Assembly (NCBI RefSeq): GCF_001638985.1
Contig: NW_017265138.1
Coordinates: 1,552,376-1,616,375, forward strand
Reading direction: 5' to 3'
Origin: Phycomyces blakesleeanus NRRL 1555(-)
Taxonomy: Eukaryota > Mucoromycota > Mucoromycetes > Mucorales > Phycomycetaceae
Length of the DNA: 64,000 bases
Every line of letters starts with the position of its first letter. Position 1 is the stretch's first letter. Both the position numbers and the translations under genes were made by a program. Under the pieces are notes generated by a model that was not told where the DNA came from, searched no databases, and worked only from the letters and a program-made list of their open reading frames with translations. Shown here piece after piece: positions 1 through 64,000 of the stretch.

Positions 1-775
1 GAGAAATTCATACAGATATGTATCACAAGTCTCATATTTTCTCTCACTCTCTTTGCTTCCTTTCAAGGGTTATCAAGTTACTTATGAAGCTAATAAAGCA
101 AACACACCAAGACAAGAGGTGTTTGGTAAAGAATACAAAACATACAAGACATAAAAAATGGCTATAGTTATTTGGCTTATTATTTATATAAAAAAATTGA
201 AGAATTTTGATAGTGTGCTTCTGCTAATCAGACAAGTCTAAGAGTATGCCTAATCGTAGCACTTTCACGTGAATTGATAAATCCCTTTATAAAAAATATA
301 TTTCTCTTAAGTTAAAGAGTTCTTTATAGTACTACTCTCGAATCGACTCTTTTATATATTCAGTATATAAGGACTCTCTCTATCTCTTATTAGGCTTCTT
401 TTATTTACTTTATATGTATTAGATTAATGTACTCTGAGCAATAGACATCACTATAGATTGTGTATTGGATAATACAATTTATTTTTGTAATAAAAAGAGA
501 GAGATAAATATGTACTTTTAATAAGAGTGTATAGCATACATATAATATGCCAATATTATCTGAAACTCTCAAGTCTTCTATAAATTATAAAATAAAATCT
601 CAAGGCTTATGTTTTAATATATTATGCCTTTTGCGAATTTAATTTAAAGCAGACGCGCAAGTAATTTTTATTTTATGCATACATAAAAGGCGAGTGGTTA
701 CCGTTTGTTTATTTATTTTTAAAGAGAAGAGGTTGGATATAAAGCTGAACAATGCTTTTGCGACAACACTTCATA
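1..775 (+). repeat. Left arm of the long inverted repeat
   Basis: Pairs base for base with 3832-4606 (coordinates sum to 4607). Identity breaks at 776, where the right arm has a mismatch at 3831. The arm begins at window base 1, so it probably extends further left. Confidence 0.9.
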
Positions 776-3700
776 ATTTTAGCTGACACTATAAGCTATT
801 TGTAAATCTTGTATTAAAATTAGCTGTCGTAAATATTACTAGCTGTATTTTATTTGAATAAAAATATTGTGACAGCGAGACGTGCTGTGTCGGTTTTGTA
901 GTGTAAGGGTTGGTAAAAGAAGGTATATAAAAAAAGGTAAAAAAGGGTTAGATCAACACACGTAGCCTTCGCAGCAAATAGAAGTGCTCTTCAGATCAAG
1001 GATCAGGAGGTAAAATAAAAGAAAATATTAATTTGTATAAGATGATATTTATTGAATTCCTTTGTTTAGGATTATATAGTTTTTCTGAACTAAGTTGATA
1101 GAATGGTTATTGATATAACTGGATAATTTGGATACTAATAGCGCGGGTATTTGAATAGAGGTACTTGTGATGTTTGGAACGGGAAGATAAAACTTATGGA
1201 AATAACTTTGATACAAACAGGTCATGGAAGAAGTGAAATAAGGAAAAACTTAAGATAGAATAAATTTGGCAGATTGTTGAACCGTTACTGGCATCGAACA
1301 AGTATGGTCATGTCAATTGAGTGTAGTCGAGAACCGATCTCGTCCAAGACCGACTGTGTCAACAGTAAGTTTTAGTCTCTTGGATTTTACACCTGCAGAT
1401 ACTCGGGAATGTTGATACAAAAATTATACAAAAAAGAGTAAAGAAATCGAGAGAGAGAAAAGTACAACTATCACACAGTATCGATTTGATTTGGGAGCAC
1501 AAAAAAAGATACATTGGCTAGTTTGGTTCTTATCCGTGATTATTGTTTTTTAAATGTACCAAGTAGGACCAGTTTCTTTTTTCCCCGTATTTTCCAGTTA
1601 GGCACAGCAATGAAAGGTCAACCCCGAGCCAATTGAACAACGTGTTGGTGTGGGTCGTTTCAAAGTGAACAGATAGAAAAGTCGGCATAGCTAGTTGGAG
1701 ATTTTTCTGGCATATACGGGGGTGCCTTAATTTTTGTTTGTGGTTACAAAGAGCGAGCAGCTGGTTCTGCCATGTAAATAAGAGTAATTTTATAAAGTAA
1801 TAATTTTTTAACATGGTACAGAAAGGTAAATGGTAGTGGTTAGATTCAGTGATGTGCTTTATGGCTTAACAACCAGCGAGAGTTTCTTTTGGTACTATCG
1901 TAACTAGTAATAAGATATGCCGGTACATATAGGATTGAGATAAATAGTTATAAGCAGAATATAACAAACGTAAAAAAGCGGTGAATACAAGAAGAGAAAC
2001 AGTCTTCTCTGACAGAATATGGAGCGATGTATAAGGGTCCGAATGTATACGACAAAGAGCATAAAAGTCTGGGGTAAAGTCTACAGTATGATGAGGGATA
2101 GACAATAGGCAGAACAGCAAAGAGAAGAGAGAAAATAGACTAGATCTCCAGCGCGTACTGATTTAAAATTGGGATGGAAAAAAAGAATTGCCAGTTTGAA
2201 GAGTTGAAAAGTGAAAATTCTGTATTAAATCCCCAAAAAATATATAAAGAAATTGATAAGATATTAGGAGAGAATATTTATATGCGAAACTTTATTTTCT
2301 GTAGCCAAGACTGCAAACAATAATTAGTCACTGCTGTAAATGAGTATTTATTACTGCTGAGCCTGAGACCAAGACCAAAGGATAAATAGCTTATTGTTAA
2401 TGCTTCCAGTTAAATGGATCTGCGTTTACTCTAATAGCTAATACATAAATTATCATACATGTATTTTATTATTGCTTTATATTATTATCATAGCATGCGA
2501 TACATGATCACATACATTACATATACAGCATAGTGATACTTTATTTAAAGACTACACACGAGTTTACTTATAATTCAAAAACATCGCTCGAGTACTTGGG
2601 TCGGAAAATTCAAATATTACCAATAATATATATACTATTTCTTGTTCAAAATCTCTGGCTGGTATAACCAGAAAGCCGTCGTACCTATAGATATTTCAGA
2701 GGAATAACATTCCTTAATTATGCTTCATAATAATGACACGTTGGGTGTATATTCACATTTCCTGCTGGCCCAAATATATCCTATATCTCCATTTTTTGTA
2801 TCGATTATGTAAACCAATTGGTTAATTTATGACCTTGGGAAGACTGATTGTTACAACTGGAGCAGTAATTAACTAAAAATCTTAAGGATTGTAACAATGA
2901 ATCCCAACAATAGCTATCTATCTCTATTTATCTCTCTTATTTATTATTAATTATCTAAAGAAGCATAGTTTATTCCAATATCTTAGTAATATCTTACTGA
3001 TTATATTATTTTATTTATTAGGGAAATATCTATATAAACATCGAAAGGTGAAAGCAATAAAGATCATCCTTACACATCACTTATATTTTCTTTTTATCTT
3101 TCTCGAGAGAATAAGCTGCGAATTGCCAATATTAGGGCTAAAGAGTTGTTAGAGGAGGTTGATATATATTCCTTTTTTCTATTAATCATTTGGGTCACTT
3201 CTTTACACAAACCAACACAGCCCGTCTCAATAGAAATTACAGCTATAGTTTTTCTTTTGCAGTTACACCTTGTACTATATGAAGCGTTATATCTACATTT
3301 ACCTCTGAGATATTAAAAGGGTGTCTAATTGTGTTTTGTAAGTCAGGACATTTGATTTACGTACAGCTATTATATCCTCTATCTTTTTTCCTCTTGCATT
3401 TATTTTCTCATTTTCGACGTGATATTTGAGAAACACAAGTTAAAATTCATTTAATATGCTATAGATCTTATTTCCGTGTACACTACCCACGTTTAAGGCT
3501 GTACACGAAATTTAGTATTTTTGCTTTACCAGCTAGTATAGATATTACGACTGTACAATAGCCATTATTTTTAAAAAGATACTATTTTTCTGACCTATAA
3601 CTTATTTTTTTAATTGAATAACAAGGTCACTCGCCAGTAAACTAACCGGTAAGCTTGTCTGGAAAAATATTTTCTATCGATTATTCAAAGACTCTACTCC

Positions 3701-3831
3701 ACCTATTTACTGGCTAATAAAAAGTAGTACTTAGATGCGAGTACATTTTTTGGTGATAAATATAATGATATGTTTTTATTCGAGTAAAATACATCTAGTA
3801 ATATTTATGAGCTAATATTATCAGCTAAAAG

Positions 3832-4606
3832 TATGAAGTGTTGTCGCAAAAGCATTGTTCAGCTTTATATCCAACCTCTTCTCTTTAAAAATAAATAAAC
3901 AAACGGTAACCACTCGCCTTTTATGTATGCATAAAATAAAAATTACTTGCGCGTCTGCTTTAAATTAAATTCGCAAAAGGCATAATATATTAAAACATAA
4001 GCCTTGAGATTTTATTTTATAATTTATAGAAGACTTGAGAGTTTCAGATAATATTGGCATATTATATGTATGCTATACACTCTTATTAAAAGTACATATT
4101 TATCTCTCTCTTTTTATTACAAAAATAAATTGTATTATCCAATACACAATCTATAGTGATGTCTATTGCTCAGAGTACATTAATCTAATACATATAAAGT
4201 AAATAAAAGAAGCCTAATAAGAGATAGAGAGAGTCCTTATATACTGAATATATAAAAGAGTCGATTCGAGAGTAGTACTATAAAGAACTCTTTAACTTAA
4301 GAGAAATATATTTTTTATAAAGGGATTTATCAATTCACGTGAAAGTGCTACGATTAGGCATACTCTTAGACTTGTCTGATTAGCAGAAGCACACTATCAA
4401 AATTCTTCAATTTTTTTATATAAATAATAAGCCAAATAACTATAGCCATTTTTTATGTCTTGTATGTTTTGTATTCTTTACCAAACACCTCTTGTCTTGG
4501 TGTGTTTGCTTTATTAGCTTCATAAGTAACTTGATAACCCTTGAAAGGAAGCAAAGAGAGTGAGAGAAAATATGAGACTTGTGATACATATCTGTATGAA
4601 TTTCTC
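3832..4606 (-). repeat. Right arm of the long inverted repeat
   Basis: Reverse complement of 1-775. An open frame at 4440-4649 on the minus strand crosses the arm's edge but is a chance frame in repeat DNA. Confidence 0.9.
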
Positions 4607-5750
4607 TATATTGGGTTTCCTTGTTTGGGCTTGGTCTGTTTATTTGCATGATCCCCCCCTATCTTTTATATCATGACGGTTTTAATTTTTCCGAAAAACT
4701 CTTTCAAGGCCTGGCCTTTATAAAACAGTAGATACATTTAAAGGATACTATAACATAACACTGCAAAAAGTAAGCATATAGGTACTGAGTGTAAGAGTTG
4801 GAAAGCAAGACCAGTACTATATTTTAAAAAGACTATGTTTTCATTTTTCAACTTGTATATATACAATATTATAATCAGGTACTTTCCCTGAAAAGTATTT
4901 GTAGTGACGAAAACAAATGATCAACGTGACCAACGTGACCAACACCACACAGGATGCATCCATCCATCCATCCTCCTCCACCTATCTCCCCCAATCTTTT
5001 GATTGATGTATACTTTCAATGAATTTTATTGGACTAAAGTGAGGGAGGCGTCATCATCTCCCCATTTCTGTTTTTATAACTAGAGAAAAATTTTCGCGTC
5101 TTTTGGGTTTCCTTTTTTCCCTTTTTCTTTGTACTGGCCGTGTCTACTGGTGGAGACGATGGAGAGCTTCTGGTAATATATGGGTTTATGTCCGGCCGGT
5201 CATCGTTTATACACAGAAGCCAAGAGGGTCTTCCGATAGCCATGATTCTTTTCTTATGAACGGCTAGCCAGATCACTTTAAGATAAGTATATGATTTTTT
5301 TACGTTATGTGCGATGCAACTTTGAATACTAATTAATCAAAGACTATGGAGTAGGCGACTGTAAGAGTTCAAAAGACGTTCATAAAGTCTTGACAATATT
5401 ATTTTGTTAAACTTGTTGAGCCGATCTTGGACTCTTGCGACCGACCGCTCTCTCTTTTTTTCTCTTTCTTTCAAAGGGGCCCGATGGAGTAGAGCCACGG
5501 GTCAAACATGGTCTATTGAGCAAGTCCACAAGCGCGCGTGTAGCGTGTGAGCCCGTTGTCCGTATTCCTGTGTATTACTGGTTGCTTTCTGTCGTCTCTT
5601 CTGGTGGGCGCGGCTGGTACCATCTTTTTTGGGTTAGTTCCCGTTGCTTGTTCCCTCCCGTTGCTTGTTCCTTCCTGATGCCTTCCACGGCGGTCCATGT
5701 TATATGAAAGGTACTGTTGCTTGTTGCTTTTTTTGTTAGTCTGTTGCTTC
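4607..5750. other. Intergenic, no gene recognised
   Basis: AT-rich up to about 5000, then somewhat richer in G+C from about 5430. Short open frames at 5034-5276 (-), 5435-5707 (+) and 5513-5698 (-) overlap each other, lack recognisable motifs and have no clear splice partners. Short direct repeats such as a GTTGCTTGTTCC-type unit occur near 5640-5680. Confidence 0.4.
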
Positions 5751-5960
5751 CGCCAGTGGGACTTTTCTGCCAGTGGGTTTGTTGCTTCCCACTGGTAGGC
5801 CCTTTCCTCCTACCAGTGGACCTGTTATCTCTCGCCAGTGGACCTTTTTATATAGTCGCCGGTTGCCGGTTGCCGGTTGCCAGTTGCCAGCCGCCTACTT
5901 TTCTTTCCACTGGCGGGTCCATTTATCTCACTGGTAGGAGACATTTATCCCACTGGTCGG
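5751..5960. repeat. Cluster of CCAGTGG heptamers in both orientations
   Basis: I count eight copies of CCAGTGG or its complement CCACTGG in about 210 bases, four forward and four reverse, spaced roughly 15-70 bases apart. Between them lies a 7-base tandem repeat of GGTTGCC type at about 5862-5890. Open frames through this stretch (5717-6046, 5877-6302) translate the repeats and show no domain. Confidence 0.6.
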
Positions 5961-6099
5961 ACATTTGCTTCCTGTTGCTTCCTGTTGCTTCTGCCGGGGA
6001 ACCCGATGGTTCCATTTCTGCCGCAAAATCGTCGGCCATGTCGTGACATCAAGACACCTTGTCAGAAGCCGATAAGGCTCACCAGAAGCCCAACATGGG

Positions 6100-6550
6100 C
6101 GCCTCAAAAAAGGCCACACCGGCCCATAAGAAAGGCCAAAGTATGCGCCAGAGCAAAGACCAATCCGGCCCATAAGACAGGCCAATGTAAGTGTCGGGAA
6201 AAGGACCAAACTATCTCAAGACATAATCTAACTGTTTTTTTATTGTTACAATGCAGGCTCCAAGTGCGCACCAGAGAAAGGGCAAACCGGCCCACAGGAT
6301 AGGCCAAAGTATGTGCCAGCAAAAAAGGGCAAACCGTCCCACAAGAAAGGCCAAAGTATATGCCAGCAAAAAAGGGCAAACCGTCCCACAAGAAAGGCCA
6401 AAGTATGTGTCAGCAAAAAGGGCAAACCAGCCCACAAGAAAGGCTAATGTAAGTACCGTGAAAAAGGGTGAACTATCTCAAGACATAGACTAATATTTTT
6501 TTGTATTACTACAATACAGGATCCAAATGCGCACCAGAGAAAAAAAAAGG
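6100..6550. repeat. 46-base minisatellite flanked by two duplicated intron-like segments
   Basis: A unit of about 46 bases carrying AGGCCAAAGTATGTGCCAGC is repeated in tandem at about 6290-6445, with diverged copies back to 6110. Before and after it stand two related segments, 6187-6252 and about 6449-6520. Each starts GTAAGT, has a CTAAC/CTAAT box followed by a T tract, ends in CAG, and is followed by a related GCGCACCAGAGAAA sequence. Since 46 is not a multiple of three, the reading frame rotates through all three phases along the array. I cannot tell whether it is transcribed. Confidence 0.6.
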
Positions 6551-8345
6551 CTTTTCAGAGTCCCTCAAGGTCACTGTCAAGATTCAAAGTCAAATCAAGA
6601 TAGATAGTCAAAAAAGAAAAGAAGAAAAAGAGAAAAATATATATAAAAAAAATGAAAAGAAAATGAAAATATACAAAAAAAAAGAAAAAAAGAAAACAAA
6701 AGAAAAACAACCAAAACAATATTGACCAGAAAAAAATCGTGCTCACAATTATCTCTCTATCTCAGATCAAACCCCATAGTCACTAGTACAATCTCCAAAA
6801 TAGTCAAGCCAAGGTCCATTGCTATGTCCAAGTCCAAGTCCAAATCCAATTCCAAGTCTTGTCCAAGTCAAAGTCCAAATGTCCAAAAACTGTCCAAGTA
6901 CTGTTCTAGTACTAGTCCTAGCACACAAACATATACAAACAAATAGAGAAGTACACAATTAGAGAAGTAGACAAATACACACAAACACACACAAACACAC
7001 ACACAAACACACACAATTTCTATTTTTCTATTTCTTTCTTATACACACACACACATACACATACACATAGTCATAGTCATAGTCATAGTCATAGTCATAG
7101 TCATACAAACATACATATACACACTTATATACATACATACATACATACATACAAAAGTAGAGGCGCATTTCTGTCAAAGTCCAAAATCTGGGTTGTACCT
7201 CCAAGTCTCAAGGCCAAGTCGATTTCCAAGAAGGGGTCCAATGCAAAATTCCAAAAGCAAGTTCCAAAAGAAAAACCAAAAACCAAATCCGAGGCCTATA
7301 CTAAGTCCTGTAAAAAAAACGGGCATATACTAAGTCCTCCTCTCCAAAAGGATCAAAAGAAATCCGAACTCGAGGCATATACTAAGTCCTCCAATCCAAA
7401 AGGATCAAATCCAAAAACCGAGGCGTAGACCAAAACCTATCAGAAATTATCAGGCACATTAAGTCCTCCACTCCAAAAGGATCAAAAGAAATCCGACCCT
7501 GAGGCCTATACTAAGTCCTGTCCAAAAATTACACAGGCATATACTAAGCCCTCCTCTCTCTCTAAAAAAAAACCAAAAAACCAAAAAACTAAAAAAAGTA
7601 AAAAAAAAAAAAAAAAAAAAAGTAAAAAAAGAGCAAAAAAAAAACCAAAAAAAAACCAAAAAAAAAAAGATGAATAAACCGGAAGAACTCTGCATTGGAA
7701 CCTGGACCTGGATTGAAGCAAAGCTGCGAACTGGAACAAGACTCTGGATTAGGACAAGGTATGAAATCCCTTTTTACATATATACATACAAAGCAAATGA
7801 AGTCTTTGATCAAAAACAAAAAACAAAAAAAAAATGCTCAAAAAAAGAAGCTCAAAAAAAACAGAAAGAGCAAAAAGAGCAATACCAAAACCCCCTTCTC
7901 TTATTACTATTCTGTGAAATTGACTGGACAAAAAAAAAGTAAAAAAAAAATCAAAAAAAAATTAAAATCAAAAATCAAAATCAAAAAGTCCAAATTATCC
8001 CCTTTACTATGTGTGCTGTGTTCGGACAAAAAAATCAAAAAAAAAGTCCAAATTATCTTTTTTATTCTTTTCAATATCAAAATTATTCCCTTATTACTAT
8101 TCCGTGAAATTGACTGGACAAAAAAAAAAGAATCAAAAAAAGAATCAAAAAAACAAGAAAAAAACAAAAAGTCCAAATTATCCCCTTTATTATTTTTCAA
8201 TACCAAAATCCTCCTCCTCCTCCTATCACTCTTAGCTTATATTGACTGGACAAAAAAAAAGATCAAAAGAAAAATCAAATGGACCAAGAAAAAAAAACCG
8301 ACTGGACTTGACTGGAACCGACTGGACTCGACTGGACTAGCATGG
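6551..8345. repeat. Low-complexity and degenerate tandem repeat tract
   Basis: The tract contains A-rich DNA (6600-6720), TCCAAG units (about 6810-6900), ACACAC and TCATAG runs (6960-7110), and CATA units (7125-7150). A degenerate unit carrying ATACTAAGTCCTCC and CCAAAAGGATCAAA recurs at about 7280-7560. A unit of about 130-190 bases carrying TTGACTGGACAAAAAAAAAG recurs at about 7915, 8105 and 8240. The 221-codon open frame at 7695-8360 is lysine-rich translation of these repeats and is not called as a gene. Confidence 0.7.
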
Positions 8346-8686
8346 CCTGGAATATCTTAGTATACTTAATTTAATTTAACTTAACTTATATTCCCCTTAT
8401 AAAAATTTGAACAATAAATTTTGATTTCATTTGACTTTGATATTATCTTTATGTTTTGTCTCTTTTTGATTTTGATCTTAAATTTGTCTTTAAAAAATAT
8501 TATTAATAACGTTTTTGGTACTACTATATTACAATTGATAGCTGTCTTATTATACTTGTGTTCCTTGGTAAGGTAGATAAGGTGTATTTTCTAATGAGGC
8601 ATTCATTCAGTTTACTATAGCACGGCGGGATTTCTTTTGATATCGCTCATTAAAATCAACTTTGAAGTGGTGGTGTAGCTGTAAAA

Positions 8687-8950
8687 ATGACCCAAAATAA
8701 TTTACTAACTCTCTTTAATGTGTTCTTTCTTAAGATTGTCTTTCTACCGATATTCATTTTCTTGCCACTAAGTTTATACTTCAACTATATAGCCAATCCA
8801 CGATGTGCTATTAAATTTGTCTATAATAATAGTATGGCTGGCTGCTGTTTTATTATTATCTTTTTCTATTGTCTTGATTTTGTTAAAAAGAAATTCACAG
8901 TGGAAGATAACGAGGAACGTACCCGAGTTATCAGACAAAAAAAAAGTTAA
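8687..8950 (+). CDS. Hypothetical 87-residue ORF with two hydrophobic segments
   Basis: I do not recognise this frame. It starts at an ATG after AT-rich DNA, has two hydrophobic stretches (about residues 8-30 and 49-62), and ends with a charged tail rich in Lys, Glu and Arg. That layout could be a small two-span membrane protein, but AT-rich DNA often yields such frames by chance. No introns or neighbours support it. Confidence 0.2.
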   Translation: MTQNNLLTLFNVFFLKIVFLPIFIFLPLSLYFNYIANPRCAIKFVYNNSMAGCCFIIIFFYCLDFVKKKFTVEDNEERTRVIRQKKS

Positions 8951-10107
8951 TGCGATATCTACAAAATGACATATGGTCCTAGGGGCGGCTAAGTAACGGA
9001 AAGGGCAGCATGATGATTTGAAGCTTTTTCGGGGATGGAAGAATTTTGAATCTTTTGTGTTTTAATCATTAGCCTTCTCAAAGCCTCCATTATGGTTATA
9101 GAAAGTACCAGTCTGTGCAGAAATTAGGCTACCCATTTGCCATTCATTTTCTCAGCAGTCCTTTTCTTTTTTGGTTAGAAAATAATTTCTTTAACATCAA
9201 TTCATAAAAGTTACATCGATCATTATTCCCTTTCTTTGTTATATCTTTAAAAAAATCCTTCGCCTCTCAAGTCACTTGACTTGACTCACTGCTACTTTCC
9301 CCCGTTTTTGGCATTCTCTATGAATATTCTGGAGTTAGAAACTTAAGGAAAAGGCGAAATGTGTAACACTTAACAAGGTAGTTTTGTAAACAAGTAACCT
9401 CAAAATATTGAACGCATGTACGGACCTGGGTTTTTTGTCCAAAATCTCCACTGTTCCCCGTCAGCCTCCACCGTCTGTGCCTGCCCAAAATTGTGCCTAT
9501 GAGGACAGACTTGGTCTGGTATCGTTGTGTATTCAGGATCCATAAATGGATCACCCGAGTTTCTAAAGGGAATTTCACTTTGAAGTTCCTATCCCTGCTG
9601 AAATTCGTTCCTAATTCAGGTATCTCCAGTACCTAGTTACTTATTCTTAACTTTCATGTCATTTATCTTTTCTCACATATTTATTTCACCTGTGTTCTCA
9701 GGGTACACCTTTTTTCATAATAGACAATTTTTAAAAAGAGGACATTTTTTGGATTGAAAACCCCAATTTCATACATGGTAATTTAGAGTCGCTTATATAA
9801 CATGATACATTATACAACTGCATGTGAAGCTCCAAAACAAATGTCAATGGCTGAAAAGAAAAGAAAAAAAGAAAAGAACCTTACATTTGGTGCCCTGTTT
9901 AAATATTGAGACTTTATCTAGTTTAAGAAGTATTTTTGCAAAAGCATAGAAGATATTTCTCCGTAGAGTGTTTTTAGATAATATAAATAACATTTTAAAG
10001 CAATTAGAAGTTAACAAATATGAAGATCCCATAAAGCCTTATGGTTTTCTAGCTTTACATATATAAATTGTCTATTATAAAAAAGCATACTCTACATATA
10101 AGTGACT
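8951..10107. other. Intergenic, no gene recognised
   Basis: Downstream flank of the permease gene that follows. An 86-codon minus-strand frame at 9318-9578 has no recognisable motif. Nothing else could be supported. Confidence 0.4.
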
Positions 10108-12400
10108 TTATATAATCTTAAATACAGACCAGCCAGACATTCTTATCTTTAAGAAAAATAGTACCAGTGTCCCTGCTACATACATTGCACCAGTAAATAT
10201 CTTGTAGCTTACAAATGGTGATCGCATGGCAATTTCAGAACTTTCGATCGCACCTGCCAGGTTGGGACCAAACATGGCTAAGGTAGTGACGACCAGAAGA
10301 AGAGACAGACCAGACTCATACTTTTCCTTTCCAGTAATAATACATGTAATCGAAGGTGCTTTTTGTTTTTTGTTTAAACATAACTTGAAATAAGCATTTA
10401 TTTCTTTTCTTCTACTCCTTCTTCTTCTTCGTTTCTTTTTACTTTTACTTACTAAGAGTGACAAATGCTCCACCAAAGAATCCAAACAGAGCAGAGAATG
10501 CGATAAGAACCCCAAAAGAGTCTGCAAAGGTCCACAGACAGAGAGAAAGTAGACCGGCAAACAAAGAAAATACGATCGTAACATTCATATGGCCAACACG
10601 GTCTCCAATCAATCTTGATAATAAAAACAGTGTTGAGATGTTACTGCAACTGTTACGCTCACTATTACTATTACTATTACTATTACTACTTATATAAAAG
10701 AAGAAAGAAAGAGAAAGAAAAGGCTAATCTAATCTACACAAAGGTTTTGGCATGTTGTGATTTAAATTTTGACTTTATTTGGCTTGTTTGGCTTACCCAG
10801 CTAAAATACGGCCAGCAGTACTCAAACCAGACGCAACAGCAACTGTAGCTGATCCTTTTTCTGGAGAAAGTCCAATAAATGTAGCGTATGCTATCACATA
10901 AAATAACATAAAATAAAATAAAATAAAATAAAGACACAATACAATATACTTTAATTAATATTTGGTTCTTTTTTTTGCTATCCTTGCTTATATATATATA
11001 TATATATATGCGTGTGTGTGTAGTGCTTACATGGTAGGAAAAAGACTGGAACATAGTAGGCACCTTCGAGAAAGATGTCGGTAATACACCATAGTACAAA
11101 ATTGAGGTCTTTTAGGATCTTAAAGTCAATGATGTCTTTGAGTCTTTGGGTGACTTTTGTGTGACCTGGTCGATCTCGAAATAAAATGCAAGCAAACAAT
11201 CCAACACCGACATTAATAAAACCAACAACACGATAACACCTTTAGTTCGTTTATATATATATATATATGATTTTGATTTTACAAAGGGAAAGGAAGAAAG
11301 TAAGAAACAAGTATTCCAACGAAAAGGCAACAAGTTATAGTTTCTCAAGATTTATCTTTCATATGTTTATTTATTTCTTTACGTACCAGAATACACCTAA
11401 TTTTTCATTGAGAGCACCTACAAGTAGTGGCATTACAAGCCCTCCGATACTGTTTCCACTAGATGCTACGCCTAAAGCAATTCCAGTGTTCTTTGTAAAC
11501 CATTTTGGGATCTCACTTATTACGATCTTGAAAAATGAAATTATAAGATGTAAACACAAAAAATATCAATATGAACGTGAGCTTGAACGTAAACATGAGC
11601 GTAAATATGAATTGATTTAGATCAATTAGATTGAATGGATAACCTTCATGCTTACATAGTATATAATTGATGTTCCAATACCATATAATACACCCTGAGT
11701 CATACATAGCTGCCATATCTAATACACGCATACATGCATTTATATATACTTAGATTTATATATATATATATTAAAGAAATATCACAATACCTCTGTACAG
11801 AAACTGGCCAGCTCTAGTCCAGCCACACACAGCACTACACCAAGTGCCAATGCCTTTTTTGTAGTCATATAAGACAGCAGGATTTGAACAAAGGGTGACA
11901 GGATATTTAAAAGAATGTTGCCGAGTGTACCGACAAATGTCAATTGAAGAGTAATTGCGGGTGAGTGGCCAAACAAGTTTTGCTCATAATAGTCTTGGAA
12001 AACACCCCTGTAATAAATAAGTAAAATAAGCAAGCAATAGAGTAAGTCAAACCATAGTAATGATAACAAGAACCTTTCTTTTTTCTTCTTTTTCTTACCA
12101 GCTCATAACTACACTCAGGCTGGGCATTTGGACCAGAAATGCGCCAACAACAATGAACCATCCGTATCCACCTTCAGGATTTTCTGGATTCTGAAGAGTC
12201 GATTCTGACAAGGTTTCTGATTTTGGTAACTGGAAAACTAATTTACAGATTATCAAAATCTATATATTAAGTATTGTATACTAAATATTACCTTGTGTAT
12301 TAAGAGAAGCAATTGTGTCAGTATCCTTTTGTTCTTTTGGGTCACAGAATTTGGTCGATGAAGTGGATCCCAAAGAAGCTGATTCTTGTTTAAAAGACAT
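10108..12400 (-). CDS. MFS transporter, monocarboxylate permease (MCT) family
   Basis: Nine exons on the minus strand join in one frame of 460 residues: 12400-12292, 12237-12099, 12007-11791, 11718-11656, 11526-11387, 11239-11031, 10890-10797, 10613-10453, 10358-10108. All introns are GT-AG. The N-terminus is a short polar tail, then the MCT-type motif EGGYGW (residues 58-63) opens the first membrane segment and GVFQDYY follows. A WFTKNTGIALGVASSGNSIG loop (exon 5), FRDRPGHTK (exon 6) and AGLIGDRVGHMNV (exons 7-8) are typical family loops, with about twelve hydrophobic segments overall. Members carry monocarboxylates or related small acids across membranes; the substrate here cannot be read from sequence. 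The start is the first ATG of the acidic N-terminal exon. Confidence 0.88.
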
Positions 12401-13555
12401 CTTTGATATATAGATATATTAAAAAATTATATAAGAGAGAAAGAGAGATAGGTCTAGGGAAGAATTAGTATAATAAATGGTTACATATAATGTAATATTG
12501 AGCAGAAAGAGAGAGCCTCAATTCGAATAATATGAATAATTGAGATACTAATACATAGACTATAGCAGTTAAGAGAAATGCTAGTAATTAGAATTAGAAT
12601 GATAGTAATCAAACAAGCCAAAAGGAAAACAAAAAGCAAAACTAATAATATCAATATCAATATTTCATTTTACCTTAACTTTTGCTATCAAGACTCGTAG
12701 ACTCTATACCCAGCCTAAAACAGAGCTTCACGGCCTGTGGACGGCCTGAACACGGCCTGACATAAAACCTTTCATCCCCCCCTTTTTTTTTGTGTGTAGT
12801 TTCCTTTTTGTGTACCCCTTTATCCTAATTATGCCGTTTACTATTATCTCTTACTATTAACCATCAATTATTGACTATTGGCTATTGGCTATGGACTATG
12901 GACTATGGACTATTTTCACTCTATAGAATTGCTTTCTTTTATTTTGTTTGTTTAATATATGAATATATCAATATCCGCTTACATATCCGAGCCATTTTTC
13001 TCTTTATTTGACCAAAGTTGACACCATAGAATATTGCTGTTTACATAATAATAAATTAATAGATACAGAAAAACATGCACGTATATGTATATGTATGTAC
13101 CTTTGTCAGAAAGTTATTTTTGCAATATTCTTGGAATTGTATAATACAAACTATACATAACAATTACCAAGTTATTTGTTTCTCTAATAATTAATGAAAA
13201 ATAAAGATAAAAATAAAATGTACGAATAAGTTCCGCATTAGGAAAGCGACACAAATCTTTTTTTTTTTTGAAAAAAAAAATTTAATCTCTACCTTTTTAT
13301 TATGCGCAGTAATGCACACACTTACTCCACACACTCATTCCACAGGCACAGGTACAGGCACACACACGCACATATTGATTCGCGTGGCTGAGTGACTGTT
13401 TTTTATTATTTTTTAGAGATAGATAGAGAGACACAGATACTTTTTTTTTCTTTGATATAAAAAAAAAGTCTTTAATTTTTTTTTATCCTATTATATATAT
13501 ATATATATATATTTTCATTTGAGAACTTTTCTTTCTTTTTTGGTGTCTGTTTATA
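12401..13555. promoter_or_regulatory. Divergent intergenic region between permease and SET gene
   Basis: The two flanking genes are transcribed away from each other, so this 1.15 kb holds both promoters. It contains C-runs and direct GGCCTG-type repeats near 12730-12760, a (CACA) stretch near 13320-13370, poly-T/poly-A pairs near 13255-13280, and a (TA) run at 13493-13512 about 45 bases before the SET gene start. No specific factor site is claimed. Confidence 0.35.
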
Positions 13556-15764
13556 ATGGTGAACTCTGATAAACTCAAGACTCTTGTCGATTGGTTCAAA
13601 ACCCACGAGATCCAATGGGATCAAGAATTGATCGAGATTCGATCCAACAATGATGGTTACGGAATCTATGCTCGTAAAGACATTCCCAAAAAGAAGAGAG
13701 GTAAAAAAAAATGAATTGACTTTTATATATGTGTATATACACTTTATTGCCTTTGGTACTAAAGCGTGATTTTATTATTATTATCAAGTTGTCAAGATCC
13801 CTAAAGAAGCTGTTCTATCTGCAAAATCCACTGGAATTGCCAATGTTCTCGACGACGAGGGAATTGACGGTGGCTGCTCATTAGCTATTTCTGTAATGTA
13901 CGAAATCTCTCAAGGCACAGATTCCCCCTGGTATGGATATCTTCAGGCACTCCCTGCTGGAGAAGATTTGCCAATTTTCTGGAGTGATGAAGACAAGGCT
14001 TGGTTGAAAGGAACGGAGATGGATGATGCAGTTCACAATGATTTGGTAAGTTATATATATATATGAAAAAATAATAATAATCTATATATGTATGTATAGA
14101 ATGACCTTAAAGAAGATTACGAAGAAATCGTTCAACCTTTGATGGCCAAACACACCTACATCTTCACACCTCAGATCGTCAAAGAATTCTTTTCGTTTGA
14201 AAAGTTCTGCAAGATCTCAACCTTGATTTCATCCCGCTCCTTCGAAGTCGATGCATATCACGAGAATGGCATGGTTCCCTTTGCTGATCTGTTCAACCAC
14301 AGAAGTGGAAACGAGCATGTCCACTTTGAGACCGATTTCGAGGTCTGTGATGCATGCGGTGCTCTTGAGTATTGCGAGCATCAGTTCTTGGAAGATTTGG
14401 AACTCGGAAGTGAGAATGGTAAAGAAGGAGAACATGACGAACACTGGAGTGATGTTGACGAAGAAGATGAAGACGACGAGGAAGCTGAAGATAACTCGGA
14501 TGAAGAAGTCTTGGAAGACGAAGACGAGGAAGATGAAGAAGATAACGGCCCTCTTAAGGATTTGGAAGAACTCGAGGCAAAGGGAATCAACATCTGGGAA
14601 GGTGACAATGAGGAACCCACCAAGGATACCTGCGACATGGTCTTGGATCGTGCTGTCAAAAAGGGCGAAGAACTCTTCAACACCTACGGCGATCATCCCA
14701 ACATCGTGCTCTTGAGCAAGTATGGTTTCTGTCACGACGACAACAAGAACGATTATGTGTCCGTTACCGAAGATTCGATCATCGATGCCTGTTTGATTGT
14801 CACCAAGGACCAGCTTGTTTCTGAGGGTGCCAAGGGTGACGACGAAGCTCTTGAGATGCTTGCCATTGAACGCACTCGCCCAAGATGGGAGTTCTTCTTG
14901 AACAACGAATCAATCCTCTGTCCCAAGGAAGACGACGAGGAAGAGGAGGATGACTTTGAAGAGGATGATGACCATGAACATGGTGGTGGATGCTGTGGAG
15001 ATGATCATATGGACCATGACGGTCACGGTCACGGTCACGGTCACAGCCATGGTCATCAACATGGTGGAAAAGAGGGTGAATCCAGCCATGGACACAAGCA
15101 TGACCATGCCGGTGGATGTTGCGGTGATGAAGATGAAGAAGAAGAAGAAGAAGAAGAGCACGAACATGAACATGGTGGAGGATGTTGCGGCGGTGATGAT
15201 GATGGTGAGGGAACCAAGTCTCGCCCTTACTTTATGAACGAAGAGGGTCTTTATGAAGATAGTTTGATGTGTCTTTTGCATATCATGTTCGTCAGCGAAG
15301 AGATCTTTGCTACCTTTGAAAATGTCGAGGAGGCACTCAAGTACTTTGAGACCTTGGCTGAGGAAGGCCAGGGACGTGGCAAGAAGACCAAGAAGACCGG
15401 ACAAATCAATCAGGCAAAGCAGCGTGTATACCAAGTCTGTAAGCTCTTGTCTGAGCAGCGTCGTGAAGAGTATTCTGAGAATGGTGTCATTACCACAGTT
15501 GAGGAAGATATAAAGGCCAGAGAAAAGGTTTGTTTGTTTGTTTTTTGTTTTTTTTTGTTTTTTACTTTTTATGTATTTATTCACTTCTAACAAACTTCTT
15601 CCTCTTCTTTATAGACTGAGAATATCCGCCACCGTTATGCTTTGACATGCAGAATCAGTGAAAAACAGATTCTTAACAAATCCATTGCTTACTATGAGGC
15701 TGCAGAACAATCTGCCTCAACCTCAGAACCTGCAAAGAAGAAGAGCAAGAAGGGAAGAAAGTAA
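13556..15764 (+). CDS. SET-domain lysine methyltransferase (RuBisCO LSMT/Rkm/SETD6-like) with acidic and His/Cys-rich insertions
   Basis: Four exons (13556-13700, 13789-14045, 14100-15527, 15615-15764) give 659 residues. The N-terminal SET half has NNDGYGIYARKDIPK near residue 35-45. The core contains GMVPFADLFNHRSGN near residues 191-205, matching the NH motif that binds S-adenosylmethionine, and GEELFNTYGDHPN near 317-330 supplies the SET tyrosine. The family methylates lysines of ribosomal proteins or other non-histone targets. Two insertions are unusual. One is a Glu/Asp run (about 251-286) between the NH motif and the SET tyrosine. The other, about residues 411-506 in the C-terminal half, holds three GGCCG motifs, an HGHGHGHSHGHQH run, more HEHEH units and an 8-residue Glu run. 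The second looks like a metal-binding tail set inside the protein, which is inference. The C-terminus is Lys-rich. Confidence 0.85.
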
Positions 15765-16463
15765 ATAGTCTTGTTTTGTTTCCTTTTCTTTCATTTGTAT
15801 AGATCCTCCTCCTATTATCATTTTTTTTGCTTCTTTATCTTTATACTATTTCACTCTTTTTTTTCCTATTCTTCTATCTACATTTACCTCTATCTCGATC
15901 TCGATCTATCATTCTACCATATATATATATATATATATTGTATTATATTCTTTTTCTTGACCCTTTTACAGTCAAAGAAAATAGGTTAGGCAAATAAATC
16001 TTTTATTTATTTTTTTGGCCATTTCAAAATTGAAATGGGACACTGATATGAAAATGGGAAGCCTGAAAGGATAGCCTCTTGCAGTTTCTGCTATCCTAAT
16101 AAAAACTTTTCTTGAAGAATCTGTTGCTATTTATTTTCTATACTTCTTTGAATTTCTTTTGTTATGGACAGACCGTACGAATGATTCAATCCTATATGGA
16201 TTGGGAAAATCCTGTGGCAGCGAATGGGGAGGACAAGTTGACCAATAAAGAAAAAAGCACTGATCGCATTCGCAATGTGTCAGTACATATTAGTAAAGAA
16301 GATTGTGAAAGGTGGATACGTCATTCTGTGTCATTCTGGCAAAGATGTTTGGATTGCGAAAAAAAAAGGATGATAAAATCAAATAAAATATTATATTATA
16401 TTATATTATTTTATATTCACATATCATCCAAGCAAAACAATAGTAATCACAAGTATAAAAATA
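15765..16463. other. Convergent 3' intergenic region with one doubtful ORF
   Basis: The region lies between the ends of two converging genes. It holds T-rich 3' UTR-like sequence, a (TA) run at about 15920-15938, and a 125-codon plus-strand frame at 16112-16489 that overlaps the end of the citrate synthase gene. The middle of that frame (residues about 25-85) is of balanced composition and could be an exon of a small or decayed gene, but I see no family motif. Confidence 0.3.
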
Positions 16464-18248
16464 TTATTTTGCACCAAACATATTCTTGAGGTAAGCAGTG
16501 CTAAAGGACTTTGGTCGTTCAAGAGGCATACCAAGTGCACGATCCCAGATTAACTGCGCAGTGACTCCCAAGGCACGAGAAACACCAAACAAGACTGTGT
16601 AATAGTCCTGTTCCTTTAGACCATAGTATTGGAGCAAAACTCCAGAGTGGGCATCAACATTAGGCCAAGGGTTCTTGGTCTTGCCATGTTCAGTCAATAC
16701 AGCAGGCTAATTGATTTACATATATAATATTCAGTTAATTGATTAATTAATCAATAAATTATTATTATTATTATTATTCCAACAACTTACAATAATGCTG
16801 TATAGCTTGGAGACAAGGCCAAATAGAGGATCGTGAGGTAAATGCTTGAGAGCAAATTCACGCTGGGCAGTATAACGAGGATCAGTCTTGCGAAGTACAG
16901 CATGGCCATAACCAGGCACCACCTGTCCTCCGTTCAGAGTCTCCCAGAGATACTTTTTGATGTCTTCTTCAGTCGCATCCACGCCAATAGTGTCCTTGAG
17001 CTTTAGTGTCCAGCGAAGAACTTCCTGGTTAGCCAAACCATGAAGAGGACCAGCCAGACCATTCAAACCAGCTGCAAATGACAGGTAGGGATCAGACAGA
17101 GCAGAACCAACCAGGTGAGTACTATAGAATAATAATAATATAAAAAAGAAACATCAAAGGTTTGTTATATATATATATATATGCTTGGTTGTAAACTTTA
17201 CGTGTGGGCCGAGACATTTCCACCCTCGTGATCTGAATGGATGGTTAGATAAAGGCGCATCAATTCAACAAAATCACTATTGGTCTCAAATCCCAAGAGC
17301 TTCGAAAAGTTGTATGAATAGTCCTTGTTTGGTTCGATTGCAGGCAACTTGCCACCGATATAGACGTTGCGGTAGATGCGAGCTGCGATGTTGGGTAATT
17401 TTGCGATGAGATCCATGGTGTCCTCGTAAGTAGGTTCCCAGTATTTGGACTTGTGGATTCCTTGCGAATAGGCCTTGGCAAAGTGAGAGTCGTGCTGCAG
17501 AGCATTGACGGCCAGTGAGAACTGGGACATCGGGTGGAGGGTTTTTGGGCAGCTGTCGAGGATATCTTCGACGAACTGAGGAATGTCAGAACGAGCAGCC
17601 CATTCGGCCGACAGACCCTTAACCTGCTCGTGTGTCGGAACTTCTCCGGTGACCAGCAGCCAGAACAGGGATTCTGGAAGAGGTTCAGAGCCGCCATCGT
17701 CCTGTGCGGCCGGTAAGACTTGTTGGCATTCGGGGATAGTCAGGCCACGGAAACGGATACCCTCCTCAGAGTCCAGCACAGAACCTTCCCAGATCAGGCC
17801 CTTGATGCCGCGCATACCGCCATAAGCCTGATCTACAGTGACTTCACCCAGTACCTTGTTGCCGTACTCTTTCTTGAAAGCCTTGACTTCCTTTTGTTTC
17901 TCTGGAATCAATTCATGAAGACGTTCTTTTAAGCTCTACACGAAAGAGTATCCCCCAAAATAAAATAAAATAAATAAAAAGGTAAATTTAGGTGAGCATG
18001 TGTATCATATATATATATAGCTATATATAGTTATATATCGTTACGTTTGCTTGTGAGCCATAAGAACGAGTTGCACCCAGAAAAAGAGCTGGTGATAAGC
18101 GAGAAGCAAGAGGACGAGTGGCCTTTTTTTTTGAAAGATGGTTTAATTATGAGTACCGTCTTATTCTAATTATCTATACATAGATATAGCTTTTCTATCT
18201 CTTGAAACTTACCTTGGATAGCGAATAAAGAGAACGCATGGCAGACAT
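16464..18248 (-). CDS. CIT1: Citrate synthase, mitochondrial
   Basis: Five exons on the minus strand (18248-18213, 18122-18045, 17935-17202, 17121-16791, 16706-16464) encode 473 residues, the usual length. The enzyme condenses oxaloacetate with acetyl-CoA at the entry of the citric acid cycle in the mitochondrial matrix. Exons 1-2 encode an Arg/Ser/Leu-rich presequence of about 38 residues. The catalytic regions are conserved: [20 protein letters not shown] contains the first active-site histidine, [15 protein letters not shown] the second region, and [16 protein letters not shown] the third, with the catalytic Asp region at the WPNVDAHSG stretch. The ending NMFGAK resembles other fungal forms. 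It is transcribed convergently with the SET gene. Codon use is more G/C-ending than in neighbours, as expected for a highly expressed gene. Confidence 0.96.
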
Positions 18249-19126
18249 TACTAATCGTTAGCTCTCCAAAGAAAAGAAGTGAAAAAAAAGGGCAAGATAT
18301 CAAACTTGATTAAATCGGCCTTTTTATTTGATTTGATTTCAACTTAATCTTAACCTTTAATCCCGCGCAATATAACTTTGTATACAACGTCTCTCGGTTG
18401 TTTTTTTTTCTTCTTCTTCTGCATATTTTGTATAAAGTCCAATGATGACGATAATTTTTTTTTTTTTTTACCTTGAACAGCTATGAGCAATATACATGCA
18501 TTTATGTTATATAGTAACTATAATAAAGGTACAATTTATTTATATAGAATATCCAAGTACACATATGGGTAAAGACGAACAAATTTTGTACGTTATTTGT
18601 TTATATATATAATCATCTTGATCAATATTATTGATCTAATCAACATCTGATTAGTCGAAAACACCTTCTTTTACTTTTTGATATTTTGTACGCACACACA
18701 CACACACATACACACACAAACACAAACACGCACCAACTCCTTTATATAAGAAGCAAACAAATTCTTAAATCGATAAATAAATGTATATATTCTAAATACA
18801 CTTGGTTGAATATTCAATCACCGGAATATACCTTTACACTTTCCGTTTATTATTTGTTTTTTCTCTCTCTATCAATTAACAAACAATAGTCTTCAATAAT
18901 AATGACAAAGAAAAAAGAGAGGTAGACAGATGTTGAAAATGATGGGTTATTATAGATGAATATATATATATGAAGAAGAAGAAAAGATAAAAAAAAAAAG
19001 GATCAATTGAGAAAGAGGCAAGTAGAAAGGGAGATGAAGGTGTAGGTGGAGAGAGAAAGAAAATAATGATAAAGAAATTATTATTTTTTGATTATCTAAT
19101 ATTATCTTTCTTCTTCGTTTTTACAC
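18249..19126. other. Citrate synthase upstream region and septin 3' region
   Basis: The part near 18249-18420 is the citrate synthase promoter. The rest has poly-T at 18458-18471, an AC-rich run at 18690-18730, and purine-rich DNA at 18960-19070 just past the septin stop codon. The 67-codon frame at 18686-18889 is microsatellite-derived. Confidence 0.35.
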
Positions 19127-20384
19127 TTAGACTGTATTTGTTCTAGGCTCTGGAATAGGGTTTCCTCCAATCAACTCCTTCTCGATGCCTTTGATTCGAG
19201 TTGCCCTCCGGACCAAGAGTTTCTCGGTTCGATACTGCTCATAGTACCGTTCGATTGTTTCGCTCTTGAGGATATCCCGGTGTGTGTGTAATAAGACTTC
19301 CATCAGGCTATAGAGATCGCTGTCCTTGTCACTCAGGCAATCAATCACACCCCAGCCGTAGTCTCTTCCAATCTTAATTGCGCTATTCTGAGTTTCTAAA
19401 GGCTTTCCGGTTTCGGGGTCTTCTTCATAGGCAATAACCCCAAATGGAATCTGGTGCAGGTAATCCAACACACACTGGGTCTCTTCTTCTTCTTGATCGT
19501 AATCAAACTGCTCTAAAAAGGCAGCAAGACTTGTAGCATTCTTTTTAATCTTTGCTTCTTCTTCACTATCGTCTTCATCTTCTTCGTCTTCTTCGTCTTC
19601 TTCTTCGTCTTCGGGAATACCATAAAGGGGAATCTTTGTGGCTTCGTTGTAAATCGATTGAAGAATGGCAGGTTTGAGTCTTCTACGTTGAGCAGCAGTA
19701 AGAGTGTCAGCTTTGCCGATGACAGGAATAACATTCACTCGGTTCGAAAGGCGGGTGATGATTCGAACATCGTGCTCGTCAAGCTTTGTCTTTGAGGGAT
19801 CGATAAAATAAAGGCAGGCGTGAATTTGTGAATCGACGGCCTTTGGATTTCGCTTTACTTTGCTTTCCTTTAATCGATCATGTTAGCAACATTCATTTCT
19901 TATATAGGTATTTTCTCTCTCTCTCTCTCTCTCTCTCTTATATTATATTATATGATTTATATTATTTATTTATTGATTGATTTTGCCTTTGTGCACAAAA
20001 TCTTATATGTATACATACACACATGTATATATGTATTTTTTTTTATTTCTTTACCTCTGTGAGAGTCAAATCAAACTGGTGTTCAATATAGCCTAGTATG
20101 TCCTGGAGTTCTTTATCCATTTGATATCCCGTACTTAGACCAGGTGTGTCAATTAAGCGTAAGGTCAGCCGTTCTCCGCCAGAATCAATGTTGACAGAGA
20201 CGGTCGAGGGTAGCTTGGTGGGTTGAAGTGCGGTGATCTCATCATCGGTTTCTGGAGATGCACCATGGAGATGTTGCAGGGCCTCGAGAAAAGTACGAAG
20301 AAAAGCAGTCTTTCCTACACCAGCAAATCCAACCACCATCACATTGAATTGTGCGGGAATATTCTTCTTTGGCCGAGGTGACAT
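19127..20384 (-). CDS. Divergent septin GTPase
   Basis: Two exons (20384-20055 and 19867-19127) give 356 residues. Septins form filaments at the fungal cortex and septa. The G1 P-loop GFAGVGKT is at residues 19-26, G3 DTPG at 79-82, and G4 reads GKAD (161-164) instead of the usual AKAD. The septin unique element is present as YGWGVIDCLSDKDSDLYSLM followed by an LKSETIERYYEQYRTEKL stretch. Two features are atypical. The switch II/loop segment DPSKTKLDEHDV lacks the usual GHGL motif. An acidic insertion of about 20 Glu/Asp residues follows PLYGIPED in the G domain. No C-terminal coiled coil is visible, and the protein ends soon after the unique element. It may belong to an outlying septin class; assignment to a named CDC gene is not possible here. 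Confidence 0.88.
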
Positions 20385-20836
20385 TTTTTTTTTAAAAATA
20401 TATTTATATATATATTCTTTTTAGAATTTTTATTTTATTATTACTATAGTTAAAATTGTTGGTTATTTGTTAAATGAAGAAAGAGAGGAAGAAAGAAAGA
20501 AAGAAAGGAATAAGAGAGGGACACGAGCTATAGTAATTGGATTCATTAAAGAGAAATATAAATATAAATATAGAGTGTAATCAAGTAAGACTCCCGATGG
20601 AACCGAAGAAAGCAAGAAAAATAAAAAGAGTGCTTGTCGCATGCTTTATTATCTGTTTGTCGATTTTTGTGTAGCCTTGAGACGAAAAATAAACTTTAAT
20701 AATTAACAAGCAGAAGATGTTATTTGACGCACGTTTTCAAATTTCCATATATTTGATTTTCTTGAATAGATTTTCGATCAATAGTAATAATAATATTTCA
20801 TTTATAGGCAGGCATATAGTTATAGCTATAAGCTGC

Positions 20837-20872
<36 letters not shown>

Positions 20873-21437
20873 TCAATGGGATAGTGATTATTGAGTGATG
20901 CTCTTTTTATTAATATATAGAGAGAAAGAGAAAAATAATATGCAATTATAATAATATAATAATAATAGTAGTAGTAGTAGTAAGAATAGTAAGAATAAGT
21001 AATAGTGGTTGGTTGGATAGAATTATATTTATATTTATATATATACAAAAGGATAAGATTAAATAATAAAGAGAAAATAGGTAAGAATTATATGTATAGT
21101 TAGAGAGATATATATGTGTAGTGAATAGTTAGTTGAATATTTGGATAGATACACCACCGGTCGATTATATACGATGTAAGATAAAGAAGTAAGTTAAAGA
21201 AGTAAGATAAAGAGGTAGGTTAAGAATATAAATAATAATAATATAATATAATATATATATAAAAAAGAAAGAAAAAAAATAGAAAAAGTTAGGTAGTGGT
21301 GGTGATGGTAATCAATTGGCCGATGGATAGATAGATAGATAGATAAATGGGTTGGTTGGTTGGTTGGTTGGTTGGTTGTTGAATATATATATATATATTC
21401 TTTTTTTTTCTTTGGGTTTCTTTTCTTTCTTTCTTTT
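20385..21437. other. Intergenic, microsatellite-rich
   Basis: Upstream flank of the septin gene and downstream flank of the cyclin gene. Visible repeats are GAAA-type DNA (20480-20510), a (TA)/(TG) compound run (20838-20872), a TAG/TAA trinucleotide run (20940-21000), GATA units (21326-21345) and a TGGT run (21350-21378). Open frames here (20737-21048, 21289-21474) follow the repeats. Confidence 0.5.
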
Positions 21438-22933
21438 TTAGCAGCCTAGTGAGCAAGATGGAGTTGGCATACATTGACGGGCAGGTACAAAAGGCGGGGC
21501 ATTAATACAGGCGAGGGACAGGCGCTTGGACGCAGGCTGATTTGATCGCTTTGAAGAGTGGCGTGTTTGGGCAGAAGGAGAATAATGATTATTTTGATTA
21601 TTAGGGTTACTATAGATATATTTGTCTGGGTCGTCTTCGGGGACCTCAACAAGGCTGGGTTGACCAAAGATATTTGGTGGAAATGGTGTATAACCATACA
21701 TTTCTGGCACCTGCTGCTGGTTATGGATATGTTGTTGATTATGAATATGATGGTGATGGTGATGGTGCTGGTGCTGGTGGTGATGCGGTATTTGCTGAGA
21801 AGGTCTACTATAAAAACTATGATTATAGTATCCACTGGAATAATTTGTTGCCAAGGGGTCTGTTGTTACTGCTGCCGCTGCTGCTACTGCTGTTACTTGT
21901 GCTGATGCTTGTGCTGATGCTTGTGCTGATGCTGATACTAGTATTGTCGAGGTGCGGGCTGTATTGTTGTCAAGTGAAATCCGACTAGTGCGTTCAGACA
22001 GACGGTCGACCGAGTGACTAGACCAGGTCCGGATCCTCTGTGCTCTGTCAGGACTGGAAGCCATTATTGGGTTTCCCAAGGAAATGGATCTGTTATGACG
22101 CACAAGTGGATACGTGTAGGGTACTACTACTTCATACACTCGGCGCATCTCGTGTTCAATGCCCATATTCAGGAGACTGTCGCCATAACGCTGCAGCTCA
22201 CTTACGGACACCATCATATTGAAACTGTTCAGGGTTAGGAATTCGACCTCGAGACGGTTTAGTTCGGATAGATCAATGCCTCCAACCTTAAAAACAAAAA
22301 GAAACACAAATCATAAAACAAAAGACTAAATGAGTGAGTAAGCAAAGATTTTACTTTTATTTTTTATTTTTATTTTTATTTATTTAGTTATTTGCTTACC
22401 TTTGCATAGCGGGCATTTGTGTAAAAGATGTCTGAAAAGAATTTGGTGGCAATCATGACCCCGGTAATGATGAGTCTGTGGATGTTGTGCGAGTCAATCG
22501 AAAAGGGTTGACCGTTTGTTGCGAGTGAGTGTTTGGCCATTCGGTCAAAATAGACCAGGACGGCAAGAAAACATTCGTTCGTGCACGGACAGTATTTGAG
22601 TATGCGATATAGATAGGGGGATAGGGCAATCGAAGGGATAGAGCGGGCATGGAAGCGGGTGTGGGCTGAGGGTGAATGAGATAAGTAGTTATTGTTCTCT
22701 GCTATTGTTGAAGTTGTTGAAGTTATCGCGGTTAGTGGTGATGGTGGTGATGGTGGTGCTTGTGGTTGTAGTTGTATTTTTTGCGGTTGCGGTTGTGGTT
22801 GTGGTTGCGGTTGTAGTTGTAGCTGTATTTGTTGTCCTAGTTGGTCATTAGCACTGGTCATTCGCTCAAGAAGAGAACCAAGGAGATATATAGTTGTCTC
22901 TGGTGAAGCAAGTGAGAGATCAAAGGAAGACAT
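21438..22933 (-). CDS. Pho80-type (PCL) cyclin
   Basis: Two exons (22933-22400 and 22286-21438) encode 460 residues. The cyclin fold runs from about residue 95 to 230. The key run is PCTNECFLAVLVYFDRM, then HRLIITGVMIATKFFSDIFY, then YAKVGGIDLSELNRLEVEFL, which spans the splice junction and is the hallmark of Pho80/Pcl cyclins that activate a Pho85-like CDK. Such cyclins link phosphate status, glycogen metabolism or the cell cycle to the kinase. Outside the fold the protein is low-complexity: a Gln-Pro alternating tract around residues 34-60, an Ala/Ser/Gln tract, and a His-Gln tract of more than ten histidines. The individual PCL subtype cannot be fixed. Confidence 0.9.
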
Positions 22934-25144
22934 ATTTTTTATGAATATTGTTATTATTTAAAAACAACAACAATAATAATATAATAAAAAAGGAAGAAGT
23001 GATTGCGTATTAAAAATAATAATAAAATAAAAAAAAAGGACTCTTTTTTTTTAAGGTAGGTCAACAGTCAAATTATTAATTAAAATAGAAAAAAGAGAGT
23101 TTAAAGACAATACAGTATTGATTTCAAAGGAGAGAAAAAAAAGGTTATTGTTTTTTCATTAAAAAAAAACTAGGCAAATAAACGACCCAATAACTACCCC
23201 ACACAATAAGGATAATAGTAACAGTAGTACTTTGAATATTATACTATTACACTAGGAACTGACTGACAGATAGAGAAATGGAGAAAGAATACAGTACAAC
23301 AAGAAGTACAATAACAATAACAATAACAATAACAATAAGAAGAAGAAGAAGAAAGAAGAAAGAAAAAAGAAAAAAAAACCACACGACTATACACGTGACT
23401 TGGCTAATAGAGTACAATGTATACAGTGCATACAGTGCATACAGTGTATATAGTGTACAACAGCAATATACGCCAAGAGAATGCTATCCTTACTTTGGAA
23501 TAGCAACTACTGATTACTTGTTAATATTTTATAAAGAATACAACTACCAAGGCAGTAATAAAACGAAATAGCTTAAGATGATACTTAATAAATATGTGTA
23601 ATATATACATATTGTATATGTATTTAAGCAAATTGTACAGGTACTACATTAAAAATGATAAGTTTGACTTCTTTACCGAACCCTGTACTCAGTCTGCTCA
23701 AATACACCGCGGATATTTAAAATAAAAGTAACTAGTAGAAATTATTGATATTGATATTGATATTAGTATTTCAGTGGTTACATTAAAAGTAATGAATAAG
23801 ATATAGAGCAAGTAACAGCAATAATATAATATAATACAGTTTGCAAATGACCTCTTGTTAGTACTGAATTCAACCTATCAAAAAATACTATTATTTTGAA
23901 TATAATACTAATGTATGCATATCTGCATATATGCATGTATTCATGTATTCATGTATGTTATTCATGTATGCATACAATCTTTTACAGACTTAAATATTAA
24001 ACACCTGTCTATCATTCGATTTATGAAAGAACAAAGAAAAAGTGTATATATATAAATGTCTGTGGCTGTGTGGTTTTGTCGTGTGGTAAATATTTTGTAG
24101 GTGCCAATCATTATAATCATAATCATCATAAGTATCACTAAAGAATAGCTGTAATAGCAATAATGATAGCAAGTAACACCTGCTACAAAGTGTGCACGGT
24201 CATGGATAGCCTTTCATTTGTAACACATTGACTTGCAATATACCTACTACATATATATAGTTTTATTGTTATTGTTTATATATCTGCTGTACTGTACTGT
24301 TCTGTTCTGTAGTGTACTATAGTGTATTGTACTGCACTGTGATGTGATGTGATGCGATGTGCTGTACTGCACTGTACTGTACTGTGGTGTGGTGTGGTGT
24401 GGTTACAAGGTGTGTAACTCCTGTGATTTACTTGTCAGGTTAAAAGATGTATATATGGTATTCCTTCTTTCTTGCGTTTGGTAAACACCATTTGTGGGTC
24501 CACGTGTGTAAGTAAAATATCCTTATTTGTTATTTTTATATATAAAGTATACCCCTTCCACTCAAAATGATTTGAGCGAAAAGTAAGATAATTGGGTATT
24601 GTTTCTAATATGTGTATCTATGTATATTGTTTTTAACGTTGAGCTATATATGTATATATTTATAAACATGCGTCTTTTTGTACATTTTTTTTTCACCCAA
24701 TTAAACCCACTAATAATAATAATCAAGTGATGTATATATATATATATTAAGCTTGTATGGCTCAAATAGCTTAAATAGCTTAAACTATGAGTTAAAGACA
24801 AGGTTCTGTCGCTTATTATTATTGTCGTTATTATTATACAAAATTGAGCAGAAATAATAGTAGTATTAACTATGATAATAGAAAGTGACTAAAAGTGTGT
24901 TTTTCTTTAAATAAACATATATCCATGTATTTTCTTATTTGTTTCATAAGAAGTAAAATAAACTTTACAGTCATGGGTCTTGTAAGAATACCAAATACCA
25001 AATAAAGAAGCTTGAGCTCTTCTTTTTTTTTTACTTTTGTGATCCTGGCTTAGGAATTAGAGACAAGATACATATAAAGAGTAGTAAGGAAAGTATAGTT
25101 GTTGCTTCATGGAAAAAACCCCAGCATAATCGAAAGAAGTATAT
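22934..25144. other. Gene-poor region upstream of the Tc1-like element
   Basis: The cyclin promoter lies at the left edge. The rest is AT-rich with small repeats: AACAAT units at about 23308-23338, AGTGCATAC units at 23420-23455, and ATGTATTC units at 23930-23965. Frames at 23278-23571, 23990-24172 and 24562-24801 are repeat-driven and not supported as genes. Confidence 0.45.
24286..24404 (+). repeat. Degenerate pentanucleotide microsatellite
   Basis: About 120 bases built from five-base steps that drift in sequence: TGTAC/TGTTC units, then TGCAC, then GATGT units, then TGTAC again, ending in GGTGT units. The five-base period is kept while the motif changes. Confidence 0.7.
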
Positions 25145-26412
25145 ACACTCCGACAATAAAAATCATCGATGAACCACATTTTTCATGCTGCTTTTTTTAT
25201 AACATTCTTTACCTTTCTCTTCCTCACACCTTTACCTCAAACTTAACCACCGATGTCGAAAAGTAATAAAAGAATTAAAACTACTCCCTCCAGACGCGAG
25301 CTATCAGATTTTGAGCGTGGAGGCATTGTTTGGCTCTCAAAAGCCGATCATACTCCAACTGACATCGCAAACCGTATGAACATTCCTAGAACTACAGTTT
25401 TCGATACAATAAAGCGCTGGGAGACTACTGGAACAGCCAAGACAAATACCAGACCTGGGAGACCAAAGAAACTTAGTGTAGCAGACGCCAAAAGTCTTTG
25501 TTTGAGTGTGAGACGTAATCCTTTTGAGAGTTATGGATACCACCAGGAAAATTTGGGAGCTGCTGGCGTTATTGTCTGTAGACAGACAGTTATCCGATAC
25601 CTACGAGCAAAAGGCTTCGGTTCTTACACCCCTGTATCTAAACCAAAGTTAACCCGTGAGCAGAAAAAGAATCGGTTGCGTTGGGCTAGAGCTAGGGCCA
25701 GTTTTAGCATCGAAGACTGGAGCAGAGTGGCGTGGTCAGATGAGTCGAGGTTCATGGTGAAAGGCAATGATTCTGACCCATCCATAATTCGTAAACGATG
25801 GGAGAGGCACCAGGAACGCCATACACTAACAACAGAAAAGTATGGAAAAGGTTCCGTGATGGTATGGGGTTGTTTCTGGGCTGGTGGCATTGGGCCATTA
25901 TCGTTTATCGAAGGATCTGTAGACCAAGATGCATACGTCAATTGTCTGTCTAAGGACTTCAATCCCTGGTACAAACAATTAAATGAAGAACATGACACCA
26001 TGTTCACATTCCAAGAAGATGGTGCTAGCTGTCATACTGGGTCCTACACGACGTGGTGGAAAAACCGTTGGGAGATTAAACGATTTGACTACTGGCCGTC
26101 GCAAAGTCCAGATTTGAACCCAATTGAGCATGTCTGGCATGCCCTAAAGGCCAAGGTTCAAGAGAGAAAGGCCTCTATTAACAATGTGCAAGAGCTGAAG
26201 GCCTGTATTCTTCAGGAATGGGAGTTGCTTGACCCTGGAGTTCTGCAAACTCTTGTAGCAAGTATGCCTGACAGAGTTAAAGCAGTCATAGAAGCTCGTG
26301 GTGATAATACCGTATATTAAACCTCATTTTTTTATTTTTATTCTATAATATATATACATTTCTCTATAACAACACAATGTTTGGTTTTATTTTGTCAACT
26401 TCTTGAGAAGAT
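25145..26412 (+). mobile_element. Tc1-like transposon, ends tentative
   Basis: Extent is inferred from the transposase and from the weak GACAA-centred inverted repeats on either side, with possible TA flanks near 25143 and 26411. The ends need a second copy for confirmation. Confidence 0.4.
25253..26320 (+). CDS. Tc1/mariner-family transposase, apparently intact
   Basis: A single intronless frame of 355 residues. The N-terminal half carries two helix-turn-helix-like DNA-binding parts (about residues 15-60 and 75-125), including the GRPKKLS stretch at 69-75. The catalytic DDE residues are in place: D163 in WSDESRF, D256 in QEDGASCHT, and E292 in SPDLNPIEHVW. By my count 35 residues separate the last two, against 34 in canonical Tc1. 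No stop codon or frameshift interrupts it. Candidate terminal inverted repeats are weak: CCGACAATAAAAAT near 25150 against TTGACAAAATAAAA on the opposite strand near 26385-26400. The frame has higher GC than the flanking AT-rich DNA, consistent with a recent insertion. Confidence 0.93.
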   Translation: MSKSNKRIKTTPSRRELSDFERGGIVWLSKADHTPTDIANRMNIPRTTVFDTIKRWETTGTAKTNTRPGRPKKLSVADAKSLCLSVRRNPFESYGYHQENLGAAGVIVCRQTVIRYLRAKGFGSYTPVSKPKLTREQKKNRLRWARARASFSIEDWSRVAWSDESRFMVKGNDSDPSIIRKRWERHQERHTLTTEKYGKGSVMVWGCFWAGGIGPLSFIEGSVDQDAYVNCLSKDFNPWYKQLNEEHDTMFTFQEDGASCHTGSYTTWWKNRWEIKRFDYWPSQSPDLNPIEHVWHALKAKVQERKASINNVQELKACILQEWELLDPGVLQTLVASMPDRVKAVIEARGDNTVY

Positions 26413-27499
26413 ATAGCATAATGAAGTTGATGTATGGTTTATTCGGGGGTAGAAATCAAAGATTTTATCAGTGATTTCAGTTTTGGGAGTGTATATATAT
26501 ATATAATTTTAGTGTAACAAAATATAAAAGATGATAGTACCATAGTGGTGATAAAAGGCAAAACCGATTCACAATATTCTGTATCCACCTTGATGATTTC
26601 TGATATAATTATAATTATTACTAATACTAATATAGAAGAAAGGAAAATTATCGGACAAACGGCAAGGTTGAAGCGCACAAATAAGCACCATATGTGCAAA
26701 TACAATCAATCCTATTCGCAACTTGAAAGGACGTATGGTATATTATCCATGACGTGATTTCTTATATATATAAATACATACTTTTTGCATTTTCACTTTT
26801 GTATTCTGTATTTTATTCTTTCTTGATAGTTACAATCTAATATTATTACTAAAAACAATACTGCTACTACTACTAATAATAATAATAAGGAAGGCAACCA
26901 AGAAGATATTAAGATATTAAAGAAAGATAAAGAGGACGTGTAATTCATTCGATTTGATTTAATTTTAATTAATTTATAACATGTGAAAATATTAATCAGA
27001 TACATTGATCATTTACCACTGTACAATAATAATAAATGTTTCAAAATGGACTCTTTCATAAAAGTTAAAAAGATAAAAAAAGAATCTAAAGTGCCTAGTC
27101 AACCTTTCATCATTATCACTTGCTTAATTACTTGATTACACAAATATATTGAATATTAAGCATTTTGCACTGTTTATTGTTGCTCTAATCCTTTTTCTAC
27201 TCTAATCAGATAAACCAACAGCAGAAAAATAAGAAGAATAAGTTAAATTAAATTAAATTAAATCCAAAATAATAAATGTAACACTGTGTTCTTTAGATGA
27301 CCTAAAGAATTGCCTTTTCTTTATTTATCAGCTTGTTTGGATATTCAGAATCCCTTGTCAATTGTAGTAAAGCAATAGGTACACCAATTCCTGTTTCTAA
27401 TATATCTAACCGAGACAACAGACAAGTATTCAGAAAACAGAAAAATTGTTAAATATCGAATAATACAGTGAAAGCCCGCACCGTTTGCAAATCCATACC

Positions 27500-27562
<63 letters not shown>

Positions 27563-28522
27563 CTTAAGGTTAAGTGAGACCACTCAGAAAGAAATTGAAT
27601 ATGAGTATCATTATACATATTATTAAAGAAAGGCAGATACACTGCGCATGACTTACATTTGGTCCTTCTATATTTTTAAAACGAGTTCATAAAATACTCT
27701 CGCACATATTATAGACGATGGTGATTGTGTGCCCAATCGAAATAAACAGTAGAAAAGTAGCTAAAGTTAAGAATAAAATGGCACACCTATAGAATTTTGA
27801 TTTACAGAAGAGAACTTTCGGCTATCGAGACAGTTATAAAAAATTGAAAGGCTTTCATAAATTTAGACAAATGGGTAGGGCAAATGGGTAGTGAATACAT
27901 AAACTCATAACATTATAACACATACTAGAGCTCTAAATCATAGATGGTACAAAACAAAGTCAAAATGATTTAGTTATTTTTTTTTTTAAAAAAAAAACAC
28001 ACACACACATATCAAAGTGCAATATTATATGTGAAATCCAATTATTTAATTTTCACTTGCCGACCTTTTTTTGCTACTTTATTTGTAGCACATAAAAAAT
28101 AGACCGTTTAGTAAGATTTTTTTCTAAAGTAAGCTGTTAAGTCCGAAGTAATAGAATTTTGCTTTTTTGAGTATACGACATTAGGAGAAATAAAATATTA
28201 AAACACCGTCGCATTTTTTTTTGTGTACGAGAATTGCTACCCTCACAAAAATGCCACGCTCCCAGGTGTTTTTAAATTACTAAAAACAGCTTAGCTTGCT
28301 TGAGTTCTAAAAATGCCCTGTAATCAACCAAAAAGACTGGGAATTTGAAATTTAAATTTATTTTATTTTACCTTACTTTACTTTTTTTGCTTTTTTTACA
28401 AGTTTTCAAATAGTCTTTAATTTTTTATTATTATTTAATAGCAAGTAATTGATCCTCTTATTCCAACTATAATTTTTTAAACATTATACTGCATTGCAAT
28501 TAGAGTATTTGTGATTGATTTT

Positions 28523-28595
28523 GGATTAGTATCTCAATTTTAGAAAAAATAGATACTGTGAGAGTGTTATTTATTAAAGAAGGTTAAAATAATAT
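28523..28595 (+). repeat. Dispersed repeat, copy 1
   Basis: About 70 bases starting GGATTAGTATCT and containing AGATACTGTGAGAGTGTTAT and TTATTAAAGA, ending near AAAATAATAT. Related copies are at 28619, 29710 and, reversed, 58738. Confidence 0.75.
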
Positions 28596-28618
28596 TCGAG
28601 GTGATCAGAACTGATCTT

Positions 28619-28690
28619 GGGTTAGTATCTTAAGATTAGAAAAAGTAGATACTGTGAGGGTGTTGTTTATTAAAGAGATAGAATAATATG
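28619..28690 (+). repeat. Dispersed repeat, copy 2
   Basis: It starts GGGTTAGTATCT and shares AGATACTGTGAGGGTGTTGT with copy 1. Start-to-start distance to copy 1 is 96 bases, so these two could be a tandem duplication. Confidence 0.75.
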
Positions 28691-29709
28691 CTTATATATA
28701 TCAATCAATAAAGACTTTCTTTTTCTTCCTATTCAATTTGCCTCTCTTAATATTTGTACCTCCGCTGTGCCACGTCTGGTACTCAAAATCCACCCAGGCA
28801 CACATAAATCTACCTACACACACACAAAATCTACCCAGGTACGCAAATCTACCCACACACACACAAATCTACCTACACACACATACATTCATTTGGACAC
28901 ACACACAAATTTTTTTGTGATGAATTCATAGACCTATATAAAGAATAAATTAATAAATAATAGTATACTTTTTGAAAGTAGAACCCCCCGCCTCCCCTCA
29001 AGTTTTATTTAATTCTTCCCTATGAAAAGTTTAGCTACTATAAATTACAATTAATGTATAAGAATAAGTCGAGCATTTTTTTGAATGAATAGTAGACTGT
29101 AAGTGATGTGGTTGTAAAACGGTAAGAAGGTTTGCAGAGAATTTAAAGGCAGAGTTTAAGTTACTTTCTTATATTCCAACTTTGTAAAGATATAGATAAG
29201 AAACTTTAGGAAGAAATATTATCATAAATTTTAGAAGATGAGTATACAGAATATGAAATAAAGTAAAAAGAGACTAAACAACACTGCAATTATTACTATT
29301 TTATTTGAACCTAAAGTTTCAATTTTTTATGGGTTACGTTTTTTTGTTTGTTTTAGTATCAAACATTTATAAGAATAAGATATTCAAATAGACTTAAACT
29401 AACAAGATTTCTCTTTCTTAGAATAGTATAGTTATTGATTATTAAACTGTCTCAATGGGGATAACCAGTCTACCTCGTTATGCTTTAAGAAAACAAGGTG
29501 GAAATTCAGTGGGTTCTTACAAATTCGTCTTGTAAAAAATTACTTGGTCCCTTCGATACTTAAAAAGATAGCTAGTACTGCCATTACTACGCTTATGGTT
29601 ATTGCAATTGCAATTGCTTCTAAAATAATACAAGTATGATCTTTATCCTAACTTAGGTAAAGCCATGTGATATCCATGATGTCTTTATGAGGTATTCGGG
29701 ATTGTTTAT

Positions 29710-29780
29710 GGGTTAGTATCTCAATAATGGGAAAAGTAGATACTGTGAGAGTGTTATTTATTAAAGAGACAAAATAATAT
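29710..29780 (+). repeat. Dispersed repeat, copy 3
   Basis: It starts GGGTTAGTATCTC and contains AGATACTGTGAGAGTGTTAT then TTATTAAAGAGACAAAATAA. Flanks differ from copies 1 and 2. Confidence 0.75.
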
Positions 29781-30234
29781 TGTTTATATCTGCCACTATT
29801 CAAATCCCTGTAATTCAAATCCCTGTTGTGTAATGGTTGGTTTACACTGTATGAGTGTGTAGTGTACGTGTGCCTGGTGTGTAACAGTTCCGGAGATTGT
29901 TAACTTGCCAGGTTCATTAGCAAGAAGGAACCAGTGTTTGGTTGTGGGGTCTGTTCTTCACTCAATTGTGGTGTGTATACCACACTTTATAAAAAGGAAG
30001 AAAGAATTGGCCAAATAGAAAGAGAGAAGAGGGGCCCAAGATATATATAGCATATATTTGCAGAGTAGATGCTGCTCTTGGAATACTTCAACATATAAAA
30101 CCACAAAGATGTATTGAATAATTCGATTTGATTTTATTCTTATTCAATATTTATACAAGAAAATATACAGAGAAAGAAATTGAAAAAAAAATGGTTGAAA
30201 ATGAGGTATATATATATATAAATATATAAATAAA

Positions 30235-30720
30235 CTACTGTAAAGTTCCTCGTTTCTTCTGATAGTCACGGATGGCTGATTGAATTGCATCCTCAGCCAA
30301 CATTGAGCAGTGGAGTTTGACAGGTGGTAAGGACAGCTCACGGGCAATTTCAGTGTTTTGGATCTTCTCGGCTTCATCGAGCGAAAGGCCCAGGACTCGC
30401 TCAGACATGTAGCTGCTGCTTGCAATTGCTGATCCACAGCCAAAAGTCTTGAACTTGACGTCTGTGATCTTACCGGTCTTGTCATCGACCTGGATCTGGA
30501 GCTTCATAACATCGCCACAAGCCGGTGCACCAACTAGGCCTGTTCCAACTGCAGGATTGGATTTATTGAGCGTTCCTACGTTCCGCGGGTTCTCGTAATG
30601 ATCGATTACTTTGGGATGGTAGCAACGTCTGAATTGAAAGAATGGGCGTCCGATATTGCTATTGATATTGATATCGACCTTGGCCTTGACCTTTGTGTTG
30701 AGAAGAGTGGTTCTGAGCAT
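30235..30720 (-). CDS. ISU1: Iron-sulfur cluster assembly scaffold, mitochondrial
   Basis: An intronless frame of 161 residues. IscU/Isu1 is the scaffold on which the cysteine desulfurase complex builds [2Fe-2S] clusters in mitochondria. The three cluster-ligand cysteines are present: C68 in GAPACGD, C95 in FGCGSA and C138 in KLHCSM. D70 next to C68 is conserved. The LPPVK motif (131-135), which the Hsp70 chaperone Ssq1 recognises in yeast, is intact. The first 30 or so residues are a basic, acid-poor presequence. YHPKVIDHYENPRNVG is the classic start of the mature domain. An internal IDININSNI run in the presequence is a small lineage-specific oddity. Confidence 0.96.
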   Translation of the reverse strand: MLRTTLLNTKVKAKVDININSNIGRPFFQFRRCYHPKVIDHYENPRNVGTLNKSNPAVGTGLVGAPACGDVMKLQIQVDDKTGKITDVKFKTFGCGSAIASSSYMSERVLGLSLDEAEKIQNTEIARELSLPPVKLHCSMLAEDAIQSAIRDYQKKRGTLQ

Positions 30721-31715
30721 AGTTTGATAAACGTATATATAATAGGTGCTTTTTGCTTTAAAAAAAAAGAAAAATTAAATTAAAAATATAGAAGGAAAGA
30801 AAAAAGAGATGGAAAACTAATGTGCTTATAATTTTATTTTATTTTTTTAAAAAAAAACAATTCTTGACTTGATATGTGTATGAATGAATTCCTACAGTTT
30901 TATTGGTTAAATAGTAAGGAGAAGGAAAACATATAGATTAATATTAAAACTATTAGTGTTTAGCTTGAAGACTAACCAATGTTTCAATTAATTTTTATTT
31001 TGTGATGTCATGTTTATTCTAAGCCAAAACGCTATAATGATCCCACTAGTCCATTGAAGGAAATATGATGGTTTTAATCAACAAAAGATTTATATATAAA
31101 AATTATAGTGCATATTAAACATCTACTGTGCTGAATAATTCACAAATCAACAAGGTACATAAAAAAACAATATAATTGCTACTTAATTTCTATATAACAC
31201 CAACCATAAAATACTTTTTTTTGCTTGTATAGACGTTTCAAAAGTAGAAAATATATTAAAAAAGGCTAATACTTGTGTGAAGTGGGGAAATTAACAAGTC
31301 TTTGCTATGGTTTCTGTTGTTGTTATGGTTACTAGTTGTGCTTTTAATTAACCTTTTTATATCTATCTATTTATTTATTTATTTATTTTCCTATATATTT
31401 CACAGCAATAGAAGTTTACTAGGAAAATGGACAAGGAGAAAGGGAAATAAGATTGATAAAATTCCTCGGTTCTATATAAAAGAAATACTATTGTTTGGAA
31501 TCCTTTGGATACATAAATATTATTGACATCATCATCATAAGCATTGTCGTCGTCACTAGTATTATATCCCTTATTTTCATATATATATATATATGTTTTT
31601 TGTTTTTGTTCCAAAAAATATAAATATTGGTTAAGAACCTCTTTTTAAAAAAAACTTCCCTTTTTTTTACCTGTCTTTCCTTCTTTATTTATATTTTTAT
31701 GTATATATATATAAA
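30721..31715. promoter_or_regulatory. Divergent intergenic region between ISU1 and the DJ-1-like gene
   Basis: The genes on both sides are transcribed outward. The region is very AT-rich with poly-A/T tracts (30839-30858, 31205-31216), a (TTTA) run near 31370-31388, and a (TA) run at 31581-31594. Chance frames at 31302-31526 and 31375-31614 are not supported. A specific regulatory site is not evident. Confidence 0.35.
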
Positions 31716-32447
31716 ATGTCTTCATTACCACGAAAGGCCTTGATTGCAATCACTTCTTACAATGAAGTATTCTACTCCGATGGAGCACGGACTGGTTTGT
31801 TCTACACCGAAGCTCTGCATCCATACATGGCCCTCGTGAAAGCTGGCTTTGAAGTCGACCTGGCTTCAGAGACCGGCACCTTTGGCTTGGACGATCACTC
31901 GACCCAAAAGATGTTTCTGACTGACGAGGATGAGCAGATTCTCAAAAATCCCAACCACCCGTTCAACGTCAAGCTCAACAAGGAGCTCAAACGGGCATCG
32001 GATGTCCAGCAGCATTCCAAAGATTACGGTCTCTTCTTTGCTTCGGCTGGACATGCCACACTGTATGACTATCCGACCGCTCGGGGACTCCAGGCTATTG
32101 CACAGGACATCTATGGGCGCGGAGGTGTTGTTTCGGCAGTGTGCCACGGACCGGCCATATTACCGGGCATAAAAGATCCTTTGACCGGAAAATCTGTTGT
32201 GGAAAATAAGGTCGTCACAGGGTTCACGGATCTGGGTGAAGTCCAGATGAAGGTAATGGACAAGCTCAGGAGTGACAAGCTCAACACGGTCGAGAAGTGG
32301 ATGGAGCTAAGTCATGCGAAATATATTGCCCCTCCCGAGCCATTTAACTGCTTCTCAAAGATCGACGGTCGGATCGTCACAGGCGCAAACCCGGCAAGTG
32401 CAAAACTGACTGCCGAGAACGCGATTAAAGTGTTTGATTGCCAATAA
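31716..32447 (+). CDS. DJ-1/PfpI-family protein, Hsp31-like (glyoxalase III type)
   Basis: Intronless, 243 residues, the usual size for Hsp31-like fungal proteins. Members of this branch convert methylglyoxal to lactate without glutathione and protect cells under stress. The nucleophile elbow AVCHGPAIL places C143 and H144 as in the Hsp31 catalytic pair, with E32 in FYTEALHP at the acid position that tunes the cysteine. Other conserved parts are VDLASETG, FASAGHATLYDYP and GRIVTGANPASA. No signal peptide is visible, so a cytosolic location is likely. Whether it acts mainly as glyoxalase or chaperone cannot be told. GC content and codon use are higher than the surroundings. Confidence 0.92.
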   Translation: MSSLPRKALIAITSYNEVFYSDGARTGLFYTEALHPYMALVKAGFEVDLASETGTFGLDDHSTQKMFLTDEDEQILKNPNHPFNVKLNKELKRASDVQQHSKDYGLFFASAGHATLYDYPTARGLQAIAQDIYGRGGVVSAVCHGPAILPGIKDPLTGKSVVENKVVTGFTDLGEVQMKVMDKLRSDKLNTVEKWMELSHAKYIAPPEPFNCFSKIDGRIVTGANPASAKLTAENAIKVFDCQ

Positions 32448-34526
32448 AGAAGTTTGATATGAGAAAGAAGAAGAGCTAGAGGACGGTTATTTATTTTCTA
32501 TATGTATAATATAATTATCCCGTACATATATATGTGTATATTTCATTTTCATTATCATTTTCGTTTTCACTTTTTTTAAAAAATAATAATAAGAAATAAT
32601 AAATAATAATATGATATTTTTATGCTGGCTGGTTGACTGGTTGACTGGTTGACTGGTTGACTGGTTGACTGGTTGGTCTGTTGGTCTGTTGGTCTGTTGG
32701 TCTGTTGTTTACTTTGGCATATGTTTTTTGTCCCACATTATCAAGATTGGAAAACCTTGAATGCTGATTTGAGCAACCGCTTGATAGGGAAGTTCTCCAG
32801 TTTCTCGCTTCTTTAGTCTCAAAGATATTATCTTGTGTATCAGCGGGAGAAACCAAACAAAGCACAAAATATTAATATAAATATATAAGTATCTCCTATA
32901 TACGTAGGTATATATGTATGTATTATACATTGTGATCGAAAGACTTGTGGAGACCCTGTGATTTTTAGCTTGTATTTCCATTATCACTAACATTAACATT
33001 AACATTAACATTAACATTAACATTAGCGTTTTAGGTAGAAAGAGGGATAGAGGCATAGATACATACACAAGTACTTAATTACATATATGGAGATCGAGAG
33101 AATGAAATAAAATATATATATATATAAAGGATATCTTGGTTTTGGGGTTTTTCTTGAAATGAATCAATCAAAGTGCGTTTTTAATAATCACATTATTTCC
33201 AAAAAGATTTATTAAAGCCTGTCGACTAATTGGGTTAATCAGCCATCAATGTTAAGAACCAAAAAGTCGAGACAAATCCTCTTTTCTCTATCTTTTTATT
33301 TTAAATATATATATATATATATTCTGTATACAAATACACCCTTGATATACTGCTTCAATTATTATATAACTAGGGATAGATTGATACATATTGAAAAAAA
33401 AGAGACAAGGACAATGGATTCAACTGTCAAAAATCAAAGGTAAACAGACACAGAAGAACTGTTATCCTTAATGTATAAAAATGTTCTAATAGTCTGTAGT
33501 TTATCCAATTACAATCTTATACCAAAAACACTTGAGGCTGACCGATTGAATATAACGACTATATATACAAACTAGAGAAAATAAAATAAAGTAGAACATT
33601 ACTACTTAAAAGCCACACCACACCACACCACACAAGACAAGACAAGACAAGCAAATACTAGCCAAGATTAGCCAAGTCTAGCCAGAACCAGACCACACAA
33701 GACCTGATCGGATATATATATATATATGATATTGTGGCGAGACCAACTTGTCTTATCTGACTCAGCACTTTTTCTCTTCTTTTCAATTCTTCTTATATTA
33801 ACATCAAACAAAAGAAACGGTTGACATCATAGCACAAATTGACCAAAAGGTATGTGTAGGTATTTATATATATATGTATATATAAGGGATTATGGATGAA
33901 ATCTCTGGGTGGCCAACAGATCTTAGTAACGTTTTATATAACTAAAGCACGTGTAAGGCTTCCAAGATCATTACAAAATAAAAAAAAATAAAAAAATACT
34001 AAATTCACCGATTTGATTAATTGATTTTATTTATTTTCTTGCACACAAAACAAAAATATTGGCCTAAATGTGTATTTAAATATTATAAAGTTCCAAGTAT
34101 ATTTATTAATACATCTAAATATAAATAAATATATAATAATTCTTACACAAACTTGGCTCTCTCCTTCCTTACACAAGCCCTTTACCTTAACCTAGTCAGC
34201 AACTGTATGTGTATATAGCTTCTATATATTTTTATATACATATACAAGTGAGGTTACACTCATATCCCAGTACTTGTATATAATTGTATGTGTGTGTTCC
34301 TTGGCTTTAACAAAAACATATAAAGGAAGAAAGAGGGTCATTTCAGTGTAACATTATGAGGGATTTGGGTATATGAATTAAAAGTAATAAAAATTAATAA
34401 AAAAGAATAAAAACAAAAATTACTGTTATTTCAATTTTTACAGTTCTTTCCCTTTCCTTTCCTTTTTATCTCATATTGCTTCCTTTCTTTCCTTTTCCAC
34501 TTTTAATTCCTATTATATACATATAA

Positions 34527-34563
<37 letters not shown>

Positions 34564-34623
34564 AAAGTATAGAACAGAATTAATAACAATAACAATAATA
34601 ATAATTTAATTTTGTTAAAGAAG
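32448..34623. other. Intergenic, microsatellite-rich
   Basis: It holds 8-base tandem repeats (listed separately), ATTAAC units at 32994-33025, ACCAC and AAGAC pentamers at 33613-33650, GCCAAG/GCCAGA units at 33660-33690, several (TA) runs, and a pyrimidine-rich leader with (TA) run at 34440-34562 just before the RGS gene. Open frames at 32620-32865, 32709-33068 and 33249-33443 follow repeats and are not supported. Confidence 0.45.
32622..32705 (+). repeat. Compound 8-base tandem repeat
   Basis: About six CTGGTTGA units followed by about four GTCTGTTG units, so the motif changes while the 8-base period holds. Confidence 0.8.
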
Positions 34624-36078
34624 ATGCCAAGGTCTACTGCAATACTACCCACCAGTCAATTCCGCCAAAGACGTCGTTCTGAGAACAGTATCGATAGTCA
34701 ATCAGACCATGAAGTCATTAGTGACGCGGAGGTGTGCTCAAGCAGCCCACAGGCTACAGCTACAGAAATGGCCACAGCTGAACAAGTATCCATGCAAATG
34801 CCCGGAATGCTACGCCGCCAGAGTACAGACAGGGCATTTGTGCGAAATTTCTCTTATTACTTTAATAACAACGTGGTCGGTCGAAGTTCACTGGACAGCA
34901 ATGGCTCTAGCGGCTCAAGTAATACAAGCAGTACACACAATACAAGCGCTATCAGCAGCAGCAACACAACCACCACTATAACCACCACTACCACAACTAC
35001 CACACCTGGTACCAGCCACAACAGCAACAGCAACAGCAACAGCAACAACCATAACCACCACAGTAGTACAAACATTAAGATGCCCCAGGCTTATCGGTCA
35101 AATCAAGACATGACTGTAGAAGATATCATGCAGGATGGCTTAAAGGGAATGCTCCAATCAAAAATCCCACTTGGATATTATATTTGTCACTTGATGGAAG
35201 AATACAGTTGTGAAAACTTGGTAAGATTTTATTACATAACATTATGTATTTTTTTTTAATGAATGGTTATCATAAGAAAGAGAAAAAGAGAACTTTAGAT
35301 AGTTAAGGAAGAAGTATTTTATTCTTCTTTGGTTAACAAGTAAATCAATATGATTATATGTGCTTTTCTTTAGTTCTTTTACTTGGCTGTAGAGCAATAC
35401 GAACATCACCAGTTCGAAACTAGAGACGATCAACATATCGCAGCAAAACGAATTTACAGCACATATATAGCCCCAAACAGCCAACTAGAAATCAATCTCG
35501 AGAGCAAGATCCACAAAGCAATCGTACTTGCCCTTTTGGATTCAGATAGTTTATTACATGTATTCGAACCAGCAAAACATCATGTATTTGAGCTTCTGAA
35601 CCTTAGTTACCATCGTTTTATCAGCAGTCCTTTGTGGGATACCATGATAGCACAGTGTGGTAAAGTTGTTGTTTTTTTATTTATTTGTTTATTTATTTCT
35701 ATTAACAACAGCAACAACAAAAAAGACAGATGCTTTTTTTGTGTATATATATATTTCTTGAAAGGAATAATTATTAATAATAACCTATTATATTATATAG
35801 CTCCTTTGACTCCTTCATATGATAACAAGTCAAGACGACTTATAGCACAAGAAGCAGCAGCTAGGATGCACCAGACTCTCGAACAACTTTATTCTCCTGT
35901 CAGCAGTGTACGCCCAATGGTTCTTATATTCTGTCGAACTTTTTTGCATTGCAACCATGAGCTTACCCAGAGCGGCAATTCGGGCAACACAAAGCACACC
36001 GGTCGAGTACGTAGCAAGAGTGTAGAAGCTAAAAAGTCGCGTCGATTCGATTTCTTTACAAGAAAAGCCAAGTCATAA
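34624..36078 (+). CDS. RGS-domain protein (regulator of G-protein signalling)
   Basis: Three exons (34624-35220, 35374-35659, 35801-36078) give 386 residues. RGS proteins speed GTP hydrolysis by G-alpha subunits and end pheromone or nutrient signals. The RGS core begins near residue 182 with LQSKIPLGYYICHLMEEYSC and continues across the first intron into ENLFFYLAVEQYE, then ARRIY-like AAKRIYSTYIAPNSQLEINL. The helix bundle ends around FISSPLWDTMIAQC. The N-terminus is low-complexity: Ser/Asn runs, a Thr run of about eight, and an alternating Asn-Ser stretch. The C-terminus is basic (KAKS). The frame opens upstream without an ATG, so I take the first ATG at 34624. The RGS domain is interrupted by two introns. 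Confidence 0.87.
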
Positions 36079-36279
36079 AACAAAAACAAAAACAAAAACC
36101 AAGATATTTACAAACATACGCATATACACATATACAAATGTGCGTATTTAAAAGAAGAAGAAGAAGAAGAAGAACAATGACCAGCAAAAAAAAAAGTAAA
36201 AAAAAAACAGTAAAAAAAGAAACAAATCCAAAAAACAAAACAGACTGAAGGGAAAGTAAACAAAATAGAAATATACAGT

Positions 36280-37617
36280 TTATTTCTTGTATTCAAAGAA
36301 ACCCTGACCAGTTTTGCGACCAAGACGACCCTGGCTGACAAGGTCATTCAAGATTGTGCAGGGCTTTACCAGAGCTGGCTCAACAATACCCTCCTTCTGC
36401 CAACCATCAACAATGAACTTCATGGTATCCAGACCAACAAACTTAAGCCATAGAGTAGCAATTAAGATACGGACAAGGACATGGACATGGACATGGACAC
36501 GGACACGGACACGGACACGGATAGATATAGATATATAGATTAATAGATTAATAGAGATTGCGTGTACAAGATGTGTAAGATTAATTGGTTGATGATAATG
36601 TTGTGTATGAGTGTGGGGAAAATTATATAATAAAAATTATATATATATATATATATACATATATATTTGATTAATAAAATAATAATTGTTTACAGACTCA
36701 GTAAGCTATCTTGTATTGTTACTTACGTCAGCGAGTTCAATGGGACCCATGGGCATACCAGCACCCAACTTCATGGCAGTATCTACATCCTTGGCACTAG
36801 CCTCTCCACGCTCGAGGATTCTAAAGGCCTCCATCATGTAGGGTACAAGAAGGCGATTGACGATAAATCTTATAATAATAATAATAATAATAATAATAAA
36901 TTAAAATTCCATTCAATAAATGCAAGTTTTAACATTATGTAAGAAATTCGGTTGTAGCATTATTCTATTTACCCACCCAGGAGTATCTTTGCAGGCAACA
37001 GGAGTTTTGCCAACCTTTGCTGTGAATTCAAACAAGGCATCAAACACTTCGTCCGAAACAGCATCAGTGCGGACAACCTCGACGAGTTTCATGGCAGGTA
37101 CGGGGTTGAAGAAGTGAAGGCCGGCAAAGCGAGTCTTGCGGTCAGCCGAGACGATTTCGGCAATCTTTGTGACCGGAAGAGACGAGGTGTTGGAGCAGAA
37201 GATAGAGTGTTTTGGGGCAACCTTGTCGAGGGCACCAAAGACCTTTTGCTTAATGTCGATGTTCTCGACAATGGCCTCGACAACGAGATCAGATCCCGAA
37301 GCAGTCTGGTCGGCATTGGTAGAGGTGGAGATGTTCGAAAACACCTTTTCGACAAAGGACTTTTGGGCAGTCTCGTCGTCGGCGAACTTCTTGCGGGCAA
37401 CGCGAGAAAGAGACTTTTGGATGATAGAACGGCCGTTGTCAAGAGCTGCATCAGAAGTGTCGACCATCGTGACCTTGTAACCGGCCTGTGCAGCGACCTG
37501 CACAATACCGGAACCCATCAGGCCACCGCCGAGAACCATGACATTCTGGATGGCTTGCTGCTGTCTAGCAGAGGATGCAAATCCACGACGGGCAGTGAGC
37601 AGGATAGAAGGAAACAT
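36280..37617 (-). CDS. 3-hydroxyacyl-CoA (3-hydroxybutyryl-CoA) dehydrogenase, probably mitochondrial
   Basis: Three exons (37617-36977, 36868-36727, 36441-36280) give 314 residues, the family size. The enzyme oxidises L-3-hydroxyacyl-CoA with NAD in fatty acid beta-oxidation or reduces acetoacetyl-CoA in the reverse direction. An Arg/Ser/Ala-rich leader (about 20 residues) precedes the NAD-binding motif [20 protein letters not shown]. The catalytic His-Glu pair lies in [15 protein letters not shown], and the C-terminal domain has [14 protein letters not shown] and [14 protein letters not shown]. The first intron starts with the less usual donor GTGGGT. The second intron, 36442-36726, carries a hexamer microsatellite of GGACAT/GGACAC units at about 36478-36520. 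Confidence 0.94.
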
Positions 37618-38241
37618 AATTTATTATTAATATTTATTATTATTTATTAAAATCAAATAAATAAATAAATAAATAAGAAAGAAAGAAAGTGAGAGAGAGT
37701 GAGAGAGCGAGAAAGGGCTGGTAACTTGAATTACCCCTGTTTGTCAAAAAAAATAAGAGAGAGACTTTTTTATATATAAAACATACACTACAATGGTTTC
37801 AAAATTGATCTTTACAAGCTTGTCATTTTCACATGACCGACTACATAATTTTTTAACACCCTCTCCCCCTCCCCCTCTCTCTCACACACACAAATAGGCG
37901 GACACAGACAAACAGACAGACAGACAGACAGAGACTGGCAGATTGGCAGACACATAATGGTGGCACATGACATCTTTATTTATTTATTTCAAGTGTGCGT
38001 TTATGTGTATAATGTATATAAACTATCTTGGCTTATCTGTAGAAGAGAGAAGAACATTAGGCATATGTTTTCACATAATAGTCAAGTAAACGAATGCATG
38101 TATTAGATTGTATTGTCGGAAGCTTAAGCTTTAAGGGCTTATAGGCTATACACATATACACACACACACACATATATATATACAATACCCCGCTCCACTT
38201 CAATTCGTAGCCATAATTTTCACCCCCTCTCTCTCTTTTCT

Positions 38242-38279
<38 letters not shown>

Positions 38280-38330
38280 TATATATATATATATTATTTA
38301 TAATTTTTTGTATAAAAAAAATTGTAATCT
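37618..38330. promoter_or_regulatory. Divergent intergenic region with a long CT tract before the fusion gene
   Basis: It separates two outward-transcribed genes. Near the left edge are AAAT and GAAA repeats (37655-37690) and a GAGAGA tract. A pyrimidine tract of CTCTCT type covers about 38224-38276, directly followed by a (TA) run and the ATG at 38331. CT-rich leaders are common upstream of fungal transcription starts; that role here is inference. ACAG units (37905-37930) and ACAC runs also occur. Confidence 0.4.
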
Positions 38331-41250
38331 ATGTCTCAGGTTCCTACCATCTCCATCACAAATCCTGACCTGGAGAGTCAAGATCTGAACATGAGCAGTC
38401 CAGTCACAGCTCCAGATTCACCTACCGTATTTGACTTTGTAAAAGACCTGCAAGACCTCGAAGCAGAAGAAGACCCACTCCATGAGTCCAATCGTCCGGG
38501 TTTGGGTTCAGATTCAAGCCCGGGTTCGAGCCCGATTACGAATGACATCTTGTCGTTTTATCACAAAAAGTCGATCCTGCTGACTGGCGCAACCGGTTTT
38601 GTGGGTAAAGCCGTCCTGTGGAAACTGCTTGAAGCAGGCCACGAACAGGTCGACCGTATCTACCTCTTGATCCGTCCTGGACAATCCGGACGACGCCAGA
38701 TCCAGGCCGCCGAACGCATCAAAGAAGACATCCTGTCCAACAAAGCATTCGTGAACCTCAAAAGAAAAATGGGCCCGCAAAACTTTGATTCGATGATCAG
38801 TCGTATACTCTATCCCATCTCGGGTGATCTGACTCTTCCCGGACTTGGCTTGAGTCAAGAAGATCAGAAGCAAGTGATGGATAATGTACATGTGGTCCTG
38901 CACTGTGCTGCAAATGTCGATGGTCACGAACGACTTGATCTTGCAGTAAAGGTAAATTATTATAATAACCAATATCATTTGACAATACAAATATCTCTTG
39001 TGTTGAATAATAAAACCAAACCAAACCAATCAATCAATCAAACAACCAACTAGCCATAAAATTTAATATTGAAATTTGATGTATATATATATATATATAT
39101 ATATATTGTAGACTAATGCACTGGGTACACTTCAACTGGCAGAACTGGTCAGTGCGTGCCCACTGTCGTCTTTTATTCACTTGTCCCCACTACAAGTACA
39201 TCATGCTGAAAGTGAAGAAGAACATCTATTGCCTTTACCAGAAGAAGGCCCCGAAAATATCCTCGATACCATTTTGATGTCCTCCAATCTTGACAGTAAG
39301 CAATACAATACAATATAATAGAAATAAAAATAAGTAAATATAGAAATATTATATAATGATCTAGTATGTGTGAAACAAGCGGCAAATCATTAATTGGTAT
39401 TTTCTCTTTTGTATTTCCTTTTTTTGGCAATGTATTATATATATATATATAAAAGATATCCAAAGCCTCTATCCTGACTTTAGAGCCCAGTACCCCAATA
39501 CTTATCTATTCTCAAAGTCTTTGGCAGAACATCTTTTGTCAAAACACGTCGACAAGAAGAGGTCCATGGGTCACAAACAATTTCCTATGGCTATTCTTCG
39601 TCTTAGTCCTCTTGGACCTAGTAAGGTTGAACCTCTTGTGGGCTGGGTAAGAAACTTTTTTTTTTAAAATAAAATAAAAAATAATAATAATCGGGGGTTG
39701 TTGCTACCAGCAATCTACATCGGGCTTATTATTATTATCTATTATTAAAAGAATAGAATAGAATAGAAACCCCCCCCCCCCCCCCCCCCCCCAATCTTGG
39801 CAACAAATAAAGATGTATAAAATTTACATGAAAATGTGTATATTGCTCATAGGCAGATGGCGTTAGTGGTGCAAATGGAATACTTTTACTGACCGGAAGA
39901 GGAACAAAAGCCATTCAATCAGACCGCGCAGATGCGATTGCTGACATCTTACCAGTCGATTTCGCAGTCAGAATGATCGTGGGTGCAGCCGCAACCTTGG
40001 TCGCTCCACCAGCAAACTTTGTGATGCCTCTGACTAGTACATTTCAGGACATTTCCGATACTTCTTCGGTATCTTCAATGCGCGACTCAGCCGGCTCTCA
40101 GGTGCCTTCCTCATATCGATTCTCGGCCGATAGTCTGGTGTCTTCAGCTACGTCGCTACAAACCGAAAATACTACTTTTAATAACAACACAACAGCCTCT
40201 TCGGGTACATCAGAAACCGTCTATTTCCCTTATATATTTCAAGCCACCACAGTCGCACTACAGCCCATTACCTGGAAACTGGCCTATGAGGCAATTCGGT
40301 ACTATTGGACTCGAGCAGCTGCCGTCAATCTGCCAACATCAGACGTTTATTTCAGCAGCTCCCAGGGTCTCTCACGGGCCAGAACGATGATGAGTTCTAT
40401 TCGATCGGTGGCATCGAGTTATATGACAAACAACAATAGCAACAATAACAGTAATAACAATAGTATTATTAATGGCAATGGCAGTAGTATGTCTCCTGAG
40501 CCACTTACTCGCAACAAACGAAACTCCCATCGCCTCAGCCGATGTCTCGACAAAGCCGCCAAGCTATCTTCCACCGTCCGACTTAACTTCCGCACAGGCA
40601 CAATCAGAGGCAGTAATAATGGTGGTGGAGGAGTGATTAAGGACGATCAAAAGAGCCAGACCTTACTTGACATACTCGCCAACGATCCTTCAGCCGACAA
40701 ATTCGACCCTCGAGGAATTGTTCCCCGCGACACCGACAAATTGTTCTGGATCCATTATTTCTTGAATGCTGCGTATGGTGTCCATTTCTACGTCGTACTT
40801 GAACCCGACATCCGTTTACCCAGTCCTCGCCCCGGATGGGCTAGTGCTTTGCCTCTGTGCGCACTTGATGGCCAGCATCTGGTCGACAGGCAGGTCCAGA
40901 GCGACATCTATTCTGCTGAGCAGATCAATCAGCGTTCCAAGCGAATGATCCGCCACCTGAGACAGGTCGTTGTCGAAGGCATGCCGACCGAAACCACAAA
41001 GGAAAACAAGGAACACGACGAAGCCTGGCTGGTTGATCTGGATGATTCTCTTGAAGATTGGTCCCAAGACAACGGGGTTCTCCAGTCTGATCAAGATCGA
41101 CGCCTTTTGCTTGGAAAGTGGAGACGGAAGATCGGCAGTAATGATGAAGCTATAAAGGTGGTCGTATTGAATGACAAGCGTGTTCACCTTGCTATTCAAC
41201 AGGTATAACAATATTCTTCTTCTATTTATTTTCTCTTTGAACAATATTTT

Positions 41251-41283
<33 letters not shown>

Positions 41284-44200
41284 TACACGTGCATATGTAT
41301 GTGAGTGTATGTATAAAATAGATAGATAGATAGAAAGAAAGAAAAAACAGTGGCTAACAAGGTTTGATGTGTGCATATGTGTGTATGTAGATCACTCAGA
41401 AGGCTGGTGTTTCAAGGATTACTGCTACAAATGAGGCTGTGGTAAATATTAAGGATCTCGACCTTTTCTTCTTCTACATATATATATATATTGCTATGGC
41501 TACTGGCAGTATTAGTATTATTTATACAAGAGAAATATGTTTATAAGAATGATATGCGTGTGTTTGTTTGTACTGATGTGTGAAATAGAAAATCTTGGCA
41601 CGAATGAGTGAAAGAACCCAGCTGGCGTTCGTGTGGTTCGCAGGCTCATTTCTTAAATCTATTCTAGACGATCTATTCGAAGGTGTTTGCGTTAGAGAAG
41701 AGAGCATTCGCTACGTAAGATTTTCTTTTGTCTGTTTTTTAAACTTAGTGGTGTTTTGTTACAGTAAAGATAAAAATGAACTTATCTATATGTGCTATAT
41801 CTGTGTGTATAGATCAGAACCTCTACATTTGGAAAGCGTGTTGTGTATGTCCCGGTAGGCAAGAGTATTCTCGATCCTCTCTTGATTTGGTACATAGCCA
41901 TTCGATACAACTTACCTGTGCCAGCATTGATGTGTGATGAAGGTAAGAGAATTAAACTATATTATAGTATAGTCTCGTTTAATATAGTAGCGTAGCATAT
42001 AGTATACTATATTATTTTAACATTAAAATAAATCAAGATAAGTCAAGCATAAAAGTAAAAATAAAATACAATACAATACAATAAATACGCATATATATGT
42101 ATATGTATATATCACCATAGCAACAGTACAAGATTATATCAATAAAGACTTATATATATTTATATATATTTTATTTTCTTTATTTTTTATTGTAAAAAAA
42201 ATTCGAATTGAAACACACACACACACACACATCTCTATACACATCTACACACATCTACACACCTCTGTATATCTCTACACACATCTCTTCATCCATATAA
42301 TATATGTATATGTATATGTATATCAAACTATTAGCTACTTCACAGTTGGGCCCAATTTCAGATCTTTATCGACTAGCAGGTGCTTACTACGTCAAGCGAG
42401 ATAAGTCACAGCGCTCTCCACTGCAATCGGCTGTTATGGCTGCATATTCCCAAGTATTGCTACGCGAACACGGTGCTTTGACCGGGTGCCTTGAGAAATC
42501 AAGGTCGCGTACGGGTAAATACCAGCCAGCTTATGGAGATGGACTTATTGAAATGCTGATGGAGGCCACTCTCGAGACCAACCAATCTGCCACCACCGCT
42601 ACAAAACACTCGGTCGACAGTCCACCTCAATCACCTGCATCGATCACTAGCCTTTCGATTGATGAATCTCCTCGCCGGGTCCATCGGGATGTTGTGCTGG
42701 TGCCGATAAATATCACCTACGACAGTTTGCCAGAACTTCCGTTCCTGGTTGACGAAGCACTTGACCAGCAACTTCCACGCCGCCAAGGATCTCTCAAGGT
42801 CACTCGCGATGTTGTCAGACCTAGCGAAGCCATGGACAGACGTAATAAACCAAATGAGGCAGCAGCCCAGCGACGATGTGGACGAGTGCTGTTTGGTGTC
42901 GGGCAGCTGGTTAGCATCCAAGAGACTGCTTTAAAAACTAAATGGTCTGGGTAAAGTATCATCGTATTTTTTATTATTATTGTTGTTGTTGTTGTTCTTA
43001 ACTGTGGATGTATTATCGTTATTGTTATTTGAAGTGAAAGTAGTCAGATTACTCCTTTAGCACAGACAATTACCGAAGCAGTTCAGGATAGCCAGCGCAA
43101 GGCAATGGTTATCACTCCAGTATCCCTTGTGTCTGCAATTGTGCTATATGGACGTGCCACAGGCGGTGTGTGTGTAGGAAAGATCAAAGACTTGAGTGAT
43201 TGGTTAAAGCAAGAGTCTATGGATCGTGGCTACCTCGTCGATTGGCAAGGTAAGATAGAAGAAGAATGAAAAAAAAGCAAATATTGTGATTGGAAAATAA
43301 AGTACTACGGTCCAAATTTACATTTGGAAATCATAAAGATGGTCGTATGAGTACTAATACATCTTGGACTGTAGATGGAGAGGATATGGATGCAATTGTG
43401 TGCAACGTGTTCAAGCTGCTAGATGAATCCAAGAATTTGATCATTGAAGGCAAAGAGATTAATGACGATACCAACATTCGTGTCAACGACCATGCCGACA
43501 ATGTTATGGCCCTGTCATATTACTCAAATCAAGTAAGTTGAAACGGAACGAGATGCTGATGATTTAATTGATTTCTTTAACAAGAAATAAGAGAACAAAG
43601 AAGTAGAGAATACATACATACATACATACAATTCACTCACTCACAATCTTCGTCTCCTTTGTTTTTATTTTTTATTTTATCTTTACATCAGATGGTTGAT
43701 GTATTTTTACTCGACTCCTTTTTCTCTGTCGTCTATCTTTCGTTCAGTGAAGAGAATGTTAGTAAAGATGACTTGGTAGATCGCTTCAGATTCCTAGTCC
43801 AAATGCTTGAACGCGAATTTGTCTTGCAGTGGGATGTTGATCAGGTAAGGCTTTTTCTTGAACTTTGTGATAAAAGCAAAAAATCATAATATATATATAT
43901 ATATATATAGCAATTCAAGAATATATTCCAATCATATGAAGAACGTGGAATTATCCGTGAACTGTCTGATCAAGAAGGCCATTATGAGTTGCGCGTGAGA
44001 GTAGACGCAGATCCTACACGCTATGAGCAAATGATGTTTTTGGCATCTTTGGTCTATCCTACATTGGACGCATATTGGATCACGTCCTGCTCTTTGTCGG
44101 CTCTTGAAGCAGTACCTATGCTGCCTCGGTGCGTCGTGCCTCAACTGGCCCAGTGGATTGCTACTCACTTGATCAGTGGTCGACGAACCATCTATCGTGA

Positions 44201-44856
44201 AGTACTGTCCACCGAAACCAGTAGAACTGCGGTTGAGGTATTCCTGTCTCTTGGTTTCCTCAGCGAAGTCCAATCCAAGGAGAAGCTTTCTCCTGATGCT
44301 CAAATTCTTCTCCATGAATTGAGCATCCCAACCACCGAGACTTTGATCGAATTGACTGGGCAGAATAGCGAAGGTGGCAAGACGCCTGTGTCTCCTATTG
44401 ATCCCGAAGGAATGATGGTACGTAAATTTGATGTAATTTTTTTTTTTGTATTTTATTTGATTATGCATTATTTGTGTCTGTGTCTGTATCTGAATTATTG
44501 CTATATATGTTTTCTTATTTGTACAGAAGGCAATGATGGCACAAATTCAGATGAACAGAGCCAATTCCAACATGGCTGATCTTTGTCAGCAAATTGATTC
44601 GTACCGCCTTGGGGCAGCATCTCAAAAGGAGAGTTTCCAGAATAACCAGGTGTTCCAGAAATGTCTAAAGCAGATCAACGGCATTCTGCAAGCCAGTACT
44701 AGCCTGGCTAAAAAGAGAAGAATCTCATTAAGTCAACAAGAAGAAGGACTTGTGCAGTTGGTATATGCCCTTCGTTCAAATGGTTCCGTTTCAGTCGATA
44801 GATCAGCAAACGGACGTGCTCTTCGACGCGTCTCAGAAGCATACAATCTTAAATAA
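38331..44856 (+). CDS. Fatty acyl-CoA reductase / PlsB-type acyltransferase fusion protein
   Basis: Thirteen exons join in one frame of 1567 residues: 38331-38951, 39112-39295, 39456-39646, 39853-41202, 41391-41441, 41589-41714, 41813-41942, 42335-42950, 43035-43249, 43303-43532, 43692-43844, 43911-44417, 44527-44856. Residues about 80-370 form a reductase-type Rossmann domain: TGATGFVG at 85-92, a HCAANVDG stretch, and the active-site Y285-x3-K289 in NTYLFSKSLAEHL. A variable linker with an Asn-rich run follows. From about 780 to 1000 lies an acyltransferase of the GPAT/DHAPAT family: VVYVPVGKSILDPLL (motif I), LAGAYYVKRD (II), CLEKSRSRTGK with E938 (III), VPINITYDSLPE (IV). Motif I should be HxxxxD but reads G857-x4-D862, so the catalytic histidine is missing. 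The C-terminal 550 residues resemble the GPAT tail region. Reductase activity looks possible; acyltransferase activity doubtful. Confidence 0.85.
39770..39792 (+). repeat. Run of 23 cytosines inside an intron
   Basis: An uninterrupted C run within intron 3 of the fusion gene (39647-39852), after GAATA repeats. It is exceptional in this AT-rich sequence and length may be affected by sequencing slippage. Confidence 0.9.
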
Positions 44857-45076
44857 GTTTTTACATATTTTTTTTACAACTAGTAGTAATTAACCTTACC
44901 CTCTTTCTCTCTCTCTCTCTCTCTATCAACCTTTCTGACTTGCAGACCTCTCAATATTTTGTTTCCTATCCCCCCACCCCCTTTCGTATATATTTATGTG
45001 TGTGTATAAAGAATCTCTTTCTCTTTTTAAATAATTTTTTTAAAGAAAAAAGTACAATATTTTTGGTATTTTTTTT
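44857..45076. other. Short convergent 3' intergenic region
   Basis: It lies between the ends of the fusion gene and the RING gene. It contains a CT tract (44906-44925) and poly-T; no gene. Confidence 0.5.
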
Positions 45077-46282
45077 TTAGGATCGTCTATATCGTGGGAA
45101 TGAATACCATGGTCTTGATGTTGTTGGTTGTGAGGGAGATGTGTCTGATTCTATTTGTCTGCCTGCTTCTAATGCAGGTGCTGTTGTTGTTAATGGGGGT
45201 GGTGCACTCGCCATACGCGTAGGCAATTCAATGATAGTTTCTTGTGGTTGAGTAGCCCGTTGTATTTGTCGTCGCATGTTACGCGGCAAAGACCGCGCCA
45301 TCCACGACCGGCTATATTCTTCAGCTCTGTCAGCCGAAATTGTGGGTCCAAATGAACGCGAAAAGGTTTGGTCTGTAGTGTTGATGCTGGTGGTATTATT
45401 AAAAGTATGGGCTCGTCGCGTGAAGAAATAAGAGTAAAACGTAGGGGGTTCGTACTGCAGAGGCGGCGGCGCGGGAGAAGATAACGAAGGAACGTCGTTG
45501 GAGCAATCGTGTTTGCATAGTGGACACGTAGCTGATTTGATAGTTAACCATGGATCTACCAAATATTAAATGAGTGAAAGAAAGAGGAATAAAGTTTAAT
45601 TTCATTGTTGCTCAAAAGATAAAGAAAATAATATATTTATATATCTCAAATCTTACCTATACATTCACAATGATATTCATGGTGACATGGCAGCACACGT
45701 ACGTTATCTCCTGGTTCAAATTCGTCCAAGCAAATAACGCAACCATTTTCTGGATCCCCTGCAGCCTCCTTGTTCTTCACATCCCCTTTTTGTTCTTTGT
45801 CTTCTTTTGTCATTCCGTCGGGTTTCTTTTCTTTTTCTTTTTTTGCTCCCCCTTCTTCAAATCCTGATTCTGATTCTGATCCTGATTCAGATTTGCTAAC
45901 CTTTGGAACCACTTGTGCTTCTGTCACTCTTTCTGTGGTTGGCAATGGCCCAGATGTGGCCAGAACTTCTGCATTGGTCAGCGCAAATTTTGATCGAATA
46001 GAACGGGTGGACTTTGTCGAATACATGGACCGAATAGACCGAGCCGCTCTGGATGATTCTCCTGATTGGCGTCTTCCGGAAGTCGTTCCGGTAGGTCCAA
46101 TCGTGCGAACAGGGAACAGATTTAGCTGGGAAGGGTCGATCAGATGTTTTTCGGCTGGTTGGTTCGGTTGGATTGTCAGAAGGCCAGCTTCGAACAATGC
46201 ACGTTGACGCCGGCGTAACCGCCAAAGGTGCCAATGCATACCGACTATGAAAGATTATAAAGAAAGAAAGAGTTTGTTGGTA

Positions 46283-46322
<40 letters not shown>

Positions 46323-47511
46323 CACTTTCAGAGTACTATGCACAATCACACCTGTTTCTCAGTGGCTTTAAATATATATATATATATTGTTTACCTGAGG
46401 TTAAAAAGCTGAGGGCTAGCAATGCCACAACGACGATCAGTGTGAACTCCCATGCACTAGGAAATCCTCCAATTGAAGGATAAAGCACTACTTTTATGAC
46501 TCTTTCGGAAGAAACTCCATCAGATCCGACCAAAACAGGCCCCACTTGTTGGAGTTTTTGGAGAAGTTCGAGTCCGACGTCAATATCAACATAGTAAACA
46601 GTGATGTGAAGATTGGCTACAGGAATACTCTATAGACTACAATTAGAAAAAGAAAAAGAAAGAAAAAAAAAGATACTGAAAAATCAAGTGACAAAGAACG
46701 AAATAAAATAAAATGAATATATAAATTAAATGTTGAATTGATTATACCATAATACCAGCATAAGGATCTTTTTCAAATGGAATGTTGTCATATAATATCA
46801 TTGCCGATGCACCATTTGCTTGTACAAGAGCAGCCTTTTCTGCAAATGTACAGTTTCCTCTCAGTACAAGTGCAATCTTGGGTTGTGTTTGTAGTAATGA
46901 GGGTTGATTCGTATCATTCGAATTACACATGAGACCAGCATTATATAAGACACCCTAAAATTTACAAAATTCATTTATTAGTTTACACTTCTTCATTTGG
47001 TAAGAAAAATAAATAAATTATAATGCGTATTGGATCAGCTCTTACTTCTAATCCATTGCCATTGGGTATTGTAAGATTATAGTTTGGGACAATGTTCTGT
47101 TTGAAGTTCAGTGTTCCAAATGAGCTCTCTAGAGGCTCTATCGTACTACTATTCGAATACAATACAGCTGTAGCTATTACATCAAAGAAGACGGAGTGTG
47201 AGTTTGGGATTTATTTGTTTATTTTAAATATATATATTTAATGCCTTTTTGTACGAGTGAAAAACAATAATGTCTATATTTGTATATAATCTATGTACAT
47301 GATATAGATATAGATATAGATATATTGTATTAATAAGCTAAGTACATATATCCATATATATATATATATGGATATAGTGTACTATCAATCTACCTATAGG
47401 TTTGTAAATTGTATACTTACTGGCAGATATATATGGGTTGCTTGAAGAGAACAATCCACAGTGTACACATGTAAAACACAGCGATAGTAGTAATAGTCGA
47501 ATAATTATCAT
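45077..47511 (-). CDS. PA-TM-RING E3 ubiquitin ligase
   Basis: Six exons (47511-47421, 47173-47046, 46954-46748, 46629-46395, 46244-45657, 45555-45077) encode 575 residues. A signal peptide MIIIRLLLLSLCFTCVHC opens the protein. A protease-associated (PA) domain follows in the lumen, with ALVLRGNCTFAEKAALVQAN and GASAMILYDN. One membrane span is EFTLIVVVALLALSFLTSVG, followed by a basic stop-transfer stretch RRRQR. The cytosolic part holds Ser-Arg repeats, a Lys/Glu-rich acidic-basic stretch, and a RING-H2 finger of the form CVICLDEF...CHHEYHCECIDPWL...CPLCKHD. An intron splits the RING after ECI. Such ligases act in endosomal or vacuolar membranes. The tail is Pro/Thr-rich. The frame upstream of the chosen ATG has no other in-frame ATG before a stop. 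Confidence 0.92.
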
Positions 47512-48034
47512 TACAAGAGAAAGAAATAATGCTAGCAAATCAACCAAAAAAAAATAAAAAATAAAGTAAAGAGAGGAAGAGAAAAAAGAATAAAAATAAG
47601 AAGAGGTTTTTAAATAATTAATTAAAAATAAAAAATAAATAAAAACCTTGGAATATTATTTTATATTTTTTTATTGTCATCTGTGTCTGTCTGTCTGTCT
47701 AAATACATCAACAGATACGCACATACGCACATACGCACATAAATGATATACAAACAATATACATAGTATATAGCAGGATAGTACTTGTTGATACAGTACA
47801 AGACATATTTAATGGGTAATTTGGTTCTTTTTATTTGATAATAAAGAAGTGCAAGTGGTATAGTACAAGTAGATAATATAGCATAGTTTAATAAGTAAGA
47901 GAGTTGGGAGTTGGGGGTTGGATGTGTTTGTTTGTTTGTTTGTTTTTTTTTGTTTGTTTGTTTGTATGGTCAAAATAAGTATTACATCTTCTTTGTTTAA
48001 TAGATAAGTTAAGTTATGTTTACGACTTTTGCTT
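47512..48034. other. Intergenic, no gene
   Basis: Upstream of the RING gene and downstream of the Sfh5-like gene. It contains TCTG repeats (47680-47700), ACGCACAT units (47713-47740) and TTTG units (47925-47966). The 96-codon frame at 47809-48099 overlaps the 3' end of the neighbouring gene in another frame and is not supported. Confidence 0.5.
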
Positions 48035-49576
48035 TCAGTCGATGGAATTTGCTGGCTTCTTTTCGTCCTTTCGGCTAGAAAGAGGTTCGTCTGGCTCACC
48101 TGTAGGCAAGACCTCGATATCCAGTTGAGATTCAGTTATATCTTTGGTTGGCACATCGACTTTACTGGTATCGGGTTCTTTTACTTCTTCTTTTTCTTCT
48201 TTGTCATCTTCCTGAACCTTGGAAGAGAATGCTGTAGGCTCGGAGGTCTTGTCACCAGAAACACTTTGGGATTCCTCCTCAACAACGACTTTTTGGACCG
48301 GAGTTTCTTGGACCTCTTTGGTGGCTACTACAGGCAAATATCGGTCAGGAAGATTCTCAGCATCGATAAGTGTGGTTAGGCCAGCAAAGATCTCGCTACT
48401 ACAGAATTATATATGTATATATTTAGATTTATACACAAACATCGTACAAAGATAATAATAACCAGTTTAATAACAAGTCTCTTATTTTGGATTCAATAAA
48501 CTTGTACTCACCTTGAGCATACTACGAATTTTTTTACAGTGGCCTCAGGCAAAAAGGGGCGAACCATCTGGAAAATCATACTTCCCCACCAGGGCACATT
48601 AACAAAGAATTTGGTTGACTATATATATATATATATACATAATTAAAAGAATAAGAAGAAAAAAGAGTCGACAATTCGTAAGAAAACAAAATAAACAAAT
48701 CGTCAACTTGCATTGTACAAGTCAGCAAATATATTGACTTACCAGATATTCAGGGTAATTGTCCTGCATTATAGCGATGATCTCTTTGGTGGCTGCTTTT
48801 GCATTGGAAGAACGTCCGAACATCGAAGCCCCCTTGTAATCGTGGACCTGAAGCATCGAATCGACCTTAACAAGATCAATCGAACGTACACCTTTCTCCA
48901 TCAACTGAACTCTCCAGCGAATAAATCTATAGACAATAGAAATAAAGAAAGAAAGAAAAAACAAAAAACAAAAAAACAATCAATTAATAAATTAATAAAT
49001 TCAATTCAATTCAGTTTATCTTTGAAAGATATACAACATTATCAATAGTAATAATATATCAAGTCAATTCTTACGTGTCAGGATTAGCAAAGACCTTGTC
49101 TTGATCGATATCACCATAAAGGTTGTAGCAGACTGGGCGGCCTTCTCTATCATGCTTGTGCAAGTAACCGAGACTTCCATACACCTCTTGGTCAAAAGTC
49201 TCATCAAGGATATCGTCCGTCTTGAATTCTTTGCGCCACTTGAGAGTGTTGGTCAACATAGTGGCAGCGTTATCGACATTTAATTCTCTTATCAGAGCAT
49301 AAAACTTTGTTATTATTATTTTTCTTTCTTTCTTTTTTTCTATGACTATTCAGAGAACTTAAAAATTCCTCGGATGTTGTACCTTGCACGGAGGAATTTA
49401 CAAAGAAGTACATTGAGTCGTTCATCAGTCGAGGTGCTATCTAAGGGAACATTCCACAAGACATAAGGTTCTTCGGTATCGAGAGCCTCCTTGGTAATCT
49501 CTGGCAATTTAGCCTTGAGCTCATCAATAGCTTTGATTTCAGTAGGAAGCATGGCCTTTACAAATGAGTTTTCCAT
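48035..49576 (-). CDS. SFH5: Sfh5-like CRAL-TRIO (Sec14-type) lipid/heme-binding protein
   Basis: Five exons (49576-49383, 49287-49075, 48926-48743, 48618-48512, 48398-48035) give 353 residues. Sfh5-type proteins are Sec14-like phosphatidylinositol transfer proteins, and the yeast one binds heme. The N-terminal helical part ends in LLCKFLRARELNVDNAATML, where an intron splits the Arg codon. The CRAL-TRIO fold includes GYLHKHDREGRPVCYNLYG, LVKVDSMLQVHDYKGASMFG and IMQDNYPEYLSTKFFVNVPW. The last exon adds a tail of about 100 residues rich in Lys, Glu and Pro. The start at 49576 is chosen because the longer frame above it runs through CT-rich leader sequence. The gene is divergent from RNR2. Confidence 0.85.
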
Positions 49577-49939
49577 CTTCGTATAACGATGTACTAGAAG
49601 AAAGAGAAAGTTCAATAATATAGAGTTAAGAATGATTGGCGCGGAACTTGATATAATCTCTCCCTTTCTCTCTCTCTCTTTTGGTACAAAGGGAGATCCA
49701 TTTAAGGACAAAAGTTCAGACACGTCAATTTTTTTTTCGGTTCGCGTACTATACGCGTCCGCTAAATTTTTTTTTTTGTTGGATGTTCACTTTCCTCGTT
49801 TTTTGTCAAGTCACAGCTTATGAATTTAGCTGGTGTAGTTAGCATCAAAAAAAAAGCTATAAAACTACCTTGCTTCAGTCAACTTTTTATTGTTGTTTAG
49901 CTCTTTATTCAAACACATACTCTTCTCTTCTATTCAACC
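49577..49939. promoter_or_regulatory. Bidirectional promoter of the Sfh5-like gene and RNR2, with MCB- and E2F-like sites
   Basis: This 363-base gap lies between two divergent start codons. It contains ACGCGT at 49753-49758, the MluI cell-cycle box bound by MBF in yeasts, and TTGGCGCGGAA at 49636-49646, which resembles an E2F site. A TATAAAA box stands at 49858-49864, 76 bases before the RNR2 start. Cell-cycle control of ribonucleotide reductase by MBF is established in yeasts; its use here is inference. Confidence 0.5.
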
Positions 49940-51204
49940 ATGTCTTCTGTATCCGAAAGCCTCTCCAAGCTCACCGTCAAGGAGCCCATGAAGCAGGTCG
50001 TCCCCTCAAAGAGAAGCAACACAACTGATGCCGAGGAGGAGATCTTGAAGGAAAACCCTCGTCGCTTCTGTCTCTTCCCTATCAAGTACCATGAGGCAAG
50101 TAATACAAAAATACCCTTTATTTTCTTTATACCTCAATTCAACCTCATTCGATGCCATTAGCCACCTTGCTAACTTATTTTTTTTGCCGATCTACAGATC
50201 TGGCAATTCTACAAGAAGGCAGAAGCCTCTTTCTGGACTGCTGAAGAAATTGACCTTTCCAAGGACCAGAATGACTGGGACAATAAGATGAATGCCGATG
50301 AGCGTTACTTCATCTCTCGTGTACTCGCATTCTTTGCCAGTTCCGATGGTATCGTTAACGAAAACTTGGTCCAAAACTTCTCCGATGAAGTTAAAATTGC
50401 CGAAGCAAAGTGTTTCTATGGTTTCCAAATCATGATCGAAAACATTCATGCTGAGACCTACAGTCTTTTGATTGATACTTACATCAAGGACCCTGTCGAG
50501 AAGGAGCTTTTGTTCGACGCGATGACACAAAGTAAGCACTAACGAAAGTACACTTATTGCTATACATATATATTCATGGTCGGAATCTTAACAAACGCGT
50601 TCTCTCTCTTTCTTTCTTTCCTTTTTATTAAGTTCCCTGTATTAAACGCAAGGCTGACTGGGCATTCCGTTGGTTGTCCGCCGATTGTCCCTTTGCTGAA
50701 CGTCTTGTTGCCTTTGCTGCTGTCGAGGGAATCTTTTTCTCTGGTGCCTTTGCTTCTATCTTCTGGCTCAAGAAGCGTGGTCTCATGCCCGGCCTCACCT
50801 TCAGCAATGAATTGATTTGCCGTGATGAGGGTCTCCACACTGACTTTGCCTGCCTTCTTTTCGGTCACATCAAGAGACAGCCCTCTGCTGATCGTGTTAA
50901 GGAGATCATCACTGATGCCGTTGTTATTGAGCAAGAATTCCTCACAGATGCTCTTCCCTGCAACCTCATTGGCATGAACTCCAAGCTGATGTGCCAGTAC
51001 ATTGAGTTCGTTGCTGACCGTCTCATGGTCGCCCTTGGATTCGACAAGATCTACAACTCCACCAATCCCTTTGACTTCATGGACATGATTTCCCTTCAGG
51101 GCAAGACCAACTTCTTTGAGAAGCGTGTCTCTGATTACCAGCGCGCCGGTGTCATGAATACTTCTAGCGATGCCAAGGCCTTTACTCTTGATGCTGACTT
51201 TTAA
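49940..51204 (+). CDS. RNR2: Ribonucleoside-diphosphate reductase small subunit
   Basis: Three exons (49940-50095, 50198-50531, 50633-51204) encode 353 residues. The subunit carries the di-iron tyrosyl radical that starts dNTP synthesis by the class Ia enzyme. Conserved parts are [20 protein letters not shown], the radical Tyr Y126 in [16 protein letters not shown], metal ligands in that stretch and in [10 protein letters not shown], and the C-terminal DADF that docks on the large subunit. All metal-site residues I could place are present, so this is the active form rather than a degenerate Rnr4 type. The first intron uses a GC donor (GAG|GCAAGT), forced by the conserved HE-IWQ junction. Codon use is strongly biased to C-ending codons, as in highly expressed genes. 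Confidence 0.97.
50096..50197 (+). other. GC-AG intron in RNR2
   Basis: The donor reads GAG|GCAAGT and the acceptor TACAG|ATC. A GT donor upstream (GTACCA) would break the universally conserved frame. The rest of the donor fits the strong consensus expected for GC introns. Confidence 0.9.
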
Positions 51205-52202
51205 GAATAAGAAGACAAAAGAAACCCGCCCACCCCCACACCCTCATCCACATCGTCTTTTCTATACACACCTACACACCCTCCCACATTCACACCAAAA
51301 AAAATAATCATCCATACATCCTTTTTCCCTTTTCTCCCTTTATGTAAATATATCTATACTTCATTCATTGCCATTTCAAGAATCATTGATTCAAGAAACC
51401 ACCAAAAAAAAATACTACTTCCCACCTCGAACTACAGACCCTTCATAAAACAAATAATAAAAATTCTTTGTTTTGTTCATATTAATATTATTATTATTAT
51501 TAAGCTATTGGCATTATATAAATATAAATATAAGTAGTCTGTTATTCAAATATGAGTAAGCAAAGCCTTTTAGTTTGTAAGAAGGACGGAGTAAGATAAA
51601 TCCGATTAAACGAGTCCCGTTAGCATCCCCCCAAAAAAAAACCAATAGAAACATACCCATTTGCTTGTCACTGGTGTTATTTTTGTCTTTTGAAGAGATC
51701 AAATCTGATAAGATCAACTGTCGATTTTTTTTACACTATAATTTTAGCTTATTGTGATAAGAATAATAGTATTGTATATATATATGTACATTTACCTTCA
51801 TAGGTTACTAAAAGTAGTTTGCTTGCATTTCAGCAAGAAACTATGGAACAATTTTTTAAAACCATAGATTAATATATTTCCCAAAAAGGCAAATATTTAA
51901 AGTACAATAGTTAATTGCCTTTGAAGCTGCTTATGCAATGTTGACAAAAAAATCGCGCAGACAGCTTAGATATGTGTCGTTGACTAAATGATCAAAAAAA
52001 ATGAACAGAATAGAAAAGAAAAGAAAAGAAAAAAAAAGAATCAGGAACGAATGTTGTTCCGTCATTTGTGTCAGAATTCACCATCATATACCCCCAGACA
52101 CTTCTGGTTTGTAGGAATGCCAATAAAAACCATGGTAACCAGTTATTCGGATTTTGCAGTACTACTATTAGGCACTTTGGTGAGACTATAAAAGACATTT
52201 AG
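51205..52202. other. RNR2 3' region, no further gene
   Basis: C/A-rich 3' UTR-like sequence runs to about 51350, then AT-rich DNA. Frames at 51514-51717 and 51988-52198 on both strands have no recognisable content. Confidence 0.45.
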
Positions 52203-52438
52203 ATTCCGATTTACTAAATACGAATTTATACAAGGGGTTTCTCAAGCACCCGCCAAGGTCCTAAAAGTTGGCGTTGAAATCCAAATAAAGATTAGTGAAT
52301 GTTTTCTAATTTAGCCAATTTTGTTGGCGAAGGTTGCTACTTTAGAAAACTCTCGTCAATCCGAAAAAAGGAAACCACCGCCAAAATTGAGGACCTTTAG
52401 GGTGCTTAAGAAGGCCCTTCAAAATAAAATTCGGATTT
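52203..52438. repeat. Imperfect foldback (MITE-like) element
   Basis: The left half, with CTCAAGCACCCGCCAAGGTC, and the right half, read in reverse with CTTAAGCACCCTAAAGGTCC, can pair along about 115 bases each with interruptions. Both arms share the TTTTCTAA and GCCAA segments near the centre at about 52320. Such structures are typical of old miniature inverted-repeat transposons. Confidence 0.5.
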
Positions 52439-52819
52439 TGATACATATCTTTAAAATTACTGCAACAAAATGTTTATACATTAGGGTAAAGAGAAATAAA
52501 CAGTATGCGTTTTTAAAGTGTGCATTAATCAACACGTGAAGAATAGTGACTATGATATTTCTCACTAAAGTTTATTATTCTTGACATAGTAGACTCTTTC
52601 TTCTGTTTATGCTTCGATTGTAGTTACTTAAAAAGGTGTCTACTAATGATAAAAATGTAATATGTCTTAATAAAATTCAAACGGTTTTATGTGATTTAAC
52701 TTTTTCTTATTGTATTCTAGCCAACTACACAAATTTTGATCATTAAGGCACCTATCGATAAAGCGGTCAAACCATAATATATTCAAGCAACAGTCAGACT
52801 AGTAGATATTGTAAACAAT

Positions 52820-55099
52820 ATGGCTACCTATACATATTTTATCAACAAACCATTCTTTATGGAGGTTTTCTTGTCTCTGGTTGAAAGACAAGTACGCGAC
52901 GGCATAAAAAGTGGAAATGGAAAATCAAAAATGAAAGACGAAACACTTCGATATCGTGATTTTATTATGAAGCACAAAGAAGCGTGTTGTGAACATGCTG
53001 GATATGTACCTCCAAAGCTAACTCACGCTAAACAATCCGCCGATTATGAATCTACCAGGATACCTACCGCCTATATAAACAACATAAAAGCACACTTTGG
53101 TAATCGACTCCACCAGGTCCTGAATTTAATCTGTGATAAAAAGAAGAAAGCAAAAGAACTTGAGTGAAAAATGAAAGATGCAAGATATACCAAAGAATGC
53201 AACAAAGGGAGTAATTCGAAATAGCGGGACTATTCCATGTGCGAATATCAAAACATCAATAGCCAGAAAACAGTTACCAAGGGGTGATTTTTTAGATGAA
53301 AATCAAAGGTCTTTGGTGGCAAGTATTTTGGCGATATATCCTGAAAGCTATACACTTTTAAAGAGCTCGATATATTATGATGTTCAAGCAATTCCTTTAA
53401 ATCATATGAAAGCCTTCTGCAAACTTGGCCAGCTATTGAAACCATTGCCATTTGATAAGAAGTAAAACACTCATAAGTCATTTGTTGTTTTTCCAATACG
53501 TACATCGTTCATTACTGCCTACATTACCGTCGATTCATTGATAATGGACTATCATATACTCGGCTTCGAGTCATTCAAAGAAGAAAAATCGGCTATTTGG
53601 GATAAAATTCTAAATATAAAATACAGGGCACTTAAGAAACAAAAGGTTGACAAATCTTTATTTTTTCAAGAGATGATGCTAACCAATGGTGTTAGTGTTA
53701 CTATTTTGAAGCAAAATTTTGAATCTGGACGCTGTCAAAAAACGGATGCTGCTGTTACATCTGGAGAATCCAGCACCAATACAGGTCGGAAGATTAAAAG
53801 AACAAAAACAATTAATGAAGATAGCTTTACGTACGTTGAAGACCTGACAACAGAACAGCTTAAAAGAACAAAAGGCAGATGTGTGCTCATAGATCCAGAA
53901 CGTTAGGATATTTTATATTGTATGAAAGAAACAATTACGATAAACAATTCTCAATTATTTCGATTTACAAAAAATCAAAGAAACAAGAAATCACGACGGT
54001 TAAGGTTTTTAACAAACAATTTGAAGCCAGAGTCTATCCAAGTTAGCAGAACGTCAATTTCCTGAATTCCCTTGTAAAACACTTAATTATAAACAGTTTG
54101 TTCGATATCTAGAAGCAAGACGATAAGCTGAAACACAATTGAAAGGGTACTATTCGAATGGAACTTTGGAAGAAAAATTTGTGTATTACCCTGATCCTTT
54201 GGATTTCGTAGTTGAAAAAACAGGGGACATTTATTACGGAAAGCATTTAATGTTCATTAAGCGTCTTCGCGATGCCCGTCCTGGAATTGCTAAGCTTGAT
54301 GCTTATATCTACTATCTCACTCTCCTTCTGTCAACTAAGCATATTGCCCGAAGACTAGCAAGTCAAGTCATTGGCAACTATAACAATATTATTGAAGATA
54401 CAACTATCTAGTTAAAGAAAGAGCAACTATCAGAAGGAGTCAATGCCAAACAAGTTCAAGTTAAGCAGGGACCGCATGTTATAGTACCAAAGCTCCTCGT
54501 TTTACCGTTTCGTCAAATGAAATTTATATCAAATATAAACTATGACAGGTGCGATTCGAGGTTGGCAGAGGATCTGAGAATTTTTTTTGAAAAGGATCCA
54601 GTTTTCGTCTTTGGGGACTGGTCCGCCCCAAATGTGAAGTTCCAAGAGCCATCAAGGAATAAAGACATATTGAAGTATCTGGAGAAAAGCCGTTTCTCTA
54701 TTTATATGATCAATGAATATAAGACGTCGAGTTGCTGTTCCATTTGCCCAACAGGTGAGATGGAGAACTTTAAAAAAAATGCCAATCCTCGACCACTTCA
54801 AAGAGAAAAATTTCCCAATGTACTATGCCATGGTCTATTAAGGTAATAATGGAAATCAGATAAGGGTACAGCATACATAGTTGATTACTTCTTTTAGATG
54901 TAAAAATAAAGCCTGTTTAGTCAATGGGAAAGGAAGGCTTTTTAACAGAGATACAGCAGCAGCTATAAATTTTCGTTTAATATTAAATTCTTTGAGGGAA
55001 GAAGATCGAAGACCGCCAAGATTTATTAGAACATCAAAGGTGCTCTTCAGCGGTCTCGGTATAATTCAAAATTATGTGATAAAGAAAAGTTTTATCTAA
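52820..55099 (+). pseudogene. Decayed Fanzor-like (eukaryotic TnpB homologue) RNA-guided nuclease gene
   Basis: Consecutive open segments at 52820-53167, 53178-53465, 53466-53906, 53907-54060, 54060-54411, 54412-54841 and 54899-55099 read as one ancient protein broken by lesions. Segment ends include a TGA at 53165, in-frame TAA at 53463 and TAG at 53904, a frameshift near 54060, and TAA/TAG at 54124 and 54409. The C-terminal half has TnpB/Fanzor marks: RuvC-I-like VLIDPER then DILYCMKE, a VFGDWSAPNVKFQEP stretch, a zinc ribbon with CCSICP and CHGLLRCKNKAC cysteines, and RuvC-III NRDTAAAINF at 54944. A GT-AG intron (54842-54898) joins LL-R-C-K in frame. Fanzors are the eukaryotic members of the OMEGA RNA-guided nuclease family. 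This copy cannot make the full protein. Confidence 0.72.
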
Positions 55100-55742
55100 A
55101 TATAGTAATTATACACCAAAAAATCATGAATTACTTTCCGAAAATTGTTAATTCTACCAAGTAGTTTTACGCGCGAATTTGCAGGGGAAACTACTCGGTA
55201 TAACTCAAAGCAGCGCTAAAATAATAAAACAACTTTAAACTACGGTTTTGGTAAAACGTCTTCTAGAAATTTCATTTTTTATGCTCTACTCTTTTCACTC
55301 CTTTTTACTTTTAAAATATTCAAAATAAACAACAATACCTTTGCTTACTATCTGCAATTAACTTTAGTAAAGATAAAATTATGCTCAATATTATAGACTT
55401 CTTAAAAAAAAGAAACTTCTATGCAAATATTACAAGAACAAAGATAAAAGATATATAAAGAGATTTATTAAAGAAAGCCACCAAAAATGAATAGCTATTT
55501 TAGCAGGCTGCAATTAGTCCTATCATTCCTAATTATATCAGCGTTTTTTCAATATAATTTTACCAAGTAGTTTCCCAAAGTTTTTCACCAATCAAATCAT
55601 ATAATTAGCATCAAATTTTGGAACAAAATCTATGGCTGTGTAGCATGATTACTATAAAAAGCAGTCTCTCTACTTTATTTGTAATTTCCCGTTTTTTTCT
55701 TATAATCAAAATAATTATACCGAGATCGCTGAAGAGCACCTT
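55037..55742. repeat. Inverted pair at the 3' end of the Fanzor relic
   Basis: Bases 55037-55066 (AAGGTGCTCTTCAGCGGTCT and onward) match the reverse complement of 55713-55742 at 29 of 30 positions. The left copy lies in the last codons of the Fanzor-like frame, so the right copy is an inverted fragment of the same 3' end or a terminal repeat. The 650 bases between hold three copies of a TACCRAGTAGTTT motif (55157 and 55561 forward, about 55190 reversed) and no gene. Confidence 0.65.
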
Positions 55743-56237
55743 CAAGGGGAGTATTCAAGTAATCACAATTTTTTTCCCTTTATCTTAATCTTGGGAACTT
55801 GAGACGGCGGGTGTAATTGGAGACCATCGCCATTTGGAAGAGAAAAGCAGCGACATTAGGAGATTGAAAGTGGTAGAAGGAGAGAGAAAAATAAAAAAAG
55901 TAAATAGTAGTTGGCAGTAAAGAAGCCAGCAACTCGACTCTAGACACTATACAGCTTGAAAGCTTTTCCTAATAATAAAGTCTCTTACTAGTCACTTTGC
56001 CCCCACTCAAGTACTCTGTTGCAGACACGTGTATTCAAAATTGCAAATGATTGGCTCATGTCAAAATAAAAAAAAGGATGGCGTTACAAAGTGTGTGGCC
56101 CAAAGGCCATAACTTGCGCCTTAAAAAAAGAACGCGTCTCAAAATGTGTGGCCCAAAGATTATAACGCGTTTTAAAAAAAAGAAACACTCTCACGGTATT
56201 ATTTTTCTTCTTTGCGCTTTTTCATTAGTTTACTCCA
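55743..56237. other. Intergenic with GGCCCAAAGGCC repeats
   Basis: A GTGTGGCCCAAAGGCCAT-type motif occurs near 56090 and, decayed, near 56143. A third copy (TTTGGCCCAAAGGCCATT) lies inside the following gene at about 56326. The frame starting at 56051 overlaps the next gene in another phase. Confidence 0.4.
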
Positions 56238-57393
56238 ATGTACAGCAACACCAGCAGCAGCAGCATCAGCAGCATCAGCAGCATCAGCACCCGAAAAAAA
56301 GTGTCCTTCAACGGCTTGTTTGTGTTTGGCCCAAAGGCCATTCACAAGCATGTCCCAAAGCTGTTGAGACACACATTTCTGGTTAGATTAGCTAAAACTA
56401 ATCTAGCCAAAGTTTTTGATCGAAAGATCAAAAAAGTGAAAATGATTGGTAAGTCATGTCTCTATATAATAGTAGATAAACAATATAATATTAATCAATA
56501 ATATACATATAGCACCAGACCTGCCCAAGGGGCTTAAGCGACGATTGGAGAAAGAAAATGAGCTGGAGCACAAAGCTACAGCTCATTTTATCAAGCAAAA
56601 GAAAATGAGAATAGAAGAAGAAGTACGAAGAAGAAGGGATATAGACCCAAGAGAAGCAGAAAGAAGAAGAAAAGCAGAAAGAAGATATGTAGAAGCAGTA
56701 AGAAGAAGAGAAGCAGAAAGAAGAAGAAGAGAAGCAGAAAGAAGAGACGAAGAAAGAAGAAGAGAAGAAGAAAGAAGAAGAGAAGAAGAAAGAAGAAGAG
56801 AGATAGAAAGAAGAAGAGATGAAGAAGATGATGATTATGAAGAAGAAAGTGATGAAGAAGAAGAAAGTGATGATGAAGAAGAAGAAAGTGAAGAAGAAGA
56901 AGAAAGTGAAGAAGAAGAAAGTGATGAAGAAGAAGAAAGTGAAGAAGAAGAAGAAAGTGAAGAAGAAGAAAGTGAAGAAGAAGAAGAAGATGATGATGAA
57001 GAAGAAAGTGAAGAAGAAGAAGACGAGGATGACGGTGATTATGAAGAAGATAATGATGATGAAGAAGAAGAAGAAGAAGATGATGATGAAGATGAAGAAG
57101 AAGAAGATGGTGATGATGATGAAGATGAAGAAGAAGAAGATGGTGATGATGACGGAGAAGATGATGACGAAGAAGAAGATGGTGATGATGACGAAGAAGA
57201 AGATAATGAAGAAGAAAAAGAAGAAGAAGAAGACGAGGATGACGGTGATTATGAAGAAGACGATGATGATGATGAAGAAGAAGATGAAGAAGAAGATGAA
57301 GACGAAGATGATGATGATGATGATGATTATGAAGAAGAAGATGAAGAAGAATATAGTGAAGATGAAGAATATGAAGATGATTATGAAGAATAA
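56238..57393 (+). CDS. Highly charged protein with basic Arg/Glu middle and long acidic tail
   Basis: Two exons (56238-56448 and 56513-57393) give 363 residues; the intron is GT-AG and keeps the frame (KMI|APDLPKG). I do not recognise the family. The N-terminus has a Ser/Ile repeat from AGC/ATC codons. The next 70 residues are balanced and could fold: FGPKAIHKHVPKLLRHTFLV through LPKGLKRRLEKENELEH. Then comes an Arg/Glu repeat (units such as EAERRRR and EERRREEE, likely a single charged alpha helix), and the last 190 residues are nearly pure Glu/Asp with a few Ser, Gly and Tyr. The two phases of charge resemble nucleolar or histone-chaperone-like proteins, but that is only composition. Expanded GAA/GAT repeats explain the tail. 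Confidence 0.5.
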
Positions 57394-57735
57394 GGCGAGG
57401 AGTTGGCAACAGGAAGCAACAGAAGCAACATACTAACATACTAACAAGCAACAGACACTAACAAGCAACGGGAACTAACAAGCAACGGGAACTAACCTTA
57501 CTCACAACTAACTACAAACAATTAACTTTTTGAACAACTAACATTATGAACAACTAACATTACTAACAACTAACTTTACTAGCAAAATCCGGATCAGAGT
57601 CATAGCTAGAGTTAGAATTAGAGTCATAGCTAAAGCTAGAATAAGAGTTATAGCTAGAGTTACAATTAGTTATAAGCATAGCCAAAAAAAATCAACTCTT
57701 ATATATTTTAACCAAAATGTGTTATTATATATATT
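57394..57735. other. 3' flank of the acidic gene, short repeats
   Basis: It holds CTAACAAGCAACGGGAA units, CTAACATTACTAACAA units and AGAGTTAGAATTAGAGT-type units at 57590-57670. No gene. Confidence 0.5.
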
Positions 57736-58172
57736 AGGAGCTTTGCTCCCCCCTCCCCTCGGGGGGAGGGGCCATTGGCCTATAAAGTTCTATATGAATT
57801 TTCCTACTGTTAATTGTGTACGGCACACAATTACCAAGTAGTATAGGCCTTATATTTTATTTTATTAAGAAACAAGTAAGTTAGAGAATACGTGACAAAA
57901 GTTATAAGTTGTATGACATGATCTCTAACTTCATCCTGTTTTTCTCATTAGACTAGGAACTTTGCTCCCCCCTCCCCTCGGGGGGAGGGGCCATTGGCCT
58001 ATAAAGTTCTATATGACTTTTTCCTACTGTTAATTGTGTGCCGTACACAATTACCAAGTAGTATAGGCCTTATATTTTATTTTAATGAAAAACAAGTAAG
58101 TTAAAGAATACGTGACGAAAGTTATAAGCTGTATGACATGATCTCTAACTTCATCCTGTTTTTCTAATTAGA
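57736..58172 (+). repeat. Tandem duplication of a 219-220 base unit with two strong hairpins
   Basis: Unit 1 is about 57736-57954, unit 2 about 57955-58172, with a few differences. Each has a GC hairpin of nine pairs (CCCCTCCCC, loop TCGG, GGGGAGGGG; first copy stem 57750-57758 with 57763-57771), a GGCCATTGGCC palindrome, and a second hairpin TAATTGTGT/ACACAATTA (57811-57833 and 58031-58053). The second hairpin's 5-base loop is ACGGC in unit 1 and its reverse complement GCCGT in unit 2. The unit could be a structured RNA or a transposon end; no known family is recognised. Confidence 0.8.
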
Positions 58173-60370
58173 TAAAATAAAATGAGCTGCTGGGAGCATC
58201 GCTTTTAGCTAAAGGTCTAAATGCGGGATAAAAGTCGAAATAAAAGCGAATGCTGGAAATGTTGTTATATTATATTGCTCGTTTTTTTTATCATTATGAT
58301 TACTATCATTATTGCGAAAGTAAGAAACCCCTAAAAAAGTCTGAGGGTGCCCGGAGCCCAGAGACATGTTGTGATGATTATACAAAAGAAACCATGTACA
58401 TCCGACAATCATCTGAGATTAGCATTAAAGAATATTATCGTTTGTAAGACAAACAGTAATTGACCATCTTTTTTTTGTCTTTCAAGTAATTCGGTAGTAG
58501 GTTTGGGTATTACATCTCTTAGACTAGCCTGAACTAAAAGATGGTAACAACAATTGTTACGATGGGACTGAGACTCATGTCAATTGAGTAGATGACAAAT
58601 TAAGAAACATAGTTTAGTGTGATAGCTCAGGATTCACAATGCGGTATGTAACAATGGGACTGCCTGAGTGATAAGTAAGAAACCACTGATAAGAGGTGCA
58701 CGTACATTGATTATATATATGCATGTGTATATATCTTATTATTATTTTGACTCTCTTTAATAAAGCAATGCTCTCACGCTCTCTACTTTTCCATTTTTGA
58801 AATACTAACCCTAATATTTATCGTGAATACCTCAGCAAGGAGGATTTCTGGCATACTCTTTCTGAGGCTGCTATTTCATTAATACACTGTTTCATTAGAA
58901 GCAAAAGTGTATTATAGACAAGATCTTTACTTATACATAAACTAGAGAAAACGTAGGCTTTTCTACATGTATCTTCCTTGTAAGATGACCTTTAAATGAT
59001 ACAGATTCTATAAAATTAGCTTTTTCCTTGGTATTGTACCATTACACATACCCTCAGCCCTATTTTACGGTGGAAAGATAATGAGAACGGAACAAAAGAG
59101 AAAAGAAAGTTCATTTTCTGACAATAGGATTGCTGTCATTATGTCGACTGTTCTTGTTCTGTTTTGGATGTTAAAGTATAGAGCTTGAAAAAATCATCTT
59201 TCTTGTTCTTTAGAGCCTTGATATTTTTTTAATCGGATCAAGACTCCATTATCGACTCCATTGACAAATAATTAGTTAATACCATGTATATGATGCTAGC
59301 TTAGACAAACTAGTACTTACTTAAATATATGTGTTATCCTATTCATCGGATCATCTTTAAGCGCCAGGGTCATTTTTAGTTGCTCTGGAACATTTTTTGT
59401 TGAAATTGGCATAAATTATGAAAAAAAAAATAGCGTGAATTACCTTGGAATAAAAGTAAAAAAGAGTAGAAGTCTGGATGATGTTATTAGTAAAGTTCGT
59501 AGGGACAATATTTTCAAAAGTGCCCTATGTTATCCCCTTTTTCTTTTTTTTTGTTAAAAAAAAGTATACGGTGTGTCCAAGGTCCCTAGTAAGAGTAAGT
59601 GGGATAATTTGAGATTTTATATAAAAGTACCATGAATACATACCCACTGAGAACCACTTACTTAAATGTCTAAATGTTTAAATAATTGACGCTGCATCGG
59701 GTGCTTATTATATTCTATTTTATTGTATTTTCGGTGCGAGCATATATAAACTCTATGTGGACAATATACTATGACAGAGCATGTATCCAATTATGCCAAG
59801 GTGGGTACGCTAAGAAAATGCGAACAGATCTATGAAAACATTTTACTATTACTGCTTTTGAACAGATGGCAGGAAAAGAATCCCCGAAAGGCAAGGTAAA
59901 TTAGGCGAAAGAATCCTATGCCTGAGAAATAAAAGACTCTAATAAACACACACACACACACACACAATGTTGTTAGCTGGCTGGTACCGAGCTACACAGA
60001 TATTTTCAATAAAGAGTTAATTATTTGTTTATTATTTCAAAAACCAAGACTTTTGATACCGTGGTTAGAAAACTATATAAGCCATAAATTTGAAATATAA
60101 TAGCAAACTATATTCTGGTGTAGATTTTTTTAAGCTAAAATAATATTTTTTTATATAGAGATAGTGTACATAATTTATTAACAACAAAAATATTATTATT
60201 ATTGTATTATTAATATTGATAATGATATCATTATTATTACTACTATTACTACTACTTCTACTACTACTAGTAGTGTGGTGTTAAAAAGGTAAAAAAGTCT
60301 CTGTACAATGAATTGTCTAAAATAATACTAATAATACTAATAATAAAAGGTAGAGCGACAAGGTGAATCT
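58173..60370. other. AT-rich intergenic region, no gene recognised
   Basis: Frames at 58209-58412 and 58250-58447 lie on opposite strands and lack motifs. A related GGGACTG-containing sequence appears twice (about 58563 and 58657). Further right are AC repeats (59946-59966) and a TACTAC-type trinucleotide run (60238-60268) in the pyruvate decarboxylase 3' flank. Confidence 0.45.
58738..58811 (-). repeat. Dispersed repeat, copy 4 (reverse orientation)
   Basis: Read on the minus strand it starts GGGTTAGTATTTC, carries GAGAGCGTGAGAGCATTG in place of GATACTGTGAGAGTGTTA, and ends TTATTAAAGAGAGTCAAAAT. It matches copies at 28523, 28619 and 29710. Confidence 0.65.
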
Positions 60371-62379
<2,009 letters not shown>

Positions 62380-63162
62380 TTTGTTTGGATTGTGTGTAAA
62401 AGAAAAGCAAAGAAGTACTAAAGATTAAATGATTATGATTATTTTATATAAGAAATAAAAACGTCAAATTTTAATGCATTTTTAATCTACTTGTACTCAG
62501 TGATTAGACTCAGCCAAACGGGTTCAATGACGCTCAGCATGTGTAAGGCTTGTATCTATTATGTGTTTATTTGACATGTAATCTACATCATTATAGCTCA
62601 GAATATTATATATATTTATAAATTATATTGTATTGTATTGTATTGTATGTCTTTCTTCTTATCGATGATTAAATATTATTATCATTTTAGTATAAAAATT
62701 AATCAATAAATTAATAATAACAATAGCTGTCTATATAGATTCAACTCACAATGCTATTTTAAATAGGCGCACAATATTCCAAGCATTTTCTACTTTTTTT
62801 TTTTTAAAAAAAATAAATAGTTGACGTCATTACCAACCTTTATCATCTTGATTTCTCTCTCTATATTGTTCTTATCGTTTACCCTCATCATTCGGATCCT
62901 TAATAATTCTCCTTCTTTATTCCTAATATCTAATATATATATATAAATAAATAAATAAAAGAGCCATTGACTTGAACAGGCCTGTGTGTATAAATGTATG
63001 AATAAAGTGCGTGCATGTAGGGTGTCTGTGCGTGTGTGTAAAGTGTGTGAGAGTAAAATGTGTGTGTGAATAAAATGTGTGTATGTAATTTCTGAATTTT
63101 ATTCTTTTGGTACATTTTGCCTCTCTTCATCCAACATCAAATAAACATAAAAATCAAATCAA
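62380..63162. promoter_or_regulatory. Divergent intergenic region between PDC and the last gene
   Basis: Both neighbours are transcribed outward. It includes TTGTA units (62628-62648), poly-T/poly-A (62790-62813), a (TA)/(AAAT) run (62934-62958) and a TG-rich tract (62985-63090). No specific site is claimed. Confidence 0.35.
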
Positions 63163-64000
63163 ATGACACCAGAACAGAAAGCTACATTCGAGGCATTTTC
63201 AAAGTATGATTTCGACAATGATACCAGATTCCAGGTAAAAAATAAAAAAAAGAGAGACAGAAAATTATATATATATAGAAGGAGATCGAGATTATGGTGA
63301 ATGACAATAAACCTTTGAGAATGAGGAATTGAATGTCATTATTATTTTGTGATATTTCAAGGGTTAAAAACGTGCAAATATATATATATATATATTTGTG
63401 TGTGTGTGTAGTATGCAGTATTTAATATATAATATTAATAAGAAATAAAAATAAAAATAAAAATAAAAATACAAATACAAATGTATGTTTTTCTTTGTGT
63501 GTGAATTTGTATGTATATTATGTATGTATTATACATAGTCAGGTGTGTCTTCATTGATGAATCGTTACAAGAAAGAGTCGATCGATTCTGATGATATTTT
63601 GGAGCGAGCCCAATGGTTTTATTACACAAAGTAAGAAGAAATCATTTCGAATTGGAGACGAAGTAAAGGATTTCATAGTAGTAATCATATAAAGTACATA
63701 GGTTTGTCGAGCCATTTGATCTAGATGCCTTTAGAGAATGGAAAGGCAAGTGGACAAGCAATGGATGATCTATCTTTGGAATGCTAGTAACAAATGAATG
63801 AATTGCTAAGTGCTTTGTTTTTACAGCAAAGAAAGAGGCTGATGTTGACCAGGAGCAAAAACGCTTTACGTTTCAAGAGTTGGTGGAAATGATTGAAACA
63901 GGAAAGGAAATCCCAGGTGAGAAATAAAGAGAGAGAAATAATGTCAAATGTGTGATCATATTTAATAATAATATATAAATAAATAATAAGGCATCAAACA
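63163..64000 (+). CDS. Pex39/DUF5572-like small protein, 3' end outside the window
   Basis: Exons 63163-63234, 63539-63630, 63702-63745, 63827-63916 and the start of a fifth at 63991 join in frame. The protein begins MTPEQKATFEAFSKYDFDND, continues SGVSSLMNRYKKESIDSDDI, WFYYTKFVEPFDLDAFREWK, and reaches RFTFQELVEMIETGKEIPGI before the window ends. The F-x-E-L-x-x-M-I-x-x-GK-x-I-PGI ending resembles the short motif shared by Pex14 and the recently described peroxin Pex39 (yeast Yjr012c, human C6orf226), which helps import PTS2 cargo; that link is from memory and not tested. The intron after exon 3 has a GC donor (AAAG|GCAAGT), since the nearby GT donor would bring a stop. Confidence 0.55.
63746..63826 (+). 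other. Second GC-AG intron
   Basis: The donor is GCAAGT after TGGAAAG and the acceptor TACAG|CA. Joining there keeps WKAKKEAD in frame. Using GTGGAC four bases on would give a stop within a few codons. Confidence 0.7.

Follow-up and report, generated by a model that had tools for sequence, protein, structure and literature searches.

A degraded Fanzor1-type gene of the PpFz1 branch in Phycomyces blakesleeanus, broken off at a transposon, and its relatives in the same genome

Results

The segment 52730-55039 of the window (the whole 64,000-nucleotide stretch of DNA that was analysed) is almost certainly a pseudogene of a Fanzor1 RNA-guided endonuclease belonging to the branch of PpFz1 from Parasitella. 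This copy cannot make a functional enzyme and is the fossil of an already known family, ordinary if instructive. The features of the locus, including those also compared with a sister copy (L010) and with an open relative (P0001), are as follows.

52232..52419, no strand assigned: palindromic MITE of ~187 bp, with solo copies elsewhere
52420..52747, + strand: upstream stretch, probable 5' leader
52730..55039, + strand: whole homology span read as the Fanzor1 pseudogene (REC/WED, RuvC with FRI insertion, zinc ribbon), from tblastn of P0001, the PpFz1 alignment and the L010 match
52775..52777, + strand: in-frame stop TAA, N-terminal region, outside the part common to L010
52778..53164, + strand: N-terminal piece, without 21 codons that P0001 and P0002 have just before FINKPFF
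53165..53206, + strand: stop TGA (53165), then a frame change; not within the part common to L010
53175..53462, + strand: second coding piece (REC/WED), ending at stop TAA 53463-53465
53466..53903, + strand: third coding piece with RuvC-I VLIDPER at its end (PpFz1 E=9e-20; Asp = SpuFz1 D383)
53904..53906, + strand: stop TAG, also in sister copy L010
54036..54040, + strand: change of frame, not in L010
54124..54126, + strand: stop TAA, not in L010
54157..54501, + strand: the Fanzor RuvC Insertion (FRI), ~115 read-through residues, aligned to PpFz1 and skipped by SpuFz1
54409..54411, + strand: stop TAG, not in L010
54715..54717, + strand: codon for the predicted catalytic Glu of INEYKTSS (aligned to SpuFz1 E541), replaced by a stop in L010
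54843..54897, + strand: GT-AG intron of 55 nt, phase 2, in the zinc ribbon (HGLL-R/CKN)
54898..55039, + strand: last exon with CKNKAC and NRD (Asp = SpuFz1 D606), to IRTSK
55037..55742, no strand assigned: 706-bp transposon (inverted repeats of 30 nt), where the Fanzor 3' end is broken
55743..57000, no strand assigned: unrelated dispersed repeat directly right of the transposon

The sequence-only reading had described a dead Fanzor gene with motifs in the order RuvC-I, RuvC-II region, zinc ribbon and RuvC-III, and both the diagnosis and the order held. On one strand we read, in succession, VLIDPER (catalytic Asp codon 53892-53894), the GDWSAPNVKFQEP stretch (with the Glu of KFQEP at codon 54646-54648), CCSIC of the zinc ribbon (54733-54747), CHGLLR, CKNKAC (from 54899) and NRD (Asp codon 54950-54952), and the C4 ribbon (CSIC + CKNKAC) sits between the Glu and the last Asp with its cysteines intact. 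The read-through aligned with PpFz1 over nearly its full length (E=4e-137), and pieces taken separately also matched PpFz1 far above chance (E=9e-20, 2e-31 and 6e-9). Judged by its best matches, the relic is nearer to Fanzor1 than to Fanzor2 or TnpB, and Fanzor2 was not its closest match. In profile searches, Pfam on the six separate pieces returned only weak, unrelated matches, with no TnpB/Fanzor and no PF07282. Rfam at gathering thresholds found nothing within the window, and megablast against phage records found nothing similar. All elements of the published Fanzor1 motif, D-X(125,275)-[TS][TS]-X-X-C4-X(5,50)-RD (Bao and Jurka, PMC3627910), occur in order, with 10 residues from the last Cys to RD and 278 from D to [TS][TS] in read-through numbering, slightly above the published limit of 275. 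The extent first assigned, 52820..55099, required correction at both ends: homology to P0001 begins at 52730 (tblastn) and stops near 55039, as does the match to L010, and the tail VLFSGLGIIQNYVIKKSFI (55040-55099) is part of the 706-bp transposon, not of the Fanzor.

The metal ligands of SpuFz1 are D383, N385, E541 and D606, E541 being Mg-coordinating (PMC10432273). With residues counted along the printed alignment (offset 394), the Asp of VLIDPER corresponds to D383, the Glu of INEYKTSS to E541 and the Asp of NRD to D606. The Glu of KFQEP, previously put forward as the displaced catalytic Glu, was rejected: PpFz1 has Asp and SpuFz1 has Thr at this position, and both are active nucleases. The KFQEP Glu is nonetheless conserved in 20 of the 21 rows of alignment A1, which includes 20 relatives. 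By alignment, the displaced catalytic residue is predicted to be E632 in INEYKTSS; aligned to SpuFz1 E541 in the loop before the ribbon, it fits the placement of the Fanzor1 Glu on the loop preceding the zinc-ribbon (TNB) domain (PMC11423790).

The GT-AG intron noticed earlier in the zinc ribbon is 55 nt long (54843-54897) and splits the Arg codon of HGLLR/C, and both splice sites survive in the relic. A strict test (GT at the homologous base plus a recognisable last exon) was passed by 10 of the 24 homologous loci in the genome, and in several others of the 24 an AG precedes the last exon but the donor is mutated or shifted. Seven of the 20 relatives in A1 (P0001, P0003, P0005, P0007, P0015, P0022, P0023) end exactly at the intron point, as would be expected if the predictions stop at an unspliced intron. 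An intron at the same base in these loci and relatives is therefore old and common across families, which supports the suggestion that it reflects adaptation to eukaryotic expression.

Relic residues about 446-560 (~115 residues) aligned to the FRI of PpFz1, and the SpuFz1 alignment skipped relic residues 447-565. In the predicted structure, this segment forms three strands followed by helices, with middling confidence. In PpFz1, the FRI is a ~100-residue insertion that binds cyclophilin via P614 and P616, and it is reported from Parasitella and Rhizopus alone (PMC11423790). PpFz1 has a single P-x-P in this segment, YPQPE, to which the two prolines correspond (offset 409, which agrees with native numbering). 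The corresponding position of the relic reads RDARPGIAK, with no P-x-P, and its P-D-P (YYPDP) lies ~30 residues before the docking position rather than at it. No P-x-P was present at the docking loop of P0001-P0005, and all five Rhizopus rows of A1 carry the loop. A simple P-x-P pattern scan over 39 relatives matched 10 of 17 Rhizopus-named proteins, some of them short or incomplete, as well as P0002 at another place. Mucor flavus P0014 and Cokeromyces P0019 and P0031 contain part or most of the FRI segment without the P-x-P loop, and Helicostylum P0020, Pilaira P0023 and Coemansia P0034 are without the insertion. Since the FRI is present without P-x-P in several relatives, it is wider in distribution than the cyclophilin loop. 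Present in the relic with no cyclophilin loop, the FRI reaches past Parasitella and Rhizopus, and this provides a test of the idea that the FRI serves cyclophilin binding; a literature search on Fanzor with cyclophilin or with Mucorales pointed to no further report of such a distribution.

The relic carries six stops (52775, 53165, 53463, 53904, 54124, 54409), two frame changes and a 21-codon gap, and its C-terminus is broken off at the 706-bp transposon. L010 spans only 53459-55039 of the gene. Comparison of codons from 53466 onward shows eight additional stops that are peculiar to L010, one at the catalytic Glu codon. Across 504 codons, with those holding stops excluded, the two copies differed by dN 0.087 and dS 0.097, and this ratio of 0.89 indicates little or no constraint on either since their split. 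Transitions made up 99 of the 139 substitutions between them (53466-55039). The one common stop and the near-neutral substitution since suggest that the gene was probably already dead before the copies parted; the stop at 53904 may instead be a parallel mutation.

Two other accounts of the relic were weighed against this evidence. The first is that the Fanzor1 still works, with its stops and frame changes bypassed by readthrough or frameshifting, or with lesions that are only assembly errors; the three surviving catalytic residues, the ribbon and the two splice sites would fit this. However, the damage just described, from the stops and frame changes to the gap and the C-terminus lost at the transposon, together with the eight further stops of L010 (including that at the catalytic Glu) and the dN/dS of 0.89, makes this very improbable. 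Even harder to credit is a horizontally acquired prokaryotic-type TnpB or Fanzor2 (IS607-like) element: the RuvC/zinc-ribbon plan is common to these proteins and PF07282 matches exist elsewhere in the genome, but the best matches to Fanzor1, the ribbon intron, the FRI insertion and the absence of PF07282 from all six pieces speak against it. A decayed Fanzor1 gene remains our reading.

Regarding the flanks, full-length copies of the 706-bp transposon, up to 97% identical, occur on other contigs. The dispersed repeat beginning at 55743 has many copies, e.g. on C5, C3 and C15 (84-99% over 55740-56100), and is found elsewhere without the transposon; in the window the repeat and the extremely acidic low-complexity ORF into which it runs span 55743-57393. 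The 3' flank of the L010 Fanzor was found in the genome at L010 only, with 72 bases common to the window. Because this flank does not resume in the window, everything past IRTSK has been lost from the window copy, and simple insertion of the transposon into the gene was rejected, as another repeat follows it. TCAA stands on both sides of the transposon, four bases that may match by chance, and its other copies showed no one consistent target duplication. On the 5' side, the upstream stretch and the same MITE have a second, lone copy at C15:640761-641326 (85% over 52232-52747), which breaks off at the first codons. The ~187-bp palindromic unit flanks the window gene on its 5' side and L010 on its 3' side; it was rejected as a Fanzor terminal repeat and identified as a MITE because it occurs solo elsewhere with its own ends. 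The window Fanzor copy may have been carried by a transposon, as the sequence-only reading held, but terminal repeats of its own were found at neither edge. Elsewhere in the window, an open Tc1/mariner-type transposase ORF of 355 aa (25253-26320, + strand; HTH_Tnp_Tc3_2, DDE_3) was observed, and one protein encoded in the window has 81% identity to a protein from Phycomyces nitens, the closest record bearing a name.

In the genome (53.5 Mb, 60 contigs), 24 places, the window included, matched the relic piece 54412-54843. By DNA similarity, they comprise family A (5), family B (14), the window and L010 (2) and the singles L021, L024 and L032; a search with another relic piece added one to family A, two to family B and two others. 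Over the piece used as query, families A and B share 24-41% identity with the relic. Relatives in this genome, which the sequence-only reading had expected, are confirmed, and open ones are known from other sources; no intact copy was seen in the genome stretches read (mostly 1.5 kb each side of the match). One family B copy listed with a 574-aa open frame is not counted as intact: it has two stops inside the match, and our own ORF scan of that stretch found frames of 263 and 280 aa. Copies within families A and B have common right ends; in family A, inverted matches of ~110 nt link these ends to the left part of other copies, and a search for a left inverted repeat in family B gave no consistent left end. 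Separately, the PF07282 profile marked 11 further places, none among the 24; the eight examined (L001-L008) are Fanzor/TnpB-like loci of other families unmatched by the window piece, and in those read the PF07282 match crosses the ribbon with no intron to be seen.

The sequence-only reading had proposed that aligned 3' flanks might reveal a structured guide-RNA region. Past the break, L010 carries a basic C-terminal tail resembling the one in P0002, after which come two predicted hairpins side by side, and in families A and B a hairpin, mostly with a TTNNCG-type loop, directly follows the stop codon. Anchors were placed by hand in 20 of the 24 loci (the window copy, L012, L027 and L032 were dropped, as no homologous motif was seen in them), and a covarying stem of 5-8 bp was found in 16 of the 20 (failing in L022, L023, L024 and L025), with some loops departing from TTNNCG. 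When 5' arms were instead matched with 3' arms taken from other families, a stem of at least 5 bp resulted in 21 of 212 combinations. An automatic unbiased scan for a stem of at least 5 bp on a TTNNYG loop was positive in 17 of 32 loci versus 2.9 expected (15 of the 24 homologous loci and 2 of the 8 other PF07282 loci), the stems in L024 and L025 being at a different place. Two measures speak against a structured guide-RNA region: folding energies of six hairpin regions were ordinary, and no extra conservation of the hairpin region over exons was found within family B.

On balance, we consider it somewhat probable, from these sequence patterns, that the post-stop hairpins are the omega-RNA scaffold. 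The covarying stem with its mostly TTNNCG-type hexaloop favours this, as does the second hairpin of L010, 5 bp long and directly after the first, an arrangement resembling the 7-bp SL1 and 4-bp SL2 of the PpFz1 omega-RNA (PMC11423790). A less likely but serious competitor is a role of the hairpin in the Fanzor mRNA itself, as transcription terminator or 3'-end processing signal: the hairpin stands right after the stop in families A and B, its folding energy is ordinary, and the element runs ~220-250 nt further, in contrast to published Fanzor1 guide RNAs, which extend past the element end (PMC10711439; PMC10432273).

The 261-nt post-stop segment of family B matched at least 40 places (40 of 119 first-look candidates were scored), four of which coincide with the 24 gene loci, leaving at least 36 away from them (e.g. 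L083-L098, including C5:994799-995057 and C3:2838135-2838393). Sixteen of the 36 were read (~1.3 kb each): 13 match family B from the last exon onward only, three also hold other gene patches, and the hairpin pattern was seen in 13. It is possible that these places are ghost elements supplying guide RNAs in trans.

Discussion

The value of the relic is comparative. It shows one way a Fanzor dies: the protein decays and the probable guide locus is lost. A live protein would be expected to bind an omega-RNA encoded 3' of the gene; on meeting a short target-adjacent motif, it would open the guide-matched duplex and cut it with the Asp-Glu-Asp RuvC site, a scheme published for PpFz1 and SpuFz1 and extended to the relic by homology. 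The putative guide-RNA stretch, which in L010 would correspond to the two hairpins, is missing from the window copy; with the protein decayed, protein and guide are therefore both lost. In the same genome, several Fanzor1 families have a covarying hairpin after the stop codon, and further sites carry the hairpin away from nuclease genes. A speculative and rather unlikely synthesis would join these observations: in families A and B the scaffold would lie ~220-250 nt inside the element, making the guide element-fixed and not copied from the insertion site; many ghosts, with little beyond the last exon and scaffold, would load a nuclease made elsewhere; the FRI fold would predate, and need no, cyclophilin docking; and in the window a nested transposon would have split nuclease from guide.

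Among known systems, three Fanzor1 families of P. blakesleeanus, PBl-1 to PBl-3, were described by Bao and Jurka in 2013, PBl-3 being MuDR-like with 9-bp target duplications (PMC3627910); compared by description alone, the relic is a Fanzor1 like them. The post-stop-segment places resemble the 'ghost' loci of Spizellomyces, where the guide lies past the element end (PMC10432273), whereas here the element goes on for about 220-250 nt after the hairpin. SpuFz1 (Spizellomyces punctatus Fanzor1; 8gkh and others) shares with the relic aligned RuvC residues and the zinc ribbon but has no FRI. PpFz1 (Parasitella parasitica Fanzor1; PDB 9cf0-9cf3) shares the domain order, the FRI inside RuvC and the D-E-D site, with 40% identity over 555 structurally aligned residues; unlike it, the relic is a pseudogene and lacks the FRI loop prolines P614/P616 that dock cyclophilin. 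P0001-P0005 (four with source 'lgn', one 'jgi') are 54-67% identical to the relic and have an FRI of 115-117 residues with no P-x-P at the loop; four of the five end at or just past HGLLR, the site of the relic intron, and all five differ from the relic in being open reading frames.
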